Source of the DNA: Noviherbaspirillum cavernae
GTDB lineage: Bacteria; Pseudomonadota; Gammaproteobacteria; Burkholderiales; Burkholderiaceae_D
NCBI RefSeq assembly: GCF_003590875.1
Contig: NZ_QYUN01000002.1
Span: forward strand, 2,852,001 to 2,916,000
Length of the DNA stretch: 64,000 nucleotides
Direction: 5' to 3'
Shown: positions 1 through 64,000 of the stretch, piece after piece
Numbering within the stretch: the stretch's first letter is position 1
Layout: every line of letters begins with the position of its first letter
The notes under the pieces: generated by a model
What the model saw: the letters and a program-made list of their open reading frames with translations, nothing else
Databases searched by the model: none
What the model was told of the DNA's origin: nothing
Position numbers and translations under genes: made by a program

Positions 1-243
1 GCGCCCGAGGACATGATCGCCGAGGGCGACAAGGTGGTGGTCACCGGACAGGCAACGTGGACAGTGAGGGCGACCGGCCAGGACTATGACAATCCATGGG
101 TGCACATCTTCACCATCCGCGATGGCAAGGTGGCAAAGTTCCAGCAATTCAATGACACGGCGGCAGCGCGGAAAGCCTTCAAGCCGGTGGATACAGCGGC
201 ACAACAGGCAGGGACCGGCACAGGCGCGACACCGCTCCATTGA
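1..243 (+). CDS. NTF2-like / SnoaL-like protein, C-terminal fragment
   Basis: Reading frame is open from the first base, so the gene begins upstream of the window and only its last 80 residues are seen. The segment with WTVRATGQDYDNPWVH, then FTIRDGKVAKFQQFND, matches the C-terminal strands of the NTF2-like (SnoaL/ketosteroid isomerase-related) alpha+beta barrel, where 'F.i.dGKi....f.D' is typical. A Gly/Thr/Ala-rich tail follows. The substrate cannot be told from this family alone. Confidence 0.7.
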   Translation, partial: APEDMIAEGDKVVVTGQATWTVRATGQDYDNPWVHIFTIRDGKVAKFQQFNDTAAARKAFKPVDTAAQQAGTGTGATPLH

Positions 244-346
244 CCCGCAACCAACGCGGCAACATCATGCCCCGGCTGCCTGCCGGGGCATTTTGCCGGG
301 CGCGCCGACCCGCATCGCGCCAACACTCAGGATCGCCGCCCGCCGA

Positions 347-1354
347 TCACGGTTTGCCAGGCAGCGGCGAGAATTCCACCGGCACCCACGCGTATCCCTT
401 GCGCTCGGCGCGGACATGTCCGATGCCGGGGAATGGAATGTGCGCGCCCGCGACCCAGAGTTTCTTCTTCGCGGCGTCGGCAAAGACTTTCTTGCGGCTG
501 GCGATGGCCTGCTTGCTGTTGAAGTCGAAGTCAATCGCGACTTCGGGCCGCGCGAACTGGACCGAGTGGCTGTGCACGATATCGCCCCACACCAGAAGCT
601 GCTGCTGCGCCGAGGAGAACAGGTAGCCGGCATGGCCTGGCGTATGCCCCGGTGTCGACACGGAAACGACACCAGGCAGGATCGTTGCACCGGCGTCGAA
701 CTCCTTGAGCTTGCCCGCTGCAAGGTATGGCGCAACGGAATCCTGCGCCATCTTGAAGTAGGGCTGCGCGTCCTGCGGCGCTTTCGCGGCGATGTCCTTG
801 TTGAGCCAGAATGCCGCTTCCTCCTTCGCCACGTATACGGTGGCATTCGGGAACGCAGGTTTGCCATCGGCAGCAACAAGACCGCACGCATGATCGCCGT
901 GCAAATGCGTCAGCAGCACCGTATCGACCTGCGCCATGTCGTAGCCGGCGGCGCGGATGTTGCCGCCAATCACACCGAGCGTCGGACCGAAGCATTTTGC
1001 CGCGCCGGTATCGATGAGAATCAGGTTGCCGCCGGTATTGATCAGGTACGCGTTGACTGCGGTCTGCATGCCTTTCGTGGTTTCGACAAACATGCGTGCC
1101 AGCAGACTTTGAATGTCCGTCGCGCTCGCGCCCTTCAGCAGCTTCTGGTCGAGTACGACCAGCCCGTCGTACAGCGCGCTCACTTCAAGCTCGCCCAGCA
1201 CCATGCGATAGAAGCCGGGGACCTGGGTCGCCTGCTTCGCCGGCGGCGCAGCTGAAGCCGTGGCAGGAATGAGGGCCGTCATTGCCGTGGACCCGGCGAT
1301 CAATGTGGCCAGCAGGATTTTCCGCGAGATGTTCTTCATGTTGTGTCGTGCCAT
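347..1354 (-). CDS. Secreted MBL-fold metallo-hydrolase
   Basis: 335-residue metallo-beta-lactamase-fold hydrolase. The signature HxHxDH is at residues 150-155 (HLHGDHA), with a further zinc-ligand region TPGHTPGH downstream. The N-terminus is a signal peptide (KNISRKILLATLIAGS, cleavage near ATASAAPP), so it should act in the periplasm or outside the cell. Start chosen at 1354 because a purine-rich AAAGAAAG lies upstream; an in-frame ATG at 1339 gives an equally good signal peptide, while the frame runs open to 1393. Family members include lactonases and other hydrolases; the substrate is not evident. Transcribed divergently from the EamA gene at 1550. Confidence 0.85.
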   Translation of the reverse strand: MARHNMKNISRKILLATLIAGSTAMTALIPATASAAPPAKQATQVPGFYRMVLGELEVSALYDGLVVLDQKLLKGASATDIQSLLARMFVETTKGMQTAVNAYLINTGGNLILIDTGAAKCFGPTLGVIGGNIRAAGYDMAQVDTVLLTHLHGDHACGLVAADGKPAFPNATVYVAKEEAAFWLNKDIAAKAPQDAQPYFKMAQDSVAPYLAAGKLKEFDAGATILPGVVSVSTPGHTPGHAGYLFSSAQQQLLVWGDIVHSHSVQFARPEVAIDFDFNSKQAIASRKKVFADAAKKKLWVAGAHIPFPGIGHVRAERKGYAWVPVEFSPLPGKP

Positions 1355-1549
1355 GGCTTTCTTTGTGAAAATTGATGATGGGAATTTGATCATAACGTAA
1401 TTCCGTCAGCGCTTTTCCTGTGGAAATCCGCCGGCGGATTGTCGTGTTCGGTCGGGGGGCGGCAAGGAGATTGCGCAATATGGCTGCACCGGAACGCATT
1501 ATCTTGTGCATATGCGGCAGCCGATGCCTTGCTGCCGGAAAGGCATCTG

Positions 1550-2389
1550 ATGTCGTCCATGCGGATTGTGTTGCTGACGTCGCTTGCGATGCTGGCCTTT
1601 GCCGGCAATTCGCTGCTGTGCCGTCTTGCGTTGACGGACACCGGCATCGATGCCGCAAGCTTCACGACCATACGCATTGTTTCCGGCGCGCTCGTGCTGG
1701 TGCCGGTGGCGAGATGGCGCAACGGTGCGGGTGCACCTGCGCCGGACTGGCCGTCGGCCATCGCGCTGTTTGCCTACGCGGCGTGTTTTTCCTTCGCCTA
1801 TGTCAGCCTGTCGGCGGGGACCGGTGCCTTGCTGTTGTTCGGCGCGGTGCAGGCAGCGATGATCGGCTACGGCTTGTGGCGCGGCGAATCGCTCGCCTGG
1901 CGGCGGATCGCGGGTCTTGCATGCGCCTTTGCCGGCATCGTCGGCCTGGTGCTGCCCGGCATTACCGCCCCGCCGCTGCAGGGTGCGGCGTTGATGCTGG
2001 CTGCGGGTGTCGCGTGGGGAATTTTCAGCATCCGCGGCAAGGGCGCGGGCGATCCGACCGCCGTGATGGCGGGCAGCTTCCTGCGCGCCGCGCCGCTCGC
2101 TGCCGTGTTGAGCATCGTCACCCTGCACTCGGCGACGCTAGACGCCATGGGTGTTGCGTATGCCATTGCATCCGGCGCGCTGACGTCCGGAGTCGGTTAT
2201 GTCATCTGGTACACCGCACTGCGCGGATTGAGCGTGACCAGCGCGGCCATCGTGCAACTGACCGTCCCGATGATCGCGGCAGCAGCCGGTGTGATTCTGT
2301 TGAACGAACCACTTACCGCACGACTGCTGATTGCCTCGGCCATCATTCTGGGCGGGGTGGCATTGGCACTGACCGGCAAGAAAACCTGA
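1550..2389 (+). CDS. EamA/DMT-family inner membrane exporter
   Basis: 279-residue hydrophobic protein with about ten predicted membrane segments arranged as two EamA repeats, the hallmark of drug/metabolite transporters such as RhaT/YdcZ-like exporters. Visible signatures are AGNSLLCRLAL in the first helix and LNEPLTARLLIASAIILGG near the end, where the family's 'E' precedes the last helices. Start at 1550 is supported by GGAAAGG six bases upstream; MSSM at 1550 is preferred over the in-frame ATG at 1559. Cargo unknown; amino acids or metabolites are typical. A strong hairpin follows the stop codon. Confidence 0.85.
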   Translation: MSSMRIVLLTSLAMLAFAGNSLLCRLALTDTGIDAASFTTIRIVSGALVLVPVARWRNGAGAPAPDWPSAIALFAYAACFSFAYVSLSAGTGALLLFGAVQAAMIGYGLWRGESLAWRRIAGLACAFAGIVGLVLPGITAPPLQGAALMLAAGVAWGIFSIRGKGAGDPTAVMAGSFLRAAPLAAVLSIVTLHSATLDAMGVAYAIASGALTSGVGYVIWYTALRGLSVTSAAIVQLTVPMIAAAAGVILLNEPLTARLLIASAIILGGVALALTGKKT

Positions 2390-2393
2390 CCTC

Positions 2394-2428
2394 AAAAAAA
2401 AACCCGACACCGGTTCCGGTATCGGGTT
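2394..2428 (-). terminator. Rho-independent terminator hairpin with T-tract on the minus strand
   Basis: A 13-bp stem (2401-2413 with 2416-2428, one mismatch, two-base loop) is preceded on the plus strand by a run of A (2394-2402). On the minus strand this reads as stem then T-tract. It sits just after the EamA gene, so it may stop transcripts of both directions. Confidence 0.7.
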
Positions 2429-2686
2429 CTGCCTTGCATCATGCGCAAGGACACATGCAGGGAGCCGACAACAATCAACATTGCGGCTCTTCGTAATCAT
2501 GCGTCATCGGGTTGTTCCTCGGCATGATCTCTGCCCTAGTCAAGGGCCATCAGCTTTCACCGCATCGACGTTTGTCGAGCGTAATACTCACTGACTTGAT
2601 ATTACTTTAGTCTCCTACACTGTAAATGCAAGGGTGAAGATCGGCATTGCGTGCGGGTCGGGTTTTATTTTTTCATGGAGAGCGGA

Positions 2687-3043
2687 ATGACATCGAAATT
2701 TTCATTGCTGACTGTGATTGTTGCGTCATTGCTGGCGACAAGCATCGCGCCGGTGAGCGCGATGGAACCTCCGGTCAAACTGCTGGGCGATCCCGCGCCG
2801 GCATCGTCGGGGACGCGCACGATCGTGATCACGCCGGATACCAGGCATGTGAACGTGACAGGAGGCGAGGTCGTGAATTTCGCGGTCGGCGACAAGATGT
2901 TCACATGGAGCTTCTTCGTTGCGGCAGGCATTTCCTCATTCGATCTGAACCGCATCGCGCCGCCCGGCATGCTCGACCACGTGGTGACGGCATATGTCGC
3001 GCGCGACCCGCGCTATATCGGCGGGGGCAATCGGAATCGTTGA
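2687..3043 (+). CDS. CzcE-like periplasmic metal-response protein
   Basis: 118 residues with a signal peptide (MTSKFSLLTVIVASLLATS, cleavage near PVSAM). The mature part reads LLGDPAPASSGTRTIVITPD, then HVNVTGGEVVNFAVGDKMF and FDLNRIAPPGMLDH, which matches the CzcE family of small periplasmic copper-binding proteins known from Cupriavidus heavy-metal resistance plasmids. The frame is open from a GTG at 2651, but GGAG six bases before ATG 2687 and the clean signal peptide fix the start. No czc or cop genes lie next to it, so it looks like a stand-alone copy. An inverted repeat GTAATA...TATTAC lies about 90 bp upstream and could be regulatory. Confidence 0.8.
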   Translation: MTSKFSLLTVIVASLLATSIAPVSAMEPPVKLLGDPAPASSGTRTIVITPDTRHVNVTGGEVVNFAVGDKMFTWSFFVAAGISSFDLNRIAPPGMLDHVVTAYVARDPRYIGGGNRNR

Positions 3044-3103
3044 CGCTCTTTGCCGACGACTCGATGATATCGAGGCGGCGCTTGCACCAATCCGGAGCCG
3101 GTT

Positions 3104-3358
3104 TCAGTACGCCCGGTAAATCGGATAGCCATAGCCGATGTAGCCGCCGGATCGCACCAGATCGTCACGTGTGCTCAAGCGCAAGATGCAATCGCGCCAG
3201 CGATCGGTGTCTCTCGCATAGCCTAACTTGTCGCAAGCCGGGCCGTACACTTGCATCATGTAATCGGCCTCTTTCGCCATGTACTGGGCGCGTTGCTCCG
3301 GCGTAGTACACGCAGCAAGCAGCGCAGCCATTGCCAACACCATCATCGACACACGCAT
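3104..3358 (-). CDS. Small outer-membrane-type lipoprotein, function unknown
   Basis: 84 residues beginning MRVSMMVLAMAALLAAC, a lipoprotein signal peptide with lipobox LAAC and the modified Cys at position 17. The mature part is short, carries two further Cys (YGPACDKLGY and WRDCILRL, likely a disulfide) and ends in a Gly/Tyr-rich tail. The pattern resembles small Burkholderiales lipoproteins of unknown function. It faces the czcE-like gene tail to tail. Confidence 0.65.
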   Translation of the reverse strand: MRVSMMVLAMAALLAACTTPEQRAQYMAKEADYMMQVYGPACDKLGYARDTDRWRDCILRLSTRDDLVRSGGYIGYGYPIYRAY

Positions 3359-3474
3359 TCCGGCCTCCTCGGTTTGTCACGGCACGCGCTCGATCCGGCG
3401 CATCATCGATGTGCACAGCCTGATGCCGTATTTAGAAGATAGGACAATGCCGCGCGTTGCGAAAGCCGAAAGCA

Positions 3475-3777
3475 TCAGCCGTCGTACCAGGGTGTCTTCG
3501 GGGTCTGCAGTGTTTCGGTCACTTGAAGCCGGTGCACGACGAGTTCGTCGATTTCCAGCCGGCGAATCCGCGCATGCCCGATGGCAAGCCGACCGATAGC
3601 CAGCACCCCCATCGCAATCGCGCCAAAGGCCAGCGCACCGATGGCGAGCGCGCCGACGGACTGCGAACCAATCGCGATTGATTTGAGGCGCACAATCTCC
3701 GGGGGCGGTGCGATTGCACCGGATACCGCTTGCGGCATCGGCTCACGCACTTTGACAACACGTTCGCGCAGCAGCAT
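3475..3777 (-). CDS. Small period-5 repeat (pentapeptide-solenoid-like) protein
   Basis: 100-residue protein whose residues 34-86 form a strict five-residue repeat of the type G-A-L-A-I. Hydrophobic residues fall at 36, 41, 46, 51, 56, 61, 66, 71, 76, 81 and 86, and a second set (mostly Leu/Ile) at 34, 44, 49, 54, 59, 64, 74, 79 and 84. This periodicity is that of pentapeptide-repeat beta-helices, although the canonical A(D/N)Lxx residues are missing. The first repeats are rich in Gly/Ala, the later ones charged. Start 3777 is decided by a strong AAGGAGGT just upstream; the frame stays open to 3855. No signal peptide. Function unknown; a membrane hairpin is a less likely reading. Confidence 0.65.
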   Translation of the reverse strand: MLLRERVVKVREPMPQAVSGAIAPPPEIVRLKSIAIGSQSVGALAIGALAFGAIAMGVLAIGRLAIGHARIRRLEIDELVVHRLQVTETLQTPKTPWYDG

Positions 3778-4066
3778 GGCACCTCCTTGTGACGACATGA
3801 CCATTGCTTTATACGCCATATGAGAGGTGCCGGACCTGCGCAATGCGCGATGCAACGCTGCGCTTGATTCGTCTCAAATGACGAACAAGCCGCCACATGC
3901 TCGACGGCACGGATGCGCCGCGATCAGGAAGCGATGCGCCGTGCTCTACTTCAAGATTCGGACCGTTTCGGGTTATGCTTGCCTGCAACATGCCCGCTTC
4001 GACGCACCGGCAAGCGTATTCCTCTTTTCTTCCCGCACTGACCACGCCGCACTGACCACGCATTTC

Positions 4067-4468
4067 ATGAACCTGACCACACCCGCCCTGCTGTTTCCTG
4101 CCATCTCATTGCTGCTGCTGGCATATACCAATCGCTTCCTCGTGCTGGCACAACTGATCCGGCACCTGCACAGCCAGCACCGGGACAACTTGCCGGACGT
4201 CGTGGTGCGGCAGATCGACAATCTGCGGATCCGCATCACGCTGATGCGCCGCATGCAGACCATGGGCGTGTCCAGTTTCCTCTTATGCGCGCTGTCGATG
4301 TTCCTCGTGTTCATCGACATGATCGAGATTGCGCAATACATCTTCGGCTTGAGCATCCTGCTGCTCGTGATCTCGCTGCTGCTGTCGCTTTACGAAATCC
4401 TGATCAGCACCAAGGCCATTGAAATCGAACTGGAAATGGTCGAGCAGGATCTGCAAAAACGATTGTGA
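4067..4468 (+). CDS. DUF2721 family membrane protein
   Basis: 133-residue protein with an N-terminal membrane segment (TTPALLFPAISLLLLAYTNR), a charged cytoplasmic stretch (HLHSQHRDNLPDVVVRQIDN) with the RIRITLMRRMQTMGV region typical of DUF2721, then two closely spaced membrane helices and an acidic C-terminal helix (EIELEMVEQDLQKRL). The family is conserved in Proteobacteria but uncharacterised. The start at 4067 is the first ATG before the hydrophobic segment; no clear ribosome-binding site is seen. A 7-bp hairpin (4470-4476 with 4484-4490) follows the stop. Confidence 0.75.
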   Translation: MNLTTPALLFPAISLLLLAYTNRFLVLAQLIRHLHSQHRDNLPDVVVRQIDNLRIRITLMRRMQTMGVSSFLLCALSMFLVFIDMIEIAQYIFGLSILLLVISLLLSLYEILISTKAIEIELEMVEQDLQKRL

Positions 4469-4565
4469 GGCAAGGCATCCGCCGCCTTGCAAGAATGGCC
4501 AGCCGTGCAGGATGGCGGGCGCGGCTGCATAATTGCTCTTCCCCTGAAATCCGCCGAGAAACACC

Positions 4566-5213
4566 ATGAACTTCGCCACCTGGATCACCTTCTTTTTCGC
4601 CGCCTGCGCCATCGCCGTTTCGCCCGGTTCCGGCGCGGTGCTATCGATGTCGCATGGGCTTTCCTATGGCGTGAAGCGAACCACCGGCACCATCCTCGGC
4701 TTGCAGGCCGGCCTCTTGCTGGTGCTGTTCATCGCGGGCGCGGGTGTCGGCTCGATCCTGGTGGCATCCGAACTCGCTTTCAACATCGTCAAGATCGTCG
4801 GCGCGCTCTACCTCATCTATCTCGGCTTCAGCCAATGGCGCGCGCGGGTGGAAGTCAGCGCGGACATGCCGCTGCAGGCGGCCGCGCATACCGAGGTACC
4901 GGCCCTGTCGCGGCGCTTTCTGACTGGCTTCCTGACCAACGCCACCAATCCCAAAGGCATCATTTTCCTGGTCGCGGTACTGCCGCAGTTCATCGACCAC
5001 AACGCCGCGCTGGTGCCACAGCTGCTGATCCTGGCGGCAACGATGTGCACCGTCGACCTCGTGGTAATGCACAGCTATGCCTTCGCCGCATCGTCGATGC
5101 AAAGATATTTCCGCGATGCACGAGCGGTGAAGCAGCAGAACCGCTTTTTCGGCGGCATCCTGATGGCCGTCGGCGCGGCATTGTTCTTCGTCAAGCGCAA
5201 TCCGGGCACGTAA
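4566..5213 (+). CDS. LysE/RhtB-family amino acid exporter
   Basis: 215 residues, the usual length for LysE/RhtB translocators, with about six membrane helices. Family signatures are AVSPGSGAVLSMSHGLSYG in the first loop, GALYLIYLGFSQWRA in the third helix, and FLTNATNPKGIIFLVAVLPQF in the fourth. These proteins export amino acids (Lys, Thr, homoserine, Leu) across the inner membrane; the exact substrate cannot be told. The gene stands alone, 97 bp after the DUF2721 gene. Confidence 0.88.
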   Translation: MNFATWITFFFAACAIAVSPGSGAVLSMSHGLSYGVKRTTGTILGLQAGLLLVLFIAGAGVGSILVASELAFNIVKIVGALYLIYLGFSQWRARVEVSADMPLQAAAHTEVPALSRRFLTGFLTNATNPKGIIFLVAVLPQFIDHNAALVPQLLILAATMCTVDLVVMHSYAFAASSMQRYFRDARAVKQQNRFFGGILMAVGAALFFVKRNPGT

Positions 5214-5339
5214 ACATCGCGCGTTTCTGCGGCATCATTGATCCAGCGGAAATCGTCATGCCGTAATTGACTCAGGCCCGCCGAGAGTGTGCTAGCTTGT
5301 AGACGATTTACCAAGCACCCGGCATCCTGACAACCGACC

Positions 5340-6539
5340 ATGAACCGCATCGTTGATCTCGTCTGGCACAGGCTTGCCGGCTTGATGCCTGGGGAACTGA
5401 GACAGGCGGAATTCGGCTGGCTGGGTGCGCCGTATCAGCATCCGCTCCTGCTCGCGCGCAGACGGGCTACGCTGATCGTCAATCGCGTGCGCCTGTTCGC
5501 CTATCTGTTCGCGGTGCTGACGCCCTTGTGGAGCATCGTCGATTTTCTGATCTTCCCTGTCGTCCTGTGGCTCGATCTTGCGCTGATGCGCTTTGCCGCC
5601 TGCGTCGCATTCGCCAGCCTGCTGATGGAATACAAGCCCAACGGCAACACGCTGCATGCGTATCGCGCAATCGCGTTCCTGTTCGCGATTCCCACCGTGT
5701 TCGACATCGCGTCGCATTTCCTGATCGCCAGCCACCAGCTGGCCGACACCCCGGCGGCCATCGTCGGCGGCTATGCCTTCCTGCCGTTCGTGCTGCTGGC
5801 GGGGTTGTCGATCTTTCCGCTGACCCTGCTGGAAAACCTGATCATCGCCTGCCCCATCCTGATCCTGCAATTCGTCTCGGGCTACGTGCGCTGGCCGACG
5901 CTGGACTGGGCGTCGTTTGCCGGCGCATTCTGGCTGCTGCTTATCATCACCGGCATGTCGGCGCTGGCTGGCATGAGCCAGCTGGCCTTCATGCTCGCGC
6001 TGGTCAGGCAGGCCTTGCGCGACCCGCTGACCGGGACCTTCTCGCGCAACAGCGGCGAGGAAGTGATCGAGCTGCAGTTCAGCGTCACGCGTCGCAGCGG
6101 CAAGCCGCTGGCGATTGCCTTCATCGACCTCGACCACTTCAAGAGCGTCAATGACCGCTTCGGCCACGAGGCGGGCGACCATGTGCTGATCGCGACGACC
6201 GAGACCATCAGCCGCAACCTGCGGCGCGGCGACGTGCTGGCGCGCTGGGGCGGCGAGGAGTTCGTGCTGATCATGCCCAACACCGACATCAAGGAAGCCG
6301 AGTCGGCGCTGGTGCGGCTGCGGCATATCGGCTTCGGCATGCGCCCCGACAACACGCCGGTCACGGCCAGCATCGGCATTGCCGAACGCATCGACATGCA
6401 TGCGCAAGACTGGAAGACGCTGGTGGACAAGGCGGACCAGCGCATGTATCGCGCCAAGCAAGGCGGGCGCGACCGCATCGTCTGCACCGACGGACCGGAA
6501 ACGGCAAGTCAACCGGCATCGTCCGTGGCATCGCACTGA
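5340..6539 (+). CDS. Membrane-anchored GGDEF diguanylate cyclase
   Basis: 399 residues. The N-terminal half (about 50-220) has five to six hydrophobic helices without a recognised sensor fold; the C-terminal half is a GGDEF domain. The active-site loop is GGEEF at 304-308, consistent with GTP condensation to cyclic-di-GMP, and an inhibitory-site RxxD (RRGD) stands five residues before it, so feedback inhibition is expected. The motif DLDHFKSVNDRFGH before it provides metal ligands. Likely signal: an unknown membrane or envelope cue. Confidence 0.88.
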   Translation: MNRIVDLVWHRLAGLMPGELRQAEFGWLGAPYQHPLLLARRRATLIVNRVRLFAYLFAVLTPLWSIVDFLIFPVVLWLDLALMRFAACVAFASLLMEYKPNGNTLHAYRAIAFLFAIPTVFDIASHFLIASHQLADTPAAIVGGYAFLPFVLLAGLSIFPLTLLENLIIACPILILQFVSGYVRWPTLDWASFAGAFWLLLIITGMSALAGMSQLAFMLALVRQALRDPLTGTFSRNSGEEVIELQFSVTRRSGKPLAIAFIDLDHFKSVNDRFGHEAGDHVLIATTETISRNLRRGDVLARWGGEEFVLIMPNTDIKEAESALVRLRHIGFGMRPDNTPVTASIGIAERIDMHAQDWKTLVDKADQRMYRAKQGGRDRIVCTDGPETASQPASSVASH

Positions 6540-6667
6540 CCGCACCGACGCTTGACCTTTGGCAAGACGCCTTTCCGGTTTCTGAGGCAGATTTAACAAG
6601 CACCGTTTTTGCCGAACTTTCAGGCACCTCGCGGTCTGATATCGCAACTCAACACACAATCTCGCCC

Positions 6668-7288
6668 ATGAAGCCAATCTCGGTAGACAACGTCGTCAAC
6701 ACATACCGCCTGTATGCGCCGCTATACGATCGATTGTTCGGCGCAGTGTTCGAGCCGGGGCGACAGGCGCTGACCGAGGCGGTATCGTCGATGCGTCCGG
6801 CTTCCATTCTGGAAGTCGGGGTCGGCACGGGACTGACGCTCAGCCACTACCCGGCCAAGTCCGCCGTGGTCGGGATCGATATCTCGCACGAGATGCTGGA
6901 GATCGCACGGCAGCGGGCAGAGGAAATGTCGGGACGCAACATCCATCTGGTCGCGATGAATGCGGAGGCGATGGAATTTCCGGACGGTTCCTTCGATTGC
7001 GTGGCGATTCCCTATGTGCTGTCGGTCACGCCGGAACCGCAGCGATTGATCGCCGAAATCCGCCGCGTCTGCCGCAAGGGCGGCACCATCCTGATCCTGA
7101 ACCACTTCAGCGGCAGCCGCTTCTGGTGGCTGCTCGAACATGCGTTCAAGTCGCTGGCCGACCGCATCGGCTTTCGCTCCGACTTCTGTTTCGATGAGCA
7201 AATCCTGAAGCACGACTGGGAAATCCGCTCGGTCCGCAAGGTGAACTTTCTCGGCCTGTCCAAGCTGATCGTGATCCGCAATACCTGA
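6668..7288 (+). CDS. Class I SAM methyltransferase, PmtA-like (phospholipid N-methyltransferase type)
   Basis: 206 residues with a Rossmann methyltransferase fold. It starts YRLYAPLYDRLFGAVFEPGR, then SAM motif I LEVGVGTGL, acidic motif II (VGIDIS), and FDCVAIPYVLSVTPEP at motif IV. The 'YA.lYD..FG....pGR' start and the late HFSGSRFWWLLEH stretch resemble the Rhodobacter PmtA group, which methylates phosphatidylethanolamine towards phosphatidylcholine. A ubiquinone/menaquinone-type methyltransferase is the alternative. Single gene, 128 bp after the GGDEF gene. Confidence 0.75.
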   Translation: MKPISVDNVVNTYRLYAPLYDRLFGAVFEPGRQALTEAVSSMRPASILEVGVGTGLTLSHYPAKSAVVGIDISHEMLEIARQRAEEMSGRNIHLVAMNAEAMEFPDGSFDCVAIPYVLSVTPEPQRLIAEIRRVCRKGGTILILNHFSGSRFWWLLEHAFKSLADRIGFRSDFCFDEQILKHDWEIRSVRKVNFLGLSKLIVIRNT

Positions 7289-7531
7289 ATATCTGGACTC
7301 CAGCCCCGAAGGCAGGCTGCCGTTCATCCTCTCTCCCCTGTCGGCGCACGCTGCGCAAACCGCCGGCGATATTCAACGGGACGCATGTCGGCCGCGTGCC
7401 CCCTGCTCCTCATCAGCCGGCGACACAAGGGGTTTGACGGATCAATCGCCGGGCGGTGTATTGCTTTGCCGCTTTCATTCCAAATGGAAAGGATTAGAAT
7501 CCTTGGCACATATTCATCACAAGGAGACACC

Positions 7532-8800
7532 ATGCATCCATCGCCATTCCGTACCGCACGTGCGCCGAGGCTTGTCCTGTCGCTCATGGCCGCCCTCTCC
7601 GCCTGCGCGGTGTTCACCTGCGCCCACGCAGCCGATCCCGACACCAAACTGCTGGAGGCGGCGAAGCAGGCGCAACCTGCGCTGATCGACACGCTCAAGG
7701 ACATGGTGTCGATCGAATCCGGCAGCAGCAATGCGGCGGGACTGGCGAAAATGGCCGACTACACCGAGAAGCAGCTCAAGGCGCTCGGCGCACGCACTGA
7801 GCGGCACAAATCCGGCAAAGGCGCCGGCAGTACCGTGGTCGGCACCTTCACCGGCACCGGCACCAAACGGTTGATGCTGATGGCGCACATGGACACGGTG
7901 TATCCGGAAGGCACGCTGGCGACGCAGCCGTGGCGCGTCGAGAGCGGACGCATCTACGGTCCCGGCATCGCCGACGACAAGGGCGGCATCGCGGTCATCC
8001 TGCACGCGCTCAAGATGCTCAACGATGCCGGCTGGCGCGACTACGCCAAGGTGACCGTGCTGTTCAATTCGGACGAGGAAATCGGCTCGATCGATTCCGG
8101 CGAACTGATCGCGACGCTCGCCGCCGAGCACGACTACGTCTTCTCGTGCGAGCCGATCGCGGCCAGGGCGGAGGGCTTGCTGCTCGGCGCCAGCGGCACC
8201 GGCACCGTGACAATGCAGGTGCGAGGACGCACGTCGCACGCCGGCGCGGCACCCGAACTGGGCCGCAACGCACTGGTCGAGTTGTCACACCAGATCCTGC
8301 AGACCCGAGACATCGCCAAATCCATTCCGGGTACGCAATTGAACTGGACGGTGGCGCAAGCCGGACAAGTGCGCAACCAGATCCCCGAACGCGCATTCGC
8401 CACCGCCGACATGCGGCTGACCGTTGCCGACGGATTCGAGCGCATGGAAGCCGCGCTGCGTGAACGCGTGGCCAACAAGCTGGTACCCGATACAGAAACC
8501 ACGATCGCGATCGAGCGCGGCCGTCCACCCTTCGTCGCCTCCTCCGCGGCGCGCGAGCTGGCGAAGAAGGCGCAAGGCATCTATGGCGAGATCGGACGCA
8601 AGCTTGCGCTGCACGACAACACCGGCGGCGCAACCGATGCCGGATTCGCGGCCCGTTCGGGCAAGGCCATCGTGCTGGAGAGCTTCGGCCTCGCCGGCGA
8701 GGGCTACCATGCGCGCGACGAATTCATCACGGTGGATTCGATCGTGCCGCGCCTGTACCTGATGACGCGCATGATGCAGGAAGTCGCGAAGGCGCAATAA
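7532..8800 (+). CDS. Secreted M20 metallopeptidase, glutamate carboxypeptidase (CPG2) type
   Basis: 422 residues with a signal peptide ending near CAHA (residues 30-33). Zinc/catalytic residues of the M20 family are in place: AHMDTV (His119, Asp121), GIADDKGG (Asp148), the general-base pair DEE (181-183), and SCEPI (Glu207). The dimerisation domain begins GASGTGTVTMQVRGRTSHAG. This architecture fits carboxypeptidase G2, which cleaves C-terminal glutamate from folates or N-acyl glutamates in the periplasm; other N-acyl amino acids are possible. Start 7532 is fixed by AAGGAGA five bases upstream. Confidence 0.88.
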   Translation: MHPSPFRTARAPRLVLSLMAALSACAVFTCAHAADPDTKLLEAAKQAQPALIDTLKDMVSIESGSSNAAGLAKMADYTEKQLKALGARTERHKSGKGAGSTVVGTFTGTGTKRLMLMAHMDTVYPEGTLATQPWRVESGRIYGPGIADDKGGIAVILHALKMLNDAGWRDYAKVTVLFNSDEEIGSIDSGELIATLAAEHDYVFSCEPIAARAEGLLLGASGTGTVTMQVRGRTSHAGAAPELGRNALVELSHQILQTRDIAKSIPGTQLNWTVAQAGQVRNQIPERAFATADMRLTVADGFERMEAALRERVANKLVPDTETTIAIERGRPPFVASSAARELAKKAQGIYGEIGRKLALHDNTGGATDAGFAARSGKAIVLESFGLAGEGYHARDEFITVDSIVPRLYLMTRMMQEVAKAQ

Positions 8801-8802
8801 AA

Positions 8803-8838
8803 AGAAAAACGGCGGACTGCACCAAGTGCCGTCCGCCG
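8803..8838 (-). terminator. Terminator of the malic enzyme gene
   Basis: An 8-bp stem (8810-8817, CGGCGGAC, with 8831-8838, GTCCGCCG) is followed on the minus strand by a T-rich run (the A-rich stretch 8799-8809 on the plus strand). It lies 60 bp after the malic enzyme stop codon and directly behind the M20 gene, so it serves the minus strand and may act bidirectionally. Confidence 0.7.
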
Positions 8839-8899
8839 CGGAATCGGTCTGCCCCTTCATGCAAGGGGCTTTCACCGACCAGTCTTTATCGACGCCCCA

Positions 8900-10132
8900 T
8901 CACAGCAGCGTCTTCGCCAGCGCCTCCAGCTGCGCCCGGTATTCCTCCTCATTCAGATGCTTGCGCGCCACGCCGCTCTCGTGCGCGGCAGTAGCGATCT
9001 TCGGCGTCACACCTGTCAGCAGACGCTTGTCGAGCAGGGTCGGCACGATGTAATCGCGGCCGAAGTGTTCGTCGCTGCGCGCCATGGCGGCAAGCGCCTC
9101 GACGCAGGCCAGCTTCATCGGCTGATTGATGTTGGTCGCGGCAGAATCGAGCGCGGCGCGGAACAGGTAGGGGAAGCACAGCGCGTTGTTGATCTGGTTC
9201 GGATAGTCGGAGCGACCGGTGGCGACGATGGCATCCGGCGCGACTTCGCGCACCAGTTCCGGCCGCAGTTCCGGCTCGGGGTTGGCCAGCGCGAACACGA
9301 TCGGCTTGGCGGCCATCTTCTTCACGTCGTCCTGCTTCAGCAGGCCCGGGCCGGACACGCCGAGGAACATGTCGGCCATGTGCATCACGTCCGACATGGT
9401 CTTGGCGTCGGTGTTCTGCGCCCAGGCACGCTTCTCTTTGGTTAATTCGCGGTTCGTGGTCAGCACGCCGCGGCTGTCGCAGACGAAGATGTTTTCACGC
9501 TGCACGCCCAGGTCCAGCAAGAGGTCGAGGCAAGCCATCGCCGCCGCGCCCGCGCCGGAGCAGACCACCTTGAGCTTCGTGATATCGCGTCCGGTCAGCT
9601 GAACCGCATTCAGCAGGCCGGCACCCACCACGATCGCGGTACCGTGCTGGTCGTCGTGGAAGACCGGGATCGACAGGCGGTCGCGCAGGTGATGCTCGAT
9701 GAAGAAGCATTCCGGCGCCTTGATGTCTTCGAGGTTGATGCCGCCGAAAGTCGGGTGCAGTGCGGCGATGATGTCCACCAGCTTTTCCGGATCGGTTTCG
9801 TCGATTTCGATGTCGAAAGCGTCGATGCCCGCGAACTTCTTGAACAGGACCGACTTGCCTTCCATGACCGGCTTGCCTGCCAGCGCGCCGATGTCGCCCA
9901 GGCCGAGCACGGCTGTGCCGTTGGTGATCACGCCGACCAGATTGCCCTTGGCAGTGTATTCATAGGCCTTGGCGGGGTTCTTGTGGATCTCGATGCAGGG
10001 CACGGCGACGCCCGGCGAATAGGCGAGCGAGAGGTCGGCCTGGCTGCCGACCGCCTTGGTGACTTGAATGGCGATTTTTCCGGGCTGTCCGTGGGAGTGG
10101 TATTCCAGCGCATTTTGTTCCAGCGATTTCAT
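8900..10132 (-). CDS. NADP-type malic enzyme, short single-domain form
   Basis: 410 residues: malic enzyme N-domain with [12 protein letters not shown] and [20 protein letters not shown], the substrate/metal region [12 protein letters not shown]...[14 protein letters not shown], and the NAD(P)-binding domain with [12 protein letters not shown]. It decarboxylates malate to pyruvate. The large MaeB proteins of Burkholderiales carry a C-terminal phosphotransacetylase-like domain and reach about 760 residues; here the protein ends after the malic enzyme part ([10 protein letters not shown]) with a proper stop and terminator, so this is a naturally short form rather than a truncation. The frame is open upstream to 11467, but the conserved start [19 protein letters not shown] at 10132 follows GAGAAGA. 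Confidence 0.88.
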
Positions 10133-10762
10133 TTTCTTCTCTTTCAGCAATTGGTCGGTTCGATTGTCGACGGCCCGGGCGGGCGCTTTCATTCGGGCAG
10201 GCGCGAGCGCGTCTGTCGCGCGCAAATCTTCAAGCTGCGGTTCTCCATCAGCTCCACATGTTGCTGGTGCGCTGTGCACCGGTGGCTGCCTGTCAGGCAA
10301 ATGAGGTTCCGTTCCGTTTGGCGGATGCGGACGTGGGTCGACATGGTTTTTCTCGTGCAAATATTTTCGCCGTGGCTGGCGGCACGCACAAAGACCGGTA
10401 AGCCTTTGCCGTTCCGTTGGCGGGCTGCCACCCGGCTTGCCGGCGGCACGCCCATTTCTCTTCCATTGATAAGGCAGAGGGAGCAAACAGCGTGGAACCT
10501 GCGATCGGCAAGTCTTGCGTGCAGGCACGCCGACGGCAGGGAGGCGGTAGCGTAGCACACAATTTCCGGCGCTGCCCGGTTTCGGTGCGCCGCGTGACGC
10601 ACCAGCCCGGGCGGCTGAGCGGCGAATGCGCAATCCCGGATCGGCGCATTGGCGCGCAGTGGCTGCCCGAGTTTGGGTGTCTGCCGAACCGGCATTCCGA
10701 CGTCGGCACTGGCACGGAAAATACTTTCCATAGAGAAACAAAAATGAACAAGGGGTTTCTCG
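10133..10762. other. 630-bp intergenic region between malic enzyme and PilJ-like gene
   Basis: The two flanking genes diverge from this stretch. Open frames cross it on both strands, but none has a convincing start with ribosome-binding site, conserved motif or membrane pattern. It probably holds both promoters and a long leader for the malic enzyme. No known riboswitch consensus was recognised by eye. Confidence 0.4.
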
Positions 10763-11446
10763 ATGCTGCAGCTTCAACGAAGCGGAACGCCGACATGTGA
10801 AGAAGCCAGGGCCGCGACCAAGCTCTCGGGGGAAGCATGCGGCGCGCTGATCAACCTGTCGGGCCGCCGCCGCTTCACCTCGCAACGGATTGTGCTGTAT
10901 TCGGTACTGGCATCGCTCGGGGATGCGCAAGCGCTCGACACCGCGCGTGAGGCGCTGACCTTGTTCCGCGATGCGCATATCGCGCTGATGGACGGCAAGG
11001 GCGAGCTGCCGGGCGTGTTTTGCGAGGAACTGCGGGAAGCCTGTTTCGGTACGTTGCGCGGCGATGAACACATCTGGAATTTCATCCGGCTGGCGGAACG
11101 CATCCTCGATGCGATGCAGGCGAATTACCGCCAGGCACCGGCGCTGCTGGAGGAGCTGGTACAGAGCGCGACCCCGATGCTCGCCATCCTCAATCGCATC
11201 ACCGCCATTTATGAAGAACAGTCGAAGCGATATGCGCTGCAGGTGAAGAAGCAGTTGCGCGGCATCATGAGCGACATCGAAACGATCGCCAAGCAGGCCC
11301 GCATGGTGGCCTTCAATGCCCAGATTGTTGCGGCCCGGGCCGGCGAGGCGGGCCGCGAATTCTCGGTGGTGGCGAGCGTGCTGTCGGGCATCACGGGAGA
11401 GATCGACGGACTGGTGCGCGAGGCATTGAACGGTTCGGCCGCTTGA
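10763..11446 (+). CDS. Soluble PilJ-like / methyl-accepting-type signalling protein
   Basis: 227 residues without membrane segments. Residues 24-46 (ALINLSGRRRFTSQRIVLYS) match the PilJ N-terminal ligand-binding motif 'iNlaGrqRmlsQR' normally found in periplasmic parts of type IV pilus chemotaxis transducers. The C-terminus (VAFNAQIVAARAGEAGREFS) resembles the tip hairpin 'iAlNAaIEAArAGe.GrgFa' of chemoreceptor signalling domains, shortened to one arm. So it looks like a miniature cytoplasmic receptor. The start at 10763 follows AGGGG nine bases upstream. No chemotaxis genes are adjacent. Confidence 0.7.
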   Translation: MLQLQRSGTPTCEEARAATKLSGEACGALINLSGRRRFTSQRIVLYSVLASLGDAQALDTAREALTLFRDAHIALMDGKGELPGVFCEELREACFGTLRGDEHIWNFIRLAERILDAMQANYRQAPALLEELVQSATPMLAILNRITAIYEEQSKRYALQVKKQLRGIMSDIETIAKQARMVAFNAQIVAARAGEAGREFSVVASVLSGITGEIDGLVREALNGSAA

Positions 11447-11626
11447 GATCGCCATCCGCCGAGGCACAGTGCCGTGGTATCGGTATTTTTTCTAACACCC
11501 TCGTAGTTGTTACCGGTTATTCCACCAGCGCCGCTCACGCCGCATTTCCACCCTGCCACATTCAGCTTCCAGCGATCGGCCCGAAGCGCAATCGCAGCAA
11601 CAAATCGCCGCAATGAATCCATCTCG

Positions 11627-11659
11627 ACAATAACGATCGCTGCACGGCATCGTTATTGT
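11627..11659. repeat. Perfect 11-bp inverted repeat in a 500-bp gene-free stretch
   Basis: ACAATAACGAT (11627-11637) is mirrored by ATCGTTATTGT (11649-11659) around an 11-base loop. It is AT-rich in GC-rich surroundings and has no T-tract, so it is an operator or stem-loop candidate rather than a terminator. Otherwise 11447-11955 shows no supportable gene; it lies upstream of the CHRD lipoprotein. Confidence 0.45.
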
Positions 11660-11955
11660 TGCCGCAAGTGCATAGCCCAGCTTTCATGCGATGCCAACGC
11701 GACACTGGCACAAACACTGCAATGCAGCTGCGTCCGGAGGTCCGCAGTCGATGCTGCATGCAATGCCGCGCATTTGCATAGTCAGTCGCCACATCGCCGC
11801 ATGAACGATTCTTGCGTTCAAGGATTCCTCCATGCAGATGTTCATGCGTGCCGCCATGCTCCCGTGGAAAGTCCGGTTGGCCATGCGTCATCGCCTGCCC
11901 GCCTCCGAATTGCGAATTGCTTTCGCATCCTTCAATCCTTTCCGGAGGCATCACC

Positions 11956-13176
11956 ATGAAACACATTTTTTCCAGACCCGTATTCCGCTGGTCGCTGGCA
12001 GCGACTTTTGCCGTGATGCTCGCAGCGTGCGGCAGCAGCGGCAGCGACGCGCCCCTTGCGGCGGCGGATACCACGACCGATACCTCGACGCCGGCAAGTA
12101 CCACGCCTGCCAGCACCACACCAGCCAGTACCACGCCGGCCGGCACGACACCTGACTCAACGAGCGGCACCACCATTCCTCCCATCACCCAGGCGGCAGC
12201 GCAGGAATTGGTCAATACCTACGCGGCAACGCTGACGGGAGGCGAAGTCAGTCCGGCCACAACCAGTACCGCACGCGGCGCCGGCACGATCGAAATCGAC
12301 CCCGCCACGCGCGTGCTGGTAGCAACCCTGACGACGACCGGCATCACCGGCACAGCCGCCGCGGTGCAATCCGGTGCCGCCGGCGTCAACGGCGCGGTCG
12401 TGTTTCCGTTCACGGAAACCGTTGCCGGCAGCGGAATCTGGACCTACACGGAAGCGCTGACCGAAACCCGGTACAACGAGTTTCTGGCGGCAGTCGGCAA
12501 CCTCTATTTCAGCGTGAGCAGCACCGCCTTCCCGGCAGGAGAAATCCGCGGACAATTGCTGGCGCAAACCGCAACGACCGGCACGACGGGCAGCACGACC
12601 GGCACCACCACGGCGACCGGCTCAAGCACATCAAGCACTGGAGCCGCCATTGACGTCAGCAACAGCACGGCATTCACCTCCGCGCTGCGCGGTGTGCATG
12701 AAGTTCCGACCAACACGAGTACCGCCCACGGCGCGGGATCCGTTGTGGTTGATCCGGTGTCGCGTGCCATGGTCGGAGCCGTGATGACGACCGGCGTTAC
12801 CGGCACAGTCGCGCACATCCACATCGGCGCGCCGGGCGTCGCGGGTGCCATCGTCTTCCCGATGACCGAAACCACAGCCGGAAGCGGGATCTGGACGGTG
12901 ACAGGCACGCTCACCGAAGAACAGTTAACCACCCTGCGGTCAGGCAACTACTACTTCAATGTTCATAGCGTCGCATTCCCGAGCGGAGAAATACGCGGCC
13001 AGATTTCGCCGCTGCAACGAACTTTGGCAAGCATAGGTACCGGCACCACGGGAACCACTGGCACCACGGGAACCACCGGCACCACGGGAACTGGAACCAC
13101 GGGAACTGGAACTTCCAGCAACGGAACGTCGGGAACCGGCACGACAGGTACCGGAGCCACCACCTACACCATGTGA
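11956..13176 (+). CDS. Lipoprotein with two CHRD domains and Thr/Gly-rich linkers
   Basis: 406 residues. A lipoprotein signal (VFRWSLAATFAVMLAACGSS, lipobox LAAC) is followed by a Thr/Pro/Ala repeat linker, a CHRD domain (about 75-200), a Thr/Ser/Gly linker, a second CHRD domain (about 220-365) and a TGTTG-type low-complexity tail. CHRD domains were named from chordin and occur in bacterial surface proteins. The second domain has the usual GTVAHIHIGAPG; in the first the equivalent is GTAAAVQSGAAG, so both His are gone. Start fixed by CGGAGG seven bases before ATG 11956. Confidence 0.85.
   Translation: MKHIFSRPVFRWSLAATFAVMLAACGSSGSDAPLAAADTTTDTSTPASTTPASTTPASTTPAGTTPDSTSGTTIPPITQAAAQELVNTYAATLTGGEVSPATTSTARGAGTIEIDPATRVLVATLTTTGITGTAAAVQSGAAGVNGAVVFPFTETVAGSGIWTYTEALTETRYNEFLAAVGNLYFSVSSTAFPAGEIRGQLLAQTATTGTTGSTTGTTTATGSSTSSTGAAIDVSNSTAFTSALRGVHEVPTNTSTAHGAGSVVVDPVSRAMVGAVMTTGVTGTVAHIHIGAPGVAGAIVFPMTETTAGSGIWTVTGTLTEEQLTTLRSGNYYFNVHSVAFPSGEIRGQISPLQRTLASIGTGTTGTTGTTGTTGTTGTGTTGTGTSSNGTSGTGTTGTGATTYTM
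13038..13155 (+). repeat. Coding low-complexity repeat (Thr/Gly tail of CHRD lipoprotein)
   Basis: Short units based on GGAACCACGGGAACC-like and GGCACCACG-like words repeat imperfectly and encode GTTGTTGTTGTTGTGTTGTG-type sequence. A similar, shorter tract lies at about 12575-12640 between the two CHRD domains. Such tracts are prone to slippage, which would change tail length in frame. Confidence 0.6.
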
Positions 13177-13347
13177 GGAGCACGCTCGGCACGCGACGCA
13201 TCGGGTCGCTGTCGCCGTGTGCCGAACCCCGGTTTTGTTCCGCAACACGTCATGGGCAGGTACAGACCTTCATGCCTGTCCATGATGATTTCTGCAATCG
13301 TGAAAAACGGCATCAGGCATTGCGCCACGTGCCGCCATGTTTTCCGA

Positions 13348-13887
13348 TTATTTTTTCCTTGCGAAGTCGGCAACAGGTTTCACGTTGCCGCAATCGGCGC
13401 TCAACCACTTGCCGCGCGTTTCGCTATGCTGGGTCACGGGTTGACCATGCATCGTTCCCTTGAAATCGTACGTGGCGGTATAGCTGTCGTTGCCTGAATA
13501 CGTTCCCTTGGCTTTGCCCTCGCCTTTCATGAGCGCACCGTTGCAAACGATCTCGGCTGAATAACCATTGCCGCTGCGCTGGAAATTTTTCGATTGGCAA
13601 CCCATTTCCTTCGCGTCTGCGTCCAGCGGCTCGTCGCGCTCGGCAATCTCCTTCGTGACGCAAACCTTGCTGACCATGCCGCCATCCTGTATCTGCGGCA
13701 CATTCATTCCCATCTTGCGCATCTGTTCCATCTGCTCCGCCGACAGCTTCGGCATCGCTTTCATGGCGTCGGATTTGATCGTCATTTCCCACAGGCCCGG
13801 CTTCATCCGATCTGCAGCGAAAGCGGCGACTGAAACGGATGCGGACAACAATGACAGCGTCAGGAATGAAAGGAAGGGCTTGGGCAT
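13348..13887 (-). CDS. DUF3617 family periplasmic protein
   Basis: 179 residues. Signal peptide MPKPFLSFLTLSLLSASVSV with cleavage near AFAAD, then the family start DRMKPGLWEMTIKSD. Met-rich AMPKLSAEQMEQMRKMGMNV follows, then conserved Cys in SKVCVTKEIA, MGCQSKN and EIVCNGA, and TYSGNDSYTATYDF. DUF3617 proteins are common in Proteobacteria and uncharacterised. Start at 13887 follows GGAGAT; the open frame extends ten codons further upstream. Confidence 0.82.
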   Translation of the reverse strand: MPKPFLSFLTLSLLSASVSVAAFAADRMKPGLWEMTIKSDAMKAMPKLSAEQMEQMRKMGMNVPQIQDGGMVSKVCVTKEIAERDEPLDADAKEMGCQSKNFQRSGNGYSAEIVCNGALMKGEGKAKGTYSGNDSYTATYDFKGTMHGQPVTQHSETRGKWLSADCGNVKPVADFARKK

Positions 13888-14061
13888 GGTATCTCCATGA
13901 AGTTGCAAGGTTTGCAAATGCTACTACCGATTACATGGGGCAACAATGCAAACGCCCCCCGTATGCATCATGCAAAACTGACAATGAAAAGTTTGTCGTA
14001 CGGCATGGCGGCACAGCAAGCGGTTATGCTAGCCTTGCCATCAGGTCAATATTGATGCGCC

Positions 14062-15729
14062 ATGTACACCCATTTTTTCAATCTCAGGCAAGCCCCCTTT
14101 TCGATCGCGCCCGATCCGCGCTATCTGTTGATGACGCACGGACATCGCGAGGCCTTGGCGCATCTGATGTATGGCGTCAACAGCGGTGGCGGCCTGGTGC
14201 TGCTGACCGGCGAAATCGGCGCGGGCAAGACGACGGTCTGCCGCTGCTTTCTGGAGCAGGTGCCGTCAACCTGCAACGTCGCCTACATTTTCAATCCGAA
14301 GCTGACGGTCGACGAGCTGCTGCAATCGATTTGCGATGAATTCCGCATCGTCCGCAGCGGCCTCGTGCACGGCGATGCGGCTGCTGCAACGATCAAGGAC
14401 TATGTCGATGCGCTCACGGAGCATCTCCTTGCCGCCCATGCGCAAGGCCGCAACAACGTGCTCATCATCGATGAGGCGCAGAACCTGTCGGCCGACGTGC
14501 TGGAGCAATTGCGCCTGCTGACCAACCTCGAAACCAACGAGCGCAAGCTGCTGCAGATCATACTGATCGGCCAGCCGGAATTGCGCGCGATTCTCGACAA
14601 GCCGGAGTTGAAGCAGCTTGCACAACGCGTGATCGCGCGCTACCACCTCACCGCGCTGTCGGAGCGGGAAACCGCCAGCTACATCGAGCACCGGCTGTCG
14701 ATCGCCGGGCTGACAAATGCGCAACCGTTTCCGCAACGGCTGGCACGGCAGATACACCGGATCACGCAGGGCGTGCCGCGCCGCATCAATCTGCTGTGCG
14801 ACCGCGCCATGCTCGGTGCATATGCGGAAGGCAGGCATGACATCGATTTCCGCATCATCGGCAAGGCCGCCGCCGAGGTATTCGGCAAGGACGGCGCGGT
14901 GCGCGTCAATCGCTGGCCGCATGTGGCGGGCGGCTTGATCGCCGGTGCCGCCGTCATTGCGGCACTGGCATGGACCATGGACATACGCTGGGTCAAGAAA
15001 TCGGGCGCCGGATCGGGGCCGCCGACGGTCGTCACGGACGCGCCTGATGCACCGCAAGACGGATCAAGGCCGATCGCTGGCACCGTACAGGCATCGGCTG
15101 CGCAAGGCACGGCACAACCGCCGGCCGGCCTGCGCAGCGAGAAAGACGCCTACCTCCTGCTGGCTCAAGCCTGGGACGTGACACTGGACGATGGCGATCC
15201 GTGCAAGTCCGCAGCCGAAAGCAGGCTGCACTGCCTGCGCAGCACCAAGGGCTTGCGCGAGCTGCGGCAGCTGGACCGCCCCGCCATACTGACCCTGCAC
15301 GATGGCGAGAACCAGCCGTACTACGTGCTGCTGACCGGCCTGACCGATACCAGCGCCGACATCCGCGCCGGCGACGCGACGCAAACACTGACGCTGGATG
15401 CCTTGAACCGGCATTTTCACGGCGAGTTCGTCACATTGTGGCGCGAACCGTTCGCGTTTCGCGGCGTGCTGAAATCCGGCGATCGCGGTGCGGTTGTGGA
15501 CTGGGTTGCCGCGCAACTGGCAAAGCGAGATGGTGCAAAGGAGCCGGCGAAAGAGCAGCCCTTCGACGACCGGCTGGCCGCGCAAGTGCGCGAGTTCCAG
15601 ACGGCGCGCGGACTGACCGCGGATGGCGTGATCGGACCGGTCACGTTCATGCATCTCAATCATGCGGCCGTGCTGAATGAACCGCGCTTGCGTGGCACGA
15701 CCGATGTGCAGCCAGATGCACCGCATTAG
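14062..15729 (+). CDS. gspA: GspA/ExeA-like AAA ATPase of the general secretion pathway
   Basis: 555 residues. It starts with the ExeA/MshM signature MYTHFFNLRQAPFSIAPDPR. Walker A is GEIGAGKT (50-57) and Walker B VLIIDEAQ (133-140), followed by the sensor region LLQIILIGQPEL. A single membrane helix lies at about 288-306, and the periplasmic part ends in a peptidoglycan-binding type 1 repeat (about 504-533, QVREFQTARGLTADGVIGP). In Aeromonas ExeA binds peptidoglycan with ExeB and helps assemble the secretin. The gspB gene follows 81 bp later, which supports the call; no other type II secretion genes are in the window. Confidence 0.88.
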   Translation: MYTHFFNLRQAPFSIAPDPRYLLMTHGHREALAHLMYGVNSGGGLVLLTGEIGAGKTTVCRCFLEQVPSTCNVAYIFNPKLTVDELLQSICDEFRIVRSGLVHGDAAAATIKDYVDALTEHLLAAHAQGRNNVLIIDEAQNLSADVLEQLRLLTNLETNERKLLQIILIGQPELRAILDKPELKQLAQRVIARYHLTALSERETASYIEHRLSIAGLTNAQPFPQRLARQIHRITQGVPRRINLLCDRAMLGAYAEGRHDIDFRIIGKAAAEVFGKDGAVRVNRWPHVAGGLIAGAAVIAALAWTMDIRWVKKSGAGSGPPTVVTDAPDAPQDGSRPIAGTVQASAAQGTAQPPAGLRSEKDAYLLLAQAWDVTLDDGDPCKSAAESRLHCLRSTKGLRELRQLDRPAILTLHDGENQPYYVLLTGLTDTSADIRAGDATQTLTLDALNRHFHGEFVTLWREPFAFRGVLKSGDRGAVVDWVAAQLAKRDGAKEPAKEQPFDDRLAAQVREFQTARGLTADGVIGPVTFMHLNHAAVLNEPRLRGTTDVQPDAPH

Positions 15730-15810
15730 TTTTCCAATATTGTTCGGCGTGCAGACCGAAAACAGCCGCACGGCTTTTTTCGCGCAGCGCCCTGACGAAA
15801 CAGGTTGATC

Positions 15811-16485
15811 ATGTCTTACATCCTCGACGCATTGAAGAAAGCGGAAGCGGAACGCAGCTTGGGCGCGGTACCGAATCTGCACGCGCAGCCGTTTGTTGCC
15901 GCACCGTCGGCAGACCGATCCGCCTGGCGCACGCCATGGTCATGGGCGACGCTCGCGATCCTGGCAGCGGCCGGTGCGCTTGCCCTGCTCCAGCCATGGC
16001 GCGCGCCCGTGCCGCCGGGGGCGAGCGCCCCCATGCCTGTGGCCCCGAACCCGCCCCTGCCGCAGGTCGCCACCGCGCCTGCTGCGCCAGCGCACACCGC
16101 ACCGCCAGTGGCAGCAAAGGAAACGCCTCCGCCGCCACCCGCCAGGGTGAAATCGGTGAAACCCGCGCTTGCCGAGAAAAAGCCTGCGCCACAGCCAGTG
16201 GCGAAAGTCGTCAAGGAATCAAAACCGGCAGCGGACACTCCTGCGGCAAATGAACCGCCGGTCGTCACGCTGCGCGAACTGCCGGAGAGCATTCAACGGG
16301 AAGTTCCCCGTCTGACCACCAACGGTTACATCTATTCCTCCAACAAGGCGGACCGCACGGTGCTGATCAATCAGAAACTGCTGCATGAAGGCGACCAGAT
16401 CGCCCCCGATCTGACGCTGGAAAAGCTGACGCCAAGCGGCATGGTGCTCAATTACAAGGGATATCGGTACAGGACTTCCTATTGA
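15811..16485 (+). CDS. gspB: GspB-like general secretion pathway protein
   Basis: 224 residues beginning MSYILDALKKAEAERSLG, the conserved cytoplasmic start of GspB/ExeB. A membrane helix (about 42-60, WATLAILAAAGALALLQPW) is followed by a long Pro/Ala linker and the C-terminal T2SSB domain (LRELPESIQREVPRLTTNGY... to the end, VLINQKLLHEGDQIAPDLTL). It partners GspA to open the peptidoglycan for secretin assembly. Start 15811 is preceded by AGGT; a TTG two codons upstream is in frame but unlikely. Confidence 0.88.
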   Translation: MSYILDALKKAEAERSLGAVPNLHAQPFVAAPSADRSAWRTPWSWATLAILAAAGALALLQPWRAPVPPGASAPMPVAPNPPLPQVATAPAAPAHTAPPVAAKETPPPPPARVKSVKPALAEKKPAPQPVAKVVKESKPAADTPAANEPPVVTLRELPESIQREVPRLTTNGYIYSSNKADRTVLINQKLLHEGDQIAPDLTLEKLTPSGMVLNYKGYRYRTSY

Positions 16486-16748
16486 GTGAAGCCCGGCGGG
16501 CCATCCACGTCGGAAAAAATGCGGACAAGTCGCGTTTGTGCCTGATGGCGGCCATTGCCTGCAACAAATTCGTTAATCAATAGACATGCAACCAGACGCG
16601 CGAATTGTTGCCGCGCGAACCATTTGGTGATCGCGAGTTGCAACATCAAGTAGAAAATACTGTATCGTTTCCATATCTGTCAGGAAACAATACAGCCAGC
16701 CGTGACCAGCACGGTAGGGGCGTATTCCGCAACAAGATAGGATGGTTT

Positions 16749-17927
16749 GTGCAACTGGATGCTTTGACTGCGGGCACCGCGCTGATCCTGGTGCAATTGT
16801 GCGTGGCCGTCATCATGACCGGCATCTTCTTCGCGACGCCCAGCGAAAAATGTACGCGCTACTGGGTCCTCTCGGGATTCTCCATCGGTACCGGCATCCT
16901 GATCACCGTCCTGAATGGCGGCGCACCGCGTCCGGCACTACTGATCATCGGCAACAGCATACTGATACTCGGCGTCGTGTTGCAGTGGTCCGGCATCCGG
17001 GCCTTCTACAAAAAACCGCTGGGTTATGCCGGCTGGATCATCGCCGCAATCTTCTTCGTCGTCTATTGCGCACTGCTTCTGCAGGAAGCGCCTGCCAGGC
17101 ATCGCGTCATCCTGCTTTCGGCAGTGATGCTGTCGCTGCTGATTCTCTATTTTCACGAAATCTGGACGAGCCAGAAGCGTCACACCTTTGCAAGCATGCT
17201 GAGCCTGGGCGCGGTGGTCTTGCTGGGCATAGACTATGTCTTCCGCTTTTCCATCATGGCATTCAAGTACGCAGTATCGCTGCCGACGACCAATTCCCTG
17301 CTGTCGATCACGTTGACGTATCTGATACCGACCGCCGGGACGATGCTGCTGTCGTTCGGATTGCTGCTGCTGTATTTCGAACGCATCGTCGCCGACAAGC
17401 ACCATCTGGCCACGCATGACGACCTGACTGGCCTGTTCAATCGGCGCGCTATCGTCGCCGCCGGCGAACGCGAAGTGTCGGTGGCGCTCCGCATGAAGCG
17501 GCCGCTTGCCGTCGCCTTCGTCGACATCGACTTTTTCAAGCAGATCAACGACAAGCACGGCCACCACACAGGTGACCGCGTTCTTGTCGAAGTCGCGCAA
17601 GTCCTCACGCGCACATGCCGCGGCATCGATCTTGCGGGACGGTATGGCGGCGAGGAATTCTGCATCATCCTGCCCGGCATGGAGCAAGACGACCTTCCCG
17701 TCGTTGGCGAACGTCTGGTGAGCGCGGTCTGCCACCACAACTTTCCGGATGCCGGCAGCGTGACGATCAGCATCGGCCTTGCCACGCTGGCTGCCGACGA
17801 ACGCGAATGCTCGTGGGCCGGCCTGATCCGCAAGGCGGACGCCGAACTCTACAAGGCCAAGGCGGCGGGACGGAACTGCTATTCGATGGCAGCCGTCAAC
17901 CGGCAAGACCTGGCGGCGACTGCTTAG
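16749..17927 (+). CDS. Membrane GGDEF diguanylate cyclase
   Basis: 392 residues if started at GTG 16749, which follows AGGA by seven bases and leads directly into the first membrane helix; the frame is open from a TTG at 16605. About seven hydrophobic helices (residues 5-215) precede a GGDEF domain with DIDFFKQINDKHGHHTGD, GGEEF at 300-304 and an inhibitory-site RGID five residues before it. It should make cyclic-di-GMP. The membrane sensor part is unassigned. Confidence 0.83.
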   Translation: MQLDALTAGTALILVQLCVAVIMTGIFFATPSEKCTRYWVLSGFSIGTGILITVLNGGAPRPALLIIGNSILILGVVLQWSGIRAFYKKPLGYAGWIIAAIFFVVYCALLLQEAPARHRVILLSAVMLSLLILYFHEIWTSQKRHTFASMLSLGAVVLLGIDYVFRFSIMAFKYAVSLPTTNSLLSITLTYLIPTAGTMLLSFGLLLLYFERIVADKHHLATHDDLTGLFNRRAIVAAGEREVSVALRMKRPLAVAFVDIDFFKQINDKHGHHTGDRVLVEVAQVLTRTCRGIDLAGRYGGEEFCIILPGMEQDDLPVVGERLVSAVCHHNFPDAGSVTISIGLATLAADERECSWAGLIRKADAELYKAKAAGRNCYSMAAVNRQDLAATA

Positions 17928-17953
17928 TCAGCCTTCTTGCCCGCCTCCCGCCG

Positions 17954-18841
17954 TCAGGCCGCTGCCCTGCGCATGCCGGACGGGAAAAAGGTCAGCAGAT
18001 TGCCCGTCAAGACCAGCGCCAATCCCGCGAATGCCGCGAGCGTCCATTGATACCCTTCGAAGAACGTCGATATCGTGAGCGCGACCACCGGAAACAGGAC
18101 CGTGCAGTAGGCGGCCCGTTCCGGCCCCATGCGTCCGACCAGCAGCAGATAGGCGGTGAAGCCGATGACCGAACCGGGGATCGCGAGGTAAAGCAGCGAG
18201 CCGAGATAGCGCACCGATGACTCCAGCACGAACGGCAGGCCGAGTGCAAGGCTGGCCGTGCCGAGGATCGACGCGCCGATCAGCATCGCCCAGCTGTTGG
18301 TCAACCAGGGCGTGAGTCCCAGCGTCTGCATGCGGGAGGACAGCAAGTTGCCGGTGGAAAAAAACAGCGTGCCCAGCAGCGCCAGTCCGAGTCCCGACAG
18401 CATGCCGCCATCGCTCCAGTGCCCCTGCATTTGCGGCAGGAACAGCAAGGTGATGCCGGCCAATCCAAGCACCGCGCCGAATACCACCGTCCCCTCTATC
18501 GGACGCCCGAGAAAGATCCGGCCATTGAGCGCGTTCCACAGCGGTGCGGTGGAAAACACCACCGCGACCAGCCCGCTCGGCACCCATTGGCTGGCGAAGT
18601 AAAAGCACAGGAAATTGCAGCAGAACAGCGTGATGCCCTGCGCCACCAGATAGGGCCAAGCCTGTCGTGGCGGCCACAGCGGCTTGCGCATGATGGCCAG
18701 CAGCGCCAGCAGCACGGCTGCGGCAATCCAGAAGCGGTACGCGATGGATACCGGCGGCGGCACCTCGCCCAGTTGCCATTTGATCGCGATCCATGTGGTG
18801 CCCCAGATCAGCACGGTCAGAAGGTAAAGGAAGCCGTTCAT
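17954..18841 (-). CDS. EamA/DMT-family transporter
   Basis: 295 residues with ten hydrophobic segments in two EamA repeats. The first helix MNGFLYLLTVLIWGTTWIAI is typical of the family ('liWGtt.iaiK'), as is VVFSTAPLWNALNGRIFLGR. Divergently transcribed from the AraC-type regulator at 19074, with 232 bp between, so the regulator is a likely controller of this exporter. The start at 18841 lies directly before the first helix; the frame runs open to 19051. Confidence 0.85.
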   Translation of the reverse strand: MNGFLYLLTVLIWGTTWIAIKWQLGEVPPPVSIAYRFWIAAAVLLALLAIMRKPLWPPRQAWPYLVAQGITLFCCNFLCFYFASQWVPSGLVAVVFSTAPLWNALNGRIFLGRPIEGTVVFGAVLGLAGITLLFLPQMQGHWSDGGMLSGLGLALLGTLFFSTGNLLSSRMQTLGLTPWLTNSWAMLIGASILGTASLALGLPFVLESSVRYLGSLLYLAIPGSVIGFTAYLLLVGRMGPERAAYCTVLFPVVALTISTFFEGYQWTLAAFAGLALVLTGNLLTFFPSGMRRAAA

Positions 18842-19073
18842 GTCGTCACTCTGCAGAAAAAGATGCAGCATGCGCCGATTCGGGCCGGATCGTTTGTCTG
18901 AAATTGCGGCATTGTTCGGATGCGGCCGCAAGGCGCGGCGGCGAATGCGCGGATGTGCGCCGGTGCTTGTCCGTTCTTGCGCTTGTTTTCCGCAGCATGG
19001 GGACGGTTCATCCGTGCGCATGCAAAAGTGATACAGTCGATTTCCCGCCAATCACTGTTCAATCCGCGCGACC

Positions 19074-19994
19074 ATGCCATGCCAGTACCCTGACAGCAGC
19101 CCGCATCCCGCGCAAACGGCGGCCATTGCGCCTTCGGTATTCAAGACGCTGCGCGGAACCAATGCCGAGATGGAGCGCTTCGCGTGGATTGGCGACGAGC
19201 TGGCGATCGCCATCTGGCGGCGTGAAACCGACGAAGAGCTGACGTCGTACATCCAGCCGGGCCACCATACCCTGTCCTGCTATCTCGCCGGCGGCTATCG
19301 CACCGAGCGCGAACAGATGCCCGGCATGTACGGCAGCCCGGGACGCCTCTGCACGCTGCCTGACAATCATGAATCGCACTGGATGGTGCGCGACACGCTG
19401 CGCTTCCTGCATGTCTATTTTCTGCCGCAGCACTTCACGCGGCGCGCCGTCACCGAACTCGACCGCGAACCACGCGAACTGACGCTGGCCGACCGTACCT
19501 ATTTCGCGCATCCGTGCATCGCGAGCTTGTGCGAGCGGCTTGAAGGAGTGCCGTGGCAAGGCGCCGATGCGCTGCTGCAGGCAAATGAAATCACGCACGC
19601 CATCCTGAGCGAACTGCTGAAATCGCAGTCATCGCAGCGGCGCGACCTCCGGCTCAAGGGTGGCCTCGCGCCCGCGGTGCGGCGGCGGCTGGCCGAATTC
19701 ATCGAGGCGCATCTCGACCGCAGCATCACGCTCGGCATGCTCGCGCACATTGCCTGCATGTCGGAATACCACCTCGCGCGCATGTTCCGTATTTCGTTCG
19801 GCATGCCACCGCATGCGTGGATCGCCGAGCGCCGCATCGACTGCGCGAAGCAGTTGCTGAAGACCGGCACCATGTCATTGCAGCAGATCGCGCTTGCCTG
19901 CGGCTACGCGGACCTGAGCCATTTCAGCCATCGCTTTCGCGCCGCGGCGGGCGTCGCGCCCAGTCGCTATCGCAAGGCGCTGACGAGCGATTGA
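19074..19994 (+). CDS. AraC-family transcriptional regulator
   Basis: 306 residues. The N-terminal sensing domain (to about 195) is not closely recognised (SCYLAGGYRTEREQMPGMYG resembles AraC-type cupin-like arms). The C-terminal double helix-turn-helix is clear: VRRRLAEFIEAHLDRSITLG, LAHIACMSEYHLARMFRISF, then LQQIALACGYADLSHFSHRF and APSRYRKAL. It diverges from the EamA exporter, a common regulator-target pairing. Confidence 0.87.
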   Translation: MPCQYPDSSPHPAQTAAIAPSVFKTLRGTNAEMERFAWIGDELAIAIWRRETDEELTSYIQPGHHTLSCYLAGGYRTEREQMPGMYGSPGRLCTLPDNHESHWMVRDTLRFLHVYFLPQHFTRRAVTELDREPRELTLADRTYFAHPCIASLCERLEGVPWQGADALLQANEITHAILSELLKSQSSQRRDLRLKGGLAPAVRRRLAEFIEAHLDRSITLGMLAHIACMSEYHLARMFRISFGMPPHAWIAERRIDCAKQLLKTGTMSLQQIALACGYADLSHFSHRFRAAAGVAPSRYRKALTSD

Positions 19995-20040
19995 ATTCGA
20001 GCAACTGACATGCGCAGCTCGAGCGCACTTTCGAGCACGC

Positions 20041-20484
20041 TTAATGTAGCCGGGTCTTGATATAGTCCTCGACGTCGCGCGCATTGAACCACGAGATATC
20101 CTTCGACATCTCGTCCTGCACCAGCTTCTGCGCTTCCTTGCTCAGGTTTTGCCGCATCAATCCAAGGAATTTCGGAAAGGCGATCAGGCACAGCTTGTCA
20201 TATCGGTGCTCCATGCGCGCCTTGTCCAGATAGTCGCTCAACTGCCTGGAAAACAATTCTGTTTCATGCTGCACGGCGTCCACCTTCGGCTGGGCATCGC
20301 TTCCCTGTTGCGCCCGTCCATTTCCGTTGAAGTGGCCTCTCTCATCCGACAGCAGATCCTTCTGCTCCATGTCCCCCGCCGGATTGATGAAGTCTTCGAT
20401 TTCGCGAAAGTTCTGCTGGACACCTTGCACTTCGAAAATTCTTGCCCGGCTTTTGTCGGCGGCGACTATCCAAGTCGTTTTCAT
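20041..20484 (-). CDS. Host-attachment family protein (PF10116-like)
   Basis: 147 residues beginning MKTTWIVAADKSRARIFEVQ, the conserved start of the 'protein required for attachment to host cells' family first linked to Agrobacterium. The middle is FINPAGDMEQKDLLSDERGH, and the end carries LCLIAFPKFLGLMRQNLSKE. Despite the family name it is widespread in soil betaproteobacteria and its biochemical role is not known. Start fixed by AGGAGA upstream of 20484. Confidence 0.85.
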   Translation of the reverse strand: MKTTWIVAADKSRARIFEVQGVQQNFREIEDFINPAGDMEQKDLLSDERGHFNGNGRAQQGSDAQPKVDAVQHETELFSRQLSDYLDKARMEHRYDKLCLIAFPKFLGLMRQNLSKEAQKLVQDEMSKDISWFNARDVEDYIKTRLH

Positions 20485-20578
20485 CTGGATCTCCTTGGAA
20501 AGGATAATCTTGTTCGACATGCGCTCGATTCCATTCGTTCGACCATATCGACGAAACAAATGCCTTACCGGTCAGCCG

Positions 20579-22948
20579 CTATGAAGTCAGAACATGGAAC
20601 GTATTACGCCCCGCATCCTTGGCCTGATACAAGGCGCGGTCGGCCAGAGCCAGCAATTCCGCAGCAGGCAAATCCTTGCGCTCGCGGAAAGCAACGCCGA
20701 TACTGGTTGTCACCTGCAAGGAAGCATTTTCCATTTCAAAGTTCTTGCACATTGCCAGCACGATTTTGCGCGCGACCAACTCCGCCTCCTCGACGGTACG
20801 AAGAACTTCCAGGATGATGACAAACTCGTCCCCGGCGAGGCGCGCCACCGTGTCGGTGACGCGGACGCTGTCCTTCAAGCGGCCGCCAAACTGTTTCAGG
20901 ATGTCGTCGCCGGCTGCATGGCCAAGGGTATCGTTGATCTCCTTGAAGTGGTCAATATCCAGGTACATCAGCGCCATCGGATTGCCGGTGCGGTCGCTGC
21001 GCGCAATCGCCTCGTTCAGCTTCTCGTCGAAATGCCGCCTGTTCGGCAAGCCGGTCAGGGAATCGAAGCGGGCCAGCAAGGTCAGCTGCTTTTCGACTGC
21101 CTTCAGTGCCGACACATCGGTGGTCAGGGTATACACGCCAGCCACGCTGCCGTCTTCCTCATGATGCGGGATATAGATGGTCTGCAGATGCCGCATGATG
21201 CCGCCGGTCTCTGTCTCGATCTCGAATCTGGCGGCATTGCCGTCCAAGGCCTGTTCCATGTGCGGACGCAGTTGCTCGTACCAGTTCTCGCTGACGATTT
21301 CGCCGATACGGCGGCCGATGATGCGGGACGCATCGATGTTCAACCAGCTCTCGTAAGTGGCATTGATAAATCGGTAGCGTTGCTCGCGGTCAAGATAGGA
21401 AATCAGCACCGGCAGATTGTCGGTGATGGCACGCAGCCGCTTTTCGCTGGCGGCGAGTTTCTGTTCGGCGGATTTGCGTTCGCTGATGTTGCGCAGGAAG
21501 GCGTTGGCAACATACTTGTCACCGTTCCTGACCGCCACCACGGACAATTCCACCGGAATCTCCATGCCGTTGCGATGCAGCGCCATCACCTCGACGCGGT
21601 TGTTGACCACCGGACCTTGTCCCGTACCGACGAATCCGGCCATGCCGGCGTTGTGGCGCTCGCGCATCGCTTCGGGAATCAGCAGATTCGCGAGATTCTT
21701 TCCAATCACCTCGTCGCGGTCCCAGCCGAAGGTTTCCTCGGCCTGCCGATTCCAGGCCGTGATGATGCCGTGTGCATCGATGCCGATGAACGCATCCGGC
21801 GCGCGCATGATGATGCCGCGTATCCTGTCCTCGCTTTGACGCAGCGCCGCTTCGGATGCAAGCTTGTTCTCCATCAGCGTGGTATAGGCATGGATCACTT
21901 CCGCCAGCTCCCTGCTTTCCACGCGGGCCGCCTCCGTCAGTGCGTCGCTGGTGCCGTCATTGGCCTGCATCGCATTGCGCAACTGATCCAGCGGTGCGAG
22001 CAATCTTCCTGCGAACCACCAAATCGCGGCGCCGCACACAAATGCCAGCAATACGCCGAAGCCGAGAATCTGCGAGTCTCTCTGACGCATCGCTGCATAC
22101 GCTTCGGCAGTCGGATATACGGCTGACAGCACCCAGGGAACCGAACGCAGAGAACGATAGCTGAACAATGCCTCCAGGCCGCGGCTGTTGACGCTTTCGA
22201 CGGTGCCTTCGAATCCCTGCAGCGCCTGCGCAAGATGCGGGTTCACACTGGCATCCGGCGCCCGCGTCATGATACGGTCGCGCTCGGCGTGCATGATGAA
22301 GGTCGGATTGCCTCCCTTGGTGACCAGATAGAAATAACCGTCGGTACCTATGCGGGCAGTGCCCATGGCGCTCAGGAAATTGGGCTTGGAAAGATACAGA
22401 ATGCCGCCCAGCATGCCAATCACCTTCCCATCCGGATTACGCAATGGAGAGGCAAAAACGATGCTCGGCTCAAAAGACGCCTTCCCCGAAATCGGTTCGG
22501 AAATCACAGGCGCGTTTGTCGCCATCACCGTCTTGAAGTACTCCCGTTGCGCGATCGAGCTGCCGCGCAGTCCATGACGCATCGGCATATCCAATACGAT
22601 CTTTCCGTTTTTGTCCGCAACAAATATGACATCGAACATGCTTCTTATCGCGGGCCGTGAAACGAAATGGGCATCGAGTTCTCGTGAATTTGGCAACACA
22701 TCGCGAATCAGGACGCCTGCATTCAATGCGAGCGTTTCCTTTCGCAGCAAAATCTTCTCGTCCAGATCCTTGACGGCGCTTTCAATCAAGACATTTTGCA
22801 CATCCGACGCACTGCGATAGATATCGTTATGCAGGATCCACAGTGCAAGGGCTGTCGTTGTGATAACGATCACCAGCATGACGCTGCTTACTGAAAGAGC
22901 AAGTTTCAATTTCAGACTCAATCGTCCGTAATGCGCACGCAAGGACAT
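20579..22948 (-). CDS. Cache-PAS-PAS-GGDEF diguanylate cyclase
   Basis: 789 residues from ATG 22948, which has AAGGGA upstream; an ATG 13 codons earlier lacks one. Order: membrane helix (about 12-37), periplasmic double-Cache sensor (about 45-280), second membrane helix (FGVLLAFVCGAAIWWFAG), HAMP-like linker, PAS (RIRGIIMRAPDAFIGIDAHG) with PAC, second PAS (LRAITDNLPVLISYLDREQR), then GGDEF. The active-site loop is AGDEF (705-709), a tolerated variant, with inhibitory-site RVTD five residues before it. It should sense a periplasmic small ligand plus a cytoplasmic cue. Confidence 0.86.
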   Translation of the reverse strand: MSLRAHYGRLSLKLKLALSVSSVMLVIVITTTALALWILHNDIYRSASDVQNVLIESAVKDLDEKILLRKETLALNAGVLIRDVLPNSRELDAHFVSRPAIRSMFDVIFVADKNGKIVLDMPMRHGLRGSSIAQREYFKTVMATNAPVISEPISGKASFEPSIVFASPLRNPDGKVIGMLGGILYLSKPNFLSAMGTARIGTDGYFYLVTKGGNPTFIMHAERDRIMTRAPDASVNPHLAQALQGFEGTVESVNSRGLEALFSYRSLRSVPWVLSAVYPTAEAYAAMRQRDSQILGFGVLLAFVCGAAIWWFAGRLLAPLDQLRNAMQANDGTSDALTEAARVESRELAEVIHAYTTLMENKLASEAALRQSEDRIRGIIMRAPDAFIGIDAHGIITAWNRQAEETFGWDRDEVIGKNLANLLIPEAMRERHNAGMAGFVGTGQGPVVNNRVEVMALHRNGMEIPVELSVVAVRNGDKYVANAFLRNISERKSAEQKLAASEKRLRAITDNLPVLISYLDREQRYRFINATYESWLNIDASRIIGRRIGEIVSENWYEQLRPHMEQALDGNAARFEIETETGGIMRHLQTIYIPHHEEDGSVAGVYTLTTDVSALKAVEKQLTLLARFDSLTGLPNRRHFDEKLNEAIARSDRTGNPMALMYLDIDHFKEINDTLGHAAGDDILKQFGGRLKDSVRVTDTVARLAGDEFVIILEVLRTVEEAELVARKIVLAMCKNFEMENASLQVTTSIGVAFRERKDLPAAELLALADRALYQAKDAGRNTFHVLTS

Positions 22949-23189
22949 GCCATTCCCTTCCCTGAAAGAGCGCGAATTATCCGTCATCGAGACCGGAAAA
23001 TTAATATGGAATCGTGAAGGTGTATGCGTTCTGCATCAGTGCTGAAGTTCTGGCAAGATTGGTTTTGTCGCAAACGGCATCATTGGAGCGTCATACGTAC
23101 CTGCACGTACCTGCACTCGCAAGCGGGCAGCAATGATTGACGCAATCATTCCAGACCTTTCAATCATCCCTCAGGAACAGGACCATCCC

Positions 23190-23609
23190 ATGCAAGCGAA
23201 GATCACCGCGGACCTCTTCAATCAAAGGAGCAAGGATCATCTGCCTGAACACATGGGCATCGTCATCAACGAAGTCGGCAGCAATTCCCTGTGCGCCGAA
23301 CTGTCGGTGAAAAAATTCCATCTCGCACCGAACGGCTATCTGCACGCAGGCACCGTCGTCACGCTGGCCGACACATCCTGTGGCTACGCCTGCCTCGCGA
23401 ATTTGCCGGAAGGCGCGTCGAACTTCACCACGATCGAGCTCAAGAGCAACTTCATGGGCACGACGCGCGAAGGGGTGATCGATTGCGAAGCCAAGGCGGT
23501 GCACCTCGGCCGCAACACGCAAGTATGGGATGCGCATGTCACGCACCGCGATACCGGCAAGCTGCTGGCGACGTTCCGCTGCACGCAAATGGTGCTCTGG
23601 CCGAAATGA
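23190..23609 (+). CDS. PaaI-family hotdog thioesterase
   Basis: 139 residues. The PaaI/4HBT fold is shown by HMGIVINEVGSNSLCAELSV, the active-site stretch APNGYLHAGTVVTLADTSCG, and FTTIELKSNFMGTTREG. Members hydrolyse acyl- or aryl-CoA thioesters. Start at 23190 follows AGGA; the frame is open from 23133. The stop overlaps the start of the DUF1653 gene (ATGA), so the two are likely translated together. Confidence 0.82.
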   Translation: MQAKITADLFNQRSKDHLPEHMGIVINEVGSNSLCAELSVKKFHLAPNGYLHAGTVVTLADTSCGYACLANLPEGASNFTTIELKSNFMGTTREGVIDCEAKAVHLGRNTQVWDAHVTHRDTGKLLATFRCTQMVLWPK

Positions 23610-23833
23610 CGAACACCGACATCACTCCCGGCGTGTACCGGCATTACAAGGGCAGGAATTATTTCGTGCTGGGTCTTTCGAAGAATACGGAGACTGGCGA
23701 AGTATGCGTGGTCTACCGTCCGCTGTACGACACCGACTGGCCGCAGCTGGTGCATCGCAATGCGCAGATGTTTCTTGAAAACGTGATCGTGGATGGAAAG
23801 CAGGTGCCGCGCTTTGCGCGCGTGACATCCTGA
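23606..23833 (+). CDS. DUF1653 family protein
   Basis: 75 residues, the usual DUF1653 length. It starts after an ATGA overlap with the thioesterase and reads ITPGVYRHYKGRNYFVLGLS, then VVYRPLYDTDWPQLVHRNAQ (family 'YRPLY......wvRP..MF') and MFLENVIVDGKQVPRF. Function unknown; the fold is thought to be a small beta-barrel. alkB follows 14 bp later, suggesting a three-gene operon. Confidence 0.85.
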   Translation: MTNTDITPGVYRHYKGRNYFVLGLSKNTETGEVCVVYRPLYDTDWPQLVHRNAQMFLENVIVDGKQVPRFARVTS

Positions 23834-23847
23834 GGCGGGGAAGCAGC

Positions 23848-24471
23848 ATGAACGGAGAGCTTTTCGACGAAGTACCGCTGCTGGAAACCATTCCCATGGC
23901 GGATGCCGACGTGAGGTTCATGCGCAGGTTCTACGGTCCGGCGCTTGCAGCACAGCACATGCGCGTGCTGCTGGATGAAATCGCGTGGCGTCAGGAAACA
24001 ATCGTCTTGTGGGGACAACAACATCTGCAACCGCGACTCTCGGCATGGTACGGCGATGCAGGCAGCCGCTATTCGTATTCCGGCATCACGCTCGAACCGC
24101 ATCCATGGACTGCCACCCTGCTGCGCATCAAGGGCGATATCGAACAGGTCACCGGCCACCGCTTCAACAGCGTGTTGCTCAATCTATACAGGAACGAGCG
24201 CGACGGCATGGGATGGCATAGCGACGATGAAGCCGAACTCGGCCCCGAGCCGGTGATCGCATCACTCAGTCTGGGCGAGGCACGCATCTTCCACTTCCGC
24301 CATCGGACCAGGAAAACCGGGAAGCCGATCTCGCTGACGCTCATCGATGGCAGCCTGCTGGTCATGGCCGGTACCACGCAGAAATTCTGGCGTCACGCGG
24401 TCGACAAGGAAAGCGTCTCCAGGGACGCACGCATCAACCTCACCTTCCGGCATATCGTCCCGGCAAGATAA
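23848..24471 (+). CDS. alkB: AlkB-family 2-oxoglutarate/Fe(II) dioxygenase (DNA/RNA demethylase)
   Basis: 207 residues. Iron ligands are His124 and Asp126 (GMGWHSDDE) with His183 (WRHAVD); the 2-oxoglutarate and substrate motif RINLTFR is at 195-201. The region NLYRNERDGMGWHSD matches the ALKBH2/3-like bacterial group, which removes 1-methyladenine and 3-methylcytosine from nucleic acids by oxidation. Third gene of the thioesterase-DUF1653-alkB run. The symbol is used for the family; it is not an E. coli AlkB orthologue in the strict sense. Confidence 0.85.
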   Translation: MNGELFDEVPLLETIPMADADVRFMRRFYGPALAAQHMRVLLDEIAWRQETIVLWGQQHLQPRLSAWYGDAGSRYSYSGITLEPHPWTATLLRIKGDIEQVTGHRFNSVLLNLYRNERDGMGWHSDDEAELGPEPVIASLSLGEARIFHFRHRTRKTGKPISLTLIDGSLLVMAGTTQKFWRHAVDKESVSRDARINLTFRHIVPAR

Positions 24472-24533
24472 GTCCTGCTCCGCCTCGCGCAGCACACCCC
24501 GTCGCAAGACACGGTCCCGCCGTTTTACCGATA

Positions 24534-24788
24534 TCAGTTGGCGCGCGTAGCGATGTAACGCAGTTCCTGCGCCAGATCCGGCATGACCGAATCGTAAGGG
24601 CTGGCCAGGCTGTACAGGCGAAACAGCGACAGCCGTTGGGCATCCGTGTCGCCGGCAACGTGGTTGTCGGCCGTTGCGGCACCACCGCCGATGCCGAGCA
24701 ATGCAGCAATCAGCGCGCGTCCGGCGTGACCAACGTTGGCGACGTACGAACGGACCGGGGAGGGTTGCGAAATAAGCAATGCAGACAT
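24534..24788 (-). CDS. Small protein of unknown function
   Basis: 84 residues with a clear AAGGAA ribosome-binding site before ATG 24788. The middle is Gly/Ala-rich (ALIAALLGIGGGAATADN) and the end is better ordered (LSLFRLYSLASPYDSVMPDL, then AQELRYIA). Not recognised beyond resemblance to short Burkholderiales proteins with the same 'DSVMPDLAQELR' ending. It diverges from the His-rich protein at 25116 across an unusually AT-rich region. Confidence 0.6.
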   Translation of the reverse strand: MSALLISQPSPVRSYVANVGHAGRALIAALLGIGGGAATADNHVAGDTDAQRLSLFRLYSLASPYDSVMPDLAQELRYIATRAN

Positions 24789-25115
24789 GTTCGATTCCTT
24801 TTCAAAAGATTTCCTGTACTCAGTGTAGGAACGAGAGAGTTATAATTCAAATTTAAGTTTCACATATCAGTCATATTGTTTGTGAATATTACGGGAATGC
24901 ATGCCGCGAATACGCCGACATGCATGTGCTCACACCTGCAATGCAACAACTTGTAACCGCCGCTTGCGTAACATGTTGAATTGATTGCCACCTCGCAGAA
25001 GGTCGTTACATTCCTCCACAAGATGTTTCCCTGCGTACAGGGAAATTCAGCGACCATGTGAAGGCCGATTGCACACGACCTCGTTGTGCATGCGGACAGT
25101 CAAAAGGAAGACCAA
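24789..25115. promoter_or_regulatory. AT-rich divergent promoter region
   Basis: This 327-bp stretch separates two divergent small genes and holds no convincing gene. Around 24838-24890 it is markedly AT-rich (GTTATAATTCAAATTTAAG, then TTCACA and TGTGAA half-sites 16 bases apart), in contrast to the GC-rich flanks, which suggests promoters for both neighbours. Confidence 0.45.
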
Positions 25116-25568
25116 ATGAAAAAGCAGCATCTCGCCGCCGCGCTTCTGTTCGCGGTCGGCCTCGGCCTCGGACTCCCGGCACAGGCCGAACCACCGTCAT
25201 GGGCGCCGGCGCACGGGCACCGCGCCAGGGAAGCGCGTGAATATCGTTATGTGTATTACCCCGCGCAGCAGGTGTATTACGCGCCGCAAAGTCGCAGCTG
25301 GTTCTGGCTCAACGGCGGCAACTGGCAAGCCGGCATCAATCTGCCTTCCCGCTTTCAAGTCAATGCGTCCAATGGCGGCGTCTCGATCACGCTCGATTCG
25401 TCGCGCCCGTATGTCAAGCATGTCTACGTGGAAGAGCGCTATGGCCGCCCCTGGCGTGAAAAGCACGGGCACGGGCACAAGCACAAGGAAAAGCATCACG
25501 AGAAGCACCACGACAAGCACGAGAAGCATCACGACAAACACAACAAGCACGGCCATCACGATCACTGA
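25116..25568 (+). CDS. Secreted His/Lys-rich putative metal-binding protein
   Basis: 150 residues. Signal peptide MKKQHLAAALLFAVGLGLGL with cleavage near AQAEP. The middle (YVYYPAQQVYYAPQSRSWFW, LNGGNWQAG) resembles small envelope proteins with a WFW/NGGNW motif, and the last 40 residues are a His/Lys/Glu repeat of the KHHEKHHDK type with over 15 His. Zn, Ni or Cu binding is inferred from the His tail. Start fixed by AAGGAAG at 25104-25110. A strong terminator follows. Confidence 0.75.
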   Translation: MKKQHLAAALLFAVGLGLGLPAQAEPPSWAPAHGHRAREAREYRYVYYPAQQVYYAPQSRSWFWLNGGNWQAGINLPSRFQVNASNGGVSITLDSSRPYVKHVYVEERYGRPWREKHGHGHKHKEKHHEKHHDKHEKHHDKHNKHGHHDH

Positions 25569-25594
25569 CGCCCGTGACGCAGCATGATTCCGGC

Positions 25595-25640
25595 AATGAA
25601 GAAACGGGCGAGCGGCAAAACGCTCGCCCGTTTCTTCATT
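25595..25640. terminator. Perfect 20-bp-stem hairpin behind the His-rich gene
   Basis: Bases 25595-25614 pair perfectly with 25621-25640 around a six-base loop (GCAAAA). The outer ends are AT-rich (AATGAAGAAA and TTTCTTCATT), giving U-rich 3' sides in both directions. It lies 27 bp after the stop codon of the His-rich gene. Confidence 0.75.
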
Positions 25641-25673
25641 GCGCCTGCGCGATGCCCCGCAGTGAGTGGCGCG

Positions 25674-25836
25674 CTAGTGTCCTGAGTTAGAAATTCGTTG
25701 CAAATAAAAGTGATGAAATCGCGACGAGACAAGGAAAAAAGCACAGCAAGGCCGAGGCCTTGCGAGCATTTTTGACGCAGTATCGGTGCGATTCTCGTCA
25801 TCTTTTATGTAGCGAATTTCTAACTCAGGATACTAG
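25674..25836. mobile_element. 163-bp foldback (MITE-like) element
   Basis: The ends form 24-bp inverted repeats with one mismatch: 25674-25697 (CTAGTGTCCTGAGTTAGAAA and on) against 25813-25836. The similarity continues inwards for about another 25 bp with small gaps, and the centre holds a perfect GCAAGGCC-GA-GGCCTTGC palindrome (25746-25763). CTAG stands at both outer edges and may be a 4-bp target duplication of the YTAR kind used by IS5-group elements. No coding capacity. I infer a non-autonomous miniature transposable element; no second copy is in the window. Confidence 0.7.
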
Positions 25837-25903
25837 AATGCGCCTCGTGCACCGGCATGCACACGGCCCATTCCCTCAACCCGAATCCGACTGAACATTT
25901 CCC

Positions 25904-26275
25904 ATGAGCTACCTCGCTGTCAAGCATCTCCACGTCACCTTCGCCGCATTGAGCGGCATCCTCTTCTTCGTGCGCGGCTTGTGGATGCTGGCCGACTCGG
26001 GGATGCTGCAACGGCGCTGGGTGAAGATCGTGCCGCACGTCATCGACACCTTGCTGCTCGTGTTTGCGCTGATCCTGGTGGTGTGGAGCGGTCAGTATCC
26101 CTTTGCGCAGAACTGGCTGACAGCGAAACTGCTGGCGCTGGTGGTCTACATCGTGCTCGGCACCATCGCGCTCAAGAGAGGGCGGACGAAATCGGTGCGC
26201 ATCGCAGCGTTCATCGGCGCGCTGCTTGCATTCGGCTATATCGTGACGGTGGCAGTGACACGCCATGTCGTGTAA
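25904..26275 (+). CDS. SirB2 family membrane protein
   Basis: 123 residues with four membrane helices. It begins MSYLAVKHLHVTFAALSGIL, the conserved SirB2 start 'y..lk..Hv..a.lS...F..R', and continues VPHVIDTLLLVFALILV and LLALVVYIVLGTIALKRGRT. SirB2 was named from Salmonella invasion-gene regulation, but its biochemical role is unclear. Single gene, starting 67 bp after the MITE-like element. Confidence 0.85.
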   Translation: MSYLAVKHLHVTFAALSGILFFVRGLWMLADSGMLQRRWVKIVPHVIDTLLLVFALILVVWSGQYPFAQNWLTAKLLALVVYIVLGTIALKRGRTKSVRIAAFIGALLAFGYIVTVAVTRHVV

Positions 26276-26394
26276 TGCCGCACATCAAGCATGGTGACTA
26301 CTTGTTGCGCCGCATGCGTGGCGCGCATTTATGGTCCCTCGCTTGCCCAAACCGTCTATGCTGAAAAAATGTTCGCTTCGGCTGGAGACAAGAC

Positions 26395-27267
26395 ATGAAA
26401 TGGGAAGGCAATCGCGAAAGCGATAACGTCGAGGATCGACGCGGTGGTGGCGGGGGCGGCGGCTTCGGTTTCGGCGGCCGTTCCATCGGACTGGGCACGG
26501 TGGCCATCGCGCTGATCGCATCATGGCTTCTCGGCATCAATCCCCTGACCGTACTCAGCATGTTGAGCGGCGGCGACCCGGTGCCGCAGGTACAGGAGAT
26601 GCCGGCGCAGCGCCCTCCAGCCAACGATCAGATGGCGAAGTTTGTTTCCACCGTGCTGGCCGATACCGAAGACACATGGACGGCACTGTTCCGCGAAAGC
26701 GGCGCGAGCTACGTGAAGCCCAAACTGGTCTTGTTTTCCGGCAGGACACCGACCGCCTGCGGCACCGGCCTGACGGCGAGCGGCCCCTTCTATTGCCCTG
26801 GCGACCAGAAGGTGTATATCGACCTCGGCTTCTATCGGCTGATGCAGCAGCGCTTCGGCGTCTCGGGCGAATTCGCGCAAGCCTATGTGATCGCGCACGA
26901 GGTCGGTCATCATGTGCAGAACCTGATGGGGATCTCGGCACAAGTGCAGGACGCGCAGCAGCGCATGTCCGAGAAGCAGGCGAATGCGTTGTCGGTACGG
27001 CTCGAATTGCAGGCCGACTGCTTTGCCGGCGTGTGGGCCTATCACGCCAATCGCGCGCGCAGCATTCTCGAGGCCGGCGATGTCGAGGCCGCATTGAACG
27101 CGGCGACCGCCATCGGCGACGATGCCTTGCAAAGACAGGCGCAGGGTCAGGTGGTGCCGGACTCGTTCACGCATGGCACATCGGCGCAGCGTGTGCGCTG
27201 GTTCAAGCGCGGCATCGAGAGCGGCGACATCAAGGCATGCAACACCTTCGAGGCGCGCCAGCTTTGA
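26395..27267 (+). CDS. YpfJ-type neutral zinc metallopeptidase
   Basis: 290 residues: Gly-rich N-terminus (RRGGGGGGGFGFGGRS), one membrane helix (about 33-52), then a periplasmic zinc-peptidase domain with HEVGHH at 168-173 and a downstream acidic region (LELQADCFAGVWAYHANRA) that supplies the third ligand. Four Cys are spread through the domain. This matches the 'KPN_02809 / YpfJ' family, whose substrates are not known. The start codon directly precedes MKWEGNRESDNVEDRRG, the family's normal opening. Confidence 0.88.
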   Translation: MKWEGNRESDNVEDRRGGGGGGGFGFGGRSIGLGTVAIALIASWLLGINPLTVLSMLSGGDPVPQVQEMPAQRPPANDQMAKFVSTVLADTEDTWTALFRESGASYVKPKLVLFSGRTPTACGTGLTASGPFYCPGDQKVYIDLGFYRLMQQRFGVSGEFAQAYVIAHEVGHHVQNLMGISAQVQDAQQRMSEKQANALSVRLELQADCFAGVWAYHANRARSILEAGDVEAALNAATAIGDDALQRQAQGQVVPDSFTHGTSAQRVRWFKRGIESGDIKACNTFEARQL

Positions 27268-27355
27268 AACGCTGTCACTGCTTCAACGCCGTCAACGAGA
27301 TGTTGATAGAATGCCGCCCTCTTCCCTCCATCGCCGACCCTGGTCCGCTTTCGTC

Positions 27356-27646
27356 ATGCCCCACGATCCCGCTCTACAAGTACTGGCCGACGCGCTGGCC
27401 GGCCTGCAGCACAAGCAAATTACGATTGCCGACTTTTGCCGGACATGGCGCGCACAGAAGGAATTGCTTGCACAATTACCGCCGCGCTACGGCACCGTGA
27501 TGGAAGACCTGTTGGAGCGACTGGAATCCGGCAGTCTTTTCACCGAGGAAAGCTGTTCCTTCAGCCAGGAAGACCTGCAAGCCAGCCTCGCGGTGTGGCT
27601 CGACAAGGCAACGCAACTCCTTCAAACGCACTCTGCACAACGATAA
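27356..27646 (+). CDS. Small protein of unknown function
   Basis: 96 residues from ATG 27356 (MPHDPALQVLADALAGLQHK); an in-frame ATG at 27311 would add 15 residues. Helical, with ITIADFCRTWRAQKELLAQL and an acidic EDLLERLESGSLFTEESCSF. No signal peptide or membrane segment, no recognised domain. It ends four bases before the S4-domain gene, so the two are probably one operon. Confidence 0.6.
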   Translation: MPHDPALQVLADALAGLQHKQITIADFCRTWRAQKELLAQLPPRYGTVMEDLLERLESGSLFTEESCSFSQEDLQASLAVWLDKATQLLQTHSAQR

Positions 27647-27650
27647 TCCC

Positions 27651-27869
27651 ATGCAACAACTGACCTTCACTCTCGACGGCGAATACATCGAACTGAATCA
27701 ACTGCTCAAGCTGACAGGCATTTGCGACAGCGGCGGCGCGGGCAAGGCGCTGGTCGCCGGCGGCGCTGTATCGGTGGACGGGAAACAGGAGTTGCGCAAG
27801 ACCTGCAAGATACGCGCAGGCCAGACGGTCAGCCTGGGCGACGTCCGCATACGGGTCGTCGCCGCATAG
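27651..27869 (+). CDS. S4-domain RNA-binding protein (YbcJ-like)
   Basis: 72 residues, all one S4 fold: FTLDGEYIELNQLLKLTGIC, then SGGAGKALVAGGAVSVDGK (family 'GgeAk.li..G.V.vNG..e.rrg.Kl..Gd.v'). Free-standing S4 proteins of this size, such as YbcJ, bind structured RNA and are linked to ribosome or tRNA processes. Directly behind the 96-residue gene. Confidence 0.85.
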   Translation: MQQLTFTLDGEYIELNQLLKLTGICDSGGAGKALVAGGAVSVDGKQELRKTCKIRAGQTVSLGDVRIRVVAA

Positions 27870-27881
27870 CCTTCGAAAAAC

Positions 27882-28598
27882 CTACCTCGGCAATGTCTCG
27901 CTGCGCCGGCTGGTGCGGCGCTCTCCGGAATAGGACGACACGCGGAACTCGAGGTTGGTGATGCCGATCGAGCCCGGCGGGCCGACCACGAAATCGAAGC
28001 CGGCCTTCACCGGGAACACGTAGTTATCGCGCAGCAGGATATCGGTCTGGCAGTTGGGACTCGGGCTGTAGAGGTGCTGCTTCAACTCATCCCACACCGC
28101 CTCGCTGACCCAGCCGTACAGGAACAGCTGGTTCGGATACAGCGAGTTGTCGGAATCGAGATAGCCTTTCTGGTTCTTGCGCAGCGACGGATTGAGCGGC
28201 GGCGAATCCGATACCAGCAAATCGACGGAACCTTCACCGATGGTATGGGCCTCTTCATTCTGGAACGCGGAATAGACAAGCCGGATATGCCATTTGCACG
28301 TGAGGGCAAGCCGCTTTTCCATCACCGATTTATTCGGCTCCATCGACTGGCCCTCGCTCACCGTGGTCTGCGTGCACATGATCTGCCCGATGAGCGTCGG
28401 CTCGAGCTTGCGGAAGTTATCGAGGTTTTCGTGGAGATTCCAGAAGAACCATTTCGATCGCTCCGCTTCCGTCATGTCCGGCAACTCGGAGAACGGCCTC
28501 ACGCCATAATTTTCGAGGGTGCGCATCACATCCTTGCGCAGTTTTTCGTTCATCTCGACAAGATCGGGATTGAACTTGTGGTTGTACTCGCTCCGCAT
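27882..28598 (-). CDS. Unrecognised 238-residue cytoplasmic protein
   Basis: I do not recognise a family. ATG 28598 has GGAGAGG upstream; a TTG five codons earlier is also in frame. The protein is mixed-charge with no signal peptide or membrane helix. Its parts include an N-terminal helical segment (NPDLVEMNEKLRKDVMRTLE), KWFFWNLHENLDNFRKLEPT, a Cys-containing middle, SPSPNCQTDILLRDNYVFPV, and a C-terminal strand-rich part (PPGSIGITNLEFRVSSYSGE) with an Arg/Ser tail. The gene converges on the S4-domain gene with a 12-bp gap. Confidence 0.6.
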   Translation of the reverse strand: MRSEYNHKFNPDLVEMNEKLRKDVMRTLENYGVRPFSELPDMTEAERSKWFFWNLHENLDNFRKLEPTLIGQIMCTQTTVSEGQSMEPNKSVMEKRLALTCKWHIRLVYSAFQNEEAHTIGEGSVDLLVSDSPPLNPSLRKNQKGYLDSDNSLYPNQLFLYGWVSEAVWDELKQHLYSPSPNCQTDILLRDNYVFPVKAGFDFVVGPPGSIGITNLEFRVSSYSGERRTSRRSETLPR

Positions 28599-29065
28599 AA
28601 ACCTCTCCAGCAAACGTATCCGGTTGAAAAATTGCAGATTTCATTTCGCTAAAGGAAAGCCGGATGCGCCGCACCCGCGAAGACTCCCCCGGCGACCAAT
28701 GATTTCCCGCGCGGCGGCTGCAATTTCTGCGCACGCCACGGACAATAGATGCGCGACAAGCACATTTAGTTCGAATCGGTGCGTGTTCCGGTGCGGGTTT
28801 TCATCGGACAGCGGCGGGAAAGCGAAATTCCATTTCGGGGACGGTTGCAATGACGTCGCGGCGACGGCAATCAGGCCGGGCGCGGATTGCATCGTGCATG
28901 CCGGCACAGCGATATGAGGAGGAGATGCAAGGAGGGGATGCGGCAGGTCGGCACAGTGCGACGCTGCTTCATGCGGATTCCGGAACCGGCCATGGACATG
29001 GCCGACTCCGGAATTGCTCGTGGCGAAAAACACTTCGCCTTTGCCACGAATTTACGGCAAGCCGA
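28599..29065. other. Gene-free stretch of 467 bp
   Basis: No frame here has a good start site, conserved motif or sensible composition. A small perfect stem (GGCGAA-AAACAC-TTCGCC, 29023-29040) lies near the stop codon of the Ala/Lys-rich gene. The rest presumably carries the promoter of the unrecognised gene at 27882-28598. Confidence 0.4.
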
Positions 29066-29350
29066 TTACTTCGGCGCGTTCGCCGTCTCCGCTACAGCAG
29101 GCGCTGCCTTGCTGGTTTTCTTCGTCGCAGTCTTGGCCTTCTTCGGCTTCTTCACTTCGGCAGCCTTGGTGTCGGCTTTGGGTGCATCAGCTTTGGGTGC
29201 ATCGGCATTGGCTGCTGCCGGTGTCGCAGGCGTCGCAGCCGGTGCGGTTGCCGGGGCAGCCGGCTTGGCAGGCGCTGCCGGAGCAGTTTGTGCAAAGGCC
29301 GTACCCATGGCGAAGGTGGTAGCGATAACGGTAGCGATCAGTTTGTTCAT
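29066..29350 (-). CDS. Secreted Ala/Pro/Lys-rich low-complexity protein
   Basis: 94 residues: signal peptide MNKLIATVIATTFAMGTAFA, then Ala/Pro/Thr-rich sequence with a repeated ADAPKADAPKAD unit, a Lys-rich patch (VKKPKKAKTATKKTSKA) and an Ala-rich end. Similar short alanine/lysine-rich periplasmic proteins are common in Burkholderiales and have no known function. It lies between the phaB terminator and the 467-bp empty stretch. Confidence 0.65.
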   Translation of the reverse strand: MNKLIATVIATTFAMGTAFAQTAPAAPAKPAAPATAPAATPATPAAANADAPKADAPKADTKAAEVKKPKKAKTATKKTSKAAPAVAETANAPK

Positions 29351-29492
29351 GCTGAAGTCCTTGTGCTTGCCCGTAGAAAATCTCTACGTCCTCGTATAAC
29401 GAGGCATGGAAAATTCTGTTGACCACGCATTTGTATGTGTTTGTAACGGGCAAGAGAGGAACATTCGCAATCGTCCGGCAAGGAAGCAGACG

Positions 29493-29529
29493 AAAAAAAG
29501 CCGGTTCCGATCATGCGATGGGAACCGGC
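29493..29529 (-). terminator. Rho-independent terminator of phaA-phaB
   Basis: A 9-bp stem (GCCGGTTCC, 29500-29508, with GGAACCGGC, 29521-29529) is followed on the minus strand by seven T (29493-29499). It sits 67 bp after the phaB stop codon. Confidence 0.85.
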
Positions 29530-29595
29530 GTTGAGACGTAGTTTGCAATGCGACTTGTTGCGTGCCCTCATGCAACGCATGCGGGCGGCACAAGA

Positions 29596-30336
29596 TCAGG
29601 ACATGTGCTGTCCGCCGTTGATGGCGATGTTCGCACCGGTCACGAATGCGGCTTCATCGGACGAGAGATAGGCGACCAGTCCTGCCACTTCTTCCGGCTT
29701 GCCGAGACGGCCCATCGGAATCTGCGGAATGATCTTGCTATCGAGCACTTCAGCCGGAATCGCCATCACCATCTTGGTGCCGATGTAGCCGGGCGAGATG
29801 GTGTTGACGGTCACGCCTTTGCGCGCAACTTCCAGCGCGAGTGCCTTGGTGAAGCCATGCATGCCGGCCTTGGCGGCGGAGTAGTTGGTTTGCCCGAACG
29901 CACCCTTCTGCCCGTTGACCGACGAGATGTTGATGATCCGTCCCCAGCCGCGATCCGTCATGCCGTCGCATACCGGCTTGGTCATGTTGAACACGGAATC
30001 GAGATTGGTCTTGATCACCGCATCCCAATTCGTCTTGTCCATCTTCTTGAAGGTCATGTCGCGGGTGATGCCGGCGTTGTTGACCAGCACATCCACGGGG
30101 CCGATCTCTTTGGTGATCTGCGCGATGCACTGCTGCGCCGAATCGTAGTCCGCAACATCGCAGGGATAGGCGCGGAACTTGTAGCCCTGCTGCTCCATCG
30201 CGCTCAACCACTCCTGGGTCTTGGTGTTGCCGGGAGAATGAGTAGTTACCACCTGATAGCCGAGTGCAGCCAGCTTGATGCAAATGGCTTCTCCCAGTCC
30301 GCCCATACCACCTGTCACTAATGCGATTCTTGCCAT
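29596..30336 (-). CDS. phaB: Acetoacetyl-CoA reductase
   Basis: 246 residues, short-chain dehydrogenase. Cofactor motif TGGMGGLG (8-15), NNAG at 86-89, catalytic Ser138/139 and the pair Tyr152/Lys156 (NYSAAKAG). It reduces acetoacetyl-CoA to (R)-3-hydroxybutyryl-CoA with NADPH for polyhydroxybutyrate synthesis. The sequence 'NVNGQ.GQFGQTNYS-like' SVNGQKGAFGQTNYSAAKAG is characteristic of PhaB. The start has AGGGGAAGA upstream. Second gene of a phaA-phaB operon, 73 bp behind phaA. Confidence 0.93.
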   Translation of the reverse strand: MARIALVTGGMGGLGEAICIKLAALGYQVVTTHSPGNTKTQEWLSAMEQQGYKFRAYPCDVADYDSAQQCIAQITKEIGPVDVLVNNAGITRDMTFKKMDKTNWDAVIKTNLDSVFNMTKPVCDGMTDRGWGRIINISSVNGQKGAFGQTNYSAAKAGMHGFTKALALEVARKGVTVNTISPGYIGTKMVMAIPAEVLDSKIIPQIPMGRLGKPEEVAGLVAYLSSDEAAFVTGANIAINGGQHMS

Positions 30337-30409
30337 GTCTTCTTCCCCTTCTGAATTGACAACGGATATTGCAAGTTGCGCCGTGCGCAACTTGCGGTTC
30401 AATACCGGA

Positions 30410-31585
30410 TTAACGCTCGATCGCCAGCGCAACGCCCATGCCGCCGCCGATGCACAGGCTGGCCAGACCGCGCTTGGCATCGCGGCGGATCATTTCATGC
30501 AGCAGCGTGACGAGGATGCGGCAACCCGATGCGCCGATCGGATGGCCGATTGCGATCGCGCCGCCATTGACGTTGATCTTGCTGGTATCCCAACCCATTT
30601 CGCGGTTCACGCCGATCGCTTGCGCGGCGAAGGCTTCGTTGATTTCCATCAGATCCACATCCTGATGCGTCCAGCCGGCCTTGCGCAGGCAGAGCTGGGT
30701 GGCAGGAACAGGACCCATTCCCATGATGCTCGGATCGACGCCGGCGGAGGAATACGCCTTGATCCGCGCCAACGGCTTCAGGCCCAGTTCGTCAGCCTTC
30801 TTCGCCGACATCATGATCACCGCCGCTGCGCCGTCGTTGAGGCCGGAGGCGTTGCCTGCCGTGACCGTGCCGTCCTTCGCAAATGCGGGGCGCAGACCGG
30901 ACAACGCTTCCAGCGTGACGCCGTGCTTGATGAACTCGTCGGTGTCGAACACGACGGAGCCTTTCTTGGAAGGGATTTCGAAGGGGATGATTTCATCCTT
31001 GAACTTGCCGGCCTTCTGCGCCGCTTCGGCCTTGTTTTGCGAAGCGACTGCGAACTCGTCCTGCTCCTGGCGCGAGACCTCATATTTCTTCGCGATGTTC
31101 TCGGCAGTGACGCCCATGTGGTACTGGTTGTACACATCCCACAGGCCGTCGACGATCATGGTATCGACCAGCTTGCCGTCGCCCATGCGGATGCCGTCGC
31201 GTGAATTGTTCAGCACGTGCGGCGACGCGCTCATGTTTTCCTGGCCGCCGGCAATGACGATCTCGGCGTCGCCGGCCTTGATCGCCTGCGCCGCCAGATG
31301 CGTGGCGCGCAGGCCGCTGCCGCACACCATGTTGATGGTCATGCCCGGCACCATGTCCGGCAGGCCGGCGCGGATCAGCGCCTGGCGTGCCGGGTTCTGC
31401 CCGACGCCCGCCGTCAGCACCTGCCCCATGAGGACTTCGCTGACCATGTCCGGCGCAACACCCGCTTTGGCGAGCAGCTGCTTGATGACATGCGCACCCA
31501 GATCGGATGCGGCGACCTTGGCCAGGGTTCCGCCAAATTTGCCGACAGCAGTACGTCCGGCGGCAACAATTACGACATCACTCAT
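30410..31585 (-). CDS. phaA: Acetyl-CoA C-acetyltransferase (beta-ketothiolase)
   Basis: 391 residues, the length of biosynthetic thiolases. Catalytic Cys88 (NMVCGSGL), His348 (GHPIGASG) and Cys378 (CIGGGMG) are all present. It condenses two acetyl-CoA to acetoacetyl-CoA, the first step to polyhydroxybutyrate, and can run in reverse for degradation. Start 31585 is preceded by GGGAG; the frame opens five codons earlier. The synthase phaC is not adjacent, so it must lie elsewhere in the genome. Confidence 0.92.
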
Positions 31586-31931
31586 TTCAAACTCCCTCAA
31601 GGACTTGGTAAAAACCGATCATCACAAGAATCAACATCTGTTTGCTTTGACCGCAGCATTATTGATTCGTCACCGAATCCGGATCGAATCCGAGGAAATC
31701 ATCATAGGGATGCGTGCGGTCTGGATGTTGATGAATGTCAATGCTTCCTGAGAGCAATCGCGTGCTCCGCATTGGCATGGTCGGCGATTATGTCATAACA
31801 ATCTGACAATGTGAGCATGTCATGCGTGATTGGACGGCCGACAGAAAAGCCCGCCCGAAAACGGGTTGGCAAACGCGTGCTGGCAAGCGCGATGCGCGAC
31901 GCATCCCTGCGTCCGCGCACAATCATGCGCC
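31586..31931. other. 346-bp intergenic region upstream of phaA
   Basis: Holds the phaA promoter side; the marR gene ends at its far edge. No supportable gene is seen. AT-richer than its surroundings near 31610-31680. Confidence 0.4.
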
Positions 31932-32408
31932 CTACAGTTCGCTGAGGTAGCGCTGCGTCGCCTGCAATGCCGCGAGGCCGGCGGCGGCCTGTTCATTGGT
32001 CAGGCGGCCGACGGTTGCTGCCCGCAACTGCCGGATCTCCTCGTCGATCCGCACGATGATCTTTTTTGCCTTCGCTGTGACATGCAGCATCTTCCGCCGC
32101 GCGTCTTCGGGCGATGTGCGCCGCGTGAGCCAGCCTGCGTCTTCCAGTTGCTTGACGAGGCGCGTGACGGTCGGCGCTTCGATGCCCAACACCCGCGCCA
32201 GATCGACTTGCGTCACACCGTCCGGCACCCGCGACAAGTACAGCAAGGCGCGCCCTTTTGACTGGTTCAAGCCGAGCGGCTTGAGCCGCTGATTCACGCG
32301 GTCGCGCCACAAGCGGCTGACGTTTCCGATCGTCATGCCGAATTCTTCCTGCACGTTGGCGGACGGCGCTCTGCCGGAGAAATTGAGATTGTCTGTATTG
32401 GTGTCCAT
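31932..32408 (-). CDS. MarR-family repressor of the adjacent RND efflux operon
   Basis: 158 residues from ATG 32408. Winged helix-turn-helix: LGLNQSKGRALLYLSRVPDG, VTQVDLARVLGIEAPTVTRL and the wing RTSPEDARRKMLHVTAKAKK (MarR 'D.R...v.LT..G'). It diverges from the efflux adaptor, with a 14-bp perfect inverted repeat between them, so it probably represses both itself and the pump and releases on binding a toxic ligand. A later ATG (MTIGNVSRL) has a better ribosome-binding site (AGGAAG), and an earlier one lies inside the operator; the exact start is uncertain. Confidence 0.85.
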   Translation of the reverse strand: MDTNTDNLNFSGRAPSANVQEEFGMTIGNVSRLWRDRVNQRLKPLGLNQSKGRALLYLSRVPDGVTQVDLARVLGIEAPTVTRLVKQLEDAGWLTRRTSPEDARRKMLHVTAKAKKIIVRIDEEIRQLRAATVGRLTNEQAAAGLAALQATQRYLSEL

Positions 32409-32425
32409 GGAGCAAGAATATGCCG

Positions 32426-32462
32426 GTGCTGATATAGTTTGCATAGCTAACTATATCAGCAC
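32426..32462. promoter_or_regulatory. Probable MarR operator (perfect 14-bp inverted repeat)
   Basis: GTGCTGATATAGTT (32426-32439) is mirrored exactly by AACTATATCAGCAC (32449-32462) around nine bases. It lies between the divergent marR and RND adaptor genes and overlaps TATAGT/ACTATA -10-like sequences of both directions, the usual arrangement for a MarR binding site. Confidence 0.8.
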
Positions 32463-32517
32463 TGTGCCGAATTACCGGACGCCGTTGCTGTCTACATACT
32501 CTTATGGCGAGCATTTC

Positions 32518-33699
32518 ATGAAGAAACAGATAGTCGCTGCCCTCGCGGGCATCGTGGTGGTCGGTGTTGCCGGCTGGTATTTTCTCAAGGCGGAGAATCC
32601 GGTCGCCGAGGCCAACGCACCAACCAAGACGCCCGTGGCAACGGTCACGACCGTCAGCGCCAAGCAGATGAATGTACCGATCCGGCTCGATGCGAACGGT
32701 TATGTCAGTTCGCTCAACAGCGTCGAAATCCGGCCGCAGGTGACGAATGTGGTTGCCAAGGTGCACATCAAGGAAGGTCAGTTCGTGAAAGCGGGCGACC
32801 TGCTTTTCTCGCTGGACGACCGCGCGGACCGCGTGAATCTGCAGATGGCGCAGGCGCAATTGGCGAAGGACCAGGCCGGCCTCGCCGATCTGGAACGCCA
32901 ATTGGCGCGCAGCAAGGAATTGCTGGCCAAGGGCTTCATCGCGCAAAGCGCGACCGACACGGTGCAAACCCAGGTCGAGGCGCAGCGCGCGGCACTGCAG
33001 GCGGACAAGGCAGCGGTCGAAGCGGCGCGTGTGGCGCTCGGCTACGACAGCATCCGCGCCACATCGGCCGGACGCGCCGGCGTGATCGCCGTGTTCCCGG
33101 GCAGCCTGGTGCAGCCGACGGCCACGGCCGTGCCGCTGGTGACGATCTCGCAGCTCGACCCCATCGCGGTGACATTCACCCTGCCGGAAACCGAACTGAA
33201 CGCGCTGCTGGCCGCGCAGAAGACGGGCGATGTCAAGGTCCATGCCAAGGTGCAGGGCGCGCAATCGCAGCTCGAAGGCAAGCTCAGTTTCATCGACAAC
33301 ACGGTCGACACGCAGAACGGCACGATCAAGGTCAAGGCAATCTTCCCCAACGCGGAGCATCTGCTCTGGCCGGGTCAGTATGTCGCGGTGAATACCGTCG
33401 TGCGCGAGCTCGGCAACGCCATCGTGATTCCGCAGTCCGCTATCATCACCGGCATCGATGCCAAGTCGGTCTACACGGTCGGGGCCGACCAGACTGCGCA
33501 GCCGCGCCGCGTCGAACTGCTCTATTCGTTCGCCACGCAGGCCGCCGTCAAGGGCATCCAGGCGGGCGAACGGGTAGTGGTTGACGGCAAGCAGAATCTG
33601 CGACCCGGCACCAAGGTCAGGGAAGCGGAAGCGAGCAACAACGGCAACGATCGCGGCAACGACATCGGCGCCAAGGGCACACAGAAGAGCGCATCATGA
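32518..33699 (+). CDS. RND efflux periplasmic adaptor (membrane fusion protein)
   Basis: 393 residues. N-terminal membrane anchor KKQIVAALAGIVVVGVAGWY, then lipoyl/barrel-sandwich halves (EIRPQVTNVVAKVHIKEGQF, VKAGDLLFSLDD), an alpha-helical hairpin (about 105-165), the second lipoyl half (IRATSAGRAGVIAVFPGSLV) and the beta-barrel/membrane-proximal domains. It links the inner membrane pump to an outer membrane channel. It overlaps the pump gene by four bases. Lacks the lipobox of AcrA/MexA; the MdtA/MuxA-like type is closer. Confidence 0.9.
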   Translation: MKKQIVAALAGIVVVGVAGWYFLKAENPVAEANAPTKTPVATVTTVSAKQMNVPIRLDANGYVSSLNSVEIRPQVTNVVAKVHIKEGQFVKAGDLLFSLDDRADRVNLQMAQAQLAKDQAGLADLERQLARSKELLAKGFIAQSATDTVQTQVEAQRAALQADKAAVEAARVALGYDSIRATSAGRAGVIAVFPGSLVQPTATAVPLVTISQLDPIAVTFTLPETELNALLAAQKTGDVKVHAKVQGAQSQLEGKLSFIDNTVDTQNGTIKVKAIFPNAEHLLWPGQYVAVNTVVRELGNAIVIPQSAIITGIDAKSVYTVGADQTAQPRRVELLYSFATQAAVKGIQAGERVVVDGKQNLRPGTKVREAEASNNGNDRGNDIGAKGTQKSAS

Positions 33700-36600
33700 A
33701 TCTATCCGAGCTCTGCATACGGCGGCCGGTGATGACCGTGCTGCTCAGCCTGTCGATTGTCGTCGCCGGCATCCTGGCCTACATGAAAATCCCTGTCGCG
33801 GCCCTGCCCAGCTACAACACGCCGGTCATCAACGTCAGCGCGTCACTGCCAGGAGCGAGTCCGGAAACGATGGCCGCGGCGGTGGCGCTGCCGCTGGAAA
33901 AGCAGTTTTCGACCATCGCCGGACTCAACCTCATCAGCTCCACCAGCAGTCTGGGCGTGACCTCGATCACGCTGGAATTCGATCCTTCGCGCGACATCGA
34001 TGCAGCATCGGTCGATGTGCAGGCAGCATTGTTCCGGGCGCAGCGTTCGCTGCCGACCGAGATGACGACGCCGCCGTCCTACCGCAAGGTGAATCCGGCG
34101 GATGCGCCGGTGCTGCTCTTGGCGCTGACCTCGCCGTCGCTGAATATTTCCGAGCTGAACGACTATGCCGAAAACCTGATCTCGCCCAGCCTTTCCACGC
34201 TCAACGGCGTGGCGCAGGTCAACATCTACGGCCAGAAGCGTTTTGCGGTGCGGGTGAAGGTGAATCCCGCCCTGCTCGCCTCGCGCAACATGTCACTGGA
34301 CGAGCTGCTGGCGGGGATCAAGGCGGCGAATGCGAATACGCCGGTCGGCGTGCTCGACGGACCGCAGCAGACCCTGACGATCCAGGCCAACCAGCAGATG
34401 AAGAGCGCCGCCGAATTCGCCGACATGATCGTTGCCAGCCGCAACAACACGCCGGTCAGGCTGCGCGACGTGGCGGAGGTGCAGGACAGTTACGAATCCG
34501 TCAAGACCGCCAGCCGCTATAACGGCGAGCGTTCCATCGTGCTCGCAATCCAGCGCCAGCCGAACGCCAATACCGTCGCCGTGGTGGACGCCGTGCGCCA
34601 GATGCTGCCGCGCTTCCAGTCGCAGCTGCCGGCCTCGATCCAGATCAATCTGCTCAACGACCGTTCGATGTCGATCCGTGAAGCGATGCATGACGTCAAC
34701 ATCACGCTCGGCATCACGGTCGCGCTGGTGGTGCTGGTGATCTTCCTGTTCCTGCGGCGGCTGGTTGCCACCATCATCCCCACCCTCTCGCTGCCGGTGT
34801 CGCTGATCGGCGCGGTGGCGCTGCTGTACGGTTTCGGCTACAGCCTCGACAACATTTCGCTGCTCGGCATCACGCTCGCGGTCGGGCTGGTGGTGGACGA
34901 TGCGATCGTTGTGCTGGAAAACATCGTGCGCCACGTCGAGAACGGCATGCAGCCTTTCAAGGCGGCGCTGCTCGGCTCGAAGGAAATGGGCTTCACCATC
35001 GTCTCGATTTCGGTCTCGCTGGTGGCGGTGTTCATCCCGATCTTCTTCATGCCGGGCGTGATCGGCCTGCTGTTCCATGAATTCGCCGTCGTGGTGTCGC
35101 TCGCCATCCTGGTGTCGGCGGTGGTGTCGCTGACGCTGGTGCCGATGCTGTGCAGCCGCTACCTGAAAAGCGATCACGGCCACCGCGCGAACTTCGTCAG
35201 CCGGAGCTTCGAGCACGCCTTCGACGCCACGCTGAACGGCTATGCAAAGACGCTGGGCTGGGGCCTGCGGCATCGGCCGTTCGTGCTGCTGGTGGCGCTC
35301 CTGACCTTCGTGCTGACCGCGTATCTGTTCATCACGATTCCGAAGGGATTTTTCCCGGAAGAGGACATCGGCCAGATCAGCGTCACGACCGAAGCCTCCG
35401 AGGATATTTCGTTTGAAGCGATGCAGGCCAAGCAGGCGCTGGTGGCCGACATCATCACCGCCGACCCGAACGTCGCCAGCGTCGCATCGTCCATCGGCGG
35501 CGGCAACAATGTGCAGAACACCGGCCGCATGTTCGTCAACCTGAAGCCGCGCGCCGAACGCGAAAAGATGAGCACGCTACTGGAAGGCTTGCGCAACGAG
35601 GTGCGCGCCGTGCCCGGCATCGCCGTGTACTTCCGCCCGATCCAGAATCTGCAACTGGGCGGACGCGCCAGCAAGAGCCGCTACCAGTACACGCTGCAGA
35701 GCGTGCGTCCGGCAGAGCTGAATGACTGGAGCAGCAAGCTGCTCGACAAGCTGCGCAACGATCGGGCATTCCGCGACGTCACCAGCGATTCGCAGCTCAA
35801 GGGTTTGCAAGCCTCGCTCCAGATCGACCGCGACAAGGCGAACCTGCTCGGCGTGCAGATGCAGGATTTGCGCAGCGCGCTGTACAGCGCATTCGGCGAA
35901 CGGCAGGTGTCGACCATCTACACCAGCAGCAACGACTATCAGGTCATCATGGAAGTGGCGGAACCGTTCAAGCGCGACGAAAGCGCGTTCGACAAGATCC
36001 ACGTACGCGCCGGCAACGGCAACCTGGTACCGCTGACCAGCTTCGCCACCGTGAACAGGACGGTCGGCCCGACGTCGATCAACCATCAGGGGCAGTTGCA
36101 GGCGATCACGATCTCGTTCAATCTCGCGCCCGGCGTGCCGCTCGGCGATGCGACCGCGAAGATCGAGCAATACCGCACCGAGCTGAAGATGCCGTCCAGC
36201 GTGATCGCCACCTACGGCGGTGACGCGGCGGTATTCAAGGACTCCCAGAGCAGCCAGGCGATCCTGCTGGTGGTCGCGCTGCTGGTGATCTACGTGCTGC
36301 TGGGCGTGCTGTACGAAAGCTTCATCCACCCGCTGACCATCCTTGCCGGCCTGCCGTCGGCAGCGGTCGGTGCGTTGCTGGTGTTGCGATTGTTCGACCA
36401 GGACCTGACACTGATTGCCACCATCGGCATCCTGATGCTGATCGGCATCGTCAAGAAGAACGCGATCATGATGATCGACTTCGCGCTGGACGCGCAGCGC
36501 AACCAGCACATGCTGCCGGAACAGGCAATACGGCAGGCCTGCCTCTTGCGTTTCCGCCCGATCATGATGACCACCTTCGCCGCACTGATGGGCGCATTGC

Positions 36601-36815
36601 CGATCGCGCTGGGGCTGGGCGCGGGTGCGGAGCTGCGCCAGCCGCTCGGCCTCGCGGTGGTCGGCGGCCTGCTGTTCTCGCAGGTGATCACGCTCTACAT
36701 CACGCCGGTGATCTACCTCTATCTGGATCGCTTCAGCGGCAACGGGCCGTTGACGGAAAGCATAGAAGAGGAAAAGCGCGAGGAAGCGGAAGTGCGGCAG
36801 TTGTACGGCAGCTGA
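33696..36815 (+). CDS. RND multidrug efflux permease (MdtB/MdtC/MuxB-like)
   Basis: 1039 residues with 12 membrane helices and two large periplasmic loops. N-terminus MNLSELCIRRPVMTVLLSLS; proton-relay region GLVVDDAIVVLENIVRH in helix 4 (paired Asp); C-terminal GILMLIGIVKKNAIMMIDFA, the HAE1-family signature. The start of the protein, 'CIRRPVMT.L', is that of the MdtB/MdtC/MuxB branch. It exports amphiphilic drugs by proton exchange. Overlap with the adaptor gene (ATGA) implies coupled translation. No outer membrane factor gene follows, so a TolC-like partner is encoded elsewhere. Confidence 0.92.
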   Translation: MNLSELCIRRPVMTVLLSLSIVVAGILAYMKIPVAALPSYNTPVINVSASLPGASPETMAAAVALPLEKQFSTIAGLNLISSTSSLGVTSITLEFDPSRDIDAASVDVQAALFRAQRSLPTEMTTPPSYRKVNPADAPVLLLALTSPSLNISELNDYAENLISPSLSTLNGVAQVNIYGQKRFAVRVKVNPALLASRNMSLDELLAGIKAANANTPVGVLDGPQQTLTIQANQQMKSAAEFADMIVASRNNTPVRLRDVAEVQDSYESVKTASRYNGERSIVLAIQRQPNANTVAVVDAVRQMLPRFQSQLPASIQINLLNDRSMSIREAMHDVNITLGITVALVVLVIFLFLRRLVATIIPTLSLPVSLIGAVALLYGFGYSLDNISLLGITLAVGLVVDDAIVVLENIVRHVENGMQPFKAALLGSKEMGFTIVSISVSLVAVFIPIFFMPGVIGLLFHEFAVVVSLAILVSAVVSLTLVPMLCSRYLKSDHGHRANFVSRSFEHAFDATLNGYAKTLGWGLRHRPFVLLVALLTFVLTAYLFITIPKGFFPEEDIGQISVTTEASEDISFEAMQAKQALVADIITADPNVASVASSIGGGNNVQNTGRMFVNLKPRAEREKMSTLLEGLRNEVRAVPGIAVYFRPIQNLQLGGRASKSRYQYTLQSVRPAELNDWSSKLLDKLRNDRAFRDVTSDSQLKGLQASLQIDRDKANLLGVQMQDLRSALYSAFGERQVSTIYTSSNDYQVIMEVAEPFKRDESAFDKIHVRAGNGNLVPLTSFATVNRTVGPTSINHQGQLQAITISFNLAPGVPLGDATAKIEQYRTELKMPSSVIATYGGDAAVFKDSQSSQAILLVVALLVIYVLLGVLYESFIHPLTILAGLPSAAVGALLVLRLFDQDLTLIATIGILMLIGIVKKNAIMMIDFALDAQRNQHMLPEQAIRQACLLRFRPIMMTTFAALMGALPIALGLGAGAELRQPLGLAVVGGLLFSQVITLYITPVIYLYLDRFSGNGPLTESIEEEKREEAEVRQLYGS

Positions 36816-37300
36816 TCAGCGTCGCAGGCTGTTGAATTTTTTCCGGAATGGCGCCGTCAAGGTCGGCGCACCGCATCACTCGCCGGTGCGTACTTTGTTG
36901 CGCGGATTGTCGGCAACCATCTTTTCAACGTGACATGGGGATCGCCTGCCGCAGCGCGGCGATCCCCATGTCGTCAGCGTGGCTGACGACGGCCCCGAAG
37001 ACCAAACCCTGTGCGGCTTGCGTCTGATCAAACGACATTGCAAAACAGCCGCCGCAGCGCATAACGGCGCACGCGATCCTGTCAAATGAGCAGTCAAATA
37101 TCAGGGTGACGCGCCAACAAGATTGGATTGCGAATTTGGATTGCGAACACAAGCTCGGTCATGTTTCCGTACCGGAGCAATCGCGATTCCTTTCCCGCTT
37201 GGCATTACCTGCCCGGACAACGGGCGATTTCGAACCGATTCGTTGCGCGCTGCCGCGTTCCACGGCCAGATCCTGCTTGCAACGTAGAAGGAGAAAAGCG
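36816..37300. other. Gene-free stretch with a cluster of hairpins
   Basis: No supportable gene in 485 bp. It contains, in order, GCGCCG/CGGCGC (36851-36869), CGCACCG/CGGTGCG (36867-36890, overlapping the first so exclusive with it), a perfect 13-bp stem CATGGGGATCGCC (36934-36946 with 36958-36970) and TCGTCAGC/GCTGACGA (36971-36989, three-base loop). They may end the RND operon or form a small structured RNA. The promoter of the next gene lies near the end. Confidence 0.45.
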
Positions 37301-37777
37301 ATGCGAACCATGAAGCATGCACGCGGCATCTCGGCGCTGCTCCTCACGGCGATGTTTGCCGGCAGTGTCTCGGCACAATCATTTGTCTATCCGGCCAAGG
37401 GCCAGTCGCCGGAACAACAAAAAAAGGATGAAGGCCAATGCCACACCTGGGCCGTGCAGCAGAGCAAGTACGACCCGGCCAATCCGCCGCCAGTAGCGGC
37501 TGCCCCCCCGCCGCCGACGACAGCGACCGGCACCACGCCGGGCGCGGGGGTGCGCGGCGCGGCGCGGGGTGCGATCGTCGGTGAAATCGTCGCTGACGAC
37601 GCCGGTGCGGGCGCAGCCGCAGGCGCGGCAGCCGCGCGCGGCCAGAGCCGGCGTCAGCACGCGGCGCAGGCGCACCAGCAGGAGCAAGCCGCCACGCAGC
37701 AACAGCATGCGGGGGCAGCTGCTTACCAGCAAGCCCGCGCAGCGTGCCTCGAAGGGCGCGGCTATACCGTCAAGTAG
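37301..37777 (+). CDS. Secreted glycine-zipper family protein
   Basis: 158 residues. Signal peptide (HARGISALLLTAMFAGSVSA, cleaved near AQSF), then FVYPAKGQSPEQQKKDEGQC, a Pro-rich linker, a glycine-zipper stretch (GVRGAARGAIVGEIVADDAG and AGAAAGAAAARG), a Gln/His-rich segment and a C-terminal ARAACLEGRGYTVK. This order (two Cys, glycine zipper, 'C...RGYTV' end) is typical of Burkholderiales periplasmic or outer-membrane-associated glycine-zipper proteins. Start fixed by AAGGAG seven bases upstream. The DUF1254 gene follows 132 bp later. Confidence 0.78.
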   Translation: MRTMKHARGISALLLTAMFAGSVSAQSFVYPAKGQSPEQQKKDEGQCHTWAVQQSKYDPANPPPVAAAPPPPTTATGTTPGAGVRGAARGAIVGEIVADDAGAGAAAGAAAARGQSRRQHAAQAHQQEQAATQQQHAGAAAYQQARAACLEGRGYTVK

Positions 37778-37909
37778 CTTGATCGCGCCAGTCAAGCAGC
37801 CTCGAACTGAAGTCGAAGTGAAAGAAGAAGGACGCCAGCATGCACAGGCACGCTGGCGCGGAGATGTGCAAACGGCACGGCAGCACAAATCAATCAAATG
37901 GAGATTGCA

Positions 37910-39454
37910 ATGACAAGAGCGATGGCAACGATCATGGCGCTGGTGCTCGCGCCTTTTGCAACTCTCACGTTCGCGCAAGCACCTTCAGCCGCCGGTTCGC
38001 CCACGCCCGGATTCAACAACAAGATTCCCGAGAAAATCATGACGCCCGACACGGTCCAGACCCGCATCGGGACGCTCAATTTCGTGGACGGCGTGCCCAC
38101 CGCCGAGACCACGCAGAAGGTTTACGACAACCTCGACTTCATCCGCGGCATCGAGGTCTTTCTCAACTTCATTCCCGCCGCATCAATCGAATCGATACGC
38201 CTGGGGAATGCCGAAATGGGCGCGACCAGGAGCAACCAGGCTGTCATCTTCGATCAATTGCTTGATTCCAACCCACTGCTACTCACAGGAAACACGGATA
38301 CCGTTTATTGCCTGGCCATGCTCGACCTGGAGACCGACGGCCCGACTGTCGTCGAAGTTCCTCCGGGCTCCGGACCCGGCACGGTCAACGACGCATTCTT
38401 CCGTTTTGTGATCGACATGGGCATCCCCGGCCCGGATCGGGGCAAGGGCGGCAAGTACCTCATCGTTCCCGCCGGCTACAAGGGCGAGCTGCCGAAGCAG
38501 GGATATTTTGTCGCGCGCTCGCCGTCGTATGTGAATCTTCTGGTCCTGCGCGGCTTCCTCGTGGACGGCAAGCCGGATGCGGCTTCCAAGATGTTCCGGG
38601 AGGGCGTGAAGATCTACCCTCTCAGCAAGGCGGGCAACCCGCCGAAGATGCAGTTCTTCAACGGCTCGAAAGTGCCGTACAACACGATCCACGCCAACGA
38701 TTTCGAGTTCTATAAAGAGCTGGATCATGTCATCCAGAAAGAGCCGCTCGACTTCATCGATCCCGAGCTGCGCGGGCTCGCCGCCTCGATCGGCATCCGC
38801 AAGGGCAAACCGTTCGCGCCCGACGAACGGATGAAGAAGATACTCACGGACTCCGTTGCGGTCGGCAACGCCACCGCGCGTGCGGTCAGTTTCCGCGGAC
38901 GCGATCCGCGCAACGCGATCTATCCGAACAGTCAGTGGCAGACCATCTTCGGCGGCGCCGATTACCGCTTCCTCGACGACGAAGGCAGAGGTGGCCGCAA
39001 TCTCGATGCTCGATCGATGTTCTATTACGGCTACACGGTGAACACACCCGCGATGGTGGCGAAGATTCCCGGCAAGGGTTCGCAGTATGCGCTGGGCTTT
39101 GCCGACAAGGCCGGCAACCCCTTCGACGGCGCGAAGAACTACAAGCTGAATGTGCCCGCAAACGCGCCGGCCAAGGACTTCTGGTCGGTCGTGCTGTACG
39201 ACCCGCAGACGCGTTCCGAACTGCAGACAAGCCAGCCCTTCCCCGGCAGGAACAACAAGCGCGACAAGCTGGCCGTCAACGCCGACGGCTCGGTCGACAT
39301 CTACTTCGGCCCCAAGGCGCCTGCGGGCAAGGAAGCCAACTGGATTCAGTCCGTCCCGGGCAAGGGCTGGTTCGCGATCTTCCGTCTGTACGGCCCGCTC
39401 GAGTCGTGGTTCGACAAGACCTGGCGTCTCGGGGAGATTGAAGAAGTGAAGTAG
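37910..39454 (+). CDS. Secreted DUF1254/DUF1214 protein
   Basis: 514 residues. Signal peptide MTRAMATIMALVLAPFATLT, cleaved near FAQA. DUF1254 (about 50-200; RIGTLNFVDGVPTAETTQKV, NTDTVYCLAMLDLETDGPTV) is followed by DUF1214 (about 390-500; KNYKLNVPANAPAKDFWSVV, LYDPQTRSELQTSQPFPGRN). Such two-domain proteins are common in soil bacteria and are uncharacterised. Start 37910 is chosen for GGAGA five bases upstream and the signal peptide; an ATG four codons earlier is in frame. Confidence 0.88.
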   Translation: MTRAMATIMALVLAPFATLTFAQAPSAAGSPTPGFNNKIPEKIMTPDTVQTRIGTLNFVDGVPTAETTQKVYDNLDFIRGIEVFLNFIPAASIESIRLGNAEMGATRSNQAVIFDQLLDSNPLLLTGNTDTVYCLAMLDLETDGPTVVEVPPGSGPGTVNDAFFRFVIDMGIPGPDRGKGGKYLIVPAGYKGELPKQGYFVARSPSYVNLLVLRGFLVDGKPDAASKMFREGVKIYPLSKAGNPPKMQFFNGSKVPYNTIHANDFEFYKELDHVIQKEPLDFIDPELRGLAASIGIRKGKPFAPDERMKKILTDSVAVGNATARAVSFRGRDPRNAIYPNSQWQTIFGGADYRFLDDEGRGGRNLDARSMFYYGYTVNTPAMVAKIPGKGSQYALGFADKAGNPFDGAKNYKLNVPANAPAKDFWSVVLYDPQTRSELQTSQPFPGRNNKRDKLAVNADGSVDIYFGPKAPAGKEANWIQSVPGKGWFAIFRLYGPLESWFDKTWRLGEIEEVK

Positions 39455-39500
39455 TCGCCGGACGATGGCCGGCATGTGCTCCTGCGGCACTACGCTCCAT

Positions 39501-40322
39501 TCACGTCCTGCGCAGCTGATCCGCTACCTCGATCAAACGCGGCTTGACTTCATTCAGCAGAAACTCACGCGACAGATTGAATGCCGGGCCGCCGCAGTTG
39601 AGGCTCATCACGGCGTTGCCGTTGGCGGGCTTGAACGCAATGGCGATCGCATTGACATCCTGCTGCCAGTCGCCGAAGGAGGTGCAGCAGCCGATCGCAT
39701 GGTATTCCTCGATGGAACGTTCGATGCCGTCGCGGATGCCTGGCCACTGGTAGTCATCCAGCTCGTGCACGCGCTCCAGAATCTCGCTGCGTTCGCTGGC
39801 CGGCACTTCAGCCAGGTAGGCGCGTCCCATCGCCGTGGTCGCAATCGGAATGCGAGAACCGACATCGAGACGCAGGGTCAGCGCCGCCTGGCTGCGGCAG
39901 TTCTCGACATAGATCATGCTCAGACGGTCGCGCATGCCGAGCGACACCATCGCATGCGAAAAATCAGCCAGTTCCTGCATATGGGGACGCGCCAGCTGGC
40001 GGATGTCCAGCCGCGACATGGCGCTGCCCAGCGCCAGCGTCGCCGTGCCGAGACGATACTTGCCAAGCTCGTCATCGTATTGCAGGTAACCGAGTTTGGT
40101 CAGCGTGTACGTCAGGCGCGAGACGGTCGATTTCGGCAGCTTGCTGCGTTCGGCGAGTTCCTGGTTGCCCAGCAGTTTTTCGCCGGAACGAAAACACGCC
40201 AGCACTTCCAGCCCCCGTGCGAGCGCGGTGACAAAGTGCCGGTCTTCCTTGGCATTGGATTTGCGCGCGACCGATTCCGCTTCTCCCTTCATTTCTTCGT
40301 TCATTTCTTCCATCATCTTCAA
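39501..40322 (-). CDS. IclR-family regulator, probable controller of gcdH
   Basis: 273 residues. N-terminal winged helix-turn-helix (VTALARGLEVLACFRSGEKL, LGNQELAERSKLPKSTVSRL) and a C-terminal IclR effector domain (GSRIPIATTAMGRAYLAEVP, VNAIAIAFKPANGNAVMSLN). The N-terminus has an extra Met/Glu-rich tail with several possible starts (MKMMEEMNEEM). It diverges from gcdH; two identical 15-bp palindromes in the gap are probable operators. The effector may be a dicarboxylate or its CoA ester. Confidence 0.88.
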   Translation of the reverse strand: MKMMEEMNEEMKGEAESVARKSNAKEDRHFVTALARGLEVLACFRSGEKLLGNQELAERSKLPKSTVSRLTYTLTKLGYLQYDDELGKYRLGTATLALGSAMSRLDIRQLARPHMQELADFSHAMVSLGMRDRLSMIYVENCRSQAALTLRLDVGSRIPIATTAMGRAYLAEVPASERSEILERVHELDDYQWPGIRDGIERSIEEYHAIGCCTSFGDWQQDVNAIAIAFKPANGNAVMSLNCGGPAFNLSREFLLNEVKPRLIEVADQLRRT

Positions 40323-40377
40323 TCCCGTCTGCTACGGCATCCTGGTCGGCCACCCCGATAAGAATTTCGGCATTATA

Positions 40378-40392
40378 TTCTGCATTGCAGAA
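40378..40392. promoter_or_regulatory. Probable IclR operator 1
   Basis: TTCTGCATTGCAGAA, a 15-bp palindrome with a single central base, lies 56 bp upstream of the iclR start. An exact second copy is near gcdH (40534-40548). IclR proteins bind palindromes of this size. Confidence 0.7.
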
Positions 40393-40533
40393 CATTGACA
40401 GCTTATACGATACGCTTTCCGGAAAACGTTCAGCGTGGAATTCTACAATTTTCCCTTCATTTTCAAGCCTCATTCTGCAACGTCTTGACAGATGAGGGAG
40501 ACAAAACATAGAGTTCCAATTTATTTGCCAATG

Positions 40534-40548
40534 TTCTGCATTGCAGAA
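40534..40548. promoter_or_regulatory. Probable IclR operator 2
   Basis: Second exact copy of TTCTGCATTGCAGAA, 61 bp before the gcdH start codon and 156 bp from the first copy. A half-site (ATTCTGCAACG) lies between them at about 40472-40482. The spacing would allow repression of both divergent promoters. Confidence 0.7.
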
Positions 40549-40609
40549 ATACGAATTGAACGCATCGCGGCATGCAGAGACCATGCAATATCGAAAATCG
40601 GAGAACGAC

Positions 40610-41788
40610 ATGAAACAGAAAGCGCAGTTCCACTGGGATGATCCGCTGCTGCTGAACGAGCAGCTGACGGACGAGGAACGCATGGTGCGCGACGCCGCGC
40701 ATGCCTATTGCCAGGACAAGCTGCAGCCGCGCGTGCTGGAAGCCTTCCGCCATGAGAAGACCGATCCCGCGATCTTCCGCGAAATGGGCGCGCTCGGCCT
40801 GCTCGGCCCGACCATTCCCGAGCAGTACGGCGGCCCCGGCCTGAACTACGTCAGCTACGGCCTGATCGCGCGCGAGGTCGAGCGCGTCGATTCCGGCTAC
40901 CGCTCGATGATGAGCGTGCAATCCTCGCTGGTGATGGTGCCGATCCTTGAATTCGGCAGCGAGCAACAGAAACAGAAATACCTGCCGAAACTGGCGTCCG
41001 GCGAATGGATCGGCTGCTTCGGCCTGACCGAGCCGAACCACGGCTCCGATCCGGGTTCGATGGAAACCCGCGCCCGCAAGGTGCAGGGCGGCTTCAGCCT
41101 CACCGGCAGCAAGATGTGGATTTCGAACTCGCCGATTGCCGATGTGTTCGTCGTGTGGGCCAAGGATGATGAAGGCGAAATCCGCGGCTTTGTGCTGGAA
41201 AAGGGCATGAAGGGCCTGTCGGCGCCGGCGATCCACGGCAAGTTCGGCCTGCGCGCCTCGATCACCGGCGAGATCGTGATGGACAACGTGTTCTGCTCGA
41301 ACGAAAACGCCTTCCCCGACGTGCGCGGCCTGAAGGGCCCGTTCACCTGCCTCAATTCCGCCCGCTACGGCATCGCCTGGGGCGCGCTGGGTGCCGCCGA
41401 AAGCTGCTGGCACACCGCGCGGCAGTACGTGCTCGACCGCAAGCAGTTCGGCAAGCCGCTGGCGGCCAACCAGCTGATCCAGAAGAAACTGGCCGACATG
41501 CAGACCGAGATCACGCTCGGCCTGCAGGGTTGTCTGCGGCTGGGCCGCATGAAGGACGAGGGCACGGCCGCGACCTCGATCACTTCGATGATGAAGCGCA
41601 ATTCCTGCGGCAAGGCGCTGGACGTGGCGCGGCTGGCGCGCGACATGCTGGGCGGCAACGGCATCAGTGATGAATTCGGCGTGATCCGGCACATGGTGAA
41701 TCTGGAAGTGGTGAACACGTATGAGGGCACGCATGATATTCATGCGCTGATCCTTGGCCGGGAGCAGACCGGGATTGCGGCGTTTTGA
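40610..41788 (+). CDS. gcdH: Glutaryl-CoA dehydrogenase
   Basis: 392 residues. Acyl-CoA dehydrogenase of the GcdH branch: [20 protein letters not shown] at the start, [40 protein letters not shown] in the FAD/substrate region, and the catalytic base Glu372 in [20 protein letters not shown]. It oxidises and decarboxylates glutaryl-CoA to crotonyl-CoA using FAD, the end step of lysine, tryptophan, benzoate and pimelate breakdown. GGAG six bases upstream fixes the start. Controlled by the divergent IclR gene; the PimC/PimD-like pair follows after a repeat-filled gap. Confidence 0.93.
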
Positions 41789-41824
41789 TGTCATACGTTG
41801 GCATTTCGAACGAAGTTTGACCGC

Positions 41825-41842
41825 GTGGGCACAGGTGCCCAC
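41825..41842. repeat. Short palindromic intergenic repeat
   Basis: GTGGGCAC-AG-GTGCCCAC, a perfect 8-bp stem inside the context TGGGCACAGGTGCCCACCCT, a word common between genes in Burkholderiales from memory. First of three palindromic repeats packed between gcdH and the next gene. Confidence 0.5.
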
Positions 41843-41917
41843 CCTACGAAAATGCGTTCGGAATAACCGAACTGTTGGTGCATCCGCCAAGAAAACAAGC
41901 GATCGCACGGGGCGGTT

Positions 41918-42146
41918 TTGCCATTCCGCTGTGACGCTGCCGAAAAGTTGCGCGGCAAAGTGGATAAAGAAGCGAAACATGTTTGAGCCCGCAGGGCGAG
42001 TTGGTTTCGCTTCCCACTTTGTCGTGCAACTTTTCGGGAACCCCGAAGGGGCAGCGGCTGTGCGGTCGCCTTCTTTTGGTTACTTTTCTTGGCGAGACAA
42101 GAAAAGTGACTGGCTGCCGGGCCACCCCCGGCCTGTCTCCACGAAG
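41918..42146. repeat. Structured dispersed repeat, copy 1 (intact)
   Basis: About 229 bp. Parts: a long hairpin (41940-42037) with a 24-bp outer stem, a 5-base bulge, a 10-bp inner stem and a 25-base loop (conserved word TGTTTGAGC...GGCGAGTT); a CCCC-GAA-GGGG hairpin (42041-42051); a hairpin ACTTTTCTTG-GCGAGA-CAAGAAAAGT (42082-42107); and a GCCGGG/CCCGGC hairpin (42116-42132). A second copy at 44828 has the same parts with different stem sequences that still pair. No convincing protein is encoded. Confidence 0.75.
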
Positions 42147-42178
42147 TAGCAGTCAAATTAACGAAGGAAAGCCACTGG

Positions 42179-42198
42179 ATTCCGGCTCGCGCCGGAAT
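42179..42198. repeat. Short palindromic intergenic repeat
   Basis: ATTCCGGC-TCGC-GCCGGAAT, perfect 8-bp stem inside TGGATTCCGGCTCGCGCCGG, which belongs to the widespread proteobacterial 'CTGGATTCC...GGAATGAC' repeat type. It sits 54 bp before the next start codon. Confidence 0.55.
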
Positions 42199-42251
42199 GA
42201 CGGCGGTGTGCAAAAGACACCTCAAGGAAATAGAAAGCGACCAGAGGAACC

Positions 42252-43448
42252 ATGAACCTGAACTTCACCCCCGAAGAACTCACCTTCCGCACCGAAGTCC
42301 GCGACTTCGCCGCCCAATCCCTCCCTCCCGACATCCGCCACAAGGTCCTCAACGGCCTGATCCTCGAGCGCGACGACTACATCCGCTGGCAACGCATCCT
42401 GCATGCCAAAGGCTGGGGCGGCCCCGCATGGCGCAAGGAATTCGGCGGCACCGGCTGGAACGCCGTCCAGCAATACATCTTCGAAGAGGAATGCGCCGCC
42501 GCAGGCGCGCCCCGCACCATTCCGTTCGGGTTGAAAATGGTCGCCCCCGTCATCATGCAATTCGGCTCGCCCGCGCAGCAGCAACGCTTCCTGCCGAAAA
42601 TCCTCGCCGCCGAGGAATGGTGGTGCCAGGGCTACTCCGAACCCGGCGCCGGCTCCGACCTCGCTTCTCTGAAAACCCGCGCAGTAAAGGAAGGCGACCA
42701 CTACATCGTCAACGGCCAGAAAACCTGGACCACGCAAGGCCAGTACGCCGACTGGATCTTCTGTCTGGTGCGCACCGATACCGAAGTCAAGCCGCAGCGC
42801 GGCATTTCCTTCCTGCTGATCGACATGAAGACACCCGGCATCACCGTGCGTCCGATCATCACGATGGATGGCGCGCATGAAGTCAACGAGGTGTGGTTCG
42901 AAAACGTGCGCGTGCCGATCGAGAATCTGGTGGGCGAGGAAAACGCCAGCTGGACCTATGCCAAATTCCTGCTCGGCCACGAGCGCACCAACATCGCCGG
43001 CATCGGCATCGCCAAGCGCGAATTGGCGCGCCTGAAACGCGTGGCCACGCTGGAAACGAAGAACGGCAAGCCGCTGATCAAGGACCCGCTGTTCGCCGCA
43101 CGCATCGCGCAAATCGAGATCGACCTGACCGCGCTGGAGATCACCAACCTGCGCGTGCTGTCGGCCGAAGCCGAACGCCGCGCACCGGGACCGGAAGCCT
43201 CCATCCTCAAGATCAAGGGCACGGAAATCCAGCAAGCCATCACCGAACTGCTGACGCAGGCGGTCGGGCCGTATGCCCTGCCCCTGCGGCGCGAAGCGAT
43301 GGCAGCCGGCTATCAGGGCGATGCCGTCGGGCCGTTCTACGCAACGCCGCTGGCGGCGCATTATCTGAACATGCGCAAGCTGTCGATCTACGGCGGCTCC
43401 AACGAAATTCAAAAGAACATCATCGCGCAGATGATCCTGGGTCTGTAG
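42252..43448 (+). CDS. pimC: Acyl-CoA dehydrogenase, PimC-like large subunit
   Basis: 398 residues, beginning MNLNFTPEELTFRTEVRDFA. FAD/substrate signatures are WWCQGYSEPGAGSDLASLKT and DHYIVNGQKTWTTQGQYADW; it ends LSIYGGSNEIQKNIIAQMIL. The place where many dehydrogenases carry the catalytic Glu (YEG) is YGG here, as in other subunits of two-part acyl-CoA dehydrogenases. The partner gene follows nine bases later. The pair resembles the pimeloyl-CoA dehydrogenase of Rhodopseudomonas, which would feed glutaryl-CoA to GcdH; other substrates cannot be excluded. AGAGGA precedes the start. Confidence 0.75.
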   Translation: MNLNFTPEELTFRTEVRDFAAQSLPPDIRHKVLNGLILERDDYIRWQRILHAKGWGGPAWRKEFGGTGWNAVQQYIFEEECAAAGAPRTIPFGLKMVAPVIMQFGSPAQQQRFLPKILAAEEWWCQGYSEPGAGSDLASLKTRAVKEGDHYIVNGQKTWTTQGQYADWIFCLVRTDTEVKPQRGISFLLIDMKTPGITVRPIITMDGAHEVNEVWFENVRVPIENLVGEENASWTYAKFLLGHERTNIAGIGIAKRELARLKRVATLETKNGKPLIKDPLFAARIAQIEIDLTALEITNLRVLSAEAERRAPGPEASILKIKGTEIQQAITELLTQAVGPYALPLRREAMAAGYQGDAVGPFYATPLAAHYLNMRKLSIYGGSNEIQKNIIAQMILGL

Positions 43449-43457
43449 GAGGACACG

Positions 43458-44594
43458 ATGGACTTCACATTCACCGAAGAACAGCAGATGCTGCTGGACA
43501 CGACCCGTCGTTTCATCGCGAAGGATTACAGCTTTGAAACGCGTCGCAAGATCAGGGAAACATCGCCGGAAGGATTCAGCCGCGAAGTGTGGCAGGGACT
43601 GGCCGACCTCGGCTTGCTGTCGCTGAATGTACCGGAGGAAGACGGCGGCCTCGGCGGCGGCGCGATCGAGACCATGCTGGCGATGAACGCGATCGGCGAA
43701 GGCTTGCTATTGGAGCCTTATCTGCAAAGCGCGGTGCTGGCGACTAAAGCCATCGCGACGCTCGGCGATGAACAGCAGCGCGCCGAGTTGCTGCCCGCAC
43801 TGGCCGCCGGGGAAAAAATCGCGGCGCTGGCGCATGACGAACATGGCACGCGCTATGACTGGCGTGCGGTCGAGACGCGTGCCTGGCCGGTCGGCGACGG
43901 CTATGTGCTGACCGGCCACAAGAGCGTGATTCCGCACGGCACATCCGCCGATCTCCTCCTGATCACGGCACGCCTTGCGTCAATCGGCGCGCAGGGTCCG
44001 CTGGCGATCTTCGCCGTGCCGCGCGACTTGCCGGGTCTGCAATTGAGCTCGTATGCCACGGTGGATGGCGTGCGTGCCGCCGACATTGCATTGAACCAGG
44101 TCTTCGTGCCGGCAACTGCATTGCTCGATGCCGCTGCCGACACCGAAGCAAAACTCGAGGAAATTCTCGATGCGGGCCTCGCCGCGATCTGCGCGGAAGC
44201 GGTCGGCGCACTCGACAAGCTGCTTGCCGCAACCGTGGAATACGCGCGCAACCGCAAGCAGTTCGGCCAGCCGATCGGCAAGTTCCAGGCACTGCAGCAT
44301 CGCATGGCGGACATGGTGCTGCATATCGAGCAGGCACGCTCCATGAGTTATCTGGCTGCGGTGCGCTGCGCCGATCCCGATGTAGAAACGCGCCGCCGCG
44401 CGATGTCGGCCGCGAAAGTGGTGATCGGGCAGGCGTGCCGTTTCGTCGGGCAGCAGGCGGTGCAGCTGCATGGCGGGATGGGCGTGACTGACGAGCTGGA
44501 TGTCAGTCACTACTTCAAGCGCCTGATGGCGATCGAGATGCAGTTCGGGAGTACGGATCAGCATCTGGAGTTGTATGCGGCGCAGCTTGGCTGA
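43458..44594 (+). CDS. pimD: Acyl-CoA dehydrogenase, PimD-like small subunit
   Basis: 378 residues beginning MDFTFTEEQQMLLDTTRRFI. Conserved pieces: FSREVWQGLADLGLLSLNVP, RKQFGQPIGKFQALQHRMAD (family 'R.QFG.pi..fQ...h.lA') and AVQLHGGMGVTDELDVSHYF. The middle, normally the substrate loop, is more divergent (EHGTRYDWRAVETRAWPVGD). Directly behind the large subunit with AGGAGG upstream, so the two form a heteromeric enzyme. Function with pimeloyl-CoA is inferred from the pair and the nearby gcdH. Confidence 0.75.
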   Translation: MDFTFTEEQQMLLDTTRRFIAKDYSFETRRKIRETSPEGFSREVWQGLADLGLLSLNVPEEDGGLGGGAIETMLAMNAIGEGLLLEPYLQSAVLATKAIATLGDEQQRAELLPALAAGEKIAALAHDEHGTRYDWRAVETRAWPVGDGYVLTGHKSVIPHGTSADLLLITARLASIGAQGPLAIFAVPRDLPGLQLSSYATVDGVRAADIALNQVFVPATALLDAAADTEAKLEEILDAGLAAICAEAVGALDKLLAATVEYARNRKQFGQPIGKFQALQHRMADMVLHIEQARSMSYLAAVRCADPDVETRRRAMSAAKVVIGQACRFVGQQAVQLHGGMGVTDELDVSHYFKRLMAIEMQFGSTDQHLELYAAQLG

Positions 44595-44654
44595 GGATTG
44601 TTCTCGACAACTGCTCGTGCGTCAGAAGTTCTGGTGACGATCGTTCACGAATGT

Positions 44655-44797
44655 CACCCTCCCCTTCAAGGGGAAGGGTGCAGCAGGGAATTCGGACGGC
44701 ATGCCGTCTGCCTGCCGAACGATCTGCGTCTGCAGACGCAGATGCGCCCTGCAAGGGGAAATGGGGATGGGTTTCATTGATGCCGCGGGCCCATCCC
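44655..44797. repeat. Palindrome-rich intergenic repeat, family B copy 1
   Basis: Contains CACCCTCCCCTTCAAGGGGA with its near-palindromic continuation (44655-44680), GACGGCATGCCGTC (44695-44708), a perfect 22-bp palindrome centred at 44732/44733 (ATCTGCGTCTG and its mirror, 44722-44743) and GGGATGGG...CCCATCCC (44764-44797). The words CCCCTTCAAGGGGAAGG and ATGGGGATGGGTT recur in the copy at 54099. No gene. Confidence 0.6.
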
Positions 44798-45003
44798 AAC
44801 GATAGTGAAGCGCTGCGCTATGCGCGTTGTTGCCGTTCCGCTGTGAGCTGCCGAAGAAATGCGGCATGAAGCGGAAAAAGAAGCGCGACTTGTTTGAGCC
44901 GAAGGCGAGTTTGTCGCGCTTCCCGATTCATGCCGCATTTCTTCGGGAACCCGAAGGGCAGCGAGGTGCGGTCGCCTTTCTTTGGTTACTTTCTTTGGCG
45001 AGA

Positions 45004-46292
45004 TGTACAGACTCGGGACATGGGTAACAGATGTGCCGGGACATAGGTAACACATTTAATCGTCTCCTTTTGTCGTGCGCAAGTCGATCTGGCCGAAGCG
45101 ATGGTGCGCAAAGTACAGATCGAACACGCCGTCCTGCCGAGGATGCGGACGAGCCGCAATCGGATGCGTGTGCAAGGCATTGGAGACCCTGAAGCGGCGC
45201 CCCTGCACAACGATCTTGCCGTCCCACCCCACTACCTGTACCAGATCGCCATCGCGGTAATGAATCTCCGGCAATGTCTCCGGATAGACCCGCCGGCTGG
45301 GCCGGTAACGCGTCACCGGCGTGGCCAGTCCCAGCGCCTCATGCGGCCGTTCATGGTTGTACACTTGCCGCCAGCCATCGAACGCCTCCTGCGCCTCGTC
45401 CAGATCACGGAAGCATTGTCCTCGCAGCACTTCGCGCTTCAGGCTGCGATGGAAGCGTTCGTTCTTGCCATTGGTCTGCGGGTGCGCTGGACGACTATGG
45501 CTGATCTGGATGCCCAGCTGGATCAGCCAGATGGTCAGTCTGGTGATGCCGTGCTCATGTCGTGACGGGCTGCCCCAGGGGGAGCCGTTGTCGGCGTTGA
45601 TGCGGACCGGCATGCCATGGCGGCGAAACACATCCTGCAGTGCTGCCTGTACGTGTTCCCGGTTGGGGCGGGCACAGGCTGCAAGCGTCAGGTTGTAGCG
45701 CGAGTGGTCGTCAATGACGGTCAGCGGATGGCAGGTAGCCGAGGCCGTCTCGAAGCAGCCCTTGAAGTCCATTTGCCACAGATCGTTGGGTGCGGCATGC
45801 TCGAAACGTGTCCATGGCGTACTGTCTTCACTGGCCTGCGGATCGACCAGATGGTGCCGGTGCAGGATGCGAGTGATGGTGCTGGGTGTCGGGATGCCTT
45901 GATGGCCCAGATCGCGCAAGCGCCGCTGCAGCTTGCGTGCACCCCAGGCCGGATGTTCCTTGCGCAGTCCGACCACCAGCTCCTCGACGTCGGCATCCGT
46001 GCGCTGCGGGCTGTGCAATGGCCGGCGCGAGCGGTCAGCCATTCCGGCCAATCCCTCTTCGGCCACGCGGGCCAATAGCCTGTAGCCGGTCTTGCGGCTG
46101 ATGCCGAACTGCGCACATAGCGCACTCATGTTCACTCCCTCCTGACGGGCCAATGAGAGAAATTCCTGACGCAGAGTCATCGTGTCTATCGCTTTCCAGG
46201 ACATGGGTGGATGATCCTTCCGGCATCTTTGGGATACCGAAAGTGTTACCTATGTCCCGGCACAAGTGTCACCTATGTCTCCGGTCTATACA
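45004..46292. mobile_element. IS481-family insertion sequence, 1289 bp
   Basis: Ends are TGTACAGACT...(45004-45053) and the mirror of TGTATAGACC... (46243-46292), matching at 42 of 50 positions. The TGT...ACA termini and the repeated GGGACATRGGTAACA words are typical of IS481. One transposase gene fills it. GCGAGA stands directly outside both ends (44998-45003 and 46293-46298), a 6-bp target duplication. The element appears complete and possibly active. Confidence 0.9.
45056..46204 (-). CDS. IS481-family DDE transposase
   Basis: 382 residues. N-terminal helix-turn-helix (TLRQEFLSLARQEGVNMSAL, CAQFGISRKTGYRLLARVAE), then a retroviral-type integrase core: first Asp in NDLWQMDFKG, second Asp in RINADNGSPWG, and Glu in PQTNGKNERFHRSLKREVLR. 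It cuts and joins the element ends. GGAAGGA upstream of ATG 46204; ATG 46180 is a possible alternative. Intact, without frameshift. Confidence 0.92.
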   Translation of the reverse strand: MSWKAIDTMTLRQEFLSLARQEGVNMSALCAQFGISRKTGYRLLARVAEEGLAGMADRSRRPLHSPQRTDADVEELVVGLRKEHPAWGARKLQRRLRDLGHQGIPTPSTITRILHRHHLVDPQASEDSTPWTRFEHAAPNDLWQMDFKGCFETASATCHPLTVIDDHSRYNLTLAACARPNREHVQAALQDVFRRHGMPVRINADNGSPWGSPSRHEHGITRLTIWLIQLGIQISHSRPAHPQTNGKNERFHRSLKREVLRGQCFRDLDEAQEAFDGWRQVYNHERPHEALGLATPVTRYRPSRRVYPETLPEIHYRDGDLVQVVGWDGKIVVQGRRFRVSNALHTHPIAARPHPRQDGVFDLYFAHHRFGQIDLRTTKGDD

Positions 46293-46445
46293 GCGAGACA
46301 AAGAAAGTAACCGGCTGCCGGGCCGCCCCCGGCTTGCATCCACGAAGAGACACACCTATTACCAAAACAGGCAGTGTCAGCGGGTAGGAAAAATAGCGAC
46401 GAATGCAATCAGCGCGCTACCGACCACGCCACTGCCAACTTCATC

Positions 46446-46484
46446 AAAAAACAACGCCGTTCACCCCACAGGAGCGAACGGCGT
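46446..46484 (-). terminator. Terminator of the Bug-protein gene
   Basis: ACGCCGTTC (46454-46462) pairs perfectly with GAACGGCGT (46476-46484); on the minus strand the stem is followed by a T-rich run (46445-46453). It lies 39 bp after the stop codon. Confidence 0.75.
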
Positions 46485-46522
46485 CACATCATTCCCGAAA
46501 CGCGCCAACCGGCACATATCAC

Positions 46523-47506
46523 TCACTCCATCCTGATATTCGCCTGCTTGACGATCTGATCCCATTTGGTCCGTTCGCTCTTGATGAAGGCATCGAATTC
46601 AGCGGGCTTGCTGCCGATTGCGCGGACCCCGAGCGCAACCATCTTCTGCTCGACATCCGGCTCGCGCAGCGCCTTGGCGGTTTCTGCGCTGAGCCGTTCG
46701 ACGATCTGAGGCGGTGTCTTTGCCGGCGCCACGATGCCGAACCAGGACGACACCTGCAATTCCGGAATGCCAGCCTCGGTCGTTGTCGGCACATCCGGCA
46801 GCTGCGTCAGCCGGTGCGGGCCGGTCACCGCGAGTGCACGTAGTTTGCCGGACTTCAGATGCGACAGCAGTACCGGCGGATTCTCCAGCGCGCCGATGGT
46901 CGTGCCGGAAAGCAGGCTTTGCACGGCTTCGCCGCTGCCCTTGTAGGGGACATGCGTGAGCTTGATGTGGGCGGCGCGCTGGAACAGTTCCGCGCCGAGA
47001 TGCGGTGTGGTGCCGTTGCCGGCGGAGCCGAAGAAGGTCTTGTCTTCATTCTTCTTCGCATAGGCGATGAATTCCTGCAGGGTGTTTGCAGGCACCGACG
47101 CGTTGACCACGACCACCATCGGCATGTCCACCACCTGCGACACCGGCGCGAAGCTCTTCGCCGGATCGAATGACAGCTTCGGATAGAGACTGCCGTTGAT
47201 CGACAGGATGCCTGCGGACGACATCAAGAGCGTATAGCCATCCGGGTCCGCCTTCGCGACCACATCGGCGCCGATGTTGCCACCCGCGCCGGGACGGTTT
47301 TCGACAATGACGGGCGTGCCCAGCGATTTCGACAGCTTGTCGCCGACCAGCCGCGCCATGGTGTCGGCGACACCGCCCGGCGCGAACGGGGCGATCAGCT
47401 TGATCGGCTTGCTAGGATAGGTTTGTGCCGCCGCAGGCGCGGACAGCGAGAAGCCGGCTGCAAGCATCGCAAGGACCGACGCTGCCTTCATCATCGTTAC
47501 CTTCAT
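46523..47506 (-). CDS. Bug/TctC-family periplasmic solute-binding protein
   Basis: 327 residues. Signal peptide (MMKAASVLAMLAAGFSLSAP, cleaved near AAAQTYPS), then the family opening YPSKPIKLIAPFAPGGVADT, ENRPGAGGNIGADVVAKADP, and VPYKGSGEAVQSLLSG. Bug proteins bind carboxylates and amides and are greatly expanded in Burkholderiales; many lack a linked tripartite transporter, as here. GGAGAG precedes ATG 47506. Its location behind the benzoylformate decarboxylase-like gene suggests an aromatic or 2-oxo acid ligand. Confidence 0.9.
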   Translation of the reverse strand: MKVTMMKAASVLAMLAAGFSLSAPAAAQTYPSKPIKLIAPFAPGGVADTMARLVGDKLSKSLGTPVIVENRPGAGGNIGADVVAKADPDGYTLLMSSAGILSINGSLYPKLSFDPAKSFAPVSQVVDMPMVVVVNASVPANTLQEFIAYAKKNEDKTFFGSAGNGTTPHLGAELFQRAAHIKLTHVPYKGSGEAVQSLLSGTTIGALENPPVLLSHLKSGKLRALAVTGPHRLTQLPDVPTTTEAGIPELQVSSWFGIVAPAKTPPQIVERLSAETAKALREPDVEQKMVALGVRAIGSKPAEFDAFIKSERTKWDQIVKQANIRME

Positions 47507-47586
47507 GTCTCTCTCCTCTGTTGTTTGTTTATTTGCACGCACCCGACAGCCGCCGTCGCGGCGCTGCCGGACAAACCCTCTTCACA

Positions 47587-49221
47587 TCACGCCACCTCTA
47601 TTTCCACCAGTATCGGCACCGGCGAGCGCAGCGCCTGCACCAGTGTGTCGCGCAGTTCTTCCGCGCGTTCCACATGCACCGCCGCGCAGCCCTGCCCGCG
47701 TGCCAGCGCCACGAAGTCGATGTCGGGCAGGTCGGTGCCTTCCAGCGTATCGCCGGGCTTGAAGCCGAACACCGGCGCAAACTCCTGCAGCGCGGCATAG
47801 CGTCGGTTCTTCAGGATCAGGAAGGTGATCGGCAGGTGATGCTGTGCCGCGCTCCACAGAGCCTGGATCGAGTACAGGCTGGAACCGTCACCGACGAGAC
47901 CGATCACCTTCCTGTCGCGCTTGGCCATGGCAACGCCCACGGCCGCCGGCAAGCCGTAGCCGAGTCCGCCGCTGCACATGGTATAGAAAGTCTCGCTGCG
48001 CAGAATCGGCAGATAGTTGTGCATCACGGGACGGGAACTGGGTGCTTCCTCGACCACGATGTGGTCCGGACTGCGCACCTCGGCCAGCATCTGCAGCACA
48101 TAGGCCACCGACATACGCTCGCCTGCTTGCGGCGGTTCGGCGCGCGGGCGAGGCGCGCGTGGCGGCGGCAAGGGACGTGCCTTCGGCGTCGGGCGGGACA
48201 GCAGATCAAGCAGGGAAAGGCGGATGCTGCCGACTGCCGCCGTGCCGACCGGCGCCCATGCGGCGATGGCAGGGTCGTCGATCAACTGGCCCAGCGCAGC
48301 CCCGGCCGGCAGATGCGGCCCCTGCCCTTCCACGTGATAGGTGAATGCCGGCGCACCGACGACGAGAATGAAGTCGTGGCCGTCGAGCAGACTGACGATC
48401 TTCTCGCGCATGGCCGGCAGGAAGCCCGCGAACAAACGATGATCCTCGGGAAAGCCGCAGCGGCCCGACATCGGGGCAACGAACACGCGGGCGTTGTGCC
48501 GCTCCGCGAGCTGCACTGCCTGATCCCAGGCATGGCCGCGATCCACGGCTGCGCCGATCACCATGGCCGGACGTTCGCTGCGGTCGAGCGCGCTGCCGAT
48601 CTGTTCGAGCACGGCGGGATCGGGCCGCGATTCGGTGCTGACGACGCGCGGCGTCACCAGTTCCGCCGGCTTTTCCCAGTCGTCGGAAGGGACCGATACC
48701 AGCACCGGGCCGCGCGGCTCCTGCATGGCGACGTAATAGGCGCGCGCAATCGCCAGCGGCACATCCTCGGCACGCGCCGGCTCGCAGCTCCACTTGACAT
48801 AGGGCTTGGGCAATTCGGTCGCCTGGCTGGAAAACAGGAAGGGCTCGAACGGCAGTATCGAACGCGCCTGCTGGCCGGCAGTGATCACCAGCGGCGTACG
48901 GTTCTTCCAGGCAGTGAAGATGCTGCCCATCGCGTGGCCGACGCCGGCGGCGGAGTGCAGGTTGACGAAGGCGGCGTTGCGGGTGGCCTGCGCATGGCCG
49001 TCGGCCATGCCGACCGCGACCGATTCCTGCAGGCCGAGCACGTAGCGGAAATCCTCGGGAAAGTTCAGGAACAGCCCCAGCTCGGTCGAACCGGGGTTGC
49101 CGAAAATGGAAGTCATGCCGAACTTGCGCAGCAGGTCGATGACGGCATCGCGAACGGTGGTACTAACGACGGTTGTGGCAGATGTGGCGGGTATGGCGGA
49201 TGGTGCGCTGGACGGCAGCAT
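47587..49221 (-). CDS. mdlC: ThDP-dependent benzoylformate decarboxylase-like enzyme
   Basis: 544 residues. Thiamine-diphosphate fold with FGNPGSTELGLFLNFPEDFR, Glu66 (GLQESVAVGMADG), and the cofactor motif GDGSSLYSIQALWSAAQHHL. Residues equivalent to the Pseudomonas putida benzoylformate decarboxylase catalytic set are present: Ser45, His89 (NLHSAAG) and His296 (FTYHVEG). It should decarboxylate an aromatic 2-oxo acid to the aldehyde; the substrate pocket may differ. AGGAGA before ATG 49221 fixes the start. Divergent from a LysR gene; the Bug gene follows 80 bp downstream. Confidence 0.8.
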   Translation of the reverse strand: MLPSSAPSAIPATSATTVVSTTVRDAVIDLLRKFGMTSIFGNPGSTELGLFLNFPEDFRYVLGLQESVAVGMADGHAQATRNAAFVNLHSAAGVGHAMGSIFTAWKNRTPLVITAGQQARSILPFEPFLFSSQATELPKPYVKWSCEPARAEDVPLAIARAYYVAMQEPRGPVLVSVPSDDWEKPAELVTPRVVSTESRPDPAVLEQIGSALDRSERPAMVIGAAVDRGHAWDQAVQLAERHNARVFVAPMSGRCGFPEDHRLFAGFLPAMREKIVSLLDGHDFILVVGAPAFTYHVEGQGPHLPAGAALGQLIDDPAIAAWAPVGTAAVGSIRLSLLDLLSRPTPKARPLPPPRAPRPRAEPPQAGERMSVAYVLQMLAEVRSPDHIVVEEAPSSRPVMHNYLPILRSETFYTMCSGGLGYGLPAAVGVAMAKRDRKVIGLVGDGSSLYSIQALWSAAQHHLPITFLILKNRRYAALQEFAPVFGFKPGDTLEGTDLPDIDFVALARGQGCAAVHVERAEELRDTLVQALRSPVPILVEIEVA

Positions 49222-49337
49222 GACAATCTCCTTGAATATGGCGCGCGGCATCGCGCCGCGCATTATTTACAAGAAGTATCGCCAATTCCGACTTGTCGCA
49301 GAATTGCTTTTTCAGGACGAAGTCATTACATTTCGGT

Positions 49338-50279
49338 ATGACTTTGGACGGACGACAACTCTCGGCGTTTCTCGCCGTCGTGACCCACGGCAGCCTGGGG
49401 CGCGCTGCGGAGATGCTCCATATCACCCAGCCCGCACTCAGCCGGATCATCAAGCGGCTGGAGACGCAGGTCGGCGCCCCGCTGTTCGAGCGCAACGCCA
49501 AGGGCATGCTGCTGACCGCCATCGGTCAGGCATTGCTGCCGCGCGCGACGCTGATGCAGCGCGAGGCCGAGCATGCGATGGAGGAAATCAATGCCCTGCG
49601 CGGCCTGGCAAAGGGCACGATCAAGGTTGGCTCCATCGGCAGCGTGGCGAGCCACATCCTGCCGCTGGCGGTGGACCGCGTGCTGACGCGCTGGCCGAAT
49701 CTGCGGGTGCACATCATCGAAGGGGTGTGGGACCGGCTGGCGGAAGCGCTGATCCGGCACGAAATCGATCTGGCGCTGGGTGTCGCCATGCCGATGCCGG
49801 AAAGCGAAGAGATCGCCACGATCACCGATTGCCGCTGGGAAGACAGCAGCTACGTGGTGGCCTCATTGACGCATCCGTTGCGGCAGCAGAGGAAATCGAC
49901 GCTCGCCGACACCCTGCACCACCGCTGGGCCACCATGCCGGAGGGAACCGCGCCTTTCGAGGAGATGCGGCACATGTTCAGGTCGCACGGCCTTCCGCTG
50001 CCGAGCGTGGCGGTCGAAACGCGCTCGATCGTGGTCCTGAAGAACCTGGTGGCGAACGCCGGCTTCCTGAGCTGGATGTCGCAGCCGATGTACGAGGCGG
50101 AAAGCAAGGCCGGCCTGATCGATTCGTTGACGATTCCCGGCGTCGCGGCCTCGCGCAGCCTGACCGCCTTTCGCCGCCGCGAAGGCATCCTGCCGGGGCC
50201 GGCGGCCAGGCTGCTGGAGGAATTGCGGCACATCACGTCCGGCCCGCCGCGCAAGCGCAGCGGATCTTCGGTGGAATGA
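49338..50279 (+). CDS. LysR-family transcriptional regulator
   Basis: 313 residues. N-terminal helix-turn-helix (LDGRQLSAFLAVVTHGSLGR, AAEMLHITQPALSRIIKRLE) and a ligand-binding domain (GTIKVGSIGSVASHILPLAV onwards). It diverges from the mdlC-like gene with 116 bp between, so it is the expected activator of mdlC and the Bug gene. Start at ATG 49338 directly before the conserved MTLDGRQLSAF; a TTG at 49293 is in frame but lacks support. Confidence 0.88.
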   Translation: MTLDGRQLSAFLAVVTHGSLGRAAEMLHITQPALSRIIKRLETQVGAPLFERNAKGMLLTAIGQALLPRATLMQREAEHAMEEINALRGLAKGTIKVGSIGSVASHILPLAVDRVLTRWPNLRVHIIEGVWDRLAEALIRHEIDLALGVAMPMPESEEIATITDCRWEDSSYVVASLTHPLRQQRKSTLADTLHHRWATMPEGTAPFEEMRHMFRSHGLPLPSVAVETRSIVVLKNLVANAGFLSWMSQPMYEAESKAGLIDSLTIPGVAASRSLTAFRRREGILPGPAARLLEELRHITSGPPRKRSGSSVE

Positions 50280-50293
50280 CGCACTGCCTCGCC

Positions 50294-51904
50294 TCAGGCA
50301 TCCTTCAGCAATCTGCGCAACACCTTGCCGGTCCCGGTCGCGGGCAATTCATTGCGGAACTCGACCGTGCGCGGCACCTTGTAGGTTGACATCTGCTCGC
50401 GGCTCCAGGCGATGATGTCGTCCGCCGAGGTGGATGCGGCGTGGTCCGGCTTCAGCACGATCACCGCCTTGATGACTTCGCCCTTGTTCGGATCGGGCAC
50501 GCCGATCACCGCTGCCTGCTTCACCGCCGGATGCTTGATGAGGATGCTTTCGACCTCTTCCGGAAACACGCTGTAGCCCGATACCTTGATCATTTCCTTG
50601 AAGCGGCCGGAAAAGGTCAGATAGCCGTCCGCATCGAGCGAGCCCATGTCGCCGGTGTATATCCAGCCGTCTCGCAGGGTGGCGGCGGTGGCGTCCGGCT
50701 TGTTCCAGTAACCCTTGAAGTTGCCCGCGCTGCGCACCGTGATCTCGCCCATCTCTCCTGGCGCGACCGCCTTCCCCGTGGACTGATCGACGATGCGGCA
50801 TTCGACGCCCGGCATCGGCCTGCCCTGCGTGCCCCACTTGATCGCATCGCGCGGCGTATAGGTGTCGCAGGTATGCGATTCCGACAGGCCGTACGCTGCC
50901 TCGAAGGTTTCGCATCCGCCGGTGAATTGCCGCCACTGTTGCGCCAGCGGCTCGGTCAGCGTGACGCCGAAGCTGGTGCAGGGATTGATGCGCAGGGATT
51001 GCAGATTGAATTTCTTCGCATCGGGGACCTGCATCACCGCGACATTCATCGGGACGGTGCTGTACCAGTTCGTGAGCTTGTAGCTGTCGATGGCCTGCAG
51101 TACCGTCAGCGGATCGAAGCGGTACATGAGCACCGTTGTCGCGCCACTGTAAATGGTGACGTTGATGCCCATGAGCATGCCGGCGATGTGATACAGGGGA
51201 GCAACCGCAAGCAGCATGGCGCCGTTCTCGACACTGCCGGCATGGGTCGCGCAGGCCGTCTTGAACAAGGCGTTGCGGTAGGTCAGCATCGCGCCCTTGG
51301 GCATGCCGGTGGTGCCGGATGTGTAAGTCATGAGCGCCACATCGTCCATCGACAGTTCCGGCACGGGCGGCGTTTCATGCACGTCGTTCAAGGCATCGAG
51401 GAAATCCAGCGTGTCTGCATGACGGACCTTTTCCGTGCAAATTTCCGACAGAACATCGATCGTCGGCTGCGCGGGCAGGAAGTCGGAGTAGCTGGTCAGA
51501 AAGACATGCCGCAGCCGGGTCTTGTCGAGCACTTCCGCCACCACGGGATAGAGATTGTCCGCAGCGACAATCACCTCCGCGCCCAGATCGCCGACCTGGT
51601 ATTCCAGCTCGTGCTTCTTGAACAAGGGGCTGCAAGGACTGACGATGGCGCCCAGCTTCTGGATGCCGAAATGCGCGATCACGTATTGCGGACAGTTTTG
51701 CAAGAACAAGACGACGCGGTCGCCCTTCTTCACGCCGATGCCGTGCAGCTTCGCGGCAAACCGGTCGCTGAGATCGTCCAGCTCACGGTACGACAATGAC
51801 CTGCCGTACCAGATATACACGGGCTTGTCCGGCTGCGCATGGGCATGCTGCCGCAGATACTCGTGCAAGGGCTTTTCCCCGTCACGGTAAGGGATCGCGT
51901 CCAT
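50294..51904 (-). CDS. Acyl-CoA synthetase (AMP-forming), substrate unknown
   Basis: 536 residues, ANL superfamily. P-loop-like motif YTSGTTGMPKGA at 194-205, AAYGLSESHT (A5 region), GWIYTGDMGSLDADGYLTF (hinge A8) and the catalytic C-terminal Lys in TGTGKVLRRLLKDA. It activates a carboxylic acid with ATP and CoA. The long-chain ligase branch or FadD13-like medium-chain/aromatic acids are possible. GGAGA before ATG 51904 fixes the start; the frame runs open far upstream without meaning. Divergent from a TetR gene with two shared operators. Confidence 0.85.
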   Translation of the reverse strand: MDAIPYRDGEKPLHEYLRQHAHAQPDKPVYIWYGRSLSYRELDDLSDRFAAKLHGIGVKKGDRVVLFLQNCPQYVIAHFGIQKLGAIVSPCSPLFKKHELEYQVGDLGAEVIVAADNLYPVVAEVLDKTRLRHVFLTSYSDFLPAQPTIDVLSEICTEKVRHADTLDFLDALNDVHETPPVPELSMDDVALMTYTSGTTGMPKGAMLTYRNALFKTACATHAGSVENGAMLLAVAPLYHIAGMLMGINVTIYSGATTVLMYRFDPLTVLQAIDSYKLTNWYSTVPMNVAVMQVPDAKKFNLQSLRINPCTSFGVTLTEPLAQQWRQFTGGCETFEAAYGLSESHTCDTYTPRDAIKWGTQGRPMPGVECRIVDQSTGKAVAPGEMGEITVRSAGNFKGYWNKPDATAATLRDGWIYTGDMGSLDADGYLTFSGRFKEMIKVSGYSVFPEEVESILIKHPAVKQAAVIGVPDPNKGEVIKAVIVLKPDHAASTSADDIIAWSREQMSTYKVPRTVEFRNELPATGTGKVLRRLLKDA

Positions 51905-52010
51905 GTCTTTGTCTCCTTTTTTGGTATCGACTTGCGAACATGAGCATGTCACCTGCAGCGGCCGTTTGCCTTGCGCTAAAGCAAATGCGACAGTCCTGCA
52001 AACAATCATA

Positions 52011-52022
52011 TACCAGCCGGTA
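52011..52022. promoter_or_regulatory. Probable TetR operator 1
   Basis: TACCAGCCGGTA, a near-palindrome related to TACCAGCTGGTA. It lies 107 bp before the ligase start and 57 bp before the tetR start. Its centre is exactly 21 bp from that of operator 2, so two dimers would sit on the same face of the DNA. Confidence 0.7.
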
Positions 52023-52031
52023 GAATTTTTA

Positions 52032-52043
52032 TACCTGCTGGTA
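52032..52043. promoter_or_regulatory. Probable TetR operator 2
   Basis: TACCTGCTGGTA, the second related site, 36 bp before the tetR start codon. The outer halves ATATACCAGC and GCTGGTATAT of the two sites are perfect mirrors of each other, so the pair also forms one larger inverted repeat. Confidence 0.7.
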
Positions 52044-52078
52044 TATTCTGGCGAAAATCCTCCTGACATCGGCAACTC

Positions 52079-52729
52079 ATGGCAATAAAGACAGCAACCC
52101 GGCAGCGCCAATCCATTGCGGACGGCGTTCGCGACCAGAAGCGGGAGCACATCCTGGAAGTCGCGGAGAACCTGTTCTTCCGGCAAGGCTATGCCGGCAC
52201 GACCATCTCCGGCATCGTCGAGCACCTGGGCGTCACCAAGCCGTACCTGTACTACTACTTCGGCAGCAAGAGCGACATCTATGAAACGCTGTGCTGGCAG
52301 GCTTCCAACGCCTGTCTGACCGCGATGCACTTCGAGGCCGATGACGCGCGGCCGGCGATCGAGAAGCTGCGCGAAGGTCTGCACCGCTTCGCCAGCGCGA
52401 ACGTCACGCATTTCAAGTCGGGCACCTTCTACTACCGCGACAGCAGCCCGCTGCAACCTGCGCTGCTGAAGCGGCTGCGCCTGCTGTCGCGCCGCTTCTA
52501 CGACGAATTGAGCGAAACACTGGAGCAGGCGCGGCAAGACGGCGACCTCGATTTCGAGAACACCAGGCTGACGGCACGCGCCATCGGCAGCGTCGCCGGC
52601 TTCATGTACACCTGGTACGACCCGGATGGCAGCATCGCCCCGGAGGAAATGGCCGACCAGTTGTCGCACATTCTTCTGAAGATCGCCGGCGAAAAGAGCA
52701 ACAGGAAAGGCAGTCGAAAACACAGTTGA
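52079..52729 (+). CDS. TetR-family regulator
   Basis: 216 residues. N-terminal DNA-binding domain: ILEVAENLFFRQGYAGTTIS, GIVEHLGVTKPYLYYYFGSK. The ligand domain is helical; the opening and 'GVTKPYLYYYF.SK' resemble regulators of fatty-acid or CoA-ester degradation genes. Divergent from the acyl-CoA ligase, upstream of the binding protein and fused carboxylase; the ligand is probably an acyl-CoA formed by this set. Confidence 0.88.
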   Translation: MAIKTATRQRQSIADGVRDQKREHILEVAENLFFRQGYAGTTISGIVEHLGVTKPYLYYYFGSKSDIYETLCWQASNACLTAMHFEADDARPAIEKLREGLHRFASANVTHFKSGTFYYRDSSPLQPALLKRLRLLSRRFYDELSETLEQARQDGDLDFENTRLTARAIGSVAGFMYTWYDPDGSIAPEEMADQLSHILLKIAGEKSNRKGSRKHS

Positions 52730-52816
52730 TTCAGCAACCTGCAGCAGATGGACGGGCTTGAGGAAGCACCTCTTGCGGCCCGCAAACTTCAACCAAGAGA
52801 GAAGCAAGGAGACATC

Positions 52817-54061
52817 ATGAAAAGAAAGCTGGCCTGCCTGATATTCGCCGCATTGTCGTCCACGCAGGCATCTGCGCAGAGCACATTCAAGGTGGCATTC
52901 ATCGATCCCTTGAGCGGGCCGTTCGCCGACATCGGCGAGCTGATGCAGTCGCACATCAAATTCGCGGTAGACGACATCAATGCCAAGGGCGGCGTTCTGA
53001 ACGGCGTCAAATTCGAAATGATGTCGATCGACAACAAGCTGTCGCCGCAGGAAAGTCTGATCGCTCTGCAGAGCGCGATCGATGCAGGTGTGCGCGTCGT
53101 CTTCACGGGCGGCTCGGGCTCCACCGCCGTGCGCGCGATGGTCGAGGCCGCCAACAAGAACAACGAGCGCAATCCCGACAAGGCAATCCTGATCGTCAAT
53201 CACTCGTCCATCGATCCCGAGCTCACCGGCAAGAACTGCAGCTTCTGGCATTTCATGACGGATGCCAACACGACCATGAAGATGAAGGCGCTGACCAGCT
53301 TCATGAAGGAAAAGCAGGACATCAAGAAGGTCTATCTGCTGAATCAGAATTATGCGCACGGGCAGATGTGGGCCAAGCTCGGCAGGGAAATGCTGTCGGC
53401 AGCGCGGCCCGACGTGCAGTTCGTCGGCGAGGATTTGCATCCCATCGGCCAGGTCAAGGATTTTTCGCCCTACATCGCGAAGATCAAGGCGTCGGGCGCC
53501 GACACCGTGATCACCGGCAATTGGGGCAACGACCTGAGTCTGCTGGTGAAGGCTGCCGCCGAGGCCGGAATGAACCTGCGCTTCATCAACCACAGCGCCG
53601 GCGGCGTGCCGGGCACCGTGCTGACCGTATCGCAGGCAAAACTCGGGCAACTCACCTGGGTCGGCGAGTGGCATCAGAACGTGGACAGCGCGAAGGTTGC
53701 GCCGGTCGCGGCGGCCTACAAGCAACGCTTCAACAAGAACTTTCTCGCGCCGCGCATGGACATGTCGCCGCGCATGATCGCCGCCGCCATCAACCAGGCG
53801 AAATCGACCGACCCGCTCAAGATCGCGCTGGCGCTGGAAGGCATGAGCTACCCATCCATCGTCGGCGACGTCACGATGCGCAAGGAAGACCATCAGCTGC
53901 TGCTGCCGCAGACGGTGTCCACCGTTGCCGCGGTCGATGGCAAGACGGTGAAGTTCGGTGCGGAAGGAACGAACTACGGCTTCCGCACCGAGAAGATGGT
54001 CGAGGGCAAGGACCTGGCGCTGCCGACCGAATGCAGGATGCGGCGGCCGTCGGGGGCGTGA
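52817..54061 (+). CDS. ABC-type periplasmic ligand-binding protein (Leu/Ile/Val-type fold)
   Basis: 414 residues. Signal peptide MKRKLACLIFAALSSTQASA, then the peripla_BP_6 opening FKVAFIDPLSGPFADIGELM and VDDINAKGGVLNGVKFEMMS. Later VYLLNQNYAHGQMWAKLGRE and ADTVITGNWGNDLSLLVKAA fit the type I binding-protein fold. No permease or ATPase genes are near, so the transporter must lie elsewhere or the protein serves another role. AAGGAG precedes the start. Its place between tetR and the carboxylase suggests that it binds the acid the ligase activates. Confidence 0.87.
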   Translation: MKRKLACLIFAALSSTQASAQSTFKVAFIDPLSGPFADIGELMQSHIKFAVDDINAKGGVLNGVKFEMMSIDNKLSPQESLIALQSAIDAGVRVVFTGGSGSTAVRAMVEAANKNNERNPDKAILIVNHSSIDPELTGKNCSFWHFMTDANTTMKMKALTSFMKEKQDIKKVYLLNQNYAHGQMWAKLGREMLSAARPDVQFVGEDLHPIGQVKDFSPYIAKIKASGADTVITGNWGNDLSLLVKAAAEAGMNLRFINHSAGGVPGTVLTVSQAKLGQLTWVGEWHQNVDSAKVAPVAAAYKQRFNKNFLAPRMDMSPRMIAAAINQAKSTDPLKIALALEGMSYPSIVGDVTMRKEDHQLLLPQTVSTVAAVDGKTVKFGAEGTNYGFRTEKMVEGKDLALPTECRMRRPSGA

Positions 54062-54098
54062 ACGACTTTCCACTCATACGTCAGAGCATGACCAGACT

Positions 54099-54167
54099 CC
54101 TTCCCCTTCAAGGGGAAGGCCGGGATGGGGATGGGTTGGTAATCAATCTGTTTCAACCCATCCCCAT
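54099..54167. repeat. Palindrome-rich intergenic repeat, family B copy 2
   Basis: A perfect palindrome CCTTCCCCTT-C-AAGGGGAAGG (54099-54119) followed by ATGGGGATGGGTTG (54125-54138) mirrored exactly by CAACCCATCCCCAT (54154-54167). It starts 38 bp behind the ligand-binding protein gene and could end or weaken transcription towards the carboxylase. Words are shared with 44655-44797. Confidence 0.65.
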
Positions 54168-54260
54168 TTGCCATAACCCTAGCCCGCTCTCGGAACGGGA
54201 GGGAAAGTAATCAGCAAGTTGCCGCTCACGTTATTACCTCATTTCATGCATTCCATTCGA

Positions 54261-57200
54261 ATGAACATCACCACCCTGTTGATCGCCAACCGCGGCGAAA
54301 TCGCCATCCGCATCGCACGCGCCGCTGCCGAAATGGGCATCAGAACCGTCACCGTCTTTTCGGAAGACGACAGCACGTCGCTGCATCTGCGCAAGACTGA
54401 TGAAGCGCGCGCGCTGCGCGGCAAGGGCGCGGCGGCCTATCTCGACATCGAACAGATCCTGAGCGTGGCACGCGAGGCCGGATGCGATGCCATCCATCCG
54501 GGCTACGGTTTCCTCAGCGAGAACGCGCAATTCGCGCGACGCTGCGCGGAAGAAGGCATCCTGTTTGTCGGGCCGCAGCCCGAGGTGCTTGCACTGTTCG
54601 GTGACAAGGCGCAGGCCAGAACGCTGGCGCAAGGCCATCAGGTGCCGGTCGTCCCCGGCACTTCAGGCGCGACGACGCTGGCGCAGGCGCAAGACTTCCT
54701 CGCCTCCCTGGGCGAACGCGGCGCGATCATGGTCAAGGCACTGGCTGGCGGCGGCGGACGCGGCATGCGCGCCGTACATCGTCCCGAGGAACTGGCCGAC
54801 GCCTATGCGCGCTGCCGCTCGGAGGCATTGGCGTCCTTCGGCAACGGTGATCTCTACGCCGAACAACTGGTGCGACGTGCGCGCCATATCGAAGTGCAGA
54901 TCGTCGGCGACGGCAGCGGCCGGGTCAGCCATCTGTGGGAACGCGAATGCACTTTACAGCGGCGCAACCAGAAACTGGTCGAGATCGCGCCCAGCCCCAT
55001 CCTGTCGCCGACGCTGCGCCAGCGGATCACGGCGGCGGCGGTGCGGCTGGCCGAAGCGGTGCATTACCGCAGTCTCGGCACCTTCGAATTCCTGGTCGAT
55101 GCCGATGACGATGCCGACGACGCGCCGTTCTTCTTCATCGAAGCCAATCCGCGTCTGCAAGTGGAACACACGGTCACGGAGGAAGTCACCGGCATCGATC
55201 TGGTCAGGACGCAATTGCAGCTCGCGAGCGGACTCTCTTTGCAGGAATCGGGTTTGACGCAGGACGAGATTCCCGCGCCGCGCGGCTTTGCGATGCAGCT
55301 GCGCATCAACATGGAAACGATGGATGCGAACGGCGGTGCGCTGCCTTCCGGCGGCACGCTGGCCGTCTTCGAGCCGCCCACCGGCCCCGGCATTCGCGTC
55401 GACACCTTCGGCTATGCCGGATACGCCACCAGTCCGAACTTCGATTCGCTGCTGGCCAAGCTGATCACGCACTCCTCGTCCGCCCGCTTCGCCGATGTGG
55501 TGACACGCGCCTATCGCGCCTTGTGCGAATTCAGGATCGAGGGCGTCGCCACCAACATCGCCTTCCTGCAAAATTTGCTGAAGCACCCCGATGCCGCCGC
55601 CAACCGCGTGCATACGCGCTTCGTGGAAGAGCGCATCACGGAACTGCTGGCAGCGCAGGATGGCACGCATCGCCAGCTCTACTTCAACCGGCCTGACGGC
55701 GGCATGAGCGGCCACTTCAGTGCAGGCAACGCCGCGCCGGCGGCACCAGAGAACACGGTCGCCGTCGCCGCGCCGATGCAGGGCTCCATCGTGTCCATCG
55801 ACGTGGATGCCGGCGAAGCCGTGCATGCCGGCCAGCCGATCGCCGTCATCGAGGCGATGAAGATGGAACACATCGTCAAGGCCGAGGTCAGCGGCATCGT
55901 GCGCCTGATCGCCGTGCAAAAAGGCGACGTGCTGCTGCACGGCCATCCGATGATCTTCATCGAGCCTTCGGACATCGATCGAACACATGCCGAGGACGAA
56001 CAGGAGATCGACCTCGACCACATCCGCCCCGATCTCGCGGAAACACTGCAACGCCATGCCATCGGACAAGATGAAATGCGGCCCGACGCGGTGGCACGTC
56101 GCCGCAAGACCGGCCAGCGCACCGCTCGCGAAAACATCAACGACCTGTGCGACCCGGACAGCTTCATCGAATACGGCGCGCTGGCGATTGCCGCACAGCG
56201 CCGCCGCCGTTCGCTGGACGAATTGATCAGGATCAGCCCGGCAGACGGCCTGGTGGCCGGCATCGGCGCGGTCAACGGCGACCTGTTCGACGACAGCAAG
56301 GCACGTTGCATGGTGATGTCCTACGACTACACGGTGTTTGCCGGCACGCAGGGCATGATGAATCACAAGAAGACCGACCGCATGTTCCAGATCGCGGAGC
56401 AGCAGCAATTGCCGGTGGTGCTGTTCGCGGAGGGCGGCGGCGGCCGGCCCGGCGACACCGATGCGGTCGTGGTCGCCGGCCTCGACGTGATGTCCTTCAT
56501 CAATTTCGCCAAACTGAGCGGACTGGTGCCACGCGTGGGCGTCGTTTCGGGACGCTGCTTCGCCGGCAATGCGGCTTTCCTCGGCTGCTGCGACGTCATC
56601 ATCGCCACCGAAAACGCGACCATCGGCATGGGCGGCCCGGCGATGATCGAAGGCGGCGGCCTCGGCGTGTTCGCGCCGGAGGAAGTCGGCCCGGTCAGCA
56701 TGCAGGCGCCCAACGGTGTGATCGATATCGTGGTGCGCGACGAGGAAGAAGCGGTGCGCGTGACGAAGCAGTATCTCTCTTACTTCCAGGGGCCGGTCGC
56801 GCAATGGGAATGCGCCGACCAGCGCGAGTTGCGCCAGCTCATTCCGGAGAACCGGCTGCGCGTGTACGACATCCGCACCGTGATCGAGACGCTGGCCGAC
56901 AAGGACTCGGTGCTCGAATTGCGTCGTCAGTTCGGCACCGGCATCGTCACCGCATTGATCCGCATCGAAGGCCGTCCGTTCGGTCTGGTCGCCAACAATC
57001 CCGCGCATCTGGGCGGCGCGATCGATGCCGCTGCCGCCGACAAGATGGCGCGCTTCATGCAGCTGTGCGATGCATTCGACCTGCCGATCCTGTCGCTGTG
57101 CGACACGCCCGGCTTCATGGTCGGCCCGGACGCGGAAAAGACCGCGATGGTGCGCCACGTCTCGCGCCTGTTCGTCACTGCCGGCAGCATCAGCGTGCCC

Positions 57201-57578
57201 TTCTTCACCATCGTCTTGCGCAAGGGCTATGGCCTGGGCGCGCAGGCCATGGCCGGCGGCAGCTTCCATGCGCCCTTCTTCACCATCGCCTGGCCCAGCG
57301 GCGAATTCGGCGCGATGGGGCTGGAAGGCGCGGTGCGGCTCGGCTATCGCAAGGAACTGGAAGCCATCGATGACCTCGACGAACGCAAGGCGATGTTCGA
57401 CAAGATGGTGGCCGAGTACTATCAGCAGGGCAAGGCGATCAACATGGCGTCCTTCCTCGAAATCGACGACGTGATCGATCCGTTGGCGTCGCGGCAATGG
57501 ATCATGCGCGGACTGCGCTCTGCGCCCCCTGTTCCTGCGAGAAGCGGCAAGAAGCGGCCGTTCGTGGATACCTGGTGA
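54261..57578 (+). CDS. Single-chain biotin-dependent acyl-CoA carboxylase (BC-BCCP-CT fusion)
   Basis: 1105 residues in one chain. Biotin carboxylase (1-450): LLIANRGEIAIRIARAAAEM, ATP-grasp KALAGGGGRGMRAV, EANPRLQVEHTVTEEVTGID. Biotin carrier domain (about 505-580) with biotin Lys534 in EAMKMEH. Carboxyltransferase (about 610-1100) of the PCC-beta type: KTGQRTARENINDLCD, GTQGMMNHKKTDRMFQIAEQ, DTPGFMVGPDAEKT. It carboxylates an acyl-CoA at the alpha or gamma carbon. This order is that of the single-chain long-chain acyl-CoA carboxylases described from Mycobacterium. ATG 54261 is chosen before the conserved opening; no clear ribosome-binding site (ATG 54246 and TTG 54219 also in frame). Confidence 0.9.
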   Translation: MNITTLLIANRGEIAIRIARAAAEMGIRTVTVFSEDDSTSLHLRKTDEARALRGKGAAAYLDIEQILSVAREAGCDAIHPGYGFLSENAQFARRCAEEGILFVGPQPEVLALFGDKAQARTLAQGHQVPVVPGTSGATTLAQAQDFLASLGERGAIMVKALAGGGGRGMRAVHRPEELADAYARCRSEALASFGNGDLYAEQLVRRARHIEVQIVGDGSGRVSHLWERECTLQRRNQKLVEIAPSPILSPTLRQRITAAAVRLAEAVHYRSLGTFEFLVDADDDADDAPFFFIEANPRLQVEHTVTEEVTGIDLVRTQLQLASGLSLQESGLTQDEIPAPRGFAMQLRINMETMDANGGALPSGGTLAVFEPPTGPGIRVDTFGYAGYATSPNFDSLLAKLITHSSSARFADVVTRAYRALCEFRIEGVATNIAFLQNLLKHPDAAANRVHTRFVEERITELLAAQDGTHRQLYFNRPDGGMSGHFSAGNAAPAAPENTVAVAAPMQGSIVSIDVDAGEAVHAGQPIAVIEAMKMEHIVKAEVSGIVRLIAVQKGDVLLHGHPMIFIEPSDIDRTHAEDEQEIDLDHIRPDLAETLQRHAIGQDEMRPDAVARRRKTGQRTARENINDLCDPDSFIEYGALAIAAQRRRRSLDELIRISPADGLVAGIGAVNGDLFDDSKARCMVMSYDYTVFAGTQGMMNHKKTDRMFQIAEQQQLPVVLFAEGGGGRPGDTDAVVVAGLDVMSFINFAKLSGLVPRVGVVSGRCFAGNAAFLGCCDVIIATENATIGMGGPAMIEGGGLGVFAPEEVGPVSMQAPNGVIDIVVRDEEEAVRVTKQYLSYFQGPVAQWECADQRELRQLIPENRLRVYDIRTVIETLADKDSVLELRRQFGTGIVTALIRIEGRPFGLVANNPAHLGGAIDAAAADKMARFMQLCDAFDLPILSLCDTPGFMVGPDAEKTAMVRHVSRLFVTAGSISVPFFTIVLRKGYGLGAQAMAGGSFHAPFFTIAWPSGEFGAMGLEGAVRLGYRKELEAIDDLDERKAMFDKMVAEYYQQGKAINMASFLEIDDVIDPLASRQWIMRGLRSAPPVPARSGKKRPFVDTW

Positions 57579-57731
57579 GGTGACCGCGGCGGTGTGCCGT
57601 GCCAGTCCGGGCAGTCTGGGCATCGGCGCACTTTCGCGGGTTGAACTTCCTCAGCTTGTTCGCAATGACATGACCGACCCGTGCGCCTCGCTTGCAGTCG
57701 CTTCAACTACAGTGGTCAGTGCGGGTCGCCA

Positions 57732-60700
57732 TCAATTCAATCCCGCCGGCAGACGCATGCCGCCGTCGATCAACGGCAGGAAATCCTCGCCATGCGCAGT
57801 TGTGCTCACGGCCAGCCCGTGCTCGCTGTCGTCATGCCGGTTGAGCGAGGCGTGCAATTCGGCCTGACGCACTCGCGCGGCCTCGGCCAATGGCGGCACG
57901 CCTGGCAACGGCGTCAACGATGGCGGGCTGGTCGTCGGCGGTGTGGTTGTCGTCGGGCCGGACAGATCGGGAGAAACGGTCAGCGTGCCGCCGACAAACG
58001 AAATCGCATAATTGCCGGAAGCCAGGCCGGTCGGCATGATCGTGTAGGAACCGGCATTGACGGCGCCTTGCGACGAGCCGCCGTAGGCGAGCGTACCGCT
58101 CAACACGTCCTGTGTCTCGCCATTGACGAAGCCGGAGTACACGACGCCATTGCCGCCGCTGAATGCCTGACCGTCATGCGTTTTGGATGCATTGGCTGCG
58201 GCTACCGTGAGCAGAGCCGGATTGATGGTGAGCGTCCCGCTGGCATACACGATCGTGTAGTTGTTCGAACTCAGACCGGACGGCGTGATCGCGTAGGAAC
58301 CGGCATTGATCGCGCCTTGGGCAGAGCCGCCCCAAGTCAGGGTGCCGCCCAGTGCGGCGGCAGTTTCGCCGTTGACGAAGCCGGTGTAGCTTGCGCCAGC
58401 ATTCCCGCTGTATATCTGGCCGTCATAGACTTTCGAGACGTTGTTTGCCGTCACGACCAGTGGTGCGGGCGTAATGGTCAAGGAGCCATTGACATGGCTG
58501 ATTGCATAGTTGTTCGACGTCAGCCCTGACGGCGTGAGGGTGTACAAGCCCGCATTGACCGCACCTTGAGCAGAGCCGCCCCAATTCAGGGTGCCGCCCA
58601 GTGCGGCGGCAGTTTCGCCGTTGACGAAACCGGAATAGGCAACCCCACTTCCGCCCGTATGCGTCTGGCCGTTGTAGACCATGGATGTGTCGTTCGCGCT
58701 CACGGTCAGTGGAGCCTTGTTGACGGTCAGCGCGCCGTTGCCGTAGGAAATATCATAGCGCGTCGACCAGTAGCCGCCGGGTGTGATGATGTAGGTACCG
58801 GCATTGACTGCGCCTTGCGATGTGCCCCCGTAGGTCATCATGCCGTTCAGCGCAGTCACGGTATCGCCGTTGACGAAGCCGCTGTAGGAAACGCCATTGC
58901 CGCCGCTGTATGCCTGACCGTCATAGGTCTTCGAGGCATCGCCTGCCGTGATCGTCAGCGGCGTGAGGAAGGCTTTCAGCATCGGCCGCGTGTTGCCGTC
59001 ATAGATGCGCCAGACCGAGTTGAAATCGAATCCGTTGAACGATGCCTGTTGCATCATCTGGCTGCTGCTCAATCCAGTGCCGCCGGCCGAGGGAACTCCG
59101 CTGGAGCCGGTATCGTAATAGCTGTCACGCGGGACGCCGGATATTTGCACTCGCCCCCCCAATGCGCCCACGAACGACGTCCCGGTCACCGCGCCGGTAT
59201 TGTATCCATAGCGAAGCCCGCCTTCGCTTTCGCCGACCAGCCCGCCCACGCTTTGCGCGCCGCTGATCGCGCCGGTGTTGTACACATTGGTGATGGCAGC
59301 GCCGTCGAAGTTGTACCCTGCGATGCCGCCCACCGAATTGGCCGTGGTGATCACGTTGCCGCTGTTCCAGGCGCGATTGATGATGCTGTCGTTGAATCCG
59401 ACCAGTCCGCCAATTTCCGAGTTGCTGCCACGCACCTCGCCAGCGTTCCAGGCGATATCGATTGTGCCGCCATCGACGTTCGTACCGGAGATACCCCCGA
59501 CACTACCGGTGCCGGTGACTGCTCCCGTGTTCGAGACATTGCGCAAGGTGCCACTGTTCCGTCCGGCTACTGCACCTACCTGCCGGAAGCCACGGATAAT
59601 GCCATCCTTCATTTGCAGGTTGCTCACGCTGGCACCGGCTTGCACATAGCCGAACAGGCCGATGTATTGGGTGCCGGGACGGTTGATGGTCAGACCGGTG
59701 ATCACGTGGTTGATCCCGTCAAACGCGCCCCGGAAACCCTGATTGGCAGCATACGTCCCGATCGGCATGAATCCGGCACCGCTATTCCACCCCGCGGTCG
59801 CCGTCGCATCGATATCCCTTCCAAGCGCGTAGCTTCCTGCCAGATTCGTTTGCACGTTCTGCAACTGGTTGACATCGTTGACCAGCATCCATGCGGTGTA
59901 CGGTGTTGCACCAAACATGCTGCTGTAGTCGGTTGGGCTGGCGTAGGAGACCGGGTTGTAATACAGGTCGGCCCGGCCGCCGCCGCTCAATGCGATACTG
60001 CCTGCGCCGTTGAAATGGATGGTGCCGATGCCGCTGCCCAGCAAGTCCGCGCGTAACACGAGACTGCCCCCGCCGCTGTTGACGATCGGCGCATTGACAT
60101 TGATGTGACGATGGGCATTGAGCGTGAGCCTGGTAGAGCCGCTCCAGACGACCGAGTCATTCACGAAAATGTCGCCATTGCCCGGACCGGATGCCACGGT
60201 CTGAATGGTGACATTGCCATTGACCAGGAAGGACGCCAGCGCCGTCGGCGTGATATCGCCGCCACTGAAGGCGATGACGTAGTCGGTCGGATCGATCAGC
60301 CAGTTGCCGGCCTTGCCATAGCGAGCGGCGGTGGTGACACGCGCCGCGTCGCCGATCTTCACATGCGCCGCCGACGTATCGATGAAGCCGCCGTCGCCGC
60401 CCTGCGGCGCGGACGCGTCGAGCTTGCCGTTGACGACGACCTCGCCGTGCTGCATGTCGCCAAGCAGGCGGATGACGCCGCCGCGATTGTCCAGCGTATG
60501 CGCTTCGATCACGCCGTCATGGTTGACCACCGCACGCGCCAGCGCATCGGCGGCTTTGGCCGTCAGCGTGACTTCGCCGCCATCGGCGCGAATCGTGCCG
60601 CTGTTGCCGACGAGCGCCGCGAGCGTACCGCGATCGATGCTGTAGCCGAGCGGGCTGCCTTCGGCGAGCGCGAGCGTGATCTGTTCGCCGGCAGCAAGCA

Positions 60701-61271
60701 GCACCTGGCCGCGCTGCGCCGTGATCGTGCCTTCGTTGCGCACCTGCGGTCCGAGCAGCGCGATGCTGCCGCCATCGGCGGCATTCAGCGTGCCCTGATT
60801 GATCACCGCACCGTCACTGCTCTTTCCCGTGAAGCGGTAGCGTCCGCTGTGGATGTCCGCATCCGTCAGATCGAGGCTGCTGGCGACCAGCGAACCGACG
60901 TTGACCTGCGCGCCACGGCCGAACAGGATGCCGCTCGGGTTGATCAGAAATACCTTGCCGTTCGCATCGAGGCTGCCGAGAATCCGGCTGGCCTCCTGGC
61001 CGCGCACGCGGTTGACGGCGATGGCGGATGCCGACGGCTGCACGAAGCGCACGCTTTCACCGGCGCCGATGTTGAAGCTGCGCCAGTCGAGCGCGAGGTA
61101 CGGGCTGCCCTGCCCTACGGTCATCGTGCTGCCGCTCTGCGCGACGCTGCCGGAACCGGCGGTAACTTCGCCGCCCACCGGCAATGCATGCACAGGGCCG
61201 CACAGTGCAAGCGCAACCGACAGCGGCAGCGTGCGAACGGAAACGGTCAAGCGGATCGGATGATGTTTCAT
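57732..61271 (-). CDS. TpsA: filamentous-haemagglutinin-like exoprotein with GLUG and MBG repeats
   Basis: 1179 residues. Extended signal peptide, then the two-partner-secretion domain (about 30-290) with WRSFNIGAGESVRFVQPSAS, NPSGILFGRGAQVNVGSLVA. A beta-helix middle part carries GLUG-type motifs (VGGISGTNVDGGTIDIAWNA, IGGLVGFNDS, about 600-780). Four MBG repeats of 83 residues follow (about 771-1102; YDGQAYSGGNGVSYSGFVNG type), then a Thr/Pro linker and a short tail. Secreted through the outer membrane by TpsB encoded 11 bp upstream; likely an adhesin. No C-terminal anchor is seen, so release or tethering via the transporter is open. GGAAG precedes the start. Confidence 0.88.
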   Translation of the reverse strand: MKHHPIRLTVSVRTLPLSVALALCGPVHALPVGGEVTAGSGSVAQSGSTMTVGQGSPYLALDWRSFNIGAGESVRFVQPSASAIAVNRVRGQEASRILGSLDANGKVFLINPSGILFGRGAQVNVGSLVASSLDLTDADIHSGRYRFTGKSSDGAVINQGTLNAADGGSIALLGPQVRNEGTITAQRGQVLLAAGEQITLALAEGSPLGYSIDRGTLAALVGNSGTIRADGGEVTLTAKAADALARAVVNHDGVIEAHTLDNRGGVIRLLGDMQHGEVVVNGKLDASAPQGGDGGFIDTSAAHVKIGDAARVTTAARYGKAGNWLIDPTDYVIAFSGGDITPTALASFLVNGNVTIQTVASGPGNGDIFVNDSVVWSGSTRLTLNAHRHINVNAPIVNSGGGSLVLRADLLGSGIGTIHFNGAGSIALSGGGRADLYYNPVSYASPTDYSSMFGATPYTAWMLVNDVNQLQNVQTNLAGSYALGRDIDATATAGWNSGAGFMPIGTYAANQGFRGAFDGINHVITGLTINRPGTQYIGLFGYVQAGASVSNLQMKDGIIRGFRQVGAVAGRNSGTLRNVSNTGAVTGTGSVGGISGTNVDGGTIDIAWNAGEVRGSNSEIGGLVGFNDSIINRAWNSGNVITTANSVGGIAGYNFDGAAITNVYNTGAISGAQSVGGLVGESEGGLRYGYNTGAVTGTSFVGALGGRVQISGVPRDSYYDTGSSGVPSAGGTGLSSSQMMQQASFNGFDFNSVWRIYDGNTRPMLKAFLTPLTITAGDASKTYDGQAYSGGNGVSYSGFVNGDTVTALNGMMTYGGTSQGAVNAGTYIITPGGYWSTRYDISYGNGALTVNKAPLTVSANDTSMVYNGQTHTGGSGVAYSGFVNGETAAALGGTLNWGGSAQGAVNAGLYTLTPSGLTSNNYAISHVNGSLTITPAPLVVTANNVSKVYDGQIYSGNAGASYTGFVNGETAAALGGTLTWGGSAQGAINAGSYAITPSGLSSNNYTIVYASGTLTINPALLTVAAANASKTHDGQAFSGGNGVVYSGFVNGETQDVLSGTLAYGGSSQGAVNAGSYTIMPTGLASGNYAISFVGGTLTVSPDLSGPTTTTPPTTSPPSLTPLPGVPPLAEAARVRQAELHASLNRHDDSEHGLAVSTTAHGEDFLPLIDGGMRLPAGLN
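57963..58958 (-). repeat. Four tandem 249-bp MBG repeats in tpsA
   Basis: Each unit is exactly 83 codons. Units 2 and 3 are nearly identical over a stretch of about 70 bases (58313-58383 against 58562-58632, offset 249), whereas units 1 and 4 are more diverged. The pattern points to recent duplication or ongoing recombination, so copy number may vary between strains. Confidence 0.8.
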
Positions 61272-61282
61272 GCTGGCTTCCT

Positions 61283-63004
61283 TCAGAAATATTTCACTGC
61301 CTGCAGCCAGGCGCGCGCACCGCGGTCCGGCTCGGATGTTGCCGCCTCGCTGCCCAGCTTCCAGCCGATGCTGGCCTTCACCAATACCTCGCCCGGCGCG
61401 GCCCATTGGAATGCGAATCCCGCAGCGGCGAGCCGGCGGCGATTCTCGCCGGTGCCGAACGGATCGCGATGCAACTTCGCCGCGCCGCCGTCGATGAAGC
61501 CGGCGACCTGCATCTGGCCGTAGCCGGCCGGCGCCAATGCACGGCGCAATTCGACGGTGGCAAGCGCGCCCTCATCGGCGGGCGCTTCACCCTGCGGATA
61601 GGCGCGCACGCCATCGGGGCCGCCAAGTGCGAATTTTTCCGACGAGTCGAGGTTCCTGCCGGCCCATTGGCCGCTGAACGCGGCGTAGAAGGACCATGCG
61701 GACCATGCGCCGCCCAACGGCAGTTGCGCGCCCGCCGCATACGTGAGCTTGTCGTAATGGCCACGGGTCTGCAGCGTGAATTCATCCTCGATCCGCGCGA
61801 GCGGCGACTGGATATCCAGCCGGCCCGAGGTATAGGCGATGGAGAAGTTGTACCTGCCGCCCGAGGCGCGCCACAGACCGTCCCCCGTCAGACCGGCACT
61901 GATCAGCTGCGCCGTCTTGTCCACCGTGCCGATCACCTCCGGCAAGACGCCGATACGATCCTGCAAGTCCTTGTCCTCGACGCTGACAACGGCATTGAGA
62001 TTGAAGCTGCGCGAGCGCACCAGCGGGTAGGTGGCGAACAGGCTGGCAATGCGCGCATCGCCATTGGCGTCCAGATCGGCGAACTCCTTGCCGAGCCGAT
62101 AGCTGCTGGCAGACCAGGCCGCGCCAAGCGCCAGTCCGCTCGTGCCGACCGGCACGCGATACGCCAGCCGCCCGTACAGCAGCCGTTCATTGCTGCCCTG
62201 CACGCGCGCGGTGAACTGGTCGCCGATGCCCAGCGGGCTGTTGAGCACCAGCGTGCCGCCCGCGCGATATGCACCGCTGTACCGATTGCCGTAATTGTCG
62301 ATATCGACGCTGCCGGCGGCGAAGCGTCCCGGCTCGACCGTCACCACCAGATCGGACAGGCCGACGCTGGCGCCCGGACGCAGGGCAGCCCTGGCCGCGC
62401 CGACGCCGGGCGTGTCGTTGAGCAGCAGGAGACCGCGTTCCAGACTGGGGCCGTGGACCGGATCGCCGGCCTGCGCCTGGCGCACCAGCAGCGCCATGCG
62501 CTCGTCGCCGATGCGCGCCGTATTGTGCAATTCGACCGCGCCGATGCGGCCTTCCAGCACCGCGATGTCGACCGTGCCGTCGCGGATTTCCTGGGCCGGC
62601 AGGTAGGCGCGCGCGACCGGATAGCCGTGTTCGCGATAGTGGCGCGTGATGCGCGCCGAGACCTCCTGCAGTTCCGCGATGGACAGTTCGCGTCTGTTCC
62701 ACGGCGTGAGCAAGCCGTTCAATTCATCGGCAGCAAAGTGTGTCGCGCCGCTGATGCGAAATGCCTGCACCGCCAGACGCGCATTGCCGGACGACGTCCC
62801 TGCCGCACGCTCCGGCTCCAGCAGGATGTCCGGCACCTGTTTCGGCGCAAGTTGCAGTGCCGGGCCGGCGCGATCGAGTTCGCGCATCGTGCGCCCGGCA
62901 TCCGGCAGCATTTGCGCCGCGAACTGTGCCATTGCACAGGAGGCGAACAGGGCGTTGAGGGCAGCGGCAAGCGCGCTGCGTCGAGCAATGCGGAGGACAG
63001 GCAT
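61283..63004 (-). CDS. TpsB: two-partner secretion outer membrane transporter
   Basis: 573 residues, ShlB/FhaC/HecB family. Signal peptide (RRSALAAALNALFASCAMAQ), a short N-terminal plug helix region, POTRA-2 (about 75-150: RLAVQAFRISGATHFAADEL), a second POTRA (VDIAVLEGRIGAVELHNTAR), then a 16-strand beta-barrel with FALGGPDGVRAYPQGEAPAD, the conserved 'GG..sVRgY' loop 6 motif, and a C-terminal strand ending in Phe. It exports TpsA encoded next. No clear ribosome-binding site at 63004. Confidence 0.9.
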   Translation of the reverse strand: MPVLRIARRSALAAALNALFASCAMAQFAAQMLPDAGRTMRELDRAGPALQLAPKQVPDILLEPERAAGTSSGNARLAVQAFRISGATHFAADELNGLLTPWNRRELSIAELQEVSARITRHYREHGYPVARAYLPAQEIRDGTVDIAVLEGRIGAVELHNTARIGDERMALLVRQAQAGDPVHGPSLERGLLLLNDTPGVGAARAALRPGASVGLSDLVVTVEPGRFAAGSVDIDNYGNRYSGAYRAGGTLVLNSPLGIGDQFTARVQGSNERLLYGRLAYRVPVGTSGLALGAAWSASSYRLGKEFADLDANGDARIASLFATYPLVRSRSFNLNAVVSVEDKDLQDRIGVLPEVIGTVDKTAQLISAGLTGDGLWRASGGRYNFSIAYTSGRLDIQSPLARIEDEFTLQTRGHYDKLTYAAGAQLPLGGAWSAWSFYAAFSGQWAGRNLDSSEKFALGGPDGVRAYPQGEAPADEGALATVELRRALAPAGYGQMQVAGFIDGGAAKLHRDPFGTGENRRRLAAAGFAFQWAAPGEVLVKASIGWKLGSEAATSEPDRGARAWLQAVKYF

Positions 63005-63138
63005 GGGCGTTTCGGGTTGAGCGATCGGTTCGACAGATCGGCGGCGATGTGCAGGCCGTTCCGGGAGGGGCGAATGCCGGGATGCGATGCGCGGCTTCCT
63101 GCGGAAGGCGCAATGACATCACATGCCGGAAAAATATT

Positions 63139-63150
63139 TGCCGTACGGCA
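63139..63150. promoter_or_regulatory. Palindrome upstream of tpsB
   Basis: TGCCGTACGGCA, a perfect 12-bp palindrome embedded in AT-rich flanks (AAATATT before, TTAAATA after) 135 bp before tpsB and 141 bp from the tetR stop. A candidate operator for the TetR regulator encoded just upstream; this is inference. Confidence 0.45.
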
Positions 63151-63290
63151 TTAAATACTTCGACGAATCGCAGTGTCAACGGAATGGACATGCCCGGACG
63201 GCGAAACTGAAAATTCCTCGGTTTTGCCGATGCCGGGAAAATTCTCTTGAAAAGTGCGGCGAACCGTGAATGCCGGCTGCAGCGCGAAAT

Positions 63291-63953
63291 TCAGGTCGCC
63301 GCCGCGTCCTCATGCGGCAGCGAATAGCTCAGAAAGCCAAGCACCAGCCTGACCATCTCGTCCTCGAACGCGCGGCTGCGCAGCAAGGCGGGCTGCTCGA
63401 CGGCTGCGGTCTGAATGGCACCGGAGATTGCGCGAAACATCACGAAGCGGCTTGCTTCGTCTTGCAACCGGCGTCGGTGCTCCGGGTGTGCGCGGTAGGC
63501 GGCACCGATGATCAGCGCGTAGTAGCGCTGCAATTCCCGGCCCAGGTCGGAATCGGCGGGTGCGTTGATCATTTCCGTCCGCAGGATGCCGCCGACGACG
63601 GGGCGTTCGCCGATGATGTCGATCATTGCGCCGATCAGCCGGCGCGAATTCGCCACCGCATCATCCGGCGAAGCCGACCAGCCGGACAGGATGCGCTCGG
63701 CCACCGTCAGCATCCGTTTCAGCTCGCGCGCCGCCAGCGTTTCCAGCAGGCTTTCCTTGTTGGAAAAGTACTGGTACACGGTCCCCACGCCGTAGCCCGA
63801 CACTTCCGCCACGCGCTGCGTGGTCAGTTCCGAGCGATCACCGCTTTCCAGAATCCGGCACGCCGCTTCGCACAGATTGTCGAGAGTCTGTTGTGTGCGG
63901 CGCTGCGAGCCGCCTTTGCCGTTGGGAGAAGAATGCGAGGGATCTTTTTGCAT
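63291..63953 (-). CDS. TetR-family regulator
   Basis: 220 residues. DNA-binding domain: RTQQTLDNLCEAACRILESG, LTTQRVAEVSGYGVGTVYQY, FSNKESLLETLAARELKRML. The C-terminal helices (about 90-210) resemble TetR regulators of efflux or lipid genes. It lies 286 bp upstream of tpsB in the same direction, so it may control tpsBA or genes beyond the window edge. The first ATG is used; no strong ribosome-binding site is seen. Confidence 0.83.
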   Translation of the reverse strand: MQKDPSHSSPNGKGGSQRRTQQTLDNLCEAACRILESGDRSELTTQRVAEVSGYGVGTVYQYFSNKESLLETLAARELKRMLTVAERILSGWSASPDDAVANSRRLIGAMIDIIGERPVVGGILRTEMINAPADSDLGRELQRYYALIIGAAYRAHPEHRRRLQDEASRFVMFRAISGAIQTAAVEQPALLRSRAFEDEMVRLVLGFLSYSLPHEDAAAT

Positions 63954-64000
63954 GGCGTGGCTTTGATGCGATGGTGGGCGACTGATCGATCGAACGCTTG

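What the first reader, a model, noticed from the sequence alone, without database searches (positions are those of the whole stretch)
41918..46347. Dispersed structured repeat whose stems covary between two copies
Copies at 41918-42146 and 44828-46347 share one architecture: 24-bp outer stem, 5-base bulge, 10-bp inner stem, 23-25-base loop with TGTTTGAGC and GGCGAGTT, a CCC(C)-GAA-(G)GGG hairpin, and a third stem around GCGAGA. Comparing the arms by hand, nine positions differ in the outer stem, two in the inner stem and two in the third stem. All 13 differences are matched by a compensating change on the other arm. This means the structure, not the sequence, is kept. It could be a structured RNA, a protein-binding DNA hairpin, or a mobile foldback element whose arms are corrected against each other. 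Conserved single-stranded words argue for a bound partner.
Basis: seen in the sequence. Interest (0 to 1): 0.85.

Follow-up and report, generated by a model that had tools for sequence, protein, structure and literature searches.

The report
Dispersed strand-specific covarying hairpin repeat
Between genes of this bacterium sit about ten copies of a repeat whose long stem changes freely in sequence but stays paired around a fixed tip, and similar repeats turn up in other bacteria and some phages, so a folded strand, not the sequence, seems to be what is kept.

Summary
The genome (a Noviherbaspirillum) holds 10 copies; 11 of 14 congeneric genomes have matches. On 55 copies 98.5% of stem cells pair and 24 of 36 pairs changed on both sides; slid controls pair 37-49%. 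Between the two window copies 13 outer/inner pairs differ: 10 double changes, 2 kept by wobble, 1 broken, so "all compensated" is slightly overstated. G-T exceeds A-C 55 to 11, and 39 to 17 outside the genus: one strand's fold is selected. Adjacent copies are head-to-head (24, against 2 tail-to-tail). No element lies between divergent genes (0 of 84 gaps); 27 of 51 tested ends lie 7-37 nt from an opposing stop codon. Terminator-like sites exceed shuffles on both strands. Whole doublets recur at unrelated sites. The tip TGTYTGAGC-GNA-GCGAGTT sits on unrelated stems in other Burkholderiales, gammaproteobacteria and phage contigs. No Rfam family reaches its gathering score. Best reading: a non-autonomous, REP-like mobile repeat acting at gene ends; its enzyme, and whether RNA or single-stranded DNA folds, are unknown.

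The parts
41918..42146 (+). Copy 1 of the repeat, between two co-directional acyl-CoA dehydrogenase genes
   Evidence: (122.2 bits, E 1.5e-25; its sequence is in the model)
41940..41963 (+). outer stem, 5' arm (pairs with 42014-42037)
41964..41968 (+). 5-nt bulge ATAAA
41969..41978 (+). inner stem, 5' arm (pairs with 42004-42013)
   Evidence: 9 of the 10 pairs counted
41980..41988 (+). conserved tip word TGTTTGAGC
41987..41997 (+). tip mini-hairpin GCCC-GCA-GGGC (GNA triloop closed by C-G)
41995..42002 (+). conserved tip word GGCGAGTT
42004..42013 (+). inner stem, 3' arm
   Evidence: 9 of the 10 pairs counted
42014..42037 (+). outer stem, 3' arm
42042..42052 (+). second hairpin CCCC-GAA-GGGG
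42054..42079 (+). terminator-like site on the + strand (stem 42054-42069, then CTTCTTTTGG)
   Evidence: 50 of 96 copies have such a site against 11.5 in shuffles
42078..42111 (+). third hairpin, apex GCGAGA at 42092-42097
42116..42132 (+). fourth, G+C-rich hairpin; in most copies (82 of 96) the - strand here is terminator-like, but not in copy 1 by the same criterion
   Evidence: searches find no such - strand site in copy 1
44828..45003 (+). Copy 2, 5' part up to the insertion
   Evidence: 121.6 bits; its sequence is in the model
44851..44874 (+). copy 2 outer stem 5' arm (pairs with 44923-44946; one mismatch G44871 x A44926)
44880..44889 (+). copy 2 inner stem 5' arm (pairs with 44913-44922)
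44891..44911 (+). copy 2 tip TGTTTGAGC-CGAA-GGCGAGTT
45004..46292 (-). IS481-family insertion sequence in the apex hexamer of copy 2's third hairpin; 6-bp duplication GCGAGA (44998-45003 and 46293-46298)
45056..46204 (-). IS481-family transposase gene, 382 aa
   Evidence: NF033577, 296.2 bits against cut-off 224
46293..46348 (+). Copy 2, 3' part after the insertion (rest of third hairpin, fourth hairpin, end)

Best explanation
A non-autonomous, dispersed extragenic repeat of the same general kind as REP/REPIN elements, found as single arms and as head-to-head pairs of arms. In each arm the outward-running strand folds into a long stem with a nearly invariant, GNA-capped tip, then further hairpins. 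SHOWN: the fold is under selection, on that strand; adjacent arms are head-to-head; whole doublets occur at unrelated sites of one genome; the elements sit at gene ends and none of those examined lies between divergent genes. INFERRED: a trans-acting factor recognises the tip on the folded strand (as single-stranded DNA or RNA) and needs only that the stem is paired, so stems drift by compensation; landing just past stop codons is tolerated or favoured because most copies carry terminator-like sites, so they can serve as the end of neighbouring transcription units. The mobilising enzyme is not identified.
For: Covariation: 98.5% paired, 24/36 pairs with double changes, score 0.579 vs 0.170 shuffled and at most 0.114 slid; in the 97 hits, chiefly outside the genus, 27 of 29 predicted pairs have double changes (alignment fitted to the model, some hits weak). 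At one site shared by species, 6 aligned copies: 18 of 33 pairs vary, all 18 with double changes. Strand: G-T 55 vs A-C 11; with a strand-neutral aligner 94 vs 25 in the genus and 39 vs 17 outside. GNA triloops closed by C-G on the same strand in 85 of 97 and 142 of 164 tips (the second set includes loci of the genus). Doublets: head-to-head 24, tail-to-tail 2, tandem 7; 30, 0 and 2 in other loci. Mobility: no match in 3 of 14 congeners; where both flanking genes were found, the window site is unoccupied in 7 of 10 genomes; doublets with shared ends near TTCTTCGGTGA...TCACCGAAGAA and unrelated flanks within G006, G004 and G010. Gene ends: 41 convergent, 43 co-directional, 0 divergent gaps, against 5/29/23 element-free gaps in the same loci (p 3e-11); 27 of 51 ends lie 7-37 nt from an opposing stop; terminator-like sites in 82 of 96 (- strand) and 50 of 96 (+ strand) copies vs 15.3 and 11.5 shuffled.
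Against: About half the copies counted in the genus are single (52 single, 50 doublet members). No target-site duplication was seen at doublet ends; no mobility gene stood out among the neighbours; neither Y1/RAYT nor reverse-transcriptase genes track presence. Single copies in co-directional gaps are 16 sense and 12 antisense, so a role in the upstream mRNA is not supported. No sigma-70-like promoter in three regions scanned. Terminator sites are pattern matches; the window's copy 1 has one only on the + strand, and a terminator needs no conserved tip. The 7-37 nt distance has no control, and 23 of 51 ends lie farther. Gene calls are simple ORF predictions, and loci were fetched because they hold the element.
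Confidence: 0.48

Rival explanations
1. A structured non-coding RNA gene family: each arm is transcribed outward and acts as an RNA through its conserved tip; copies are gene duplicates rather than parasites.
For: Strong covariation with G-T kept and A-C not; nearly invariant unpaired words; an element at one orthologous site in seven genomes.
Against: No promoter-like site in three scanned regions; no match in 3 of 14 congeners; doublets at unrelated locations look like mobility; no Rfam family at gathering score in the window, only weak matches in the loci tried.
Confidence: 0.2
2. Ordinary bidirectional terminators that have spread by duplication; the tip is incidental.
For: Terminator-like sites on both strands at recurrent places; position near stop codons and outside promoter gaps.
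Against: The tip is among the most conserved parts and recurs on unrelated stems in other orders; 14 of 96 copies lack a - strand site and 46 of 96 a + strand site.
Confidence: 0.14
3. A true RAYT-type REP/REPIN family mobilised as single-stranded DNA by a Y1 (tyrosine) transposase.
For: Inverted doublets, extragenic, strand-specific hairpins; RAYT-like matches in all 15 genomes of the genus, 8 of them over the family cut-off.
Against: No element in the 26 fetched loci round Y1/RAYT/RT genes; presence does not track the genes; arm of about 250 nt with several hairpins.
Confidence: 0.09
4. A foldback DNA element whose arms are corrected against each other (template switching or conversion), so that covariation is mutational rather than selected.
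For: Both arms change together, often at adjacent pairs.
Against: Correction would be strand-blind, but G-T exceeds A-C (55:11; 94:25 and 39:17).
Confidence: 0.07

Closest known systems
REP elements, BIMEs and REPINs (with RAYT transposases)
   Same: Dispersed, extragenic, palindromic, often as inverted doublets (passages of PMC2817692 seen describe REP doublets and RAYT genes always flanked by two REPs).
   Different: Arm of about 250 nt with several hairpins; the tip, not a foot, is nearly invariant; no element found by the fetched RAYT genes.
MITEs (miniature inverted-repeat elements)
   Same: Non-autonomous, several hundred bp, doublet ends are inverted repeats.
   Different: No target duplication seen; no related transposon stood out among neighbours; arms carry covarying stems under strand-specific selection.
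Intrinsic (Rho-independent) bidirectional terminators
   Same: G+C hairpin plus T-rich tract, on both strands in part of the copies, often just past stop codons.
   Different: Terminators need no conserved tip (general knowledge) and are not known to me to copy as doublets.
Integron attC sites (comparison recalled, not run)
   Same: Structure kept, sequence free, one strand folded (recalled).
   Different: attC core-site words were not searched for; what was found here are dispersed singles and doublets.
Insertion sequences that target palindromic repeats (for example IS1397 in E. coli, recalled)
   Same: The IS481-family element here sits in the hairpin apex in 3 of 3 copies.
   Different: Another host repeat and, from memory, another IS family.

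Membership tests
REP/REPIN (RAYT) | extragenic and dispersed | tested here: met
   a few copies overlap predicted ORFs, where some ORFs are read through the repeat itself
REP/REPIN (RAYT) | inverted doublets | tested here: met
   24 vs 2 and 30 vs 0; about half the copies in the genus are single
REP/REPIN (RAYT) | short single palindrome | tested here: not met
   core of about 120 nt, arm of about 250 nt, several hairpins
REP/REPIN (RAYT) | RAYT gene flanked by the repeat | tested here: not met
   0 matches in 26 loci (about 1.5 kb each side) round Y1, RAYT and RT genes; not every gene listed was fetched
REP/REPIN (RAYT) | GTAG-type foot sequence | not tested
   no call
MITE | terminal inverted repeats | tested here: met
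   TTCTTCGGTGA ... TCACCGAAGAA, with single-base variants, in doublets of G006, G004, G010; less clear in G013
MITE | target-site duplication | tested here: inconclusive
   none visible by eye; no same-species empty site to compare; one G006 flank is masked
MITE | related autonomous transposon | tested here: inconclusive
   no mobility gene seen among the 26 largest neighbour clusters except the inserted IS481-like one; genomes not searched for the ends alone
Structured RNA | covariation beyond shuffled and slid controls | tested here: met
   R-scape not available
Structured RNA | one strand favoured (G-T kept, A-C not) | tested here: met
Structured RNA | transcribed | not testable with these tools
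   no RNA-seq; no promoter-like site in three regions scanned
Any Rfam 15 family | match at gathering score | tested here: not met
   (window: 0); only matches below gathering scores, in one window stretch and nine loci
Intrinsic terminator | hairpin followed by T tract, more often than shuffles | tested here: met
   82 and 50 of 96 vs 15.3 and 11.5; of the two window copies only copy 1 was tested, with a + strand site only
Intrinsic terminator | stops transcription | not testable with these tools
   needs Term-seq or a reporter
Integron attC | inverse core site and core site words | not tested
   recalled comparison only

The most novel reading that the evidence does not exclude
An old and very widespread family of mobile hairpins, carried by chromosomes and phages of several phyla, whose only fixed part is a 19-nt tip (TGTYTGAGC-GNA-GCGAGTT) set on stems of any sequence. 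A conserved, still unknown factor would read the tip on one folded strand, and the hairpins would have been adopted as gene-end structures.
Probability: 0.3. Interest if true: 0.85.

Novelty: new variant of a known kind. Interest (0 to 1): 0.68.

Why it matters
A repeat whose stem is free but whose tip is nearly invariant is a direct lead to a factor that reads sequence and structure together. If the tip is read on single-stranded DNA, it points to a mobilising enzyme, possibly other than RAYT; if on RNA, to an RNA family for which Rfam has no match here. Either way it offers many natural compensatory variants for testing which strand folds in the cell and whether mobile repeats supply bacterial gene ends.

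Tried and rejected
Rfam scan of the window, of one window stretch at loose E-values and of nine element loci: nothing at gathering score. Literature by sequence and by subject: no description of this family recognised in the listings; one search's term was short and the 20 papers listed of 30 looked unrelated; only PMC2817692 was opened (six passages). PMC2718517 (Pseudomonas fluorescens repeat families) appeared in the listing and was not opened or compared. sRNA-Xcc1 was a recalled lead (listing only), dropped because Rfam scans did not match it. RAYT and reverse-transcriptase genes as drivers: presence does not track and no element lies in the 26 fetched loci. Recurrent neighbours (213 loci, the 26 largest clusters printed): several of the largest look, by eye, like ORFs read through the repeat; two look like real large families (a PAS-like protein, 12 loci; an ABC transporter, 9 loci); none looked like a mobility gene except an IS481-like transposase in 3 loci, the inserted ones. 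mRNA 3'-UTR role: 16 sense, 12 antisense single copies. Plasmid and phage collections: one Variovorax plasmid match to the third and fourth hairpins, one short Marinobacter match, none. A strict pattern gave 0 viral contigs; the shorter tip gave 87. Of the 80 listed, 18 have a net arm score of at least 13, about half of them near-identical to each other; the chance number was not computed. The non-proteobacterial chromosome hits (L237, L185, L245) are MAGs and could be contamination. A k-turn-like reading of the tip was only thought about. Special stability of cGNAg loops in DNA is recalled.

Rows dropped: one search kept nhmmer hits of at least 75 bits (117, of which 100 full); one search used 98 of those 100, one search used 96. 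One search kept 76 cores (at least 90 bits, at least 115 nt) and 59 after redundancy; of the 59 I aligned 53 plus the two window copies, leaving out L010 (the window's second copy) and five others by hand (L077:1990-2214, wrongly long; L123, L134, L109:2083-2205 and L121, for no recorded reason). One search was given 77 chosen loci; its 97 hits go down to E 0.27 and include two on the reverse of a better hit. L177 (Oxalobacteraceae OM1) may belong to the genus. One search's outside set has 91 other mismatches besides the G-T and A-C ones, the genus set 38. One search took 60 of the 100 full copies, had no null and is not used. Confidence in the best explanation was lowered from 0.50 to 0.48 after (no - strand terminator-like site in copy 1).
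Full report
WHAT IS THERE. Copy 1 (41918-42146) lies between two co-directional acyl-CoA dehydrogenase genes; copy 2 (44828-45003 and 46293-46348) lies between an acyl-CoA dehydrogenase gene and a convergent TctC-family gene and is split by a 1,289-bp IS481-family insertion sequence. Copy 1 with flanks folds at -134 kcal/mol on the + strand (z -8.1) and -109.6 on the - strand (z -5.0). Between the copies 13 outer and inner stem pairs differ: 10 by double change, 2 kept by G-T, 1 broken.

FURTHER COPIES. A model made from the matches, chiefly outside the genus, finds 10 copies in the genome. Of 14 other genomes of the genus, 11 have matches at E 0.001 and 3 (G003, G011, G014) have none.

COVARIATION. 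On 55 copies (53 of the 59 non-redundant cores, plus both window copies) 98.5% of 1,978 cells are standard pairs; 24 of 36 pairs have a change on both sides; the score is 0.579 against 0.170 in shuffles and 0.081-0.114 when partners are slid. Four pairs in the middle of the outer stem show all six pair types or nearly so. Copies at one site shared by seven genomes (both flanks shared) covary too: among the six of them in the alignment 18 of 33 pairs vary, all 18 with double changes, and 195 of 198 cells pair. Replacement of one copy by another at that site is not excluded.

ONE STRAND. G-T pairs number 55 and A-C 11 (p 4e-8 by cells; 52 to 11 when repeated contexts count once). With an aligner that treats all mismatches alike the counts are 94 to 25 in 97 copies of the genus and 39 to 17 in 50 copies elsewhere, besides 38 and 91 other mismatches; by copy 44 to 7 and 19 to 4. 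In the third hairpin of 55 copies it is 24 to 1. Substitution and arm correction in double-stranded DNA should be strand-blind, so this points to selection on the folded + strand (each arm read outward); a strand-specific mutation bias is not excluded. It fits RNA; single-stranded DNA is not excluded. Tips are GNA triloops closed by C-G on the same strand in 85 of 97 and 142 of 164 cases (the second set overlaps the genus). That such loops are especially stable in DNA is recalled.

DOUBLETS. Copies less than 500 bp apart are head-to-head 24 times, tail-to-tail twice and tandem 7 times in the genus, 52 counted copies there are single and 50 are doublet members. In the loci chosen elsewhere the pairs number 30, 0 and 2 (from 95 non-overlapping hits in 63 of the 77 loci given; partners count down to weak scores, one pair is 844 bp apart, and L177 may belong to the genus). 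In G006 (three places), G004 (two) and G010 (three) whole doublets recur with unrelated flanks and shared ends near TTCTTCGGTGA and TCACCGAAGAA; in one G006 place the outer flank is masked; G013 (four places) is similar but its ends run into tandem repeats. I saw no target duplication.

PLACE. Of 84 distinct gaps holding an element 41 are convergent, 43 co-directional, 0 divergent; element-free gaps of at least 50 bp in the same loci are 5, 29 and 23 (Fisher p 3e-11 for the missing divergent class). Orthologous gaps of different genomes count separately. Of 51 ends with a recognisable end motif and an opposing gene, 27 lie 7-37 nt from the stop codon, 1 overlaps a predicted gene and 23 lie farther, up to 947 nt, some perhaps through missed genes; there is no control for this distance. 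Terminator-like sites (at least 4 G-C pairs, then a T-rich tract) occur on the - strand in 82 of 96 copies and on the + strand in 50 of 96, against 15.3 and 11.5 in shuffles. These are pattern matches; the window's copy 1 has the + strand site only. Single copies are 24 convergent, 16 sense and 12 antisense, which speaks against a role as part of the upstream messenger.

HOW FAR IT REACHES. The tip pattern TGTYTGAGC-N(2-10)-GGCGAGTT is in 34 of 399 genomes of the order and 12 of 398 of the phylum, G000 among them both times; the control pattern was seen once in the order table. Some of these matches have no stem and are probably chance. In the convincing cases the stems share no evident sequence, for example A+T-rich ones in a gammaproteobacterium (L309, L318) and long near-perfect ones (L363). 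With model R2, 7 of 200 genomes of the phylum have matches, G000 included, and G512 has 9, with three head-to-head pairs. The 19-nt tip with a GNA loop is in 87 stretches of viral contigs; 18 of the 80 listed have arm scores of at least 13, about half of these near-identical. Hits in MAGs labelled Lachnospiraceae, Deltaproteobacteria and Bacteroides may be contamination.

MECHANISM. I read it as a non-autonomous mobile repeat whose tip is read on a folded strand by a factor in trans, with stems free to drift so long as they pair, and which by position and terminator-like sites can serve as a gene end. RAYT and reverse transcriptase do not track presence: RAYT-like matches are in all 15 genomes, the three without elements included; reverse transcriptase is missing from G009 and G013, which have elements. 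No element is in the 26 fetched loci of such genes.

KNOWN OR NEW. No Rfam family reaches its gathering score. None of the literature searches listed a description that I recognised; the library is open-access only, so absence there is weak, and the repeat families of PMC2718517 (listing only) were not compared. In kind it is closest to REP/REPIN doublets (PMC2817692, passages), but two tested defining features are not met, so I do not file it there.

Noticed in passing
window 45004-46292; L331, L332, L333: An IS481-family insertion sequence with three identical copies in the genome; all three sit in the apex hexamer of the repeat's third hairpin (GCGAGA or GCGAAG), two with an exact 6-bp duplication.
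   Followed up: yes
L331 / L004 (G000:C2:3168587-3170141): In the third copy the hexamers on the two sides differ (GCGAGA and GCGAAG) and the hairpin halves match less well, as if two split repeats had exchanged halves through their insertion sequences.
   Followed up: partly
L076:2594-3893: In G004 another transposase-like insertion (IS481-like in look, not scanned) splits a copy at a different place, near GTCG.
   Followed up: partly
window 41818-41845 and 42174-42205: Copy 1's gap also holds two other short palindromic stretches (GTGGGCAC..GTGCCCAC and ATTCCGGC..GCCGGAAT) that look like other dispersed repeats.
   Followed up: no
window 44655-44780: Upstream of copy 2 is a CTCCCCTTCAAGGGGA palindrome like those in the middle of many doublets, followed by other inverted repeats; copy 2 may be half of a broken doublet.
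   Followed up: partly
L397:1876 and similar viral contigs: In one recurring viral-contig type the tip word lies inside an open reading frame in a weaker palindrome, with variable sequence on one side.
   Followed up: partly
G006 doublets L081, L083, L084: The short middle of the doublet is inverted in L081 relative to the arms, perhaps by recombination between the two CTCCCC palindromes.
   Followed up: partly
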